This document shows positions 1 to 35,683 of a stretch of DNA of 35,683 nt, piece by piece (positions within the stretch are counted from its first letter, which is position 1; each line of letters starts with the position of its first letter). The notes below the pieces were generated by a model. That model did not search any database. It saw nothing but the letters and a program-made list of their open reading frames with translations, and had not been told where the DNA came from. The DNA lies in the NCBI GenBank assembly GCA_021831565.1, contig JAKBMM010000031.1:1-35683 (forward strand), read 5' to 3'. The position numbers and the translations under genes were made by a program. Source of the DNA: Planctomycetota bacterium. Lineage in GTDB: Bacteria > Planctomycetota > Phycisphaerae > WQYP01.

Positions 1-751
1 AGAGCAACTTGCCTGGGAGTAATTGCGGCGTTTGAGTCCATTCATGCCTATCGGCAGGCAGGCGCAAACCCTGTCCGCCAAGGGCGCGGAGACACATGAC
101 ATAGTATAGATATGTTGATACCACCCACCCCCCCCCCCCCAACAGTCCCGAAAGATGCCGGGGGCCGGCCGTGTGGTCAATGCGCAAACGGCGTCCACTT
201 CGCTTATCAGCGCGCGGCGCGATGGGATCGCCGGCAGTACCTAAAAGGGGGTCGGACATCCGGCCCGACTGAGGATCAGGACCATGGCGGCCTGGAAGGC
301 CGCCCCCCAAGGGGAGGTCCGAGCTTGCCGCGTCTACTTTTTGTTCACAAAGGAACATGGCTGAGCCCCGTTCACCGTGTGCACAACTTTTTACTACCGT
401 TGCGGCCGCGATTTGCGAGGCGGCCATATACCGATACTTGGATAGTCTAATCCACTTCCGATAAAAAGCAAGAGAAAAATTGTAGAAAATTTTCATCCCA
501 ATGGTCTGGAATGTTGTAACTGCTGGCCATATAACCACTTACGTGCCGATAAATTTATGAAAAAATATTCAAATTCCGTAATTGTTCTCGGCGGCGCGGA
601 AAACGGCCGCGGGATTGCGATCCCCGCGGCTGCGTGGCTGGGGCGGCGCGGTGATTGGCGGTCCCGGCACACCGGGAAAACCCGTGCCCGTCGGGACGCA
701 CGCGGAAAACACCCGGGGCATAAACGATTACCAGGCTCTCCCGAAAAATTG
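1..751. other. Gene-poor left edge with hairpins and one intergenic repeat copy
   Basis: No convincing gene is seen here. A plus frame is open from base 1 to a TGA at 97-99 (32 residues) and could be the tail of an upstream gene, but nothing in it is recognisable. An open frame at 112-450 has low-complexity, unconvincing translation. The stretch contains a run of 13 C at 128-140, a perfect 7-bp hairpin 286-292/298-304 nested inside GGACC 279-283/GGTCC 316-320, a 5-bp hairpin 251-255/265-269, an AT-richer segment at about 455-580, and the repeat copy 584-730 described separately. rsmA ends at 752 on the minus strand, so part of this is its 3' region. Confidence 0.6.
584..730 (+). repeat. Intergenic palindromic repeat, copy 1
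   Basis: About 147 bases that align along their whole length, with about four in five positions matching by eye, to 10816-10962. Shared blocks include CGGCGGCGCGGAAAA near the left end, GCGTGGCTGG and GCGGTGATT in the middle, and CCCGTCGGGACG followed by ACGCGGAAAA near the right end. Inside, GTCCCGGCAC pairs with GTGCC and CGGGAC across a short loop. The copy starts 21 nt beyond the stop codon of rsmA (minus strand) and may contribute to its 3' end. It is not obviously coding. It could be a miniature transposable element or a structured RNA element. Confidence 0.7.
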
Positions 752-1690
752 TCACCCCCACCGGGAATCGCCGGCGGGCAGCATTTCGCAAAGCAAAAGC
801 AGTTGCTCCGGTGCGAGATTTTCCGCCCGCTCCCGGGGGTCGATGCCAGACGCCTGGAGCCGGGGCAGGAGGGGAATGATCTGGACCGATGGAAATCCGT
901 GCCGAATGGCGTTGACCAGATTCTGCCGGCGGTGGGCGAAAAGCCCGGCCAGAATCCGTTGCATGCCCACCGCGTCGGACAGGGCCGCCATTTTCGCTTC
1001 ATTGGGCCGAATTAAAACCAGGGCGGAATGCACCTGGGGCGGCGGCCAGAAACTCTCCGGCGCAATCATTCGTAGAATTTCCACATCGCCAAGCAACTGA
1101 ATAATGATTCCCAGAGCGCCATAAGCCGCCGTGCCCGCCGTAGCCCGCATGCGCAGCGCGACCTCCCGCTGCACCGTGAACACCAGGCGCTCGAAGAGCA
1201 GTCCGCCGGGCGCGGAGTCATGCCGGTTCCGCCAGTGCAACAGCAACAGCTCGGCCACCAACGGGCTGGCCACGTTATACGGCAGATTGGCGACCAATTT
1301 GCCCCGGCGGTGGCGCCGGCCATTCCGCTCCGTTCGTTCCAGTAAGGTCAACAGGGCCTGCGTCACGGCGGGGTTGATTTCATGTTTCCCCGCCAGTACA
1401 TCGGCGCGGAGCCATTGGACGTTTTTGAGATGGTTCCAATGCTGCGCCGCCGCCGCCAACAAAGCCGAATCAATGTCCACCGCCAGCACGGTTCCGGCTT
1501 TTTCACTCAGCAGCGCGGTGAGATTTCCCGGTCCGGGTCCCACTTCCAGCACCACGTCGTCGCCGTGCAGATCCGCCGCATCCAGTATCGCGCGCAGCAC
1601 GCGCGGATCAATCATAAAATGCTGGCCGAGGCGGTGGCGCGGCCGGGCGCCGGCCTGGTGGAGAATGTTCTCAATGTCCCGCCGTCGCAT
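752..1690 (-). CDS. rsmA: 16S rRNA dimethyladenosine transferase RsmA (KsgA)
   Basis: Dimethylates two adjacent adenines in the terminal loop of 16S rRNA helix 45 during late 30S assembly, using S-adenosylmethionine. The 312-residue product has the family's N-terminal GQHF motif (residues 22-25), the SAM-binding motif EVGPGPGNL (49-57), an acidic residue after strand 2 (AVDID, near 72) and the catalytic NLPYNV motif (135-140). The C-terminal helical domain has the characteristic FAHRRQNL segment. It is slightly longer than the usual 260-280 residues, with an insert near 105-130. The ATG at 1690 follows a strong GGAGGT ribosome-binding site 8 nt upstream. It lies downstream of trpS on the same strand, 178 bp away, with a hairpin in the gap. 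No motif is missing, so it is probably functional. Confidence 0.95.
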   Translation of the reverse strand: MRRRDIENILHQAGARPRHRLGQHFMIDPRVLRAILDAADLHGDDVVLEVGPGPGNLTALLSEKAGTVLAVDIDSALLAAAAQHWNHLKNVQWLRADVLAGKHEINPAVTQALLTLLERTERNGRRHRRGKLVANLPYNVASPLVAELLLLHWRNRHDSAPGGLLFERLVFTVQREVALRMRATAGTAAYGALGIIIQLLGDVEILRMIAPESFWPPPQVHSALVLIRPNEAKMAALSDAVGMQRILAGLFAHRRQNLVNAIRHGFPSVQIIPLLPRLQASGIDPRERAENLAPEQLLLLCEMLPAGDSRWG

Positions 1691-1764
1691 GGCCGGAGAC
1701 CTCCGTACAAATCATATCTCCGGCGGGCCGATCAGCCGCCGCGTTCCACCGGCCGGTTGATCTG

Positions 1765-1792
1765 CCGGTATCCCGATCTATCGGAATGCCGG
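1765..1792 (-). other. Hairpin between trpS and rsmA
   Basis: An imperfect inverted repeat of about 11 paired bases, CCGG-TAT-CCGAT against ATCGG-AT-CCGG, lies in the 178-bp gap between trpS and rsmA. There is no T-run after it on either strand, so it is not a classical terminator. It may be a processing or attenuation structure in the rsmA leader, or a small dispersed palindrome. Confidence 0.35.
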
Positions 1793-1868
1793 GGGAGTCA
1801 TCCCGCCGGCGCTCCCCGGCCCAAGCGAACCGAGCATAATTCAGATATGGCACAATGGCCTATTCTTG

Positions 1869-2951
1869 CTAAAGGTAATTCTGTCGCAGCGCCGCCTTGG
1901 CCAGACGCAGTGTTTGTTCGGCCACGGCGTTGGCCCGGGCGGTTCCCTCCCGCAACACCGCCAGTATATAGCCCGGCTCTTTTTCCAGGGCCAGGCGCCG
2001 CTGCCGCATCGGTTCAATCAAGGCGACCAGTACGTCAACAAGTTTTTTCTTGCATTCCACGTCGCCGATGGCGCCGGCGCGGTATTTCTCCTCGGCCTGG
2101 CGAACCCAATCCTGATCCGGATGGAAGGTTTCATGGAAAATCCAAAGCGGGTTGTTTTCCACCGTGCCGGGATCGGTGGCACGCTTGCGGTTGGGGTCGG
2201 TGTACATCGCCATCACCTTTTTTCGCACCGCGTCCGGATCGTCGCTGATGAAAATGGCGTTGTGGAGCGATTTGCTCATTTTGAGCAACTGGCCGTCGGC
2301 GTTCGGCGGGCCGATGCCGACCAGGCGGCGCACGCGGCCGAGCCGGGGTTCGATGATGGGAAACAGGCCGCCGGCCTTGATGTAATCTTCGTCCCTGGTT
2401 TGCGGATTTACGCCGCAATAAAGCTGGTTGAACCGCCGGGCGACTTGGCGCGTCAATTCCAGGTGCGCCAGTTGGTCTTCCCCCACCGGAACCAGTTGCG
2501 GTCGAAAGGCCAGAATGTCGGCGATCTGACCGACGGGATAAAGCAGGAAACCGAAACTGTAATTATCGCCGAGGCCCTTATCGCGGATTTCGTCTTTCAG
2601 GGTGGGGTTTCGCATCAGGCGGCCGAAGGGCACGAGCATGGCGAAGAAAAACGTGAGTTCGGCGATGGCGGGAATTTCGGACTGCACAAAAATGGTGCTG
2701 CGTTTGGGATCAATGCCCGCGGCCAGGTAATCGGTGGCAATGTTCAGCACGCTTTGGCGGATTTCCTCGGGCTGATCGGCGCGCGTGGTGAAAGCGTGGG
2801 CGTTGGCGATGATGAAATAACACTCGTATTGATCCTGCATCCGCACGCGGTTTTCCAGCGAACCCACCCAATGGCCCAGGTGCAGGCGGCCGGTGGGGGT
2901 GTCGCCGGTGAGAAGGCGCGGTTGGGGTTGATTCTCCAGAGTCGGCGTCAT
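1869..2951 (-). CDS. trpS: Tryptophan--tRNA ligase
   Basis: Charges tRNA-Trp with tryptophan in an ATP-dependent reaction in the cytoplasm. The 360-residue protein is a class I synthetase. The HIGH-type signature is HLGH (residues 24-27, within TGRLHLGHW), the family motif VGEDQ is at 156-160 and KMSKS is at 224-228. Length is normal for bacterial TrpS (330-360). The start at 2951 is supported by GGAG a few bases upstream on the minus strand. It is flanked by dinG (85 bp upstream) and rsmA on the same strand, so the three may be co-transcribed, though the gaps allow separate promoters. No tryptophan-specific T-box leader is visible in the short upstream gap. Confidence 0.95.
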   Translation of the reverse strand: MTPTLENQPQPRLLTGDTPTGRLHLGHWVGSLENRVRMQDQYECYFIIANAHAFTTRADQPEEIRQSVLNIATDYLAAGIDPKRSTIFVQSEIPAIAELTFFFAMLVPFGRLMRNPTLKDEIRDKGLGDNYSFGFLLYPVGQIADILAFRPQLVPVGEDQLAHLELTRQVARRFNQLYCGVNPQTRDEDYIKAGGLFPIIEPRLGRVRRLVGIGPPNADGQLLKMSKSLHNAIFISDDPDAVRKKVMAMYTDPNRKRATDPGTVENNPLWIFHETFHPDQDWVRQAEEKYRAGAIGDVECKKKLVDVLVALIEPMRQRRLALEKEPGYILAVLREGTARANAVAEQTLRLAKAALRQNYL

Positions 2952-3036
2952 GTCATACTCCGATCAATATGCGGCGTATTATCCGTGCCGCGGGAAACTT
3001 GTAAACGGGGCGCCTTCCACCCGCGCGCCTCGCCCG

Positions 3037-5115
3037 TCACGGCACTTGTTCCACGCGGCAGGCCGGCAGGGCGTCAAGAAACAAGCGCCCATAGCGGCGG
3101 GTGACGATACGCTTATCGAGCACCACCACAATACCCTTGTCCTGGTTGGCGCGGATGAGCCGGCCGAATCCCTGCTTGAATTTGATCACCGCCTCCGGTA
3201 CGGAATATTCCTGAAACGGATCTCCGCCGGCGCTGGCAATCGCTTCCATACGGGCTTCGATCAAGGGCTTGTCCGGCACGGCGAAGGGCAGGCGGGTGAT
3301 GATGACGTTGCCCAGCGCCGCGCCCGGCACATCCACTCCCTGCCAGAAGGAATCGGTTCCCAGCAGTACGCTGTGATCCTGGCCGCGCAAGCGCGCCAGC
3401 AATTGGCTGCGCGTGAGACTGCGGCCCTGCACCAGCAGCGGATAGCCCAGCTTTTGCAGTTCCGGTTCAAGAATCGCCGCGGCCCGATCCAGGGCGGCAT
3501 AACTGGTGAAAAGCAGCAGAGCCCGGCCTTCGGTCCGTCGCAGGTAATGGAGCGCCCGCCGCATGGACTGTTCGGCGAAGCCATTTTCATCCGGGGCGGG
3601 CAATCCGATTTCCAGGTACAGCGTGACCTGGTTGGCATAATCAAAAGGCGAGCCGAGCAACAGCTCTCCGGCCTTGTCCAAACCGATGCGGCGGCGGAGA
3701 AAAGCGAAGGGACCCGGCTTGACGGCGCCCGGCGGGTTGTTTGTTTTCTCCCCCGGGCGGCCGATCGCCAGCGTGGCGCTGGTGAGAATAACGGATTTAT
3801 GCGCATCGAAGAGATTGGCTCGTAAATGCTCCGCCACGTCCACCGGGCTTAAATGCAGGGAAAGCCGCCGCGTGGAGCGGCCCCGATCTTCCATCCAATA
3901 AACCGCATCCGGCTGCTCCTGATTGAGCAGGGTATTGAGCGCCAAGGCCTGGCCGCCACAGCGGTCGGCCAGAGAGTTCAGTTCGAAGCGGTCCTTTTCA
4001 ATTTCATACGCCGGGCCGGACAGCGGCTTTCCTTCTTGTGGATTGTCCACGAGCGGTGGAGGGAGCGAGCCGCTTTTTCCCGCAGCCGGCCCGCTGGAAT
4101 TGACCAGCGCCCGCAGGGCGCGTTCCACCCGCCGCAAAGCCGGGGAAAGGATGTTTTCCACAATTCCCTTCCGGCGGATGCGCCCATTGGTTGATCCTTG
4201 TTCGCGTTTCCATAGAGCCAGATGATCAAAGAACTTCTCGGCCACGTGCTGGGCGTCGGCCACGGCTTCCTCGGCGGTTTGGGCGTCGGTGTGGCGAAGA
4301 CTCGCCAGAAATCCGCGGCCCGTGCGCGGCTGAAACAGGCTGCCCAGCAGACGCATGACTTGGGTTTCGCCGAGGCTCAGCCCCAGATGATCGGCGGCGA
4401 CGGCTTCCATCGTGTGTGCCTCGTCGATCACCACCAGGTCGTAATCAGGCAGGATGGACGATCCGGCGCGCCGCACGGCCAGATCGGAAAACAGCAGGGC
4501 GTGATTGCAGATCAATAGCCGGCCGTTTTGGATACGCCGCCGGCTCGCCTGGTAAAAGCATGGCTCATAAAATTTGCAGCGCCGTCCCAAACAGTTGCCG
4601 TGCTCGGCACAAACTTTGTCCCACACCTGCCAGGCGGGTTGGTGCGGCAGATCCGAAAGCGAGCCGTCGCTGGTGTGTTTCGACCATTGCTGGATCATGT
4701 CCAAGTCGCTCAGGAGGGCCGGTTGCGTGAAGAGGTCCACGACTTTCTGCCGGGTCTGCTCGCAGCGGCGCAGGCAAAGGTAATTGGATCGCCCCTTGCA
4801 CAGAACGGCCGAAAATTCCTCGCCGCTGACGGCCCGTAGAAAGGGAATGTCCTTTTCCACAAGTTGTTCCTGGAGGCTGATGGTGTGGGTTGAAATCACC
4901 ACCCGCCGGCCGTGTTGGACCACTTGGCGAATGGCGGGTACCAGGTAAGCGAACGATTTGCCGACGCCCGTGCCGGCTTCGACGATCAGATGCCCGCCTT
5001 CTTCAAAAGCACGGTCCACCGCCGCCGCCATTTGCACCTGCTGGGGGCGCAGTTGGAAGTTGGGGAGCCGTTGGGCCACCGGTCCTTGCGGCGAAAGAAA
5101 TTGGAGCGTATCCAT
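3037..5115 (-). CDS. dinG: DinG/XPD-type ATP-dependent DNA helicase with iron-sulfur cluster
   Basis: A superfamily 2 helicase of the DinG/Rad3 class, expected to unwind DNA 5' to 3' during repair and at replication conflicts. The 692 residues show Walker A (AGTGVGKS, about 47-54), the DEAH box (231-234), motif VI (GFGRLIR near the C terminus), and cysteines for a [4Fe-4S] cluster: C175, C180 and C186 with the x4, x5 spacing typical of DinG, plus C114 or C118 as the first ligand. There is no N-terminal exonuclease domain, unlike Gram-positive DinG, so it is the helicase-only form. The start is the ATG at 5115. It is divergent from the tRNA-Lys gene, sharing the 91-bp gap. Family assignment is firm; the precise role (dinG versus yoaA-like) cannot be decided from sequence. 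Confidence 0.9.
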
Positions 5116-5155
5116 CGCGATGAAGCATACTCGCCGGCCGGCCCGGCGTCCCGCC

Positions 5156-5183
5156 TTGACCCCCCGGCTGGATATCCTAAAAT
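5156..5183 (+). promoter_or_regulatory. Sigma-70 type promoter of tRNA-Lys and ychF
   Basis: TTGACC at 5156-5161, a 16-nt spacer, and TAAAAT at 5178-5183. Each box matches five of six consensus bases. Transcription would start near 5190, about 17 nt before the tRNA. The same arrangement (TTGACT, 16 nt, TAAAAT) recurs at 13784-13811. Confidence 0.7.
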
Positions 5184-5206
5184 GACCTCAAACAGGCTCT
5201 ACAATC

Positions 5207-5279
<73 letters not shown>

Positions 5280-5308
5280 GTTCCACTTATTTTTGGAGCG
5301 GTTTTTCG

Positions 5309-6403
5309 ATGCAGGTCGGTATTGTCGGTTTGCCCAATGTAGGCAAGTCCACACTGTTTAACGCCTTGACCAACGCGGGGGCGCTGGCGGCGAATTATCC
5401 CTTTGCCACCATTGAGCCAAACGTCGGCGTGGTCAGCGTTCCGGATCCGCGGCTGGCGCTAATCAACCGGTTTATCGCAACCGAAAAAATCGTGCCGGCG
5501 CTGCTGCGAGTGGTGGACATCGCCGGCCTGGTGCGCGGCGCCAGCGCCGGCGAAGGGCTGGGCAACAAGTTTCTTGCCCATATCCGTGAAGTGGACGCCA
5601 TTTTACACATCGTCCGTTGCTTTGAAGACGGCGAAGTATTGCATGTGGAGGAGGGAATCGATCCGCAGCGCGACATCGATACCATCGACACCGAGTTGAT
5701 GCTCGCCGACCTGGAAACGCTGGAAAAGTCGCTCGATAAGAACCGCCGTCTCGCCCGCGCCGGCGATAAAGACGCCGGAATATCGGCGGGCCTGATGGAA
5801 TCGTGCGTGGAATCGCTCCAGCATGGTAAACCGCTGCGTTCCCTTCTCGCTGGTTGCAAACCGGAAGAACGCAAAGCCATCAGCGCCTGGGGAATGTTGA
5901 CCGCAAAAAAAGTTCTCTATGTCGCCAACGTGGATGAGGCGGATCCGCTTGGTCGCGGACCGCTGGCCGAAGTGGTCCGACGGCGGGCGGCCGATGAGGA
6001 CGGCGCGATGACCCCGGTATGCGCCAAGTTGGAGGCGGAACTGGCGGAACTCTCGGCGGAAGACCGTCAGGCGATGCTCAAGTACCTGGGGCTGCCGGAG
6101 CCGGCGCTGGACGCGGTCGCTCGCCAGGCATATCGGCTGCTGGGCCTGCAGAGTTTTTTCACCGCCGGTCCGAAAGAAATTCGCGCCTGGACCATCGTTC
6201 AGGGAACCACGGCGCCGCAAGCGGCCGGTGTAATCCACAGCGATTTTGAGAAGGGCTTTATCCGCGCCGAAGTGTACAACATTTCCGATTTGCATGTACT
6301 CAAGAGCGAAGCGGCCATTCGCGGGGCGGGAAAAATGCGCTCCGAAGGCAAGAATTACGTGCTGCGGGAAGGCGACATCGTCCACTTTCTTTTCAACGCT
6401 TGA
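5309..6403 (+). CDS. ychF: Redox-regulated ATPase YchF (Obg-like GTPase family)
   Basis: A ribosome-associated P-loop protein of the TRAFAC class that binds ATP rather than GTP. The 364-residue product starts at the ATG at 5309 with GGAG at 5295-5298; an upstream in-frame start would lie inside the tRNA and is rejected. Walker [10 protein letters not shown] is at residues 7-15 and a DIAGLVRGA segment follows as G3. The G4 position reads NVDE instead of NKxD, which is the hallmark of YchF's relaxed nucleotide preference. The central coiled-coil insert and the C-terminal TGS domain ([16 protein letters not shown] onward) are present, so the protein is full length. It is 29 nt downstream of tRNA-Lys and probably shares its promoter. 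Confidence 0.96.
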
Positions 6404-6441
6404 TATCTGGCGATGGTCTTTATCTTGTTCGGCCCGGCTAT

Positions 6442-6447
6442 TATACT
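6442..6447 (+). promoter_or_regulatory. Possible -10 box upstream of the GxGYxYP-type gene
   Basis: TATACT at 6442-6447 within an AT-rich patch after ychF. At the expected distance upstream there is only TTTATC, a poor -35 match. It would give a leader of about 135 nt for the gene at 6589. Confidence 0.3.
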
Positions 6448-6588
6448 CCGCGCCGCAGGGCTTAAGAGAGTACCGGCGTAAGGTCACGGAGCAATTCGGT
6501 GAAGCCGGGCTACGTGGCAAGACTATATCGGCGGGCAACCGGCCGAGGACGCCGTCCGGACAAGGCATGAAACACAAGGGAATCGCCA

Positions 6589-8427
6589 ATGAGCAGAATT
6601 GACAGGAAAGACTTGAGACATTTACCAAATGAAACAGCGGCGCTGCTTTCACGGCGCGATGTTCTGCAAGCCCTCGCCGCGGCGAGTCTGGGCGGATTGC
6701 TGGCGACGGGCGCCGGTGTCGCGGCCGGGCCGCGGAAAATGGAACCTCCCGTGGTATGGGTGATTGACGCCGGAAGCTTTACCACCGACGAGCGTCTGAC
6801 CATGGCGGCGCTGCAGGGGTTGGCGAATCGAACCACTCCCCGCGTCTTTCTGAATTATGGCGGGTCCTTGGCCTTCCTGCGGTTCGACTTTCCTCTTGCC
6901 TCCGGAGAAAAACCCGACGGGTGGAATCGGGCGGCAGCGGCGGCATTATCCAAAAAATACCCCGCCATCGATGATTACTGGATAGCCGAGCTGGCCCGCC
7001 TGGGCTTGTTTCAGTTTAAGACATGTACAGTTGAAAAACTGATTGCCCATTGCGCACCACATGTAAAAGGCCTGATCCTTTATCACAACATCGACGATGA
7101 CCTGGCCATCGCGGCGACGATGGCCGGATTGCGTGCGGCGCTGCCGGTAACACCGCTGGTGCGCTGCCAATGGTTTGCACGGCTGCAACATCCGCCGGCG
7201 ACAATCTTTGATGTGGGAAGTTTATACACGCAATACCCGCGCGGGGTGCCCCGGCGCGTGGCGGCGCACCGTTGGGCGATTGAACATCTGCTGCCGGAAT
7301 GCTCCAGGGGCGGAGTTTTCTCGCGCGTCTTCGATTATGGTTCCGCCGCTTTCGACACGCTCCCCGACGTGGACCTGGCGATTCAGCAGCGCTGGTTCAC
7401 CTTTCAACTTGACTACGGCAACTCCAACACTCATCCCACGCATAATCCCAAGCGGCTCCAAGAGATTGATCTGGAAAGCTCTCTGCTTGACAAAATCCTG
7501 AACCATCTTGAACCGTGGGCGCCGGTATACGGCTGGGGTGAACCAGGCGAAGGAGCCGTAGTCGATCATATATCACGCAGCGGCCACGTCCTTATATGCA
7601 CCGCCAATGGGAACGGAACGTTTTTCTGGGACATGCCGGTGTTAACCCGACCTTTTGGCCAACCCGGCAAACAAAGAACAACGCCGAAACTCGAAGACAA
7701 AATCTACATCGCCTTCATGGTCAACGAGGGCGATACGCTGAAGTGTTTGACCGCGCTGGAAAATGCCGGAAGCTGGATTCAACCCGAACGCGGACGGTTC
7801 CCCATCAACTGGGGCATGGACCCGCTGCTCTATCGGGAATTTCCAGGATTAGTAAGTTATTACTACAAAACCGCGACACCGCATGATTATTTCTTTGCCG
7901 CAAGTTCCTGCTGGGGTTATGCGCATCCGGATGCGATGCCCGACAAACTTATTCTTCCCTACGCGCGGCTGATTAATCAGGGGCTGCGATCCACCGGACT
8001 GACCATCGGCGACATCTGGTGGGATGAAAACTTGAAAAAACGAGGACTGTGGAACGCCTTCCTTAAGACCAGCGGCTTAAGGGGCCTTACCCAATGGAGC
8101 AGCGGCTTCCAATCGGTCGAGTATCCCGCCGCCGGTATACCGGTGGTGTATAGTCGTGATTATTACACGCTTAAAGATCCGTTGGTGACGGCGAAACAGC
8201 TCCTGGCGCAATCCCAACAGATCGCCGGCCCATGGTTTGTGGTGATCTATGGAGGAATGCCCACCGGCACGCCTTATCTCTTTGACCAGGTGATCAAGCG
8301 CCTGCCGCGGGAGCGGTTCGAGCCTTTGCGATTGGATGATTTTTTCAATCTGGCCCGCGAAGCCCGTCCCAAAATTGAGGGGCTTTGCTGGCAACACGAT
8401 AAATTGATCCGAAAATCTCAGAAATAA
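6589..8427 (+). CDS. Tat-exported GxGYxYP-type putative glycan-acting protein
   Basis: A 612-residue secreted protein. The N terminus carries a twin-arginine signal (SRRDVLQALAAASLGG at about 21-36 followed by a hydrophobic stretch), so it is probably exported folded. The body resembles the GxGYxYP family, large uncharacterised proteins often encoded near glycoside hydrolases in Bacteroidetes, Verrucomicrobia and Planctomycetes. The signature region reads CWGYAHP near residues 440-446, a variant of GxGYxYP in which the first Gly and the second Tyr are replaced. AAGGGAA at 6576-6582 supports the start. It is followed by the restriction-modification genes, then by a GH3 glycosidase on the same strand, suggesting a carbohydrate locus interrupted by the RM module. 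The enzymatic activity is unknown. Confidence 0.65.
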   Translation: MSRIDRKDLRHLPNETAALLSRRDVLQALAAASLGGLLATGAGVAAGPRKMEPPVVWVIDAGSFTTDERLTMAALQGLANRTTPRVFLNYGGSLAFLRFDFPLASGEKPDGWNRAAAAALSKKYPAIDDYWIAELARLGLFQFKTCTVEKLIAHCAPHVKGLILYHNIDDDLAIAATMAGLRAALPVTPLVRCQWFARLQHPPATIFDVGSLYTQYPRGVPRRVAAHRWAIEHLLPECSRGGVFSRVFDYGSAAFDTLPDVDLAIQQRWFTFQLDYGNSNTHPTHNPKRLQEIDLESSLLDKILNHLEPWAPVYGWGEPGEGAVVDHISRSGHVLICTANGNGTFFWDMPVLTRPFGQPGKQRTTPKLEDKIYIAFMVNEGDTLKCLTALENAGSWIQPERGRFPINWGMDPLLYREFPGLVSYYYKTATPHDYFFAASSCWGYAHPDAMPDKLILPYARLINQGLRSTGLTIGDIWWDENLKKRGLWNAFLKTSGLRGLTQWSSGFQSVEYPAAGIPVVYSRDYYTLKDPLVTAKQLLAQSQQIAGPWFVVIYGGMPTGTPYLFDQVIKRLPRERFEPLRLDDFFNLAREARPKIEGLCWQHDKLIRKSQK

Positions 8428-8494
8428 AATCATATGGCAGTCAGCTTTGTATCATGGTATCCTATCACGTACTGGTTTGCAGGGACACAACTTT

Positions 8495-9451
8495 ATGGGC
8501 AATTCGTTGCAATTGATGAATCGATCCAGCCTGAGCAGCCATCCAAAACCAGCACGCATTTCCATCCCACCACGAATCACAGCGTTACAAGCAAAAAAGC
8601 TTATCCCCTTCGGTTGGTATGGGGGGAAGTTTTCGCACATGGACTGGTTGATGCCATTGCTGCCCCGATGTCACCATTATTGCGAACCGTTCGCCGGTTC
8701 AGGTGCCGTTTTATTAAACCGCCGCCCTTCAGCTATCGAGACATACAACGACATCGACGGCGAGGTGTGCAATTTTTTCCGTGTTCTGCGGGACCAGAAA
8801 AACGAATTGATTGAAGTCATCGCCTTGACACCCTTTTCTCGCGAAGAATTCGCCCTGGCATGCCAACTGGATCCTATACTGTCACCATTGGAACGAGCAC
8901 GCCGGTTCTATGTTCGCGCCCGCCAGGTACGCACGGGACTAGCCCAGACCGCTACCATCGGCCGATGGGCCAATTGCAAAAATACCAGCCGTAGCGGCAT
9001 GAGCGGAGTGATCAGCCGGTGGTTGGGCGGCGTTGAGATGTTGCCGGAAATTGCCAGCCGCCTGCTACGTATTCAAATTGAGAATCGTCCAGCTACTGAT
9101 GTAATTCGCCTGTATGACTCACCTGAGACACTGTTTTACTGCGATCCTCCGTATATTCACACTACCCGTGGAGATTCCAACGCATACGGTTACGAAATGA
9201 CCGATGACCAGCACCGCGAGTTAGCCTGTGTGCTCAATGCTGCGCAAGGCATGGTCGCTGTTTCAAATTATCCATGTTCATTGATGGACAAATTGTATCC
9301 CGCAGGCAAATGGTGGAAAACGCTGGGGCCGCTTAAGACCAATCACGCCACCAAGGGCTTACGCCGTGAAGCTCTCTGGACAAATTATGATCCTCGAAAA
9401 ATACGCGAAGGGCGGTCCGAATCAAATGGACACCTTTTCCAAGATACTTAA
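8495..9451 (+). CDS. D12-class DNA N6-adenine methyltransferase of a SacI-type RM system
   Basis: Transfers a methyl group from S-adenosylmethionine to N6 of adenine in a specific DNA site. In the 318-residue product the D12 signatures are FGWYGGK (39-45), the SAM motif PFAGSG (65-70) and the catalytic DPPY (217-220). Start choice: ATG 8495 has AGGG at 8481-8484 about 10 nt upstream; a TTG at 8447 would add 16 unconvincing residues and ATG 8516 is also possible. Its 3' end overlaps the endonuclease gene (start 9426) by 26 nt, which indicates a coupled RM operon. The reading frame is intact although the partner nuclease is broken, so it may act as an orphan methyltransferase. Base composition is visibly less GC-rich than neighbouring genes, consistent with transfer. 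The recognition site is inferred only from the SacI-like partner. Confidence 0.9.
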   Translation: MGNSLQLMNRSSLSSHPKPARISIPPRITALQAKKLIPFGWYGGKFSHMDWLMPLLPRCHHYCEPFAGSGAVLLNRRPSAIETYNDIDGEVCNFFRVLRDQKNELIEVIALTPFSREEFALACQLDPILSPLERARRFYVRARQVRTGLAQTATIGRWANCKNTSRSGMSGVISRWLGGVEMLPEIASRLLRIQIENRPATDVIRLYDSPETLFYCDPPYIHTTRGDSNAYGYEMTDDQHRELACVLNAAQGMVAVSNYPCSLMDKLYPAGKWWKTLGPLKTNHATKGLRREALWTNYDPRKIREGRSESNGHLFQDT

Positions 9452-9985
9452 CGATTCATACCGGCGTGTCTTGAGACGGGGAAACAAATCGTTTGTCTCC
9501 GATGCCAGCATTCGCCAACGGGTGGAGACTGTGGTGTTATGTTTGCGCAACCGTGCAGGCGTTCGCGCCTTGCTTGCCGGACTGCTGGCCAAAATTCAAT
9601 CGCCCGCAGTGGATATTCGCAAACCATATACCGACATTGCAGGCGCGACCGGTGGCGACTGCTACTCCGGGCGATTTTATGATGAACGTTATGTTCAGCG
9701 CCTTGCCGATTCGCCATATAGATTTCCGATCAACGCAACGACCGCATTTCTTACGCCCGGTTTTCGCACCAAAAACATCGTCCTGACAATGGATATCAAT
9801 CTGGAAGGTCGTCCTGCCGAGATGTACAAGGCATTGCTGGAACTCTTTGACTCCATCCAGAACAACCGCGTCACTGCTACCACGGTCATGGACGAATCAA
9901 TGCGATTGCTGGTCATTGAGCGCGACCAGCGCCAAGCCAGCATAGAAAAACTTGTCCGCGACATCAACCGCACCGCAGATCAACT

Positions 9986-9993
9986 GCCGCTAT
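9986..9993. repeat. Target-site duplication, left copy
   Basis: GCCGCTAT immediately before the left end of the inserted element; the identical octamer is at 10188-10195 immediately after its right end. Confidence 0.9.
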
Positions 9994-10187
9994 GGGCCTG
10001 TGACAGTTTCTGCAAAAGTGGCGTAATCAGCAAAAAAACGCCACTTTTTGCTTTGCAGAGCACTTTTTTTGTGATTTTTATGCCCCATAAACTTCAGATT
10101 CCACATTATTTCTTTGATTTTAAGCGATTTTTGGCCCGTGAACGGTTACCCCCAAACTTATCCGGTTGCAGAAACTGTCACAGGCCC
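9994..10187. mobile_element. 194-bp non-autonomous element (MITE) inside the SacI-type gene
   Basis: The ends are perfect 20-bp inverted repeats: GGGCCTGTGACAGTTTCTGC at 9994-10013 and its reverse complement at 10168-10187, flanked by the 8-bp duplication GCCGCTAT. No transposase is encoded. Just inside the left end is a second palindrome, 10012-10024 against 10038-10051, followed by T-rich sequence, which could terminate transcription on the plus strand. Near the right end CGTGAACGGTT (10137-10147) matches the edge of the unrelated intergenic repeat at 10816-10962. The terminal repeat matches 19 of 20 bases of the insertion-sequence end at 35559-35578. The 8-bp duplication fits several families (for example IS256, ISL3, IS1595), so no family is assigned. 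Confidence 0.92.
10012..10055 (+). terminator. Hairpin with T-run inside the inserted element
   Basis: GCAAAAGTGGCGT (10012-10024) pairs with ACGCCACTTTTTGC (10038-10051), one T bulged, across a 13-nt loop; a run of T lies at the 3' side of the core stem GTGGCGT/ACGCCAC. This resembles an intrinsic terminator on the plus strand and would further reduce expression of the 3' half of the endonuclease gene. Confidence 0.5.
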
Positions 10188-10195
10188 GCCGCTAT
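10188..10195. repeat. Target-site duplication, right copy
   Basis: GCCGCTAT, identical to 9986-9993, directly abutting the right inverted repeat of the element. Confidence 0.9.
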
Positions 10196-10815
10196 CGGCC
10201 GAAGAAATTGCCGGTCTGATAAGTCAGCACCTTGCATGTAAAAACGCTTCACGGTTGCCGGTACTGGTTGTCGCCGCGGCATATCAGGCGGCATCCAAAC
10301 GGCTGGGTGAAAAACCGCAACCACTACATGCGCATACCGCCGCCGACAAACAAACGGGCTCCATGGGCGACGTGGAAATAACTTTGATCAACGATAACAA
10401 TGTATTGACCGTGTATGAAATGAAACTCAAGGCTGTGACCATTAGTGACATCAACTTGGCCTTGGAAAAACTTAAAAGGCACACCGCCACCATACGCAAC
10501 TATATTTTTATTACCACCGAACCGATATCCCCCGAAGTGCTCCAATACGCTGCAGAAAAATACGATCAACTTGGTGGCACCGAAATAGCCATTCTGGATT
10601 GTCTCGGTTTTTTACGCCATTTTTTACACTTGTTCCATGGGCTACGAACTGATTTTATCAACGCCTACCAGAACCTGTTGTTAGCCGAGCCGGAAAGCGC
10701 AGTCAGCCAGGCACTCAAGGAGGCTTTTCTAACACTCCGAAAGGCGGCGGAAGGGAGCCTGTAGGTTTGGCGCTACTGTGTGGTATCCGTTTACTCACAG
10801 ATACATCGGAAGTAG

Positions 10816-10962
10816 CCGTTCACGGCGGCGCGGAAAAAGGCTGCGGGTTTCCACCACGCGGCGGCGTGGCTGGTACGTTGCGGTGATTTTGCGGTCCTGG
10901 CGCACCGGGAACACCCCCGCCCGTCGGGACGTACGCGGAAAAAACCAGGGGCGTGAACGGTT
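10816..10962 (+). repeat. Intergenic palindromic repeat, copy 2
   Basis: Second copy of the repeat at 584-730, in the same orientation. Its ends are inverted: CCGTTCACG at the left and CGTGAACGG at the right. The internal stem GTCCTGGCG/CGCC...CGGGAC is kept although bases differ from copy 1 (GGCAC/GTGCC there, GGCG/CGCC here), and GTACGT/ACGTAC forms an outer stem. It sits 51 nt after the broken endonuclease gene and about 95 nt before the GH3 gene, filling most of the 293-bp gap. The rest of the gap is AT-richer and contains a weak promoter-like TTGACG near the GH3 start. Confidence 0.72.
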
Positions 10963-11057
10963 GCCTTTGGGTTATAGGGTTATACCATGTGTCGCAGCAT
11001 AAAGATGTTATCATTTTTGACGGCCAAACTCCGTTTTATTGAACGGTAAGGAACACG

Positions 11058-13739
11058 ATGAGCGAGCCATTATCTGAGCCGAATTCCATGAACCGGCGCG
11101 AGTTTGGAGCCGTTTGGGCGGCGGCGGTATTGGTTGCGGCCGGCTCCCGCAGTATGCCGGAAACACCCAAGTCCAACATGGTTTCGACGGACCATCCCCG
11201 CGTAGGCATCTGCGACGAAGCGTACAACAAGGCGTGGAAGCGCGCCGCGGCGTGGGTCGCGAAAATGACGCTGGACGAGAAGATCAGCCAGACCGGCAAT
11301 AATGCTCCAGCCATTAAGCGGATTGGTTTGCCCGCGTATCAATATTATGCCGGAGAAGCGTTGCATGGTCTGCGCCGCCTGCCGCCGGTAACCCTCTTCC
11401 CGGTACCCGCGGCGCTGGGTTGCACATGGAACCGGGAGTTGATCCGCCGCGTCTTTCACGCCGTGTCTGACGAGGCCAGGGCCTATCACAATACCTACGG
11501 CGTCTGCCTGACCTATTACTCTCCCAGCACGCTGAACATCACGCGGGATCCGCGCTGGGGCCGTTGCCAGGAGGTTTACGGCGAAGATCCCTGCCATCTG
11601 AGTTCCCTGGCGGTGGAGTCTGTCCGGGGGATGCAGGGCGAGAATCCGAATTATCTTAAAACCACCGCCTGCGCCAAAGCCCTTATCTGCAACAACACGG
11701 AAAATGACCGTCTGCGAGCGGATGCGTCGGTTGATTCGCGCAGTTTCTGGGAGTATTACACGCGGGCGTACCGCGCTTGTGTTATGGATGGCGACGTCTT
11801 GACCATGATGGGCGCCTACAACGCCATCAATGGCGTGCCCTGCTGTGCCGATCATTTTTTGCTCACCCATCTGCTGCGCGACCGCTGGGGCTTCCGCGGG
11901 TATGTCGTCTCCGATTGTGACGCCATCGCCGTTATTGTTGACGGGCATCATTACGCGTCCACGCTGCATCAGGCCGCGGCGCTGGGTATCCAGGCGGGAT
12001 GTGACCAAAATTGCGGCTACACGTTTCAGCAACACTTGCGCAAGGCGGTTGATCTGAATCTGGTCAGCGCGGCGGATATCGGCCGCGCGGTGGTTCGCGC
12101 ACTGACCGTCAGGTTTTTACTCGGTGAGTTTGATCGCGCCGAAACGGTTCCTTACAAAACCATAAGCATGGACGTGGTCGATTCTCCCGCGCACCGCGCC
12201 TTGGCTTTGGAAGCGGCGCGGCAATCGGTGGTGCTGCTCAAAAATGACAACCATTTACTACCCCTGAATAAATCGGCGCTCCAATCGGTGGCTATCGTAG
12301 GTCCCACCGCCGGATTCCAGGCCGGCAGTTACGCCGGATTTCCAGCCGTTCACGTTTCACCTTTGGACGGCATTGCCGCGGCCTTGGGTGTGGACGTTTC
12401 AAGGGGGCTTGTCCGCACCGGCGAGGCGGTTGGTTTAAGCCCCAATCTGCGGGACCAGGGTGCGCCAGGCAGCAGAACCAATTTCGATTTCGCCCGCATT
12501 CCCAATGGTTCCTGGATGGAATTTCCTCCGCAGGATTTCACCGACAAGCGGGAAATGGTCATACGCGTCGCCAGTTTGGCGCCGGGTGGAAATATTGCCG
12601 TGCACCTGGATGGTCTGGACGGACCGCTGGCCGCCAAACTCGATATTCCATCCGGCGGTTGGCACATTTACACCGACGTGTCCGCTCCCCTGCGTGGCAT
12701 CACCGGCAGCCATAAAGTATTTTTAAGATTTTCCTGTCCCGCCGGGACCCTGTTCAAAGTCCATTGGTTTGAACTCCTGCCGCCGCCGCCCCTGGCGCCG
12801 CGGGCCGGCCGGCCGAAGGTTGTTTACCATACCGGCTGCGGCATTCTGGGCGAAAAGGATGAAAAGGCTTTTCTGGAAGCGGTGCGCGCCGCCAGAGAGG
12901 CCGATCTGGCCATCCTGGTTTGCGGCATCGACCAATCGGTTGATTGCGAAGGAAAGGATCGCCACAGCATAGATCTGACCGGTCCGCAACATGAATTGAT
13001 TCGGGCGGTACATGCCGCCAATCCCCAAACCGTATTGGTGCTTAATACCAATAATTCCGTCGCCATCAATTGGGAAAAACAAAACATCCCCGCCATCGTT
13101 TGTTCCCTCTTCGCGGGCCAGGCCCAGGGAACCGCCATTGCCGATGTGTTGTTCGGCAACTACAACCCGTGCGGCAAGTTGCCGACGACATGGTTCCAAT
13201 CCGTCGATCAGCTCCCGCCGTTCCACAATTACGATGTCATGCGGGGCCGCACGTATATGTACTTTGAAGGCGAACCGCTGTATCCGTTCGGGTATGGCCT
13301 GAGCTACACACAATTCAAGTACAGCGATCTGAAGATCAGCGCCCCAACACTCGGTCCAGGCGGAACGGTAAGCGTATCGGCCAAAATTCACAATACCGGC
13401 GGCCGCGCCGGCGCCGAAGTGGTGCAATTTTATATCACCGCTCCCAAGTCGCCGGTAAAACGGCCGAGCAAGCAGTTGGCGGGGTTTGCCAGAATTGAAC
13501 TCAAGGCTGGCGCGAGCAAAACGGTGATCTTTACTCTGCCGTTTGAGGAGCCGGCCCTGTGGTATTGGCATGAGAAGCAAAGAAGATTTGTGCTTGCGCC
13601 GGGAATTCTCAAAGTGATGCTGGGCCGTTCCGCGGCGGATATCCCCCTCCACGGCGAAGTGACGCTGGAACCCGCGGCCGGCGACCACGGAGGCCCGGAA
13701 ATGTTGCCATCGGTCGCCGTCGCGGTACGAGTGGTATAA
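11058..13739 (+). CDS. GH3 family glycoside hydrolase with CBM6-like insert, Tat-exported
   Basis: Expected to remove terminal beta-linked sugars (glucosidase/xylosidase type) outside the cytoplasm by a retaining mechanism. The 893 residues contain a twin-arginine signal (NRREFGAVWAAAVLVAAG, about 11-28), the GH3 TIM barrel with nucleophile D286 (GYVVSDCDAI), and the second GH3 domain with likely acid/base E631 (CEGKDR). A CBM6-like beta-sandwich is inserted at about 470-575 (GLDGPLAAKLDIPSGGW region), and a fibronectin III-like domain closes the protein. The usual substrate-binding Lys-His pair (KHF) reads K207-A208-L209, so the histidine is missing. AAGGA at 11048-11052 supports the start. 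The neighbourhood with the GxGYxYP-type gene suggests polysaccharide use. The substrate cannot be deduced. Confidence 0.9.
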   Translation: MSEPLSEPNSMNRREFGAVWAAAVLVAAGSRSMPETPKSNMVSTDHPRVGICDEAYNKAWKRAAAWVAKMTLDEKISQTGNNAPAIKRIGLPAYQYYAGEALHGLRRLPPVTLFPVPAALGCTWNRELIRRVFHAVSDEARAYHNTYGVCLTYYSPSTLNITRDPRWGRCQEVYGEDPCHLSSLAVESVRGMQGENPNYLKTTACAKALICNNTENDRLRADASVDSRSFWEYYTRAYRACVMDGDVLTMMGAYNAINGVPCCADHFLLTHLLRDRWGFRGYVVSDCDAIAVIVDGHHYASTLHQAAALGIQAGCDQNCGYTFQQHLRKAVDLNLVSAADIGRAVVRALTVRFLLGEFDRAETVPYKTISMDVVDSPAHRALALEAARQSVVLLKNDNHLLPLNKSALQSVAIVGPTAGFQAGSYAGFPAVHVSPLDGIAAALGVDVSRGLVRTGEAVGLSPNLRDQGAPGSRTNFDFARIPNGSWMEFPPQDFTDKREMVIRVASLAPGGNIAVHLDGLDGPLAAKLDIPSGGWHIYTDVSAPLRGITGSHKVFLRFSCPAGTLFKVHWFELLPPPPLAPRAGRPKVVYHTGCGILGEKDEKAFLEAVRAAREADLAILVCGIDQSVDCEGKDRHSIDLTGPQHELIRAVHAANPQTVLVLNTNNSVAINWEKQNIPAIVCSLFAGQAQGTAIADVLFGNYNPCGKLPTTWFQSVDQLPPFHNYDVMRGRTYMYFEGEPLYPFGYGLSYTQFKYSDLKISAPTLGPGGTVSVSAKIHNTGGRAGAEVVQFYITAPKSPVKRPSKQLAGFARIELKAGASKTVIFTLPFEEPALWYWHEKQRRFVLAPGILKVMLGRSAADIPLHGEVTLEPAAGDHGGPEMLPSVAVAVRVV

Positions 13740-13783
13740 AACGGTAAATACATAATCCCACCGCGGCCAGCCCGGGGCTGCGC

Positions 13784-13811
13784 TTGACTAACGATGTTCG
13801 GATCATAAAAT
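13784..13811 (+). promoter_or_regulatory. Strong sigma-70 type promoter for the RNA/trmB region
   Basis: TTGACT at 13784-13789, a 16-nt spacer, and TAAAAT at 13806-13811. Five of six consensus bases match in each box. It lies 45 nt after the GH3 stop codon and about 290 nt before trmB. A start near 13818 would put the whole structured region 13833-14057 in the transcript. It closely resembles the tRNA-Lys promoter at 5156-5183. Confidence 0.65.
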
Positions 13812-13817
13812 GGAGTT

Positions 13818-14067
13818 TGTCTGATGGAGGCAGGTGGGAGTTTGTGTCCGAGTTTGTCTCCCGCCGGTGAATTGAACAAGTGAGGTCTGCGGCATTTTCC
13901 TGATCGCGGCAAGTTGCCAGCGACGCCCGCGCAAAAATTATGGGGAGCGGGCTTTATGCCCAGACGGTAAATTTATTGTACTCTTGCCGCCACCGTGTGG
14001 GTTCCCACTTTGCTCACACGAAAGCTGTCGCGCCCCACTCGGCAGCCCTGTGGCGGCTTTTTATTTG
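13818..14067 (+). ncRNA. Candidate structured RNA or leader upstream of trmB
   Basis: A 250-nt non-coding stretch with three independent folds in series. Fold 1 is 13833-13840 paired with 13858-13865 (8 bp, one G-U). Fold 2 is a three-way junction closed by 13885-13895 with 13956-13965 (10 bp, one bulged C), enclosing hairpins 13908-13911/13915-13918 and 13925-13930/13947-13952. Fold 3 is a second three-way junction closed by 13986-13993 with 14050-14057 (8 perfect bp), enclosing 13994-13999/14015-14020 and 14024-14030/14040-14046, and followed by TTTTTATTTG. The last junction therefore doubles as an intrinsic terminator, 17 nt before the trmB start. I recognise no known RNA family (not tmRNA, RNase P, SRP, T-box or B12 class by motif). 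It may be a small RNA or an attenuating leader. Confidence 0.6.
14050..14067 (+). terminator. Terminator of the structured RNA candidate
   Basis: The 3' strand GTGGCGGC (14050-14057) of the closing helix is followed by TTTTTATTTG. Its partner strand is 13986-13993, so the terminator stem is capped by a three-way junction rather than a simple loop. It lies 8 nt before the trmB start codon. Confidence 0.6.
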
Positions 14068-14074
14068 TCAGAGC

Positions 14075-14701
14075 ATGGCCTTGCGCGCGAATCTTGTTGT
14101 CGAACCAATCCTCCTGAATATCCACGAAGAGCAAGGTTACCTGCGCTGGCCGGAGGTTTTCGAAAACGACCATCCGGTGCAGATTGAAATCGGCTCGGGC
14201 AAGGGCGCTTTTCTGGTCGCCGCCGCAACCGAGCAGCCGCAGTGTAACTTTCTCGGCATTGAATGGGCGCGGGCGTATTGCAATTTCGCCGCCGACCGTC
14301 TTCGGCGCCGCGGGCTTTACAACTGCCGAATGGTGCGGGCGGAAGCGTTCGGGTGGATTCAAGCGCACGTGGCCGCCGCTTCCGTCGCCGCCGTGCACAT
14401 CTATTTCCCCGATCCCTGGCCGAAATCGCGACATCACAAACGTCGCCTCATTCAGCCGGCGTTTATTGAGCAGGTGTGGAGAATTCTCGCACCGCTGGGA
14501 AAAATGCGCATTGTCACCGATCATCAGGGCTACTTTTCTTATATGGAGGAGACGCTTAGGAGTTGTCCATTTCTCCCGCGCGTACCGTTCGATTCGCCTC
14601 TGACCGGTTCGGACGGAATGCTGGTGGGGACCAATTTCGAGCGCAAGTACGCCGGCGAAAATCGCCCCTTCTATTCGTTGGCCGTCCGCAAGCCCTCCTG
14701 A
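14075..14701 (+). CDS. trmB: tRNA (guanine-N7-)-methyltransferase TrmB
   Basis: Methylates N7 of G46 in the variable loop of tRNAs with S-adenosylmethionine. The 208-residue product shows the SAM motif EIGSGKG (38-44), an FLGIEWA segment (59-65), and the TrmB hallmark FPDPWPKSRHHKRR (111-124). GTNFERKY near the C terminus matches the conserved TxxE motif. Start: the ATG at 14075 gives the normal family length; the frame is open back to 13940 but that part is the structured RNA region. No good ribosome-binding site is visible. The T-run of the upstream terminator ends about 8 nt before the start, so expression may depend on read-through. It converges with the gene at 14740. Confidence 0.93.
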   Translation: MALRANLVVEPILLNIHEEQGYLRWPEVFENDHPVQIEIGSGKGAFLVAAATEQPQCNFLGIEWARAYCNFAADRLRRRGLYNCRMVRAEAFGWIQAHVAAASVAAVHIYFPDPWPKSRHHKRRLIQPAFIEQVWRILAPLGKMRIVTDHQGYFSYMEETLRSCPFLPRVPFDSPLTGSDGMLVGTNFERKYAGENRPFYSLAVRKPS

Positions 14702-14739
14702 AAATCATTTGACTTACGGCGTATGCCACGATGCGGGCG

Positions 14740-15510
14740 TTACCAGTTGACGCTCGGCGGCTTGCCGATCAAGTCGCGTACGCGGGTCTGGATGATTTCC
14801 TTACGTTGTTTCTGGCGAAGCTGAAATTGTGTTTTGAGCTTGTTGAGGCGGCGCAGCAGAAGGTTCAGTTCGTGCGCGCGAATCCGTTGATGGAGTTCGA
14901 ATTGGGAAGTGACCACCTTGACCAGTTCATTTTGCAGTTTTTTCATCTGTGCCGGCGGCAGGTTCGGTTGCCGCAATTCGCCGGCGATTTGGAAGGATTG
15001 GTGTGTATCCGCCAGATTTTCAAGGGTCATGTCGAAAAGCTTGGAATCGGATTTCTGCAGTTGTTCGAGTCGTTTGAAATTTGGCGCGGCCTTGTTGATG
15101 AGCGTGACGAATTGTTTCGGATCCGTTCGCCGCAAAACCTGGGCCTTGTGGTAGGTCTCCGGTTGTGTTTTGTGGAGGAATTCCATGATCTGATTGATTT
15201 GTGCAGGTGTGAGTTGCGGGGGCGGCGGGGGCGGCGCCTCCTTTTTCACCGGTGGTTTCAATGCCGCAGGCGCCGTGGTCGTAGCTGGCGGCGGCGAGTG
15301 CGGCGCTACCTTTTTCATCGTCATTTTCGAAGTTGCGGGTGAAGGGGTCGTAGTTGGCCGCGGAGAGGGTGATGGGCGCGGCGCCCCCCTTGTCACCGGT
15401 GCGTTCGCAGCCGCAGGCAACGCAGCCGAAACAAGCCGTCCCGTCAGCAAACCCAGGGCGGTGGACAAAGTGATCAGGAGCGATCGAGTATGCGGGCGGA
15501 TGATCATCAA
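14740..15510 (-). CDS. Secreted proline-rich coiled-coil protein, sigma-factor operon
   Basis: A 256-residue protein of unknown function. A signal peptide (hydrophobic segment at about 10-30) is followed by a low-complexity Pro/Thr/Ala linker (about 38-98, including a run of six prolines) and then an all-helical, highly charged C-terminal half (about 100-250) rich in Leu, Gln, Lys and Arg, likely coiled coil. GGAG lies just upstream of the start. It is third in a minus-strand operon after an ECF sigma factor and a membrane anti-sigma-like protein (30-bp gap). The context suggests an extracytoplasmic sensor or effector of that regulatory unit, loosely comparable in layout to CpxP/Spy-type periplasmic proteins, but no sequence relationship can be claimed. 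Confidence 0.7.
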   Translation of the reverse strand: MMIIRPHTRSLLITLSTALGLLTGRLVSAALPAAANAPVTRGAPRPSPSPRPTTTPSPATSKMTMKKVAPHSPPPATTTAPAALKPPVKKEAPPPPPPQLTPAQINQIMEFLHKTQPETYHKAQVLRRTDPKQFVTLINKAAPNFKRLEQLQKSDSKLFDMTLENLADTHQSFQIAGELRQPNLPPAQMKKLQNELVKVVTSQFELHQRIRAHELNLLLRRLNKLKTQFQLRQKQRKEIIQTRVRDLIGKPPSVNW

Positions 15511-15540
15511 TTCGGAGTCTCCTTCCAGGCCGTGCTGGTA

Positions 15541-16155
15541 TCAATAGCCGGCATCGTTCGGCGCCGGCGCCGTTTCGGCGAGATGCACCTTATCCAGGGC
15601 GTTGAGCAGATTCATCCAGTTCGCATCGCCAAGGCCGGATTCCGCAGCCAGACCGCGCGACTTTTCCATTCGTTCTATGCGACGGGCCAGCAAACCGAGC
15701 GGAGAGTTGTTTGTCCCGGGCAGATCGCTCTGTGCCACTTCCTGAAACGTATTTTCGGCGTCGAGAATATTCTGTTCCTGGATTTGCTCGCGCAACCGGA
15801 CCAGATAAACACCGGCGGCGATGATCAGACAAGCCGCCACACCTGACGCCACCGACAGACACCGGTAGATGGCTCGCATCATTTTTCGCCGACGCTCCAT
15901 GTGCCGCTGTTGTTCCAGGGCTTTGTGAATGCCCTGCTTGATGGAAGCGGCGATCCGCGCGCGGCTTACCGGGTCGAGTTCCTCGTGCAGCCGCGGCAGC
16001 GATTGCAGTTGGTCAAACCGGCGGCGAATTTGCTTGTACTCAAGCTGGGCCGCCGGATGGGTTGATAAGTATTTCCACAGGTGTTTCCGAGCATCGGCGC
16101 CAAGTTCTCCGGAAACAGCAAGCAGGCAGGTTTTTGATAAGCTAAATTGTTTCAT
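15541..16155 (-). CDS. Membrane anti-sigma-like protein
   Basis: A 204-residue protein with one transmembrane segment at about 98-117 (SVASGVAACLIIAAGVYLV). The N-terminal cytoplasmic part (1-95) is helical, charged and could bind the sigma factor; it lacks the HxxxCxxC zinc motif of classical ZAS domains. The region after the membrane segment is about 85 residues. Its start overlaps the end of the sigma gene by 14 bp, the usual coupling of sigma and anti-sigma genes. The assignment as anti-sigma rests on this context and topology, not on a recognised domain. Confidence 0.6.
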   Translation of the reverse strand: MKQFSLSKTCLLAVSGELGADARKHLWKYLSTHPAAQLEYKQIRRRFDQLQSLPRLHEELDPVSRARIAASIKQGIHKALEQQRHMERRRKMMRAIYRCLSVASGVAACLIIAAGVYLVRLREQIQEQNILDAENTFQEVAQSDLPGTNNSPLGLLARRIERMEKSRGLAAESGLGDANWMNLLNALDKVHLAETAPAPNDAGY

Positions 16156-16729
16156 GGCTCACCTCCATGAGAATGCGCAACTTGCCCAACGCCCGGTGGG
16201 CGCGAGCCAATACGGTGCCCAGCGGACAGTTGAGCGTCCTGGCTATTTCCTTAAAGGGCATGTCGGAAAAATGCCGCAAAAACAGCACGTGTTTTTCCAT
16301 GTCCGATAACTGCTCCATGGCGTCAAATAAGCGGTCGACGTTTTCCTTGAGTTCCAGCGGTTCCGAAGGAGCGGCAGATTTTCCCGGTAGTCCATCGATC
16401 ACGCCGAGAGAGTGTTCGCCGTTGCGTGCAACGGTAAGGGGCGCGGGATGGAGCGATTTCATCCGCCCCTGGTCGCGAATCAGATTGAGCAGAATGCGAA
16501 ACATCCACGCTTCAAACTTGCCATAATCGTCGTACCGGCCGAAACGTTGTACGATTCGCAAAAACGTTTCCTGGACGAGGTCGCCGGCCAGCGCTTCATT
16601 CCTGGTGGCACGAAGGGCGTAACCGTACAACCGCTCCCAGTACAGGTCCACCAGCGCGTCCCATGCGCCGCGGTCACCGGTGCGACATCGCGCCATCAAG
16701 AAGGTAAGGGCCTGCGAATCCACAGCCAT
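16142..16729 (-). CDS. ECF-type RNA polymerase sigma factor
   Basis: A 195-residue group 4 sigma factor with only regions 2 and 4. Region 2 (about 25-95) contains DLVQETFLRIVQRF and the FEAWMFRILLNLIRD helix for -10 recognition. Region 4 (about 135-190) contains the helix-turn-helix LPFKEI-like segment MPFKEIARTLNCPLGTVLARAHRALGKLR in two parts, for -35 recognition. It heads an operon with the anti-sigma-like gene (14-bp overlap) and the secreted coiled-coil protein. A TATAAT on the minus strand (16833-16838) overlaps the divergent rpsU -10 box, but its -35 region is poor, which would fit an activated or auto-regulated promoter. The target regulon is unknown. Confidence 0.92.
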   Translation of the reverse strand: MAVDSQALTFLMARCRTGDRGAWDALVDLYWERLYGYALRATRNEALAGDLVQETFLRIVQRFGRYDDYGKFEAWMFRILLNLIRDQGRMKSLHPAPLTVARNGEHSLGVIDGLPGKSAAPSEPLELKENVDRLFDAMEQLSDMEKHVLFLRHFSDMPFKEIARTLNCPLGTVLARAHRALGKLRILMEVSHETI

Positions 16730-16811
16730 CCTTTTTCCAGAGAAACGCTTGACGCCGCCGGCTATTGCAAGCTATTTTCGGCTTGCTCGGAATATTCATG
16801 TTTTCCGGGCA

Positions 16812-16840
16812 TTGCGAACACCGCCTGTGAACATTATACT
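16812..16840 (+). promoter_or_regulatory. Promoter of rpsU, overlapping a divergent -10 box
   Basis: TTGCGA at 16812-16817, a 17-nt spacer, and TATACT at 16835-16840. The start would be near 16847, giving a leader of about 140 nt. On the opposite strand the same bases 16833-16838 read TATAAT, facing the sigma-factor gene, so the two promoters overlap at their -10 elements. Confidence 0.6.
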
Positions 16841-16908
16841 ACAATTTCCGGCCTCCATTGGCGGAAGTAGATGAAGGGCGGGTGCTTTTTGCCTTGTGGC
16901 GATAGGCG

Positions 16909-16942
16909 CCGGTGGGAAAGTATCCGGTCTTTACACCACCGG
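16909..16942 (+). promoter_or_regulatory. Hairpin in the rpsU leader
   Basis: CCGGTGG (16909-16915) pairs perfectly with CCACCGG (16936-16942) across a 20-nt loop, 46 nt before the rpsU start. It lies inside the predicted leader and could be a regulatory binding site, as is common for ribosomal protein mRNAs. No T-run follows. Confidence 0.4.
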
Positions 16943-16987
16943 GTGGGCAACGGAAAGACGAACAAGAGAACGAACAGGAATGCATAC

Positions 16988-17266
16988 ATGCTGAAAGTCA
17001 AATCGCGTGGCAATGAAACGGTTGATCAGATGCTGCGACGCTTCAAAAAGCTCTGTGAGAAAGAGGGGCTGATCAAAGAGATGAAGCGAATCAGCTATTA
17101 CGAGAAACCCAGCGAACGGCGGCGTCGCCAGATGCGCAAGGCTCAGAAACGCGAACTCAAGACGCTCCAGGAAGGTGGCAATGGGGCGATTTCATCAGGT
17201 TCCGCGGCGGGTCGCTCCGCTACCGGGCGCTCTTCGGCGGGTCGCGGATCAGGCTCGCCGAGGTGA
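16988..17266 (+). CDS. rpsU: Small ribosomal subunit protein bS21 with Ser/Gly/Arg tail
   Basis: A 30S protein near the anti-Shine-Dalgarno region that helps mRNA selection. The ATG at 16988 is preceded by AGGAA at 16976-16980 (7-nt spacing); the longer open frame from 16871 is leader. Residues 1-60 match bS21, including the RGNETVDQMLRRFKKLCEKEG and YYEKPSERRRR regions. The family is usually about 60-70 residues; here 92, the extra C terminus being a low-complexity Ser/Gly/Arg/Ala stretch, which may contact RNA. Followed by usp 65 bp downstream. Confidence 0.9.
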   Translation: MLKVKSRGNETVDQMLRRFKKLCEKEGLIKEMKRISYYEKPSERRRRQMRKAQKRELKTLQEGGNGAISSGSAAGRSATGRSSAGRGSGSPR

Positions 17267-17331
17267 TCGTCGCGTCTGCCGGGAGCCGTCCCGCTTGATA
17301 TCCGCGGCGGCGCAGAGCTGCGAGGATACGC

Positions 17332-17772
17332 GTGTACCGCACGATTCTTATTCCCCTTGATACCACTGCGGCGGATCAGATTATTCTGCGGCATATTCGT
17401 CCATTGGCCGCTTTGTGCCGTAGCCGCCTGGTACTGCTTCACGTCGCGGACGGCTGGGCCGCCCGCCGCTTCGGCCCCCTGGCGGTAAGCCCCGAAGTCA
17501 CCGCCGACCGGGCGTATCTGACGCGATTGCAGACCGAACTGACCCGGGAGGGTTTCGAGGTGGAGGCGGAACTCGCCTTCGGAAACCCAGCGACGGAGAT
17601 CATACTCTGGGTCAAACGCCGTCACTGCGATCTGATTGCCATGACCACGCATGGCCATCGTTTTCTAGCCGATCTGGTACTGGGAACTACCGCCCGGGAA
17701 CTGCAACACAGTCTTTCCATACCCATTCTTCTGTTGCGGGCTGATTCGCGCCAGAAAAGGCTCAAGGCGTAA
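17332..17772 (+). CDS. Universal stress protein (UspA family)
   Basis: A single-domain, 146-residue UspA-fold protein. It starts with the family's YRTILIPLD, contains LLHVAD, and ends with the nucleotide-binding-type signature (TTHGHRFLADLVLGTTARELQ followed by PILLLR), close to the G-2x-G-9x-G-S/T pattern of ATP-binding members although the first glycines are not perfectly placed. Start is GTG at 17332 with GAGGA at 17322-17326. Only 6 nt separate it from the next gene, so they are probably co-transcribed. Confidence 0.88.
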   Translation: MYRTILIPLDTTAADQIILRHIRPLAALCRSRLVLLHVADGWAARRFGPLAVSPEVTADRAYLTRLQTELTREGFEVEAELAFGNPATEIILWVKRRHCDLIAMTTHGHRFLADLVLGTTARELQHSLSIPILLLRADSRQKRLKA

Positions 17773-17778
17773 TAGATT

Positions 17779-18453
17779 ATGGCGACGGATGAACCGGAAT
17801 GGCAACGATGGTTCGAGGATGTCTGGCGGCAGCGTGAAGAAGACGTATACCGCAAGCTTTTTGGATTCATTCTTCCGGAGATACACAAACCGCCGGATTG
17901 GCTTTTCCACCAACTCGGTCAGGAAACAATTGATCCCCGCTGGCAAACCACCGGTGTGGTGGTATCGCCGGGCCGGGCGGATCGGCCCGATTGGATCTAT
18001 GCAACTTCGGGTCTTTCCAATCCGTGGGGAGTCCCCCCATCCGGCGCCGACCCGTCCGGCGCCAGCGGCCTGGGTTTTGAGTTCTTCATTCAAACCGGCG
18101 AACCGGCGCATTGGCCGATCGGCATACTCAACTGGCTTGCCGCCGTGCAGACGCTGGCGGCCTGCGGACTGCTGGCGGGACGGCTGCTTGAGCCGATGGA
18201 TCGCATACCCCTGGGCCGGACGATCGACGGCACGCCGGACTGTCTGCTGTGCCATTTGCTGATCGCCCCGGCGGATGATTTTCCTTCGCGCTTTGCGCTT
18301 GCTTCCGGACAAGTTGATCTATTAGCGTGTATAGGCATTACGGATGCGGAAATGCGTTTCGCCCGCGCCCAGCACAGCGCCGGACTGGTCAAACTGCTCA
18401 AGCATTCCGGCTGTTTTCCCCGGACCGAGGCGCGCCGTCCCAGCGCCCTGTAG
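17779..18453 (+). CDS. Suppressor-of-fused (SUFU) domain protein
   Basis: A 224-residue cytoplasmic protein resembling bacterial SUFU-domain proteins: YATSGLSNPWG (about 74-84), FEFFIQT, then a WPIGILNWLAAVQTLA helix and an LLIAPAD segment. Bacterial SUFU proteins are known mainly as members of the immunity-protein superfamily of polymorphic toxin systems and also occur alone; no toxin gene is visible here. It begins 6 nt after the universal stress protein gene. Its last 56 bp overlap, tail to tail, the 3' end of the glycosyltransferase gene on the other strand. Confidence 0.7.
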   Translation: MATDEPEWQRWFEDVWRQREEDVYRKLFGFILPEIHKPPDWLFHQLGQETIDPRWQTTGVVVSPGRADRPDWIYATSGLSNPWGVPPSGADPSGASGLGFEFFIQTGEPAHWPIGILNWLAAVQTLAACGLLAGRLLEPMDRIPLGRTIDGTPDCLLCHLLIAPADDFPSRFALASGQVDLLACIGITDAEMRFARAQHSAGLVKLLKHSGCFPRTEARRPSAL

Positions 18454-19618
18454 TTGCATCCGCCGGCAAAACCACCGTGCCGCGCAGGGTGGGGTCCTGC
18501 CGGATCTGGCTGTAAATGGAGCTCATTTGCGCCACCAGAATCTCCGGGGCGCAGCGCCGCGAATAAGTCGCACCAGCCTCCCGCCCCAGCCTTTCCCCCA
18601 GACTCTTGTCCTGCAGAATGGCGTTGATCCGGCCGGCGATTTCCCGGGGGTTCTCCGGCGGCGCCAGCAGCGCATCACGGCCATCCGTAAGCAGTTCGCG
18701 CGCCTGGGAAATGGCGGTACAGACAATCGGTTTGGCCATGTCCATCGCCGCCAGCAGAGCGTTCATACCGGAAGCTCGCTGGGGCGTGAATACGAATACG
18801 TCGGCCAGAGCCGCCAGTTGGCGCCACGAGAATTGGGAGGGAGCCATGGCGATCAAGCCCGGATCTTTAAGTGTGCGCGTGAATGACTGGTATCCCGCGT
18901 AAGGATTGACCCACTCTTTCCGCGGCACCTCATCCATGCGCATCAATCCCCAGGCCTCCTGATGTACGTGCGAGATGATCGCGGTGGCCCATATCGCATG
19001 ATCGTGCCGGAGAGCGTCTTCCGACCAGCCACCGAGCATGATGACCGGTCCGTCCCGCGGCGGCAAATGCAGGATGCGGCGCAGATTCGCCGGCGCCGGC
19101 GGCTGGTTGGGAATCGTCCATCTTCCGGGCGCCACGCGCACGATGTGCGGCGGCGGAATACCGCCCGCCCCCAGGGCTGTTACCGTGGCGTTCCAGGGCG
19201 TGACAAACAGCCAGGGACGCTGCGCCACGGTGCGACGGAGCGCCGCCATTGCCCGGCGGTTCGGTGGAATCTGAAAGTTCGCCAGCCGCGGGCCTTCAAA
19301 GTCTGTTGTCCGTGTCACGGCGGCCATGCCCCAGAGACCCCAGGCATGAATGTGCGTGGGGTGGATCTCGCGTACCGCCCGGCCCACCGTCCGCCACATC
19401 ATGGGATCCCACCGCCCCAAGGCGCGACTCCACAAAGTAGCGCTGGGGGGTATGCCCGCCAGCCGCGCCGCGTCCGACCAGCCGTAATGGCCCAGCACCA
19501 GTATCTGATGCCGGCCGGGAACGCCGTTGACCAGCAACGCCAGTGTATCCAGGGAATCGAGTCCCGCCGTCGGATCGAACACATGCAGAATGGTCGTCAC
19601 GCTAAAATGCAGCTCCAA
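18398..19618 (-). CDS. GT4-like glycosyltransferase
   Basis: A 406-residue GT-B fold protein. The N-terminal half is divergent; the C-terminal half has the GT4 pattern: a domain start at VIMLGGWSEDA, then FVFTPQRASGMNALLAAMDMAKPIVCT (positions of the usual EGFPxxxLEA motif, with the acidic residue replaced) and ARELLTDGRDALLAPPENPREIAGRINAIL. It is expected to transfer a sugar from a nucleotide donor during cell-surface glycan synthesis, but donor and acceptor are unknown. It lies 26 bp downstream of the PyrK-like gene on the same strand. The 56-bp convergent overlap with the SUFU gene is unusual. Confidence 0.75.
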   Translation of the reverse strand: MELHFSVTTILHVFDPTAGLDSLDTLALLVNGVPGRHQILVLGHYGWSDAARLAGIPPSATLWSRALGRWDPMMWRTVGRAVREIHPTHIHAWGLWGMAAVTRTTDFEGPRLANFQIPPNRRAMAALRRTVAQRPWLFVTPWNATVTALGAGGIPPPHIVRVAPGRWTIPNQPPAPANLRRILHLPPRDGPVIMLGGWSEDALRHDHAIWATAIISHVHQEAWGLMRMDEVPRKEWVNPYAGYQSFTRTLKDPGLIAMAPSQFSWRQLAALADVFVFTPQRASGMNALLAAMDMAKPIVCTAISQARELLTDGRDALLAPPENPREIAGRINAILQDKSLGERLGREAGATYSRRCAPEILVAQMSSIYSQIRQDPTLRGTVVLPADATTGRWDGAPRSGENSRNA

Positions 19619-19644
19619 AAGTCCCCCGCGCCGGAGGACACTTT

Positions 19645-20751
19645 TTACGGCCAGATGATATCCGCCGCTTGGAACACCGGTCCATCAGCGCAGGCGAGGC
19701 GGTAGCCCCACTCCGGTTCACCGGCCGGTTGATACTTGATCACGCAACTCTGGCATGTCCCCATGCCGCAAGCCATCGGTTGTTCCAGGGACACCTGGCA
19801 AGGGAGCTTGCGCATCGCGGCGATGGCGGCGGTGGCTTTCATCATGGGCATCGGGCCACAGCAGAATACCGTGGTCGAGTCGCCGTTTATTTCTTTTTCC
19901 CGCTCCAGGTATGCCCGTAGAGCCACGGTGACAAAGCCGTGCATTCCCAGCGAACCGTCGTCGGTGGCCACGATGGAGGATATACCGTGGCGGGCGAATT
20001 CCAGCACGCTCCGCGACGCCACCGGTCGATCGAGGGGCCGGGGGGCGCCGGGCGGCAGGATCAGCGGAAATAAATCCGCCCGTTGGGCGCCCGCGAACGC
20101 GACCGCCGGGATGCCCCGCAAAGCCAATTGTTCCGCCAGGTAAAGCATGGGAGGAATGCCCACACCGCCTCCGACCAGCAGCGCCAGCCGCAAGGAAGGC
20201 GGTATGATGAAACCCCGTCCCAGCGGGCCTAGCAGGGAAACCATCGCGCCGGGCCGAAGTTGTTCGAGCACTCTGGTTGTTTTACCGACCACGCGATACA
20301 TGATGTCCAGTTGCGTCACGGCGGCGGAATCGCTCTGTTGTCCGCGGGCGTCGCGGCGTTGCGCTATCGAGAATGGGCGGCGCAGATAGGGCCTCTGGGC
20401 GATCAGATCAGGATCCGTAAAACGCGGTGGCGCCGCCGCGGTCCATTGCCATTCCCGCGGTCGCGCGGTCTCATCCCCTGGACCGGCGGAGGAAGCCGGC
20501 GTGGGCCGCCTTTTTTCCGTGGATCCACCACCGGGGAGAGAGAGAATCTCAATAAATTGCCCCGGCGTACTGGGAGGAAAGCCCACCACTTCCAGCGTGA
20601 GCCGATAATGCTCGCGGCATAACGCCTGGTTCGCACGGACAATTCCGGTAAACTCGCCGCGCGGCGGCGTGCCATCGACCGCACCGGCATCCCGAAAGCA
20701 TAAGCCCCGCCTCATCGGGTTAAGAATACCCGCCGTGCCGCCGCGTGTCAC
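19645..20751 (-). CDS. pyrK: Dihydroorotate dehydrogenase electron-transfer subunit (PyrK-like flavoprotein)
   Basis: A 368-residue member of the ferredoxin-NADP reductase family that passes electrons between NAD(H) and a partner dehydrogenase. It shows the FAD-binding RRPFSI (124-129), the NAD-binding GGGVGIPP (194-201), CCGPMPMM (297-304) and the C-terminal [2Fe-2S] ligands C328, C333, C336 and C354, spaced as in PyrK. It is about 100 residues longer than typical PyrK because of an N-terminal extension and a low-complexity Pro/Arg insert at about 73-118. Start is uncertain: residue 13 (Met, 20715) is an alternative. pyrD is not in the window, so the pathway role is inferred from family only. 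Confidence 0.85.
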   Translation of the reverse strand: MTRGGTAGILNPMRRGLCFRDAGAVDGTPPRGEFTGIVRANQALCREHYRLTLEVVGFPPSTPGQFIEILSLPGGGSTEKRRPTPASSAGPGDETARPREWQWTAAAPPRFTDPDLIAQRPYLRRPFSIAQRRDARGQQSDSAAVTQLDIMYRVVGKTTRVLEQLRPGAMVSLLGPLGRGFIIPPSLRLALLVGGGVGIPPMLYLAEQLALRGIPAVAFAGAQRADLFPLILPPGAPRPLDRPVASRSVLEFARHGISSIVATDDGSLGMHGFVTVALRAYLEREKEINGDSTTVFCCGPMPMMKATAAIAAMRKLPCQVSLEQPMACGMGTCQSCVIKYQPAGEPEWGYRLACADGPVFQAADIIWP

Positions 20752-21213
20752 ATAGCCGCGGGCTTGCCGGCGGTGAACCCGCCCCTAACCGCCGATCATC
20801 ACATGCGGAATTTTCACCCCGGGCAAGCCGGGGCCAGGGAGAGGGACATTGCCGCCCCCCCCATGCGCCGCCGGTGCGGTTAGATAGAACCTATCTATGG
20901 AGATAGATTCTTATAGGAACGTCCGGAAAGCTTTTTTTCCGTATTTTCTTCAACGTTCCGCCGGACCCGGACGATACATATATCTGTACAGATCGGACGA
21001 AAGTCAAAAGCATATCCGCTGTGGATGGACGCCCGTAATCAGGAATCAGGAACTCCCAGGCAACCGGCGCTGGCCGGCACAGATCGCCGCGGCCATTATC
21101 GGCCGCCATGGTCCGCGGGCCAAGGGCCAAAGGCGCGGGCCGGAGTTGCTTGCAATTATTTGGATAAACCGGATCCGACTCTCCGGATGGAGGGAGTGAG
21201 AGATTTTATATAT

Positions 21214-21236
21214 ATACGTTGATATCGTCAACGTAT
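21214..21236. promoter_or_regulatory. Perfect 9-bp palindrome in an AT-rich patch
   Basis: ATACGTTGA, spacer TATCG, TCAACGTAT: a perfect 9-bp inverted repeat with a 5-bp centre, preceded by a TATATATA tract. The geometry is that of an operator for a dimeric repressor, next to a possible -10 region. No regulator gene is nearby. Confidence 0.45.
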
Positions 21237-21392
21237 GGTCGCGCCGCCCCGCGGCGGGACGGCCTGAACCCATCCGGCGGCGCCATTCGGCGAACGGTTG
21301 AAGATGGCAAACGCAGCAAGCTTCTCGAAGGCGCGCGGAAGCCACGCGCGCACCGCAGGCCGGACTTCCCCCGGAGGGGGGGAGAGATCAAC

Positions 21393-21439
21393 CCCGGCAG
21401 TTCGGCGCAAGGGCGCTGGGCTGCCGGGCGTTTTTTTTT
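21393..21439 (+). terminator. Strong intrinsic terminator
   Basis: CCCGGCAG (21393-21400) pairs perfectly with CTGCCGGG (21421-21428), with GCGC/GCGC pairing inside the loop, followed by CG and a run of nine T. Its orientation is plus, towards the 3' end of the minus-strand gene at 21457. Confidence 0.85.
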
Positions 21440-21456
21440 AGATTGGCGCTCCGGAG

Positions 21457-22164
21457 CTAATGCCGGGGTGTTCTATTCATTCGGCCCAGAGCACGATAGT
21501 AGGCGTGGACCAGGCGGCGGTAAGCCGGCAGCGACTCGTTACGCATGGCGTTGATAATCAGGCTGCGGGCGCGCGGAGGCAGGTTGCCCCATTGCCTGTG
21601 GCTGGAGTGAAAAGGCCGGCCCGCTTCGACGGGTAGCGAAGAACCATAAGAAACATAGGAATGGTGGGCCGCGCGGCTGGGAGTCATGGGATGTGAACCC
21701 GCGCCGCTGCTCTGCTTTAGATTCATGCCTTTGGCTTTGTGCCCCGGCTTTGACCCTCCGCTATGACAGGAACCCGACTCGGCAAGTCTGATCAGGTCGG
21801 TAAGAGACTGAATGATTCGCCGCTGGGCTTGCCGGGTGGATTGGCCCGGATTGCTCGCATAAAGGCCGGCGGCGCTGTCGGCCATGTTTTTGAGAATGGA
21901 TTTGAAATCCCGCCTGACAATCTGAGCAGCCTGGGCTGAACCGATCTGATGCCGCACGCCGCCGGGCCAGGCCATCATGCGGAATGCCCACGCGGGGGGC
22001 GGCGAATTGGATCGGTCTTGGCGAGCCGGGGGCGTGGCGGCGAACGTGGCTCCCGGAGTCAACGCGAATGCGCCTAGAACGGCGTTGAACACGAATGCGC
22101 GACGGAGCACATCCATCAGAATCGCCCAGGACGCCGCGTTTGAGGTTATGTTTGCCGGATTCAT
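21457..22164 (-). CDS. Secreted protein of unknown function
   Basis: A 235-residue protein with an N-terminal signal-like hydrophobic segment (about 25-43, ending in TFAATPPA). The middle is helical then low-complexity (Ser/Gly/His/Lys, about 130-190). The C terminus has the pattern WGNLPPRARSLIINAM followed by YRRLVHAYYRALGR, a short tail common in uncharacterised secreted proteins encoded next to large DUF4175-like proteins in planctomycetes. AAAGG precedes the start. It lies 66 bp downstream of the 1196-residue gene on the same strand and probably belongs to its operon. Confidence 0.7.
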   Translation of the reverse strand: MNPANITSNAASWAILMDVLRRAFVFNAVLGAFALTPGATFAATPPARQDRSNSPPPAWAFRMMAWPGGVRHQIGSAQAAQIVRRDFKSILKNMADSAAGLYASNPGQSTRQAQRRIIQSLTDLIRLAESGSCHSGGSKPGHKAKGMNLKQSSGAGSHPMTPSRAAHHSYVSYGSSLPVEAGRPFHSSHRQWGNLPPRARSLIINAMRNESLPAYRRLVHAYYRALGRMNRTPRH

Positions 22165-22230
22165 TGCGCCTTTCTGTTAAACCAATGGTTCATGGTCGAA
22201 TCCGATTGTTCATCTGTTAAGCTTGGCTTC

Positions 22231-25200
22231 TCACCGTCCGCCGGCTCCCGCCGGAGAATTCATGGATTGAATCAACTTGATCATCTGCCGGCGTAATCCA
22301 CCCTGGATGCCACCCAGCTCCCGCACCTGATCTATCAGTTCGCCGCGCGTTTTCGGATCGGTGGTTTTGCCAATTCGTTCCGCGAGTTGCGTGGTAGTCT
22401 GGTTCACCTGCAATTGCAGCGTTTTAAGAAGTTTAAGCTGCGCCGCGGGGGGAATCAATGGCGGCCGGCCCCCACCGCCGCCCCCGCCGCCTTTCCGGTC
22501 GTTATTAATTTGCTCTTTAAGGGCCTTGATAATGTCGTCCAGACCCAGCAGCGCCGCGTTTTGCATGGCCACCACGGCGCGATCAGCGGTGACCTGAGCG
22601 AGCCGCCGGGCGGCAAAAATCATGTTTTTGGAAATTTTCCCATTCAACCAGACGATGACCGGCGCCTTGCTTTTTAAACGGATGCTCAAATCTCCCACCT
22701 CGCCGGCAAGAACTTTTTGTACGCGAGCGTCTCTCTGGAGTTTGAACAGATCCGTCCGCAACAGCGTGCCGCGCCGTCGGCGGAGTTGCCGGATGTTCGT
22801 GCTCTCGGCCAGGAGCGTTTTCTGGCGTTTGGCGATCTTTTGATACACGTGCCGGAGGCCTTCGAGTGTTTGCAGCCGGCGGCGCCAGCGGGCTTTGGTC
22901 AAGGCTTTTTGCAGGTCGTCCAGGGCATGACGCAGATATCCCAGCGCCTGATTCTGCCGCGGAATCGCCAGCGGCTCTTGACCGCGCAGAAGTGAACCGG
23001 TGGCCTTGCCCATGAAGCTCGAAGCACCGTGCAGGTAGGCGGGCGCTTCGCCGGTGTGGTTGGTGCGCTCGGCCCGGCCGGCCACGGTAAGCGTATCGAG
23101 TTGGAGATGACTTTGCCGATCAGCCGTCGGAGCAAGCATTGGGGCGGATGAATCGGCCGGGGCGGCGACGGTGGCCTGTTGAATCGCGTGTTGTCGCCGG
23201 ATGAGTTCTTTGACCTGGAGTATGAGTTTTTCCAGACGGGATATTTCCTGTTGCAGGGAGCGTTTTTGTTCTTTTTGCAGAGCGCGCAACATCGCCCGCA
23301 GCCCCCGCCGCGCCTGCGCCTGATTGGCGGCGGCTTGCTGAAGCTGGTTGCGGGCGGCCCTCTGGCCGGCCATTCGCATGGCGTCGCTGATGGCGAATTT
23401 TTGAGCCAGCGCCGCGGCCTGGCCAAGGGCCTGGGCCATAGCCTGGTTATGGGCGGCAAGCTGCCGGGCGGCCTGACTAAGGCGGCGGGAAAGCCGGTCC
23501 GCTTTTCCCGCCAGCTTTCCCTGTCGCCGGGCAAGCCGTTCCAGCGCGTGCCGAAGCTTGGGCGGTAGTTGATCCGGGCTTATGCCTATGGTTTTCTTCG
23601 CCAGCACGCGAAGTTTTTGCATGAGCTGTTCCTGCTGTTGCAGCAATCGCCGGGTTTGCGCCACAAGCGACGCAAACTCGCCGGCGGCGCCGAGCCGCCG
23701 CAACAGCCGGCGCATGATGTCGATGGCGTGCTGCTGATGAACAACGGCCCGGGCGGTAGAAGTTCCCGCCTTGGCCAGAGTGCTGCGGCGCCGAGCCAGG
23801 GCGACGGCCTTTTGCAGCCGGCCGGCGGCGCGGGGCATGCTGGCGCCGGCGACGTGCCCCATCTGTTGCGCCGCCCGGTGCGCCAGTCGGCCCATGGAGG
23901 AGTCCGCGAGATTATTGCGCTTGGCGATACGTTCAATTCGCCGCAGGGCGCCGGCGATGGAGGCCGCCCTTGCGGCTTGCGATATCTGCCGGGGCACGAG
24001 CGAACCAAGCATTTCCCGCTGGGTGGAGGTAAGTTCTTTGTTGGTCCGGATCGCTTGGCGAATGACCCGGGCGCGGGTCTGGGTTTGCTGTTGATCGACC
24101 AGAAGTGGTTTGATGATCCGGCGAATGGCTCTCAAATCGGCGCGCAATTCGGATTCGATCTCGGCCCGACTTTTGATAACGACCAACAGCGAAGCCGAGT
24201 GGACCAGCGGATGCGTGATTACCCTCGCTCCGTTCCCGGCGCGCCGGGAGTAGTTATCGCCGACCTCAGCAAAAACGCGCAACCTTTGGCCGGGCTTTAG
24301 CTGCAGCGGCGCGAGGTTCCACTGCACGCGGGCAGCGCCGTTGTCGGTACGCGAGGCGGTGTCGTAAACCAGGCGTCGCCACGAAAGAGGAATCTGGAAG
24401 AAGGGCTTGCCCGAAGGCGCCGCGCTGGAATGACGACCGGCCAGGTAGAGCGCGGTAAGCCCCAAATCGTCACTGGCCTGAATTTGGATCGGAATTTCAC
24501 CGGTGGGAGTGGCTTGGACGCTCTGGCGGGGACGGACAATCTGAACCTGGGGCGGGGCGTCGGGAATGACCCGGATATCAAACGATCCCCCACGGCGGTT
24601 GCCAACACCATCGGTATCCTGAACGCGCAAGCGGGCGGCGATTGATTTTCGCGCTTGAAAAACAATGGCGGCCCGTCTGGAACCAAGAATTTTCAGATGC
24701 CAGAACGGTTTCATGGGCAGGCCGCTGCGAACATTTATAAGCCGGATCAGCGGCGGCGCGCCGGACCGGGCCAGGGGATGGTCGGTGCGGTAAGTTAATT
24801 CCACCGTGCAGCCGGCAATAACATGTACCGGACCGGAGAGCAGATTGACCACGTAAGACGGTACGGCGGCGGCGTAAGGCGGAGGAAAGATTCTGGCCTG
24901 AAGCGCGACGATCCTCGGGCGCGGGACAATGCGAATCGTAGCGAAAGGCTCATGGGTGTCGTCGCCGGCGGCTGGGCGAACCTGGAGTATTTTCCCGGTG
25001 GGAACAATCACCTTTTCAAATTCGCCGGGGGTTACCGCTTGTTCCTGCCAGGTCATCAGTTGATCCGACAGGGATCGACCATCCCGGCGGAGATTCAGCC
25101 AGACGCGCAGAGATTTACGAAATCCACGCCGGACCACGGCTTGCAGAGTCAGCGGATGGCCGCGCGGCCATACGGACGGCGCCGCGCCGGTGGCGGTATT

Positions 25201-25821
25201 CCATACCAGTTTGACTTTCTCGTGCAATGGCCAGGGGCAATGTGCCAAAGGATGAATCCAGCGCTGCCAGGCGATGGCCGTATCGGCGGGTCGGACCAGG
25301 GCCAGGCCCGCCACCGCGATCAGGCCGGCGATGGCGACCAGCAGGATCCGCCGGACGGGCTGGAAGTTCAGCGAGCGGGAAATATCAATCGCTTCGGCGG
25401 CCTGTGCTGCGCTGCGAACGCTTTGGGCGGCCAGGGCGTTGCGGGCGGTCAGATTGCGTTCAAGAAAATCGACCGCCGAAAGCAATTCGTCATGCCCCAG
25501 TGCGGCGGCCTCTTCGACACGGGCGGCTAAAAATCGGTCGGGCAGGGGCCGCCGCAGCGCCCGCAACAGCCGACCAAAAACCAGGCCCAGGAATACCGCC
25601 AGAAACGCCCCAAGCAACACCAGCCGCAACCAACCAGGAAAATCCAGCCGATAATCGCCAAGGACCAGAAGCAAAATCACCCCTGTTGTAACTGCGATCA
25701 GCAGGCCCAGTGCGTGCAGACCCAGCGCCAGACGCAGGCGGCGGCGCAACCGCCCCAGATGCCCGATCAACGGAGATGTATCCCGGGGGGACGGGGACGA
25801 AGAATTTTCAAGTATCGGCAC
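22231..25821 (-). CDS. DUF4175-like giant membrane protein
   Basis: A 1196-residue protein with two transmembrane helices near the N terminus (about 30-52 and 65-88), a third at about 160-178, a beta-rich periplasmic region (about 200-560) with repeated Ig-like stretches, and a very long, charged, Gln/Arg/Ala-rich helical region (about 580-1060) likely to form coiled coils. A run of eight glycines lies near 1123-1130. It resembles DUF4175 proteins, which in planctomycetes are encoded with BatA-like and other aerotolerance-type genes, absent here. Start is GTG at 25821 with AGAGGA upstream. Function unknown; the architecture suggests an envelope structural or mechanosensing role, which is inference. 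Confidence 0.8.
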   Translation of the reverse strand: MPILENSSSPSPRDTSPLIGHLGRLRRRLRLALGLHALGLLIAVTTGVILLLVLGDYRLDFPGWLRLVLLGAFLAVFLGLVFGRLLRALRRPLPDRFLAARVEEAAALGHDELLSAVDFLERNLTARNALAAQSVRSAAQAAEAIDISRSLNFQPVRRILLVAIAGLIAVAGLALVRPADTAIAWQRWIHPLAHCPWPLHEKVKLVWNTATGAAPSVWPRGHPLTLQAVVRRGFRKSLRVWLNLRRDGRSLSDQLMTWQEQAVTPGEFEKVIVPTGKILQVRPAAGDDTHEPFATIRIVPRPRIVALQARIFPPPYAAAVPSYVVNLLSGPVHVIAGCTVELTYRTDHPLARSGAPPLIRLINVRSGLPMKPFWHLKILGSRRAAIVFQARKSIAARLRVQDTDGVGNRRGGSFDIRVIPDAPPQVQIVRPRQSVQATPTGEIPIQIQASDDLGLTALYLAGRHSSAAPSGKPFFQIPLSWRRLVYDTASRTDNGAARVQWNLAPLQLKPGQRLRVFAEVGDNYSRRAGNGARVITHPLVHSASLLVVIKSRAEIESELRADLRAIRRIIKPLLVDQQQTQTRARVIRQAIRTNKELTSTQREMLGSLVPRQISQAARAASIAGALRRIERIAKRNNLADSSMGRLAHRAAQQMGHVAGASMPRAAGRLQKAVALARRRSTLAKAGTSTARAVVHQQHAIDIMRRLLRRLGAAGEFASLVAQTRRLLQQQEQLMQKLRVLAKKTIGISPDQLPPKLRHALERLARRQGKLAGKADRLSRRLSQAARQLAAHNQAMAQALGQAAALAQKFAISDAMRMAGQRAARNQLQQAAANQAQARRGLRAMLRALQKEQKRSLQQEISRLEKLILQVKELIRRQHAIQQATVAAPADSSAPMLAPTADRQSHLQLDTLTVAGRAERTNHTGEAPAYLHGASSFMGKATGSLLRGQEPLAIPRQNQALGYLRHALDDLQKALTKARWRRRLQTLEGLRHVYQKIAKRQKTLLAESTNIRQLRRRRGTLLRTDLFKLQRDARVQKVLAGEVGDLSIRLKSKAPVIVWLNGKISKNMIFAARRLAQVTADRAVVAMQNAALLGLDDIIKALKEQINNDRKGGGGGGGGRPPLIPPAAQLKLLKTLQLQVNQTTTQLAERIGKTTDPKTRGELIDQVRELGGIQGGLRRQMIKLIQSMNSPAGAGGR

Positions 25822-25857
25822 GATGGCGTCCTCTTAAGGTTGAGGCAATTTTTTCAG

Positions 25858-25877
25858 CCTGCCTGGCGGTAGGCAGG
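25858..25877. repeat. Small palindromic repeat, copy 2 (related sequence at 46-62)
   Basis: CCTGCCT, loop GGCGGT, AGGCAGG: a perfect 7-bp hairpin in the 193-bp gap between two minus-strand genes. A related sequence lies in inverse orientation at about 46-62 near the window start (GCCT-ATCGGC-AGGCAGG). These look like copies of a short dispersed palindrome. Confidence 0.5.
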
Positions 25878-26014
25878 GAACATCCCAAGAAACAGGCCGA
25901 CGCCCGGCAGGCCGTCTTAGCGGCAACATTTATGATGCCGGCTCCCCGCGGGAATTTACGAAAAAAACTCACCCCATCCGCGCACGACACGCGCACGCTC
26001 TCGTTCGCTTTCGG

Positions 26015-26917
26015 TCAATGCACGGCGTCTACACGCGCATAGTAAGCGTCGCTCCAGAGGCTGTGGCCGATTCGTTTTGCCGCCGGCAGAAGCGTTCCAA
26101 TCCGCACCACCTTACGCCGGAACGCAATCGCGCGGCGCCCCGCCCGATGGCGGAACCCTCGAACGGATACCACCATGGCAAAACGACCGGGTCCCGGTTC
26201 CACGGTTGTGTCCACGCCATGGCGGGCGATAAATTCGGCATCCAGTCGCGCGTATTGCGGCAAGGTGGTCAGAATCACCAGATACCAGTGGTCGGCCAAG
26301 CGCGGCACTTGCCTCGCCGGAATGACGCGTCCCATGCCGACCCGCCGGGATTTCCGCCGGGCCGGCGGCGCCTTTCCCGGCGCGGCAAAGTTTCCCGGCG
26401 ATCGGTTTGCGATCGGGTACGACGGAACCGTTGCGAGATGAGAACGAAATTCAACTGTGGGGCTACCCACGGGCGGGGAAGACGGCACAGGCCCGGAACT
26501 GGAACTTTTACGCGTCGCCCAGATGATCAAAACGCCGATAATCACGACGGTCAACGCGGCGCCGGCGAAAAGCAACCAGGGCCGAAAGCGAACCGCCAGA
26601 ATGTCCAGCAAGATTGGATTCTCTTCCAGCGGCGTTGCGTCGGGATTCATGGCCTGCGGCGGCGCGATCCCGGCGGGGGGAAGACGAATGGCCGTCGATG
26701 GACCGGACGCCGCCGGACGCGGTTTAGCGGTTGTCCCGGCATTCAAACTACTGGCGGGACTCTCCGCTCCGGTTTTAGCGGGCGACGCCGGCTGGTCGCG
26801 GGCGGTAAACCAGGAAGCCAGCCGGTGTGTCCAGCCATCCTGTTTTGCCTTCTTCAAACCGGTTTTTTTCAACAATTCGTAAAGGGTTGCCGCCTCTTTT
26901 TTCCGGTTGCTCGCCAT
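26015..26917 (-). CDS. Single-pass membrane protein with SPOR-like C-terminal domain
   Basis: A 300-residue protein of unknown function. Cytoplasmic, Pro/Ala-rich N-terminal part; one transmembrane helix at about 114-135 (PWLLFAGAALTVVIIGVLIIW); a linker; then a C-terminal domain (about 210-300) beginning HWYLVILTTLPQYARLDAEFI and containing two beta-alpha-beta-like units, resembling SPOR-type folds in pattern only. The start chosen is Met at 26917, preceded by GAGGTG on the minus strand; a start at 26956 would add 13 Arg-rich residues. It lies 193 bp upstream of the DUF4175-like gene on the same strand and is divergent from the polyprenyl synthase gene. Confidence 0.65.
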   Translation of the reverse strand: MASNRKKEAATLYELLKKTGLKKAKQDGWTHRLASWFTARDQPASPAKTGAESPASSLNAGTTAKPRPAASGPSTAIRLPPAGIAPPQAMNPDATPLEENPILLDILAVRFRPWLLFAGAALTVVIIGVLIIWATRKSSSSGPVPSSPPVGSPTVEFRSHLATVPSYPIANRSPGNFAAPGKAPPARRKSRRVGMGRVIPARQVPRLADHWYLVILTTLPQYARLDAEFIARHGVDTTVEPGPGRFAMVVSVRGFRHRAGRRAIAFRRKVVRIGTLLPAAKRIGHSLWSDAYYARVDAVH

Positions 26918-27150
26918 GAACACACCTCGGTGAAGCCTCCGGCGCCGCAAGGCCAAGCCATGACATTGCGCACGACGGCCCGCCGCTTACTTTAGCGAAG
27001 GCTTGGTGGGGAAACAACCGCCGCGGATGTGGATAATTACGTTCAGAAAGATGCTGGACAAATCAATCAGAACCTTTTATGTTTTCAACCATGCTTGAAT
27101 TCTTCAACTGGCCCAGCGCCGGAAAAACTTAAGTCAAGAAGAAAAGGCCT

Positions 27151-28146
27151 ATGGTTAGTGCAACAACAACGGATTCATCCGCACCGGCGCATATCCAGAC
27201 GTACCTGGCGGCGGTTGACGATCTCTTCAACATGGAACTTCGCAGCGAGCCGGCGCATGTGCAGCAGCTCGTGAATCGCGTCGCGCGGTTCCGCGGCAAG
27301 ATGCTCCGGCCATCGCTGGTGCTCCTGGCGGGACTGGCCTGTCAGGAATCGCCCCAGCCGCTGGGTCGCGCGCACGTGGTGCTGGCGACCGTGGTGGAAA
27401 TGTCGCACGTGGCAACGCTGGTGCATGACGATGTCCTGGACAACGCCCAAATCCGGCGGCGCGGCGCGACGATAAACCATCTGCATGGCAACGAGACCGC
27501 GGTTCTGCTGGGTGATTTGCTCATCAGCCACGCCTTTTATTTATGCAGCAGCCTGGAGAGCCAGGCGGCCTCGCGCCTGATCGGCCGCACGACCAATATT
27601 GTCTGCGAAGGCGAATTGATGCAGAACTTTCGCCGCTGCGACTGGAATCTCGACGAAAGCGACTACTTCGATATCATTTATCGCAAGACGGCCAGCCTTA
27701 TCGAGACCGCCTGCCGCCTGGGGGCGCAGGAATCCACCCGCGACGCCACGATGATCGATGCGCTGGCGCGGTATGGGCGGCATATCGGCACGGCGTTTCA
27801 AATCATCGACGACGTGCTGGACATTACCGGTCAGCCCGCGACGGTGGGCAAGTCGCTGGGGACGGACATCGACAAAGGCAAGCTGACGCTGCCGATGATC
27901 CATTTTCTGGCCACCGCGGCGCAAACACATCGCGAACTGCTCATCGGGCTGCTGGAATCGCCGGAAGAGAACCGCGTAGAAAAGGTGCGGCAACTGCTGA
28001 TTCCCAGCGCGAGCATCGCCTACGCCCGCCGCCGGGCGCGGGAAATGGTCGACGAAGCCATGGAAACGATCCGCATTCTGCCGGATTCGCCGGCCCGCGC
28101 CACACTGCTGGACATGGCGCGATTCATCACGGCGCGGGAATTGTAG
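27151..28146 (+). CDS. Polyprenyl diphosphate synthase (trans-isoprenyl type)
   Basis: Condenses isopentenyl diphosphate onto allylic diphosphates to build the side chain of a respiratory quinone. The 331-residue protein has both aspartate-rich motifs: HDDVLD (DDVLD at 93-97, followed by NAQIRRRG) and IIDDVLD (220-224), plus GKMLRPSLVLLAG (49-61), and KTASLIETA (179-187). Length suits IspB/HepT-type long-chain synthases rather than IspA. The chain length cannot be read with certainty. AAGG lies just before the ATG. It is divergent from the gene at 26917 and 21 nt upstream of the OppA-like gene. Confidence 0.92.
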   Translation: MVSATTTDSSAPAHIQTYLAAVDDLFNMELRSEPAHVQQLVNRVARFRGKMLRPSLVLLAGLACQESPQPLGRAHVVLATVVEMSHVATLVHDDVLDNAQIRRRGATINHLHGNETAVLLGDLLISHAFYLCSSLESQAASRLIGRTTNIVCEGELMQNFRRCDWNLDESDYFDIIYRKTASLIETACRLGAQESTRDATMIDALARYGRHIGTAFQIIDDVLDITGQPATVGKSLGTDIDKGKLTLPMIHFLATAAQTHRELLIGLLESPEENRVEKVRQLLIPSASIAYARRRAREMVDEAMETIRILPDSPARATLLDMARFITAREL

Positions 28147-28167
28147 AATTTTGCTATTGTGGCGGCG

Positions 28168-29916
28168 ATGAAACGAACGCTGCTGGCGCCTTCTCTGTTG
28201 CTGCTGTTGCTGGGGGCGGCGTGTTATCGGCTTACCGTCGGCGGCGCCCCGGGGCGAGGCGCCATCGTGTTCTGCGAAGCCGGGCAGATTCACACCCTTG
28301 ATCCGGCGAAAATGACCTGGATGCAGGATATTCGCGCCGCCCTGGCGTTGTGGCAGGGGCTGGTCCGGTACAATCCCCGGACGCTGGCGCCGCTGCCGGG
28401 AATCGCGCGAAGCTGGCGCATCTCATCAAATAGACTTACATACACATTTTACCTAAGGCGCCGGGCGCGCTGGTCGAACGGCGCCGCGGTGACCGCGAAC
28501 GATTTTCTATTCGCCTGGAAACGCATGCTGCATCCGGCGACGGGCGCCGGCTACGTGATGATGCTGTTTCATATCGCCGGAGCGAAAGCCTATTTCGATT
28601 CGCTGGCGCGCCATCCCGAAGATCACCTCTCGTTTGCGACGGTGGGCGCCCGGGCGCTTGGTCGCCGGACGCTGGTGGTGTATCTGGCGCATCCTTGTAC
28701 TTATTTCCTGGACCTGCTGGCTTTCCCGCCGTTTTTCCCGCTTAACGCCCGCTCCATGCAGCCGTTCGCCTATCGCCGGGGACGCTCGGGCGGTTATCAG
28801 CCGCGCTGGACCCGTCCGCCCCACCTGGTTACCGACGGCCCCTATAAATTGATCGGCTGGAAATTCCACCAGTACCTTCTGCTGCGGCCGAACCCGTATT
28901 TCTGGGATCGCCGGGCGGTGCGGTGCCGCCGCCTGCTGATCGCCAACTATCCGGATGCGGAATCAGCCTTCCTGGCCTATCAGAGCGGAGCCGTGGACGT
29001 ACTTTCGTTTGTGCCCTCGGATTTCGCACACGCTTTGTTACGGGAACAGCGGCTGGGACAGCGCGATGATGTGCACGATCGGTTGGTATTCGGCAGCTAC
29101 TATTACCTGTTCAACTGCCGGCACAAGCCGCTGAACAACCCGCAGGTGCGCATCGCCCTGGCGCTGGCGATCAATAAGCGGGAAATCGTACGCGACGTGA
29201 CGCGCCTGCCGGAACGACCCCTGAACGTCCTGGTGCCGCCGGGAAGCATCCCCGGCTACCGCAGCCCGCGTGGATTGAGCATGAACATCGCCGCGGCGCG
29301 AAAATTGCTCGCCGCGGCCGGTTATCCCGACGGGCACGGCCTGCGGCGTTTGAAGTTCCTGACCGACAACGCCGCGGCGATCAATGGTCGTATCGCCCAG
29401 GCGGTACAGGAAATGTGGCGCAAGGAACTCGGCGTGCGAATCCGGATCAACGAGGAAGAAACCAAGGTTTTTCACCAGGACATGGTCCATGGGAATTATG
29501 ACATCGCCAGCGCCGGCTGGTACGGTGATTATATGGATCCCACCACGTGGCTGGACCTTTTTCGCACAGGCAACCCGAACAATCTTTCGGGCTTTTCCAG
29601 CCGGCGTTATGACTCTATCCTGCAAAGGGCGGGACGAACCGTCCATTCGGTGGAGCGTTTTGCCCTGCTGCGGCGGGCGGAAAAACTGCTGGTGGAAAAA
29701 TACATGCCCGCCATTCCACTGTTCCAGGCTTGCGACGGGCTGATGTATCACGCCGCGCGAATCGGCGGGTTAAGCATGAATGTGCGTATGATCACGCTGC
29801 TCCAATACATACACTGGCGCCGAAACCGGAAAGGAATTCCGGCAGCCGGCCGGACGCGAATACAGGCAAGCGACATCGCCAAGGAGCACAAGCGCCCAGC
29901 GGGAACGCCACCATGA
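28168..29916 (+). CDS. ABC transporter substrate-binding protein, OppA/DppA family
   Basis: Extracytoplasmic receptor that binds peptides or similar solutes and delivers them to the membrane channel. The 582-residue SBP family 5 protein has a signal with a lipobox-like end (LLLLLLGAAC, Cys near residue 19), so it may be a lipoprotein. It contains GAIVFCEAGQIHTLDP (family N terminus), a WSNGAAVTANDFLFAWKRMLHP segment (two overlapping conserved blocks) and RIALALAINKREIV. Start: ATG at 28168; an in-frame GTG at 28159 is possible. Its stop overlaps the next start as ATGA (29913-29916), so translation is coupled to the permease. The ligand is unknown. Confidence 0.88.
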   Translation: MKRTLLAPSLLLLLLGAACYRLTVGGAPGRGAIVFCEAGQIHTLDPAKMTWMQDIRAALALWQGLVRYNPRTLAPLPGIARSWRISSNRLTYTFYLRRRARWSNGAAVTANDFLFAWKRMLHPATGAGYVMMLFHIAGAKAYFDSLARHPEDHLSFATVGARALGRRTLVVYLAHPCTYFLDLLAFPPFFPLNARSMQPFAYRRGRSGGYQPRWTRPPHLVTDGPYKLIGWKFHQYLLLRPNPYFWDRRAVRCRRLLIANYPDAESAFLAYQSGAVDVLSFVPSDFAHALLREQRLGQRDDVHDRLVFGSYYYLFNCRHKPLNNPQVRIALALAINKREIVRDVTRLPERPLNVLVPPGSIPGYRSPRGLSMNIAAARKLLAAAGYPDGHGLRRLKFLTDNAAAINGRIAQAVQEMWRKELGVRIRINEEETKVFHQDMVHGNYDIASAGWYGDYMDPTTWLDLFRTGNPNNLSGFSSRRYDSILQRAGRTVHSVERFALLRRAEKLLVEKYMPAIPLFQACDGLMYHAARIGGLSMNVRMITLLQYIHWRRNRKGIPAAGRTRIQASDIAKEHKRPAGTPP

Positions 29917-30830
29917 TAAGTTTTATTCTGCGCCGTCTGCTGCAATCCGCCCTGGTGATGGCCGTGGTATACACCGGCACATTCTGGCTGCTGATGGCGA
30001 CGCCCGGCGATCCTTTCATCGGCAACAAACAGCCGCCGCCGGCCGTGTTGCGGGCGCTGCGCGCGCGCTATGGCCTGAATAATCCGTGGAAAGCCTACTT
30101 CGCCTACGCCTGGCGGGTGCTGCGTTACGGCGATTTCGGGCCGACCATCAGTTACGAAAACTGGACGGTGCGAGGCGTCATTCGCCAGACCCTGCCGGTG
30201 TCGATGGCGCTGGGCTCTCTGGCGTTGCTGATCGCGCTGTGGGCGGGCGTTGCGGCGGGAATCGCCGGGGCGCTGCTCAAAGGCCGCTGGCCGGACGTGG
30301 CGCTGACCATCGGCACGCTATTGGGAATAAGTCTGCCGACGTTCGTTGTTGGGTCGGCCCTGCTGATTCTCTTCTGCGTCGATGTAGCGGTCTTCCCGCC
30401 GGGAGGATGGGGAACCCTGCGGCAGCTTGTCTTGCCGGCGCTAACGCTTTCTCTTCCATTTCTGGCGTACATCGCGCGCCTTTCGCGCAGCAGCGCGCTG
30501 GACGTACTGAGCGCGGATTTTGTTCGCACGGCGCGTGCCAAAGGAGTAAGCCGACTGAAAGTGGTCCGCGGACATATTCTTCCCAATTCCTCGCTGGCGG
30601 CGCTGACGTACCTGGGACCGGCGGCGGCCAGCGTGTTGACGGGATCGTTCGTGGTGGAAAAGATTTTTGCCATTCCCGGCCTGGGTGAAGTGTTTGTAAA
30701 CGCCTGCCTGGACAAGGACATTCCACTGGTGCTGGGAGCCGTGCTGGTTTATACATTCATTCTGGTGATAATGAATCTGCTCGTGGATATCGGTTGCGCC
30801 TGGGCTGACCCGCGGATAAGGATCGGATAA
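29913..30830 (+). CDS. ABC transporter permease, OppB/DppB family
   Basis: A 305-residue inner-membrane permease with about six hydrophobic segments, beginning MISFILRRLLQSALVM as in OppB. The cytoplasmic EAA loop for contact with the ATPase is seen at DFVRTARAKGVSRLKVVRGHILPN. LGPLAA-like and FVVEKIFAIPGLGEVFVNA motifs are typical of the family. The start is the ATG overlapping the OppA stop codon; upstream in-frame codons are inside oppA and rejected. No OppC-like second permease or ATPase gene follows; the next gene is an amidohydrolase. Partners must be encoded elsewhere, or the system is incomplete. Confidence 0.9.
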   Translation: MISFILRRLLQSALVMAVVYTGTFWLLMATPGDPFIGNKQPPPAVLRALRARYGLNNPWKAYFAYAWRVLRYGDFGPTISYENWTVRGVIRQTLPVSMALGSLALLIALWAGVAAGIAGALLKGRWPDVALTIGTLLGISLPTFVVGSALLILFCVDVAVFPPGGWGTLRQLVLPALTLSLPFLAYIARLSRSSALDVLSADFVRTARAKGVSRLKVVRGHILPNSSLAALTYLGPAAASVLTGSFVVEKIFAIPGLGEVFVNACLDKDIPLVLGAVLVYTFILVIMNLLVDIGCAWADPRIRIG

Positions 30831-30860
30831 TATACCGCGCGCCTTCCCGATGGGTGCGGC

Positions 30861-30980
30861 AATTTTTCCGGGCATCCCTGGGGGGCGGGTGTCCGCACCC
30901 GCTGGCGCCCTTCGGGAAGGCTCCGCGGCGTGCGGAACAGGGCTGGTTTGGCGGGAATTCCGGCCCGGCCCGGAAAAATT
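30861..30980. repeat. Inverted-repeat-bounded intergenic element after oppB-like gene
   Basis: AATTTTTCCGGGC at 30861-30873 and its exact reverse complement at 30968-30980 bound a 120-bp GC-rich segment with its own hairpin (GGGTGTCCGCACCC near 30887-30900). It fills most of the 191-bp gap between the permease and amidohydrolase genes. The open frame that runs through it in the amidohydrolase frame has no family resemblance, so I treat it as non-coding. It may be a miniature mobile element or an mRNA structure. Confidence 0.5.
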
Positions 30981-31021
30981 CCCACGCCCTTCCAGATTGC
31001 AATATGGGACAGGTTTCTACC

Positions 31022-31939
31022 ATGATTGTGGATACGCACACCAGTATCTGGCAAAGCCCCGAACAACTCGGTGTGGAAGCGCTCGCCCGGCTGGCGCGCC
31101 CGACGCTTTTCGCCAACGAGCGGGTGCGACTGCTGCCGAAGGCGGATACCGCCACGCATCTGCTGGCGGCGGAGCCGGTGGATCGCTGTTTTGTGTTGGG
31201 ATTCAAAAGCCGCTATATGCAGGCGGAAATTCCCAACCGGTTCATCGCCGATTACTGCGCCGAACACGCGGATCGCATGATCGGTTTCGCCGGAATTGAC
31301 CCGGCCGAGGACGACTGCCTGGAACAACTTGCCCGGATCGCCGGCGAACCGCATCTGCAGGGACTGGTGATTTGCCCGGCGGCGCAGGATTTTCATCCCT
31401 GTGATACGCGGGCGATGCGAACTTACGAACAGGCGATGAAGTGCAAGCTGCCGATAATTTTTTCTTCCGGCCCCTACCTGGCCGCCCGCACGCGACTCGA
31501 ATATGCCCGCCCCATTTTGCTCGACGAAATCGCCCGCGCTTTTCCCGATCTGAAAATGGTTATCAGCCACCTCGGCTACCCGTGGGTGGATGAGGCGCTC
31601 ACGCTGATCCGTAAACATGAGCACGTGCTGGCAAACCTTGCCGGCCTGCTCGGCCAACCCTGGATCGCCTACGATGCCCTGCTGCGGGCCTGCCAACTGG
31701 AAATAACCGATAAACTGCTCTTTGGCAGCGATTTTCCCTTCGCCGCCGCGGCGGAAAGCATTGAAGCGCTTTACAACATCAACCAGTTCGCGCGCGGAAC
31801 AAACCTGCCGGTGATTGACCGTGAAAACCTGCGGCAAATAGTGGAAAATGACGCGCTGGGTCTGCTGGGAATTCAAGCGCCGTCCGGACGGGTGCTGGCG
31901 GCGTGGCCCAAGAACCGGCGCTTGAGCCGGGGCGGTTGA
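31022..31939 (+). CDS. Amidohydrolase family 2-type metal-dependent hydrolase
   Basis: A 305-residue TIM-barrel protein of the amidohydrolase superfamily. The family's first metal motif DxHxH appears as DTHTS (near residue 4), so the second histidine is missing. Later ligand positions look conserved: ISHLGYPW (His after strand 6) and LLFGSDFPFA (the essential Asp of the GSD motif). The start at 31022 gives MIVDTHT, as in relatives; an ATG at 31004 is an alternative. The substrate is unknown; relatives act on C-N or C-C bonds of small molecules. A terminator follows 12 nt after the stop. Confidence 0.75.
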   Translation: MIVDTHTSIWQSPEQLGVEALARLARPTLFANERVRLLPKADTATHLLAAEPVDRCFVLGFKSRYMQAEIPNRFIADYCAEHADRMIGFAGIDPAEDDCLEQLARIAGEPHLQGLVICPAAQDFHPCDTRAMRTYEQAMKCKLPIIFSSGPYLAARTRLEYARPILLDEIARAFPDLKMVISHLGYPWVDEALTLIRKHEHVLANLAGLLGQPWIAYDALLRACQLEITDKLLFGSDFPFAAAAESIEALYNINQFARGTNLPVIDRENLRQIVENDALGLLGIQAPSGRVLAAWPKNRRLSRGG

Positions 31940-31951
31940 TCGGCGGCGGAC

Positions 31952-31972
31952 AACGGAATGTTCCGTTTTTTT
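31952..31972 (+). terminator. Intrinsic terminator after the amidohydrolase gene
   Basis: ACGGA, a short loop, TCCGT and then a run of T; the palindrome AACGGAATGTTCCGTT is perfect. It is followed at 32030-32050 by a second hairpin with a T-run (AGCGGC, GTCTG, GCCGCT, TTTTA). Confidence 0.7.
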
Positions 31973-32002
31973 GACTGCGGGATATACTGTGCTCGGCCAT
32001 TG

Positions 32003-32031
32003 TTGAGACATCCTGGTTTCCAAAGTAGAAG
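32003..32031 (+). promoter_or_regulatory. Possible promoter of the gpsA operon
   Basis: TTGAGA at 32003-32008 (five of six), a 17-nt spacer, and TAGAAG at 32026-32031 (four of six). The start would be near 32038, inside the small hairpin 32030-32046, which is followed by TTTTA and could attenuate transcription about 70 nt before gpsA. Confidence 0.35.
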
Positions 32032-32120
32032 CGGCGTCTGGCCGCTTTTACGGTTTGTCAGCATACCGGCCCAGGCACGGATTTGTCTCACGTGGGGGTG
32101 AGAGCAGCATAAAGGGACCG

Positions 32121-33197
32121 ATGAAATCAGGACGCGGCAAAACCGGCCGAACGTCGAAGACGAACGCGTGCATCATCGGCGATGGCGCCATGGGCACGTT
32201 GTGCGCGATGATTCTGGCCCAGGGCGGCCATGCGGTGCGGCTCTGGGGCCGGCGACCGGAGCATATCGCCGAAATCGCCGCCGCGCATGAGAATAAGCTC
32301 TATCTTCCCGGGGTACGCCTGCCGGACCAGATTATTTTCACCTCCGATGACGCAACGGCATTCGACGATTGCGCGCTGATCCTCTGCGCTGTTCCGGCGC
32401 AGTACATTCGCGGCGTTTTGGAACGGCTCAAAAATCACATTCCCTTCCGCGTGCCGGTTCTCAGCGTGGCCAAGGGAATAGAAAACCACAGCCTGCTGCG
32501 GCCGACGCAAATCATTCAAGAGGTGATCGGAGAAAGGCCCGTCGCCGCCCTTTCGGGGCCGTCAATTGCGGCGGAACTGGCCCGCGGCCTGCCCGCCACC
32601 CTGGTGGTCGCGGCCCGGGACGAACATCTGACCGGGCGGGTGCAGCGCCTGTTCACGACCAACCACCTGCGAATATACCGCAATGCGGATCTACCCGGCG
32701 TGGAGCTGGCCGGGGCGGTGAAAAACGTGATTGCGATCGCCGCCGGCATTCTCGATGGATTGCGCACCGGCACCAACGCCAAGGCCGCTTTGCTCACGCG
32801 GGGGTTGGTGGAAATAACCCGGCTGGGGGTGGCGATGGACGCGCGGACGGAAACCTTCAGCGGACTGGCGGGGTTGGGAGACCTCGTGACAACCTGCTTT
32901 GCGCCCGCGGGGCGCAACCGCACCTTCGGCGAATACATTGGCCGCGGCCTCCAGCCCACAGACGCGGCCGCGCGGGTGCGGGGTGTGGTGGAGGGTATTG
33001 CGACCACACAAAGCGTGGTGGAACTGGCGCGGCGGCGCCACGTGGAAATGCCCATCAGCCAATGTCTGCACGCGGTGCTCTTTGCGAACAAGAACCCGCG
33101 CCAAGGCATCAGCGACCTGATGGGCCGGCAACCCAAGTATGAACATGTTCGCGCGGCGCCGCCGGCGGCAACGGCAAGAAAAACCGGGGCGTCATGA
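32121..33197 (+). CDS. gpsA: NAD(P)-dependent glycerol-3-phosphate dehydrogenase
   Basis: Reduces dihydroxyacetone phosphate to sn-glycerol 3-phosphate for phospholipid synthesis. The 358-residue product has the Rossmann motif GDGAMG (20-25), SVAKGIE, a LSGPSIAAELA segment, the catalytic Lys in AGAVKNVIAIAAG, and GLAGLGDLVTTC, all typical of GpsA. The start at 32121 follows AAAGGGACCG and removes 22 unconvincing residues of the longer open frame. There is a short Lys/Arg-rich N-terminal extension before the Rossmann fold and a low-complexity C-terminal tail. The stop overlaps the next start as ATGA, so it leads a coupled operon. Confidence 0.95.
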   Translation: MKSGRGKTGRTSKTNACIIGDGAMGTLCAMILAQGGHAVRLWGRRPEHIAEIAAAHENKLYLPGVRLPDQIIFTSDDATAFDDCALILCAVPAQYIRGVLERLKNHIPFRVPVLSVAKGIENHSLLRPTQIIQEVIGERPVAALSGPSIAAELARGLPATLVVAARDEHLTGRVQRLFTTNHLRIYRNADLPGVELAGAVKNVIAIAAGILDGLRTGTNAKAALLTRGLVEITRLGVAMDARTETFSGLAGLGDLVTTCFAPAGRNRTFGEYIGRGLQPTDAAARVRGVVEGIATTQSVVELARRRHVEMPISQCLHAVLFANKNPRQGISDLMGRQPKYEHVRAAPPAATARKTGAS

Positions 33198-33916
33198 ACA
33201 CGCCGGCCATCATGTCTTTCAGCGGCGGCAAGGACAGCGTCTATGCGCTGTACCGCAATTCCTTATCCGGCGAATTTGTCATTCGATCGCTGGTGGCGAC
33301 CATCAGCCGTGATTTTGACCGGGTCAGCATGCACGGCGTACGGCGCGAACTGCTGGAGCTCCAGGCGGCGGCGCTGAGACTGCCGCTGGAACTGGTCTAC
33401 GTGGCCGCCGCCCCGGACAACCGCCAATATGTGGAGCGAACCAACGCGGTTTTCGCAAGCTGGCGCCAACGCTCCGTGGAACACGTGGTGTTCGGCGATC
33501 TGTTCCTGGAGGATCTGCGCGCCTGGCGGCAGCGGCAGCTTGCCGCTATTGGCATGCGCGGCGCCTATCCAATTTGGCGCATGGATACCGCCGCGGTGGC
33601 GCGTGATTTCATCGCCCTGGGATTCCGGGCCGTCCTGGTATGTGTGGATACCGGGAAACTGCCGGCGGCGTTTGCCGGCAGGGAATTTGACAATCATCTT
33701 CTGACTGATCTGCCGCCAGGAGTGGATCCGTGCGGCGAAAACGGCGAGTTTCACACCTTTGTTTATCACGGCCCTCTTTTTCACAAAGCTGTTCCGATTG
33801 CGCCCGGCCAAACGGTCATACGCGGACAATTTTCCTATCGCGATCTGCTGCCTGTAGAGCCGGTACCCCCATCGGCCAATGTAGAGCCGATGCCCCCGTC
33901 GGCCGGTCATAGTTGA
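33194..33916 (+). CDS. PP-loop ATP pyrophosphatase, DUF71/diphthine-ammonia ligase-like
   Basis: A 240-residue adenine nucleotide alpha hydrolase-fold protein. SGGKDS (10-15) is the PP-loop for ATP, and CGENGEFHTF (about 183-192) is the hallmark of the DUF71 group, whose archaeal/eukaryotic members amidate diphthine on EF-2. Bacteria lack diphthamide, so the bacterial substrate is unknown. The last 20 residues derive from a 27-bp direct repeat and are not part of the fold. It overlaps gpsA by 4 bp and precedes the DUF192 gene by 79 bp. Confidence 0.85.
   Translation: MNTPAIMSFSGGKDSVYALYRNSLSGEFVIRSLVATISRDFDRVSMHGVRRELLELQAAALRLPLELVYVAAAPDNRQYVERTNAVFASWRQRSVEHVVFGDLFLEDLRAWRQRQLAAIGMRGAYPIWRMDTAAVARDFIALGFRAVLVCVDTGKLPAAFAGREFDNHLLTDLPPGVDPCGENGEFHTFVYHGPLFHKAVPIAPGQTVIRGQFSYRDLLPVEPVPPSANVEPMPPSAGHS
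33854..33907 (+). repeat. Two tandem 27-bp units at the 3' end of the DUF71 gene
   Basis: Two adjacent units beginning GTAGAGCCG (33854-33880 and 33881-33907). Each contains a small palindrome: GCCGGT/ATCGGC in the first and GCCGA/TCGGC in the second, with a C-rich loop. They encode the VEPVPPSAN and VEPMPPSAG tail of the protein and end just before the stop codon. Confidence 0.7.
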
Positions 33917-33995
33917 TTTCCACCGCTTCGGTTTGCCGAAACACCGGCTCCTCATAGAATAACGATGAGAAATCGGACAGGGTTTTAAAGGAAGC

Positions 33996-34568
33996 ATGAA
34001 CGTGCCGGCCTGGATTTATTTTCCGCTTGCGTCCGCGGCCCGGCAACGCCAACGATCGGGTGCGCCAATCGCATGGCGAATGATCGTGCCGATTTTTTTG
34101 GTTGTTGTCGGCCTGCCGGCGCCGGGCGCACCGGCCAAAACCGCGCCGGCGGCCGGCGATCGTGGCCGGCTCTCATTGCCCACCATCAGGTTGGAACTCG
34201 CCCATGAACAATTTCTTCTGTGGATGGCCCGCACGTCCGCGCAACAGGAACGTGGATTGATGTATATTCACCATCTACCGGCGAAGCGGGGGATGATTTT
34301 TGTTTTCCCGCATTCCCGGCCCGAGACATTCTGGATGAAGCACACCTGGATTCCCCTGGACCTGCTTTTCCTGAATAAACATGGCGTGATCGTGGGGCAT
34401 TGCACCATGCGGCCGGACCATGGCCGGACCCTTTACCCCAGCCCCCGGCCCATTCGCTTCGCCATCGAACTCAACGCGGGTATATGCCAACAGCTTAAAC
34501 TGAATGATGGGCGAAAAGTCGTTCTGCCCGCGAAGCTCACAGCGCCGCAAACCAACCGGAAGAGGTGA
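33996..34568 (+). CDS. Secreted or membrane-anchored DUF192 protein
   Basis: A 190-residue protein with an N-terminal hydrophobic segment (about 28-46, MIVPIFLVVVGLPAPGAP) likely to be a signal or anchor, then a single DUF192 domain: ERGLMY (about 85-90), RGMIFVFPHS, FWMKHTWIPLDLLFLN and FAIELNAG. The domain is a small beta-barrel of unknown role found in secreted proteins across bacteria and archaea. AAGGAAGC precedes the ATG. Its stop overlaps the next start as GTGA. Confidence 0.88.
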   Translation: MNVPAWIYFPLASAARQRQRSGAPIAWRMIVPIFLVVVGLPAPGAPAKTAPAAGDRGRLSLPTIRLELAHEQFLLWMARTSAQQERGLMYIHHLPAKRGMIFVFPHSRPETFWMKHTWIPLDLLFLNKHGVIVGHCTMRPDHGRTLYPSPRPIRFAIELNAGICQQLKLNDGRKVVLPAKLTAPQTNRKR

Positions 34569-35458
34569 TCGTGACGGAACAATCGTTGCCGGGAAAATCC
34601 GGAGAATCGACGAAAACGAGCCATCCGCCCCCCCCACCGGTTTCGGCGGCGGATGGAGTATCAGTCGGCGGCGCAAGCACCCGGAAACGCCGGCGACGGC
34701 GAACATGGCGCGGCCGGCTTGGCGCGGCGGCCGTGCTGGTGAGCCTTGTACTGCTGGCGGCGCTGGTGCTGCCGAGCGTCCGCCCCGGCTGGTATCGCCC
34801 GCTGAATCCGACTTCCCGCGCGGTGCTTAACCATGCCCAGGAAGCGCAGATGTCGATCCTGGCTCTGCGCAATGAGGCGCAAAATCCGCGCCTCCGGCGC
34901 ATCACCTGGCGCATCACGCAGAATCAAGTTAACAGCCTGTTGGCGGTGACATACCAGGGCGCCGACGGAGTTTCACCGCGGCGCCATCCCGCATCTCTGG
35001 TCCGACCCTTCGTGCGTTTTACCGATGGCCGCATCACCCTGGCCGTGCTGGATCGGCAATGGCCCACCGGCGCTGTCCTCGCTGTGGGCATCGACGTTCA
35101 AACCTTGACCGGCGCTACGGCCCCGCTGGCGAAAATCCGAATCGATGATCTACATGCGGGGCTTCTACCCCTGCCGCGATCGCTGCTGATCGACCGCTTG
35201 AAGAGCATGCTGCCCCGCCTAGGGCCGTCCCTGGGCAGAATCATCGCCGTCTACGCCGGTTCCGGTTATGCGCGCGTGATGACGCCGCAGATTTTAGCCC
35301 GGCTCGCCGCGTTGCTTAAAGGAAAGCCTTTTCCGTTGGAACTTCGGGTCAACCATCGGAACATCGTGGTGCAAAAACTCCAACTGCAAGCGGCGCACGT
35401 CGATAGCCGCGGCCAACGGTCGCCGGCCGCGCTGACCATTGAATTCAGCCCGCCATGA
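34565..35458 (+). CDS. YpmS-like membrane-anchored protein of unknown function
   Basis: A 297-residue protein. A Pro-rich and strongly basic N terminus (six consecutive basic residues near 40-46) precedes one transmembrane helix (about 52-70, LGAAAVLVSLVLLAALVLP), then an extracytoplasmic domain with alternating strands: WRITQNQVNSLLAV, RPFVRFTDGRITLAVL, and HAGLLPLPRSLLIDRL. The layout resembles YpmS/DUF2140-type proteins; similarity is by pattern only. The GTG start at 34565 overlaps the DUF192 stop, so the genes are coupled; a second GTG lies 6 nt later. Confidence 0.65.
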   Translation: MIVTEQSLPGKSGESTKTSHPPPPPVSAADGVSVGGASTRKRRRRRTWRGRLGAAAVLVSLVLLAALVLPSVRPGWYRPLNPTSRAVLNHAQEAQMSILALRNEAQNPRLRRITWRITQNQVNSLLAVTYQGADGVSPRRHPASLVRPFVRFTDGRITLAVLDRQWPTGAVLAVGIDVQTLTGATAPLAKIRIDDLHAGLLPLPRSLLIDRLKSMLPRLGPSLGRIIAVYAGSGYARVMTPQILARLAALLKGKPFPLELRVNHRNIVVQKLQLQAAHVDSRGQRSPAALTIEFSPP

Positions 35459-35558
35459 GAGCGGGGGCGCGGGGACACAGTGCGAGAAAGAAAATAGGTA
35501 ACCATTTTACCCGCCGCCGCGGATAGTTGTTGTCCTTGCCGCGGATTACATTGTTCGC
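35459..35558. other. Short gap before the insertion-sequence end
   Basis: One hundred bases without a gene; GGTAA/TTACC forms a small hairpin near 35499-35513 and GCCGCGGAT appears twice. The last eight bases, TTGTTCGC (35551-35558), directly abut the insertion-sequence end and are the predicted left copy of its target duplication. Confidence 0.5.
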
Positions 35559-35683
35559 GGGCCTGTGACAGTTTATGCAGCTTTTTTTCGTATCTTGGCC
35601 AAAACGTAAGCTGGGCGGTTGGCCCACAGCCGTTCCCAGCGGGCATCCTGGCTTTTCCACGCCGCCCGTAATGCGAGAATGGC
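35559..35683. mobile_element. End of an insertion sequence, cut by the window edge
   Basis: 35559-35578 reads GGGCCTGTGACAGTTTATGC, identical in 19 of 20 bases to the inverted repeat of the 194-bp element at 9994-10187 and in the orientation of a left end, so the element continues rightwards out of the window. An open minus-strand frame runs from the window edge to a stop inside the terminal repeat, as expected for a compact transposase gene. This is probably an autonomous relative that could supply transposase to the shorter element. Confidence 0.65.
35573..35683 (-). CDS. Possible transposase, C-terminal 36 residues only
   Basis: A frame open from the window edge to TAA at 35573-35575, which lies inside the terminal inverted repeat. 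The visible tail is Trp/Arg/Lys-rich, with ALRAAWKSQDARWERLW, and ends IRKKAA. I cannot assign a transposase family from so short a piece; the call rests on position inside an insertion-sequence end. In a GC-rich genome 36 open codons alone would not be significant. Confidence 0.4.
   Translation of the reverse strand, partial: AILALRAAWKSQDARWERLWANRPAYVLAKIRKKAA

What the first reader, a model, noticed from the sequence alone, without database searches (positions are those of the whole stretch)
9426..10764. SacI-type restriction gene broken by a 194-bp element, with exact frame restoration
The two halves of a SacI-family endonuclease lie in frames that differ by one base. Between them is a segment with perfect 20-bp terminal inverted repeats (9994-10013, 10168-10187) and an 8-bp duplication GCCGCTAT on both sides. 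Removing element plus one duplicate (202 bp, a multiple of three plus one) restores one continuous ORF reading DQLPL-SAEEI at the joint. All three observations agree, so this is a real insertion rather than an assembly error or programmed frameshift. The perfect repeats suggest it is recent.
Basis: partly seen in the sequence, partly recalled or inferred. Interest (0 to 1): 0.85.

Follow-up and report, generated by a model that had tools for sequence, protein, structure and literature searches.

The report
Jumping element broke a restriction gene
A 194-base mobile DNA element, pieced together from two older kinds of jumping element, has recently landed in a bacterial gene for a DNA-cutting defence enzyme and split it, and an identical copy has split a second defence gene in the same genome.

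Summary
A 194-bp element at 9994-10187 (perfect 22-bp terminal repeats, 8-bp target duplication) interrupts a restriction endonuclease gene at 9426-10764. Removing 202 bp restores a 378-aa frame. Two Planctomycetota MAGs carry uninterrupted homologues (78%, 77%) with one GCCGCTAT and the same residues at the joint. The element is a non-autonomous MITE: five identical full copies in the genome, each with its own 8-9-bp duplication, plus three cut by contig ends. Its ends match an ISKra4-family insertion sequence; its core is another MITE whose ends match those at IS66-family genes. So it is a chimeric MITE, presumably moved in trans. The gene shows dN/dS near 0.11 and no other damage, so the break is recent. 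'SacI-type' holds broadly (annotated homologues, weak RE_SacI hits, EcoT38I-like predicted fold), though the protein itself misses the Pfam model. The neighbouring adenine methylase is intact. Two unforeseen facts: an identical copy splits hmaB of an Hma defence system, and homologous endonuclease genes in two other genomes of the phylum are broken by other mobile elements. The mechanism is ordinary; the repeated hits on defence genes make it moderately interesting.

The parts
8450..9451 (+). intact DNA adenine (D12 class) methyltransferase, the modification partner; its end overlaps the start of the endonuclease gene
   Evidence: Pfam MethyltransfD12 E=1.7e-20; PADLOC MTase_II E=1.5e-54; 79.6% identical homologue next to the intact endonuclease in L070
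9426..9993 (+). 5' half of the SacI/EcoT38I-like restriction endonuclease gene (residues 1-189, mostly helical N-terminal part)
   Evidence: tblastn and alignment to uninterrupted homologues; AlphaFold model of homologue L070
9986..9993 (.). target site duplication, left copy GCCGCTAT
   Evidence: a single copy in the uninterrupted genes of L070 and L071
9994..10187 (+). 194-bp chimeric MITE: ISKra4-type ends around the core of a second MITE
9994..10015 (+). left terminal inverted repeat (22 bp), sharing its outer 16-20 bases with the ISKra4-family element
10012..10150 (+). core: second MITE lacking one of its own 14-bp ends; the other end CCGTGAACGGTTAC survives at 10136-10149
   Evidence: 96-98% identical to copies at C79, C37, C23, C32; terminal motif counted
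10151..10187 (-). 37 bp of ISKra4-type left end, including the right terminal inverted repeat 10166-10187
   Evidence: 97% identical to G432:C95:3585-3621
10188..10195 (.). target site duplication, right copy GCCGCTAT
10196..10764 (+). 3' half of the endonuclease gene (from residue 190), with the PD-(D/E)XK-type residues D248 and E264-M-K266 (restored numbering)
   Evidence: residues invariant in alignments A1 and A2; model strands E250-255 and E258-266
35559..35683 (+). right end of the full-length ISKra4-family element at which this contig stops; encodes the transposase C-terminus on the minus strand
   Evidence: same C-terminus (34 of 36 residues) in the complete 1541-bp element of L120

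Best explanation
The 194-bp element is a non-autonomous, MITE-type transposon with ISKra4-family ends, presumably moved in trans by an ISKra4-type transposase. It inserted recently, with an 8-bp target duplication, into a working type II restriction endonuclease gene of the SacI/EcoT38I-like kind. It shifts the frame at residue 189/190, between the N-terminal helical part and the catalytic domain. The endonuclease is therefore off and the adenine methylase next to it remains, which makes a newly solitary methylase. Shown by sequence: insertion, copies, duplications, empty sites, chimeric anatomy, intact methylase frame. Inferred: trans-mobilisation, loss of nuclease activity, continued methylation.
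For: Five identical full-length copies with exact 8- or 9-bp duplications. Uninterrupted homologues with a single GCCGCTAT and DQLPLSAEEI at the joint. The ends are shared with a 1541-bp element whose transposase matches NF033572 ISKra4 at E=2.1e-49. Full-length elements in this genome, recognised by pairing contig ends, give 9, 9, 9 and 8-bp duplications, as published for this transposase superfamily (PMC3942029). dN/dS is about 0.11 for the endonuclease and 0.09 for the methylase against L070. No second copy of the endonuclease in the genome.
Against: The body of the full-length ISKra4-type element is missing from this assembly (collapsed or unbinned), so the mobilising transposase in this cell is inferred from its ends. 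No reads were available. The NF033572 match of the relative (168 bits) is below the curated cut-off of 205. A restart inside the element (TTG at 10114) could in principle make a catalytic-domain fragment; no promoter was found there and no ribosome-binding site is evident by eye.
Confidence: 0.93

Rival explanations
1. Assembly chimera: a repeat was wrongly joined into the gene.
For: The element is repetitive (eight or more copies) and several contigs end inside it.
Against: A misjoin would not create an exact 8-bp duplication of the target, nor the frame-perfect empty site seen in L070 and L071. Four other copies each show their own 9-bp duplication.
Confidence: 0.03
2. Programmed frameshifting, or an intron-like segment removed after transcription, keeps the enzyme active.
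For: The element folds as RNA into a strong hairpin (z = -7.7), and one frame through the element is open.
Against: The duplication, the ends shared with a transposable element, and insertion of the same 194 bp at other sites including apparently intergenic DNA are those of a transposon. Relatives lack the segment. A strong fold is expected from long terminal inverted repeats alone.
Confidence: 0.02
3. An addition to the best explanation rather than a replacement: the break is not neutral drift; loss of defence genes was favoured, and MITE insertions that remove them rose in frequency.
For: Two of five complete copies hit defence genes, the endonuclease here and hmaB. Homologous endonuclease genes in two other genomes of the phylum are broken by other mobile elements.
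Against: Non-essential genes tolerate insertions, so defence genes are over-represented among survivors anyway; the numbers are small; one genome, no population data.
Confidence: 0.2

Closest known systems
ISKra4-family insertion sequences (p-MULT 4, Mutator superfamily; PMC3942029)
   Same: 8- or 9-bp duplications, and ends shared with a 1541-bp element whose transposase matches NF033572
   Different: The window element has no transposase; its middle comes from an unrelated MITE
MITEs carrying the terminal motif GTAACCGTTCACGG, found at IS66-family genes (NF033517)
   Same: Positions 19-157 of the element are 96-98% identical to such copies in the same genome; this terminal motif lies beside IS66-family transposase genes in the same genome
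   Different: The window element has lost one of that MITE's two ends and carries ISKra4-type ends instead
SacI (Pfam PF09566) and EcoT38I type II restriction endonucleases
   Same: Homologues match RE_SacI weakly; predicted fold of homologue L070 matches EcoT38I, E=1e-7; conserved D...ExK residues
   Different: Sequence is far from both; the partner is a D12-class adenine methylase; specificity unknown
MITEs and mosaic non-autonomous transposons of bacteria (MITEPsy1, PMC3189936; TIMEs, PMC4133298)
   Same: Short, without transposase, multicopy, moved in trans; mosaics have been reported
   Different: Different parent families; no report of this ISKra4-type/second-MITE combination turned up in the searches made

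Membership tests
MITE | under about 300 bp with terminal inverted repeats | tested here: met
   194 bp, 22-bp perfect repeats
MITE | target site duplications at independent copies | tested here: met
   8, 9, 9, 9, 9 bp at five sites
MITE | no transposase gene; ends shared with an autonomous element | tested here: met
   six-frame translation shows no transposase; ends shared with the 1541-bp element of L120
ISKra4 family (as parent) | ISKra4-family transposase in the element that shares the ends | tested here: met
   G513:C35 match to NF033572 at E=2.1e-49, though below the curated cut-off; own-genome contig ends encode nearly the same C-terminus
ISKra4 family (as parent) | duplications of 8 or 9 bp (PMC3942029) | tested here: met
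   9, 9, 9, 8 bp for paired ends of the full element
ISMich2 group of ISKra4 | transposase in two frames joined by a -1 frameshift | tested here: inconclusive
   L120 and L128 have two frames, but the second lies in the +1 frame at TTTTTCCCCCT
SacI restriction endonuclease family | match of the protein to Pfam PF09566 above cut-off | tested here: not met
   no match for the restored protein up to E=10; five of seven homologues tested give 13-16 bits against a cut-off of 19.3, best member of the alignment E=4.5e-6
SacI restriction endonuclease family | close homologues annotated as SacI family beside a methylase gene | tested here: met
   WP_113935231.1 and WP_179069564.1, next to DNA adenine methylase genes
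SacI/EcoT38I-like PD-(D/E)XK nuclease | fold and catalytic residues | tested here: met
   model of homologue L070 matches EcoT38I 7e8r, E=1e-7; D248, E264, K266 invariant
SacI restriction endonuclease family | cleaves GAGCTC | not testable with these tools
   needs enzyme assay

The most novel reading that the evidence does not exclude
A newly formed chimeric MITE (ISKra4-type ends around the core of another MITE) is spreading in this lineage, and selection has favoured those of its insertions that switch off DNA-targeting defence, so that both a type II restriction enzyme and an Hma system were lost in one episode.
Probability: 0.2. Interest if true: 0.65.

Novelty: new member of a known kind. 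Interest (0 to 1): 0.42.

Why it matters
It catches the moment at which a complete restriction-modification system becomes a solitary methylase. [quoted passage not shown] Here and in two other genomes of the same phylum the endonuclease has been struck by a different mobile element each time, which makes degradation directly traceable. The element also shows how a MITE core can be given new ends from another family and become mobile with them, and gives a marker (identical copies with fresh duplications) for recent activity in an apparently uncultured lineage.

Tried and rejected
Pfam and NCBIfam on the 36-residue transposase C-terminus: no hit; solved by testing the ISKra4 model on the class and comparing C-termini. 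tblastn of that fragment in plasmids: none. Terminal-repeat pattern in 392 genomes of the phylum: only the own genome at up to 1 mismatch; relatives of the transposase end were then found in the same family. Pfam on the C-termini encoded at the second MITE's longer copies: no hit; the ends were linked to IS66 by position beside NF033517 matches instead. PDB sequence search with the alignment: nothing. Promoter and terminator scan around the insert: nothing above chance. Literature on ISKra4-derived MITEs, SacI-family operons, and MITEs in restriction genes with IS66: nothing relevant.

Full report
WHAT IS THERE. The 8-bp duplication GCCGCTAT flanks the 194-bp element exactly. Leaving out the element and one duplicate (202 bp) gives a 378-residue open frame starting at 9426. 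With the element in place the 5' half runs on into the element and stops at 10241, and the 3' half lies in another frame.

THE EMPTY SITE. A scan of GTDB genomes found 28 relatives of the restored protein. The two closest are Planctomycetota MAGs at 78 and 77% identity (L070, L071); both are uninterrupted. Their DNA at the joint reads CTGCCGCTATC, with the eight target bases once, and their protein reads DQLPLSAEEI, as in the restored frame. An alignment of 17 sequences is colinear across the joint.

A RECENT EVENT. Nei-Gojobori distances between the restored gene and L070 give dN 0.142 and dS 1.24, a ratio of about 0.11; for the methylase beside it dN 0.128 and dS 1.39, about 0.09. The synonymous distances are near saturation, so the ratios are rough. 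The endonuclease was thus under purifying selection like its partner, and the 378 codons contain no other stop or frameshift. Together with the perfect repeats and the identity of all five complete copies this supports a recent insertion.

THE ELEMENT. Within the same genome (G000, 2.81 Mb, 86 contigs) the element occurs five times in full, 100% identical, and three more copies run off contig ends. The five duplications are GCCGCTAT here and GCAGACGGC, GGCGGGGCG, GCCTTGGGG, CTTTCTCCA elsewhere, that is 8 bp once and 9 bp four times. It encodes no transposase, so it is a MITE.

ITS PARENTS. The outer 16-20 bases recur at many contig ends, where they cap a longer element of which the assembly shows only about the first 98-127 bases. 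These ends come in two kinds, left and right. Four left/right pairs share a flanking 9-mer (three pairs) or 8-mer (one pair): they are the two sides of insertions of a full-length element that the assembler could not bridge. The right end encodes the last 36 residues of a protein; the window's own 3' end is one of these (35559-35683). The same C-terminus, 34 of 36 residues identical, is found in a complete 1541-bp element in another genus of the same family (G513, L120), with the same terminal repeats and a protein that matches the ISKra4 transposase model NF033572 at E=2.1e-49. Published members of this superfamily make 8- or 9-bp duplications (PMC3942029), as seen here. Positions 158-194 of the MITE are 97% identical to an ISKra4-type left end in G432. 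Positions 19-157, in contrast, are 96-98% identical to another MITE with different ends, GTAACCGTTCACGG, and at some copies exact 8-bp duplications; that terminal motif occurs 148 times in the genome at up to one mismatch, against 0 for the control, and lies next to IS66-family transposase genes. In the window element one end of this second MITE is missing and the other is intact inside. The element is therefore a chimera: a MITE core that was given ISKra4-type ends. The full chimera was found only in this genome among 28 genomes of its family, which again points to a young element. That the full-length element's transposase moves it in trans is an inference from the shared ends.

THE BROKEN GENE. 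The restored protein itself does not match Pfam RE_SacI. Fifteen of 19 homologues do; of seven scanned one by one, five match weakly and below the cut-off. Plasmid homologues at about 49-54% identity are annotated 'restriction endonuclease, SacI family' and lie beside 'DNA adenine methylase' genes. An AlphaFold model of the intact homologue L070 (mean pLDDT 77) matches EcoT38I, E=1e-7. The residues D248 and E264-M-K266 are conserved. The insertion falls after residue 189, between two helices and upstream of the catalytic strands. I conclude: a PD-(D/E)XK type II endonuclease of SacI/EcoT38I-like fold, recognition site unknown. The D12-class methylase 8450-9451 is intact.

A PATTERN BEYOND THE WINDOW. 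(1) A second identical copy of the MITE, at C62:39126-39319, interrupts hmaB of an Hma defence system; without element and one duplicate the frame is 1348 residues, and the neighbours include HmaA, HmaC, a Fic protein, a TIR protein and capH/capP-like genes. Hma is a predicted system (PMC8565338). The other three complete copies interrupt no recognisable long gene. (2) In the 392-genome phylum sample four genomes carry homologues of this endonuclease at 40% identity or more: the own genome; G315 (intact); G368, broken by an IS5-like element with 18-bp terminal repeats; and G123, broken by a serine-recombinase (IS607-like) element carrying a second, TnpB-like frame. The element types in G368 and G123 were judged by eye, not by a model. 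Among the GTDB loci L072 has a premature stop and L093 and L097 are frameshifted; no methylase in these loci showed a stop or frame change over the stretch compared. Loss of the nuclease with the methylase kept is expected on general grounds (PMC4176335 discusses why), but the same paper infers that solitary genes rarely arise that way.

VERDICT. Ordinary mechanism, well supported, with an unusual element and an unusual set of victims. Whether selection against defence plays a part cannot be decided from one genome; I give that 0.2.

Noticed in passing
G000:C62:39126-39319 (L197:9427-9620): An identical copy of the element interrupts hmaB of an Hma defence system (duplication GGCGGGGCG); the empty-site frame is 1348 aa.
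   Followed up: yes
L197:5871-9539, residues about 521-600 of the translation: The C-terminal part of hmaB contains an in-frame Y1_Tnp (REP-associated transposase-like) domain flanked by repeated GRASCP/GRPP-like peptides, which also appear in neighbouring frames; looks like in-frame insertion of palindromic repeats and their transposase gene.
   Followed up: partly
L059:1945-2840 (G368): Homologous endonuclease gene broken by an 896-bp IS5-like element with 18-bp perfect terminal repeats; methylase intact.
   Followed up: yes
L203 (G123:C185), about 400-2738 on the reverse strand: Homologous endonuclease gene broken by an IS607-like element (serine recombinase plus TnpB-like frame) at about residue 82.
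   Followed up: partly
L072:4001-5131: Premature stop at about codon 137 in a 69%-identical endonuclease; methylase intact. L093 and L097 carry frameshifts (could be sequencing errors).
   Followed up: partly
window 10812-10964: Degenerate copy of the second MITE type (GTAGCCGTTCACGG ... CGTGAACGGTTGC) just downstream of the endonuclease gene, without a clear duplication.
   Followed up: partly
L120:1400-1580 and the reverse strand of L128: The ISKra4-type transposase is split into two frames at TTTTTCCCCCT in two genera; the shift needed is +1, whereas -1 is published for the ISMich2 group.
   Followed up: partly
G000 contig ends C9/C60, C33/C64, C45/C51, C13/C65: Matching 8-9-bp duplications suggest that these contigs are neighbours joined by a collapsed ISKra4-type element; could be used to scaffold the assembly.
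   Followed up: yes

Follow-up and report, generated by a model that had tools for sequence, protein, structure and literature searches.

Organization of the locus

The window analysed here, a 35,683-nt stretch of DNA from a Planctomycetota bacterium, carries on its plus strand a candidate small RNA gene. It is preceded by the coding region of a family 3 glycoside hydrolase that also carries CBM6 and Fn3-like domains (11058-13739), which lies just upstream, and followed by trmB, whose ATG is found 7 nt past the G at 14067. The features of the RNA are collected in Table 1. The glycoside hydrolase region has no homologous continuation in the sister species G001, and a rearrangement border is therefore placed near 13770; the upstream sequences of the two species are unrelated, and a match of around 90% sets in approximately 15 nt ahead of the -35 hexamer. 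Beyond trmB, an ECF-type sigma factor (16145-16729) is followed on the minus strand by two conserved proteins without a Pfam match (15544-16155 and 14743-15510), so that this trio spans 14743-16729. The whole trio also adjoins trmB in genus g7; in g8 the two Pfam-less proteins recur near this gene. The outer neighbours change between genera, and trmB is the only neighbour of the RNA that is conserved across them.

Table 1. Features of the RNA gene and its usual downstream neighbour, in window coordinates.
Feature	Position	Strand	Details
Promoter of the RNA	13784-13811	+	TTGACT (13784-13789), 16 nt, TAAAAT (13806-13811)
Genus-specific 5' part of transcript	13818-13985	+	89% identical in sister species G001, no indels
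Semi-conserved 5' flank of junction, 6-8 nt	13978-13985	+	GTACTCTT in window; GATCCTY, GAACCTC or GAAACT elsewhere
P1, 5' strand	13986-13993	+	GCCGCCAC, invariant; pairs with 14050-14057
P2 hairpin	13994-14020	+	13994-14002 with 14012-14020; loop UCCCACUUU at 14003-14011; covarying helix
P3 hairpin	14024-14046	+	14024-14030 with 14040-14046; loop CGCCCCACU at 14031-14039
P1, 3' strand, and T-rich tail (intrinsic terminator)	14050-14066	+	GTGGCGGC; T-run in all 21 copies
trmB (tRNA m7G46 methyltransferase)	14075-14701	+	Pfam PF02390, E 1.2e-37

Promoter and extent of the transcript

A first-pass annotation of this DNA had described a near-consensus promoter close to that of a tRNA-Lys gene, and both sites are present in that form: the promoter of the RNA agrees with the consensus at 10 of 12 positions, and the tRNA-Lys promoter at 5156-5183, TTGACC-16-TAAAAT, is nearly identical to it. 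Both hexamers are the same in the sister species, while the spacer varies. Of 19 genomes, 15 have a site of the form TTGACN-16-TANNNT no more than 360 nt upstream of the junction, where dinucleotide shuffles predict 0.085; the flanking DNA at these loci holds 0.0026 such sites per 360 nt. The distance from the -10 hexamer to the junction ranges from 97 to 349 nt across genomes, so that the transcript would be roughly 170-420 nt long; in the window its start is placed about 7 nt after the -10 hexamer, at 13818, which predicts a length of approximately 245 nt. As in small RNAs with C-rich loops, the sequence points to an independent unit, through the promoter statistics, the terminator and an isolated locus in one genome (G006, described below), and the RNA is thus predicted to be its own transcription unit with its own promoter and terminator.

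Conservation and distribution of the RNA

When the whole RNA region was compared with 60 relatives, only its 3' 80 nt matched outside the genus, and the hyperconserved part is this 3' half, 13986-14066 in the window. Minus-strand loci were reverse-oriented before alignment, and a covariance model was built from the 16 distinct sequences obtained. With this model we find exactly one copy in 21 of the 28 genomes of the order, and one copy in every good-quality genome (all 17 with a completeness of 90% or more). The seven genomes without a match are all 53-88% complete. Six of these also have no trmB match, and in the seventh, G011, the upstream region is cut off, because trmB lies 143 nt from the contig end. 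The model gave no credible copy in the rest of the 397 genomes of the class, nor in 294 genomes of the phylum. The only class match outside the order (G324) sits inside an apparent coding region and was judged false, as was a weak match to a GC-rich inverted repeat in the phylum sample (G448); a looser pattern scan of the genome contigs returned mostly chance matches among the matches listed.

The comparison spans about ten genera, between which the junction is 86-97% identical and the DNA of trmB 62-66%. No Rfam family matches the RNA at gathering score and none that fits was found in sensitive scans, in agreement with the earlier failure to recognise a known family; a literature search found nothing on this RNA.

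The terminal three-way junction

The conserved 3' end forms a three-way junction (13986-14057) that is directly followed by TTTTTATTTG. Alone, the junction of the window has a predicted folding energy of -39 kcal/mol with a z-score of -5.0, and none of 200 shuffles folded equally well; the z-scores of the junction folds range from -3.7 to -5.9. The GC-rich stem with a U-tract directly 3' of it has the form of an intrinsic terminator. Across the 16 distinct sequences all eight pairs of P1 are without variation, and in P3 five of seven pairs and the loop are invariant. Two pairs of P2 have changed on both sides (U-A to C-G and G-C to A-U), in nine cells of the alignment; this number of cells was reached by none of 500 shuffles, while a count of two pairs was reached by 213 of them. 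In the consensus structure 97.6% of cells are paired, compared with at most 47% in slid controls. The loop cores, CCCACUU in P2 and the complete P3 loop, are likewise invariant among the 16 sequences, and the motif CCCACU is common to both loops. These are conserved C-rich hairpin loops in which the runs of C are only 3-4 long.

The length of the junction varies between 71 and 73 nt depending on the genome, so that no reading frame is kept, and a coding explanation is thereby ruled out. The first-pass annotation had proposed that no ORF accounts for the RNA and that it ends in a three-way junction with an 8-bp closing stem followed by a T-run, and both claims hold. Conservation and compensatory change in relatives had been set as its check: relatives retain the 3' half, where P2 covaries and P1 and the loop cores are without change. 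This invariance and the high identity relative to trmB exceed what the structure needs, and the sequence of the junction itself therefore appears to be under selection.

The 5' part of the transcript

No similarity to the 5' part was detectable in other genera, where identities of 50-58% are at the level of a forced global alignment. Folded alone it does no better than shuffles (z -0.76), and in the sister species the corresponding segment takes on a different predicted fold that retains some of the pairs and breaks others. The first hairpin and first three-way junction of the first-pass annotation, which occupy this segment, are accordingly not upheld. The whole 266-nt region folds with a z-score of -1.5, which is due to its 3' part. 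In genera g3, g5, g6, g8 and g9 most leader folds surpass those of shuffles, with differing shapes; a leader structure common to the genera was rejected on these differences and on an RNAalifold covariation term of +2 for four g3 leaders, which leaves the leader fold a candidate. The semi-conserved flank immediately before P1, present at all loci, might be a processing or binding site. We also note a potential 9-bp pairing, including two G-U pairs, between AGGTGGGAG of the leader (13833-13841) and loop 1 (UUCCCACUU); the z-score of this duplex is -2.3 in g1, -2.4 in g7 and near zero in most other genera.

Relation of the RNA to trmB

In 19 of the 21 loci trmB directly follows the junction in the same orientation, across a gap of 17-142 nt that narrows to 17-24 nt in g1 and g9. 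The gap contains no promoter-like site above 8/12 in g1, g2, g3, g9 and g10, so that expression of trmB in these genera may require read-through or transcription that starts further upstream; read-through may occur where the gap is 17-24 nt. In G008 a gene of 456 amino acids intervenes between the RNA and trmB. In G006 the RNA sits in the middle of a 47-kb contig (C127), flanked by one divergent and one convergent gene; its promoter and terminator are intact, no same-strand gene lies downstream, and trmB is on another contig (C18). Unless this contig is misassembled, the RNA can therefore exist without a target in cis, and owing to this genome it does not show the constant upstream, same-strand position of a riboswitch or attenuator of trmB. 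An anti-terminator common to the genera, formed by the leader and P1, was not supported, since such pairing gave no consistent gain over shuffles. An 8-bp candidate is limited to the genus of the window: GCGGCAAG (13904-13911) is fully complementary to CTTGCCGC (13983-13990, reaching into the start of P1) and is kept in the sister species. This pairing is possibly a genus-specific anti-terminator or a product of chance.

Comparison with known small RNAs

The closest working analogues are small RNAs with C-rich loops, which are a functional class and not one homologous family. In sX13 of Xanthomonas, a strongly structured small RNA gene, the active C-rich hairpin loops (4C loops) act independently of Hfq on G-rich mRNA motifs, which confer regulation (PMC3771888); for the RNA described here such pairing is proposed. 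The architecture differs, as in sX13 the three stem-loops are separate and two show CCCC in the loop, whereas here two CCCACU loops are held within a single three-way junction that the terminator stem closes, and we claim no sequence relation between the two. The 6C/B11 RNAs of actinobacteria likewise use two loops rich in C, one of which belongs to the Rho-independent terminator, to pair with G-tracts near ribosome-binding sites, and in mycobacterial B11/6C it is the C-rich terminator loop that acts as the seed (PMC12395582). Their loops carry 6-9 cytosines in separate hairpins, whereas ours carry 3-4 C followed by AC within the junction, and the RNA has no match to the 6C family of Rfam.

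A model for the function of the RNA

We tentatively interpret the locus as a stand-alone small RNA gene whose C-rich loops repress mRNAs by pairing in trans. In this model a housekeeping sigma-70-type promoter would drive a transcript of the length estimated above, and its 3' end, the hyperconserved three-way junction, would double as the intrinsic terminator. The two loops with their common motif would be the working part, pairing with G-rich sites near the ribosome-binding sites of target mRNAs and so repressing them, and the fast-changing 5' part may serve as a spacer, contribute to stability or be processed off. Given sX13 and 6C/B11 as analogues, pairing between the C-rich loops and G-rich sites in mRNAs would be the most likely mechanism. 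In genome G000 the complement of the whole of loop 2 (11 nt) occurs only in the RNA gene itself, and the full complement was thus not found as a conserved target; any pairing with targets would therefore be shorter, through a core such as GUGGG. Against this model, seeds confined to the loops leave the sequence invariance of all eight P1 pairs unexplained, and an unlinked small RNA does not need the proximity to trmB on the same strand that is seen in most genera.

Genome comparison delimits the gene and supports its single copy, its conservation, its 3' structure, its promoter and, in one genus, its independence from trmB; its transcription, the base pairing in trans and the targets of this pairing are what we infer. 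As judged from these sequences, the RNA represents a new small RNA family specific to the order, known in its general kind and unusual in build. Its terminal domain, rather than the previously described 5' junction, is the part that matters, and a single copy in all good-quality genomes together with a near-constant 72-base end indicates that the RNA probably has an important regulatory job in the order.

The main rival, which we consider rather doubtful, is a protein-binding RNA: the rigid junction would present the twin CCCACU loops to one or two molecules of an RNA-binding protein, and the RNA would act as a sponge or belong to a small ribonucleoprotein. It gains its place from the fixed P1 that loop pairing leaves unexplained: the sequence of P1 throughout, and of P3 for the most part, is kept more strictly than the structure needs, one motif recurs in both loops, and no conserved trans target answers to the whole of loop 2. 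Our analysis, however, identified no known protein of such specificity, and apart from trmB the neighbourhood holds no genes conserved across genera.

Distinctly less probable is a cis-acting transcription attenuator of trmB, in which leader and junction would stop transcription ahead of the gene and permit read-through only upon a signal. The persistence of same-strand linkage in nearly all genomes although the outer neighbours vary by genus, the short gaps in g1 and g9 with no promoter-like site above 8/12, and the perfect leader complement in the genus of the window would all suit such a device, but the leader/P1 pairing does not rise consistently above shuffles across genera, and the junction is extremely stable. 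The gene that intervenes in G008 and the isolated locus of G006, where promoter, leader and junction have no same-strand gene to control, also argue for a stand-alone RNA rather than an obligatory attenuator, and attenuation in cis is not supported by the sequences as its general function. The alternatives offered by the first-pass annotation, a small RNA or a ligand-responsive attenuator of trmB, are thereby separated: promoter, structure, terminator, the lack of a known family and the comparison of about ten genera support the small RNA well, while the G006 locus and the lack of an anti-terminator common to the genera speak against the attenuator. That the element is a strong intrinsic terminator and nothing further is very improbable; every copy does have a GC-rich stem and then a T-run, but this gives no reason for letter-exact P1 and loops across ten genera, nor for exactly one copy per genome.

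A single-copy hyperconserved RNA outside Rfam suggests an important function in uncultivated planctomycetes. If real, the terminator of this RNA would at the same time be the domain under the strongest constraint, and the RNA would possibly add a further independent case of paired C-rich loops as a regulatory device. A bolder proposal, which we regard as unlikely, sees in the 72-nt junction the core of a ribonucleoprotein or global regulator that is essential and specific to the order; this would be a new class in which the intrinsic terminator itself serves as a rigid functional domain of fixed sequence and the remainder of the transcript is free to change.

6S RNA in the order

The RNA resembles 6S RNA (RF00013) in being a single-copy, structured non-coding RNA of around 200 nt with its own promoter. 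It differs in that 6S-like matches occur at other loci in 18 of the 28 genomes of the order; with these matches elsewhere, and no RF00013 match in the window, identity with 6S RNA was rejected. The probable 6S RNAs of the order (L195 to L204 and further loci) all but one score below the Rfam gathering score, and 6S RNA may therefore be under-annotated in these planctomycetes.

What the first reader, a model, noticed from the sequence alone, without database searches (positions are those of the whole stretch)
35559..35683. Right-edge insertion sequence shares its terminus with the 194-bp element
The end at 35559-35578 matches 19 of 20 bases of the element's inverted repeat, and a minus-strand frame ends inside it. 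This pairs a non-autonomous element with a probable autonomous relative 25 kb apart. A prediction follows: the octamer TTGTTCGC (35551-35558) should occur again just after the other end, which should read close to GCAGAAACTGTCACAGGCCC.
Basis: partly seen in the sequence, partly recalled or inferred. Interest (0 to 1): 0.72.

Follow-up and report, generated by a model that had tools for sequence, protein, structure and literature searches.

The report
ISKra4-type insertion sequence with slippage hairpin
The window ends inside a multi-copy bacterial jumping gene whose ends it shares with a short non-coding passenger element, and relatives of this jumping gene carry their transposase in two pieces that seem to be joined by a deliberate RNA polymerase slip at a TTTTTCCCCC run.

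Summary
35559-35683 is the transposase-3' end of an insertion sequence (IS). It matches 19/20 bases of the inverted repeat of the 194-bp element (9994-10187), and a minus-strand frame stops inside the repeat. Four left/right contig pairs share 8-9-bp target duplications. The TTGTTCGC partner contig is not in the bin.

Full copies in related Planctomycetota genomes (1541-1596 bp) identify an ISKra4-family (Mutator-like) IS. In every relative where the junction is readable, the transposase is split into orfA (zinc ribbon) and orfB (catalytic), one base out of frame (net +1), at an invariant TTTTTCCCCC preceded by a GC-rich hairpin. This differs from the -1 frameshift of the ISMich2 group. It matches the hairpin-driven T5C5 transcriptional slippage reported for a Roseiflexus IS630 element. 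I infer slippage makes the transposase; this is untested, and the window's own junction is not assembled.

The 194-bp element is a chimera: ISKra4-type termini around a truncated IS66-linked MITE. It splits an ORF beside a Dam-type methyltransferase gene.

The parts
35559..35683 (-). Left (transposase-3') end of an ISKra4-family insertion sequence, 125 bp, cut by the contig end
   Evidence: The same 113-126 bp lie at five other contig ends of the same genome; full homologues L072, L076, L088
35559..35578 (+). Terminal inverted repeat GGGCCTGTGACAGTTTATGC
35573..35683 (-). Last 36 codons and stop of transposase orfB; the stop lies inside the terminal repeat
35551..35558 (+). Presumed target duplication TTGTTCGC (8 bp; could be 9); second copy not in the assembly
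35502..35558 (+). Target: a short genomic repeat also present, uninterrupted, on contigs C8 and C12 (91-93% identical over 55-57 bp)
9994..10187 (.). 194-bp non-autonomous element with perfect 22-bp terminal repeats, five identical complete copies and three cut copies in the genome
9986..9993 (+). 8-bp target duplication GCCGCTAT, left copy
10188..10195 (+). 8-bp target duplication GCCGCTAT, right copy
10150..10187 (-). 38-bp arm derived from the right (transposase-5') end of an ISKra4-type IS; closest to the IS on L196 (G008)
10012..10149 (-). 138 of 152 bp of another MITE family (ends GTAACCGTTCACGGGC, 8-bp duplications), which also stands alone on contigs C79, C37, C23 and C32
9994..10011 (+). 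18-bp second terminus, an inverted copy of the right-end repeat, joined through TTGC microhomology

Best explanation
The window's right edge enters a multi-copy autonomous insertion sequence of the ISKra4 family (Mutator-like DDE transposases). It has GGGCCTGTGACAGTTT ends and inserts with 8-9-bp target duplications. The same transposase activity most likely also moves the 194-bp passenger element. Judging from its relatives, the element is about 1.54 kb and its transposase is split into orfA (123 aa, zinc ribbon, probably the DNA-binding half and possibly a regulator on its own) and orfB (catalytic half), which lies one base further (net +1). The junction is an invariant TTTTTCCCCC run 1-2 nt downstream of a GC-rich hairpin. 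Most likely RNA polymerase, pushed by the nascent hairpin, drops one base at the run in a fraction of transcripts, and normal translation of those transcripts gives the full transposase. Shown: the ends, the target duplications, the copy number, the homology, the split and its conserved frame, the invariant T5C5 run, and the presence of the hairpin. Inferred: that recoding happens, that it is transcriptional rather than ribosomal, that the window's own copy has the same junction, and cross-mobilisation of the 194-bp element.
For: Identity: NCBIfam ISKra4 matches orfB of L072 at 1.6e-49. Fusing orfA and orfB across the junction extends the match to profile positions 16-420 of 422 and raises it from 169.1 to 191.3 bits; the L092 fusion scores 206.6, over the 205-bit cut-off. 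Mobility: four contig pairs with matching 8-9-bp duplications against about 0.001 expected by chance; full copy L088 with the duplication TCCGTGCGC. Split: orfA ends and orfB begins one base apart in all ten homology-found loci, down to 35-43% protein identity, and in L216-L219. T5C5 is invariant although TCT is only 6% of Ser codons in these genes. Hairpin: folded upstream in all loci, -6.6 to -12.3 kcal/mol; a hairpin this long at this place has P 0.013-0.19 per sequence when codons are redrawn synonymously. Precedent: in a Roseiflexus IS630 element T5C5 slippage loses one C, needs a 5'-adjacent hairpin, and makes the transposase (PMC5009743).
Against: No transcript or protein data. The window's own IS interior is not assembled. 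Base-pair covariation is weak: one pair with changes on both sides, not above shuffles. Part of the hairpin is forced by the encoded peptide RCRSCGRS. In L216-L218 the hairpin sits in a register shifted by one base. The U run and the C run also allow +1 or -2 ribosomal slippage with re-pairing (reasoned from the sequence).
Confidence: 0.68

Rival explanations
1. Same IS, but the two frames are joined by programmed ribosomal frameshifting (+1 with tRNA-Phe on UUU-U or tRNA-Pro on CCC-U/G, or -2 on CCCCC), not by RNA polymerase slippage.
For: The run TCT TTT TCC CCC allows perfect re-pairing for +1 on UUU-U and -2 on the C run (sequence). Many IS families use ribosomal frameshifting, mostly -1 (PMC5009743).
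Against: The whole T5C5 run plus a hairpin immediately upstream, where it would act in the RNA exit channel, is the arrangement reported for transcriptional slippage; frameshift-stimulating RNA structures are described mostly as lying 3' of the shift site. +1 in IS elements is unusual.
Confidence: 0.25
2. The split is ordinary decay: orfA and orfB are a pseudogene frameshift and the elements are dead or mobilised in trans.
For: Many partial and decayed copies exist in the family; the ISKra4 model cut-off is reached only by the L092 fusion.
Against: The same one-base offset at the same T5C5 run is found in ten loci of several deep lineages, both halves show third-position-biased change, and copies with matching target duplications indicate recent transposition.
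Confidence: 0.04
3. The right-edge repeat is a second 194-bp-type non-autonomous element or a solitary end, not an autonomous IS.
For: Only 125 bp are visible in the window.
Against: It carries 36 codons of an ISKra4-type transposase C-terminus with the stop in the repeat; nine contig ends carry the opposite end with a ribosome-binding site and orfA start.
Confidence: 0.03

Closest known systems
ISKra4 family, p-MULT 4 of the Mutator-related transposases (Guerillot et al. 2014, PMC3942029)
   Same: Transposase homology across the whole profile, terminal inverted repeats, 8-9-bp target duplications, family known in Planctomycetes
   Different: The transposase sits in two ORFs with a net +1 offset at T5C5, after the zinc ribbon; on my tree the T5C5 elements form their own supported clade
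ISMich2 group of the same family
   Same: Two ORFs, recoding needed for a full transposase
   Different: ISMich2 needs a -1 shift (PMC3942029). ISOni1 and a Microcystis copy were checked here: -1, after about 69 codons without a zinc ribbon
Roseiflexus IS630-family element with T5C5 transcriptional slippage (reviewed in PMC5009743)
   Same: TTTTTCCCCC run, hairpin with a 4-nt loop directly 5' of it, loss of one base restores the transposase
   Different: Unrelated transposase family; experimental proof exists there and not here; stem 5-7 bp here, ending 1-2 nt from the run
MITEs (miniature inverted-repeat elements) derived from IS ends
   Same: Short, non-coding, perfect repeats, target duplications, multi-copy identical
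   Different: Interior is a truncated MITE of a second, IS66-linked family, so the unit is a chimera of two element families

Membership tests
ISKra4 family | Transposase matches the ISKra4 family model | tested here: met
   NF033572 at 1.6e-49 for orfB of L072; fusion of L092 206.6 bits against cut-off 205, fusion of L072 191.3, just under. For the window copy only 36 codons are visible, 94% identical to L072
ISKra4 family | Terminal inverted repeats and short direct repeats (8-9 bp, GGG ends; figures from memory of ISfinder) | tested here: met
   GGGCCTGTGACAGTTT at both ends; duplications of 8, 9, 9, 9 bp in this genome and 9 bp in L088
ISMich2 group | Two ORFs with -1 frameshift | tested here: not met
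   Two ORFs but net +1 in all loci; the T5C5 clade is separate from ISOni1 and the Microcystis copy, though long branches make deeper placement unsure
ISKra4 group in the narrow sense | Insertion upstream of sigma-A promoters in many members | not tested
   Too few insertion sites with both flanks, promoters in this phylum not modelled
Roseiflexus IS630-type programmed transcriptional slippage (mechanism) | T5C5 run with one-base loss needed for the fused product | tested here: met
   Ten homology-found loci; not visible in the window copy
Roseiflexus IS630-type programmed transcriptional slippage (mechanism) | Hairpin directly 5' of the run | tested here: met
   Hairpin in all loci; moderate statistical support, weak covariation
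Roseiflexus IS630-type programmed transcriptional slippage (mechanism) | Edited (U5C4) transcripts | not testable with these tools
   Needs RNA
IS66-linked MITE (interior of the 194-bp element) | GTAACCGTTCACGGGC ends also bound an IS66 transposase gene | tested here: inconclusive
   One such end lies about 130 bp beyond the 3' end of an IS66 transposase match on C16; the opposite end was not traced

The most novel reading that the evidence does not exclude
A clade of Mutator-type (ISKra4) insertion sequences in Planctomycetota has independently adopted hairpin-stimulated T5C5 transcriptional slippage, known so far (in the papers I could search) from one IS630 element, to ration its transposase. 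This would make T5C5 plus hairpin a recurrent regulatory cassette across unrelated transposon families.
Probability: 0.6. Interest if true: 0.6.

Novelty: new variant of a known kind. Interest (0 to 1): 0.5.

Why it matters
If right, an unusual way of controlling a transposase, RNA polymerase slippage driven by a nascent hairpin, is used by two unrelated transposon families. That gives a sequence signature (hairpin + T5C5 + net +1 offset) to search for and several natural variants to test. It also shows how a passenger element arises: ends of one transposon family closing around a truncated MITE of another, then multiplying to at least five identical copies.

Tried and rejected
Pfam has no model for the transposase. 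A first class-wide pattern had a miscounted gap and found nothing, not even known loci; it is no evidence, and the corrected pattern is the one used. Because that pattern requires T5C5, its hits do not count towards T5C5 invariance; only the homology-found loci do. One hit, L215, has no transposase homology and is taken as chance. Six viral-contig hits of the same motif show no significant transposase match. The idea that this is an ISMich2-group element was rejected on the sign of the shift. The idea that the 194-bp element is a simple internal deletion of the resident IS was rejected: its arm matches L196 better and its core is a separate MITE.

Full report
Observation. The repeat at 35559-35578 matches the terminal repeat of the 194-bp element in 19 of 20 bases; the window has only these three sites and shuffled sequence has none. 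On the minus strand a frame runs in from the contig end and stops inside the repeat: AILALRAAWKSQDARWERLWANRPAYVLAKIRKKAA*.

Why the window stops here. The window is contig C4 of an 86-contig genome of 2.8 Mb. Five more contigs (C9, C21, C51, C64, C65) end with the same 113-126 bp, and nine contigs (C2, C13, C25, C33, C45, C60, C67, C77, C84) end with the opposite terminus GGGCCTGTGACAGTTTCTGT... followed by a ribosome-binding site and the start of a gene, ATGCCCGCGACAACC. So the assembly collapsed a repeat in at least 11 places (four pairs, two unpaired left ends, five unpaired right ends). Pairing the flanks gives CTCTATGC (C65/C13), GTTGAACTG (C64/C33), GAGGGGTAT (C51/C45) and ATCATAACG (C9/C60): 8-9-bp target duplications, about 0.001 expected by chance. 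The partner of C4, which should begin TTGTTCGC, is not in the bin. The target is a short genomic repeat present uninterrupted on C8 and C12, which predicts how the missing flank should continue.

Identity. Half of the 28 genomes of the family carry a similar left end. Complete copies: L072 (1541 bp), L076 (1541 bp, no duplication) and L088 (1596 bp, duplication TCCGTGCGC). They come from Planctomycetota metagenome-assembled genomes. Pfam has no match; NCBIfam gives the ISKra4 family. Own-genome C-termini are 94% identical to L072 over 36 residues. The ISKra4 family is p-MULT 4 of the prokaryotic Mutator-like transposases (PMC3942029).

Split transposase. In the complete copies the gene is two ORFs: orfA, 123 aa, ending ...CRSCGRSFSPSGS*, and orfB, starting ...PPQDRDWGLP. 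In all ten loci found by homology that hold the junction (L072, L076, L088, L092, L112, L114, L125, L126, L129, L147) orfB lies exactly one base downstream of the orfA frame, at TCTTTTTCCCCC. Orthologous identity falls to 35% in orfA and 43% in orfB, so this is old and maintained; differences fall mostly at third codon positions. A corrected pattern search added L216, L217 (= L092), L218 from another family of the class, and L219, with the same offset. Fusing the halves restores one continuous match to the ISKra4 profile, 16-420 of 422, with a higher score. Related single-ORF transposases such as L093 and L133 have the zinc ribbon and the following FPxx/HPxx segment in one frame. The ISMich2 group is reported with a -1 shift, and two cyanobacterial copies examined here (ISOni1 and a Microcystis plasmid copy) are indeed -1, at a different place. 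On a tree the T5C5 elements form one supported clade apart from these, though deep branches are long.

How the halves may be joined. A review (PMC5009743) describes an IS630 element of Roseiflexus in which RNA polymerase loses one C at TTTTTCCCCC, only when a hairpin GCGGGCgcaaGCCCGC forms directly upstream; normal translation of the shortened RNA makes the transposase. The present junction has the same run, needs the same one-base loss, and has a hairpin (for example GCCGGTC-ATGT-GGCCGGT) ending 1-2 nt before the run in every locus. Because the peptide there partly forces pairing, I redrew synonymous codons: a hairpin this long at this place has P 0.013-0.19 per sequence; total folding energy is less distinctive. 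Formal covariation is weak. T5C5 itself is far better supported: TCT is 6% and CCC 17% of their codon families in these genes, yet invariant. I put transcriptional slippage at about 0.68 and ribosomal +1/-2 shifting at about 0.25. The window's own copy is not assembled through the junction, so this part is inferred for it.

The 194-bp element. Five identical complete copies and three cut copies lie in this genome, with 8-9-bp duplications. It is a chimera: a 38-bp arm nearly identical to the right end of the IS on L196 (G008), 138 of 152 bp of a second MITE family with ends GTAACCGTTCACGGGC, and an 18-bp inverted copy of the arm's terminus joined at TTGC. The second family stands alone on C79, C37, C23 and C32, with 8-bp duplications in some, and recurs across the bacterial family; in L147 a member sits inside an ISKra4-type orfB. 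One of its ends lies next to an IS66 transposase gene. The shared 20-bp termini make cross-mobilisation by the resident IS plausible but not shown.

Verdict. An IS end and its related MITE are ordinary. The surprising part is the conserved hairpin-T5C5 junction in an ISKra4-type IS, a new variant of a known kind. I cannot exclude that it has been noted in papers or ISfinder entries that I could not search.

Noticed in passing
window 9366-10764: The 194-bp element splits an open reading frame directly downstream of a Dam-type adenine methyltransferase gene (8447-9451). The flanks read on in one frame when one duplication copy is set aside, and the downstream part has a GDVEI...YEMK stretch like a PD-(D/E)XK nuclease, so it may be a broken restriction endonuclease gene; no family model confirms this.
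   Followed up: partly
window 10012-10149; loci L040, L041, L042, L044, L057, L190, L199: A second MITE family of about 152 bp (ends GTAACCGTTCACGGGC, 8-bp duplications) is widespread in this bacterial family, with more than 20 matches in G025.
   Followed up: partly
L147:1744-1895: A 152-bp MITE of the second family with duplication TCGGATGG sits inside orfB of an ISKra4-type element, a likely first step towards the chimeric 194-bp element.
   Followed up: no
G000:C8, C12, C4:35502-35558: A short genomic repeat (CCGCCGCCGCGGACAGTTGTTGTCCTTGCCGCGGATTGCATGTTCGCC...) with internal inverted repeats occurs intact on C8 and C12 and is the target of the window's IS insertion.
   Followed up: partly
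L026 (G000:C32:55752), L062 (G000:C53:39510): Two degenerate solitary ends of the same IS inside contigs, apparently old remnants.
   Followed up: no
G000:C62:39126 and G000:C25:26221: A 194-bp element and an IS copy on different contigs both abut the 9-mer GGCGGGGCG, perhaps a target preference.
   Followed up: no
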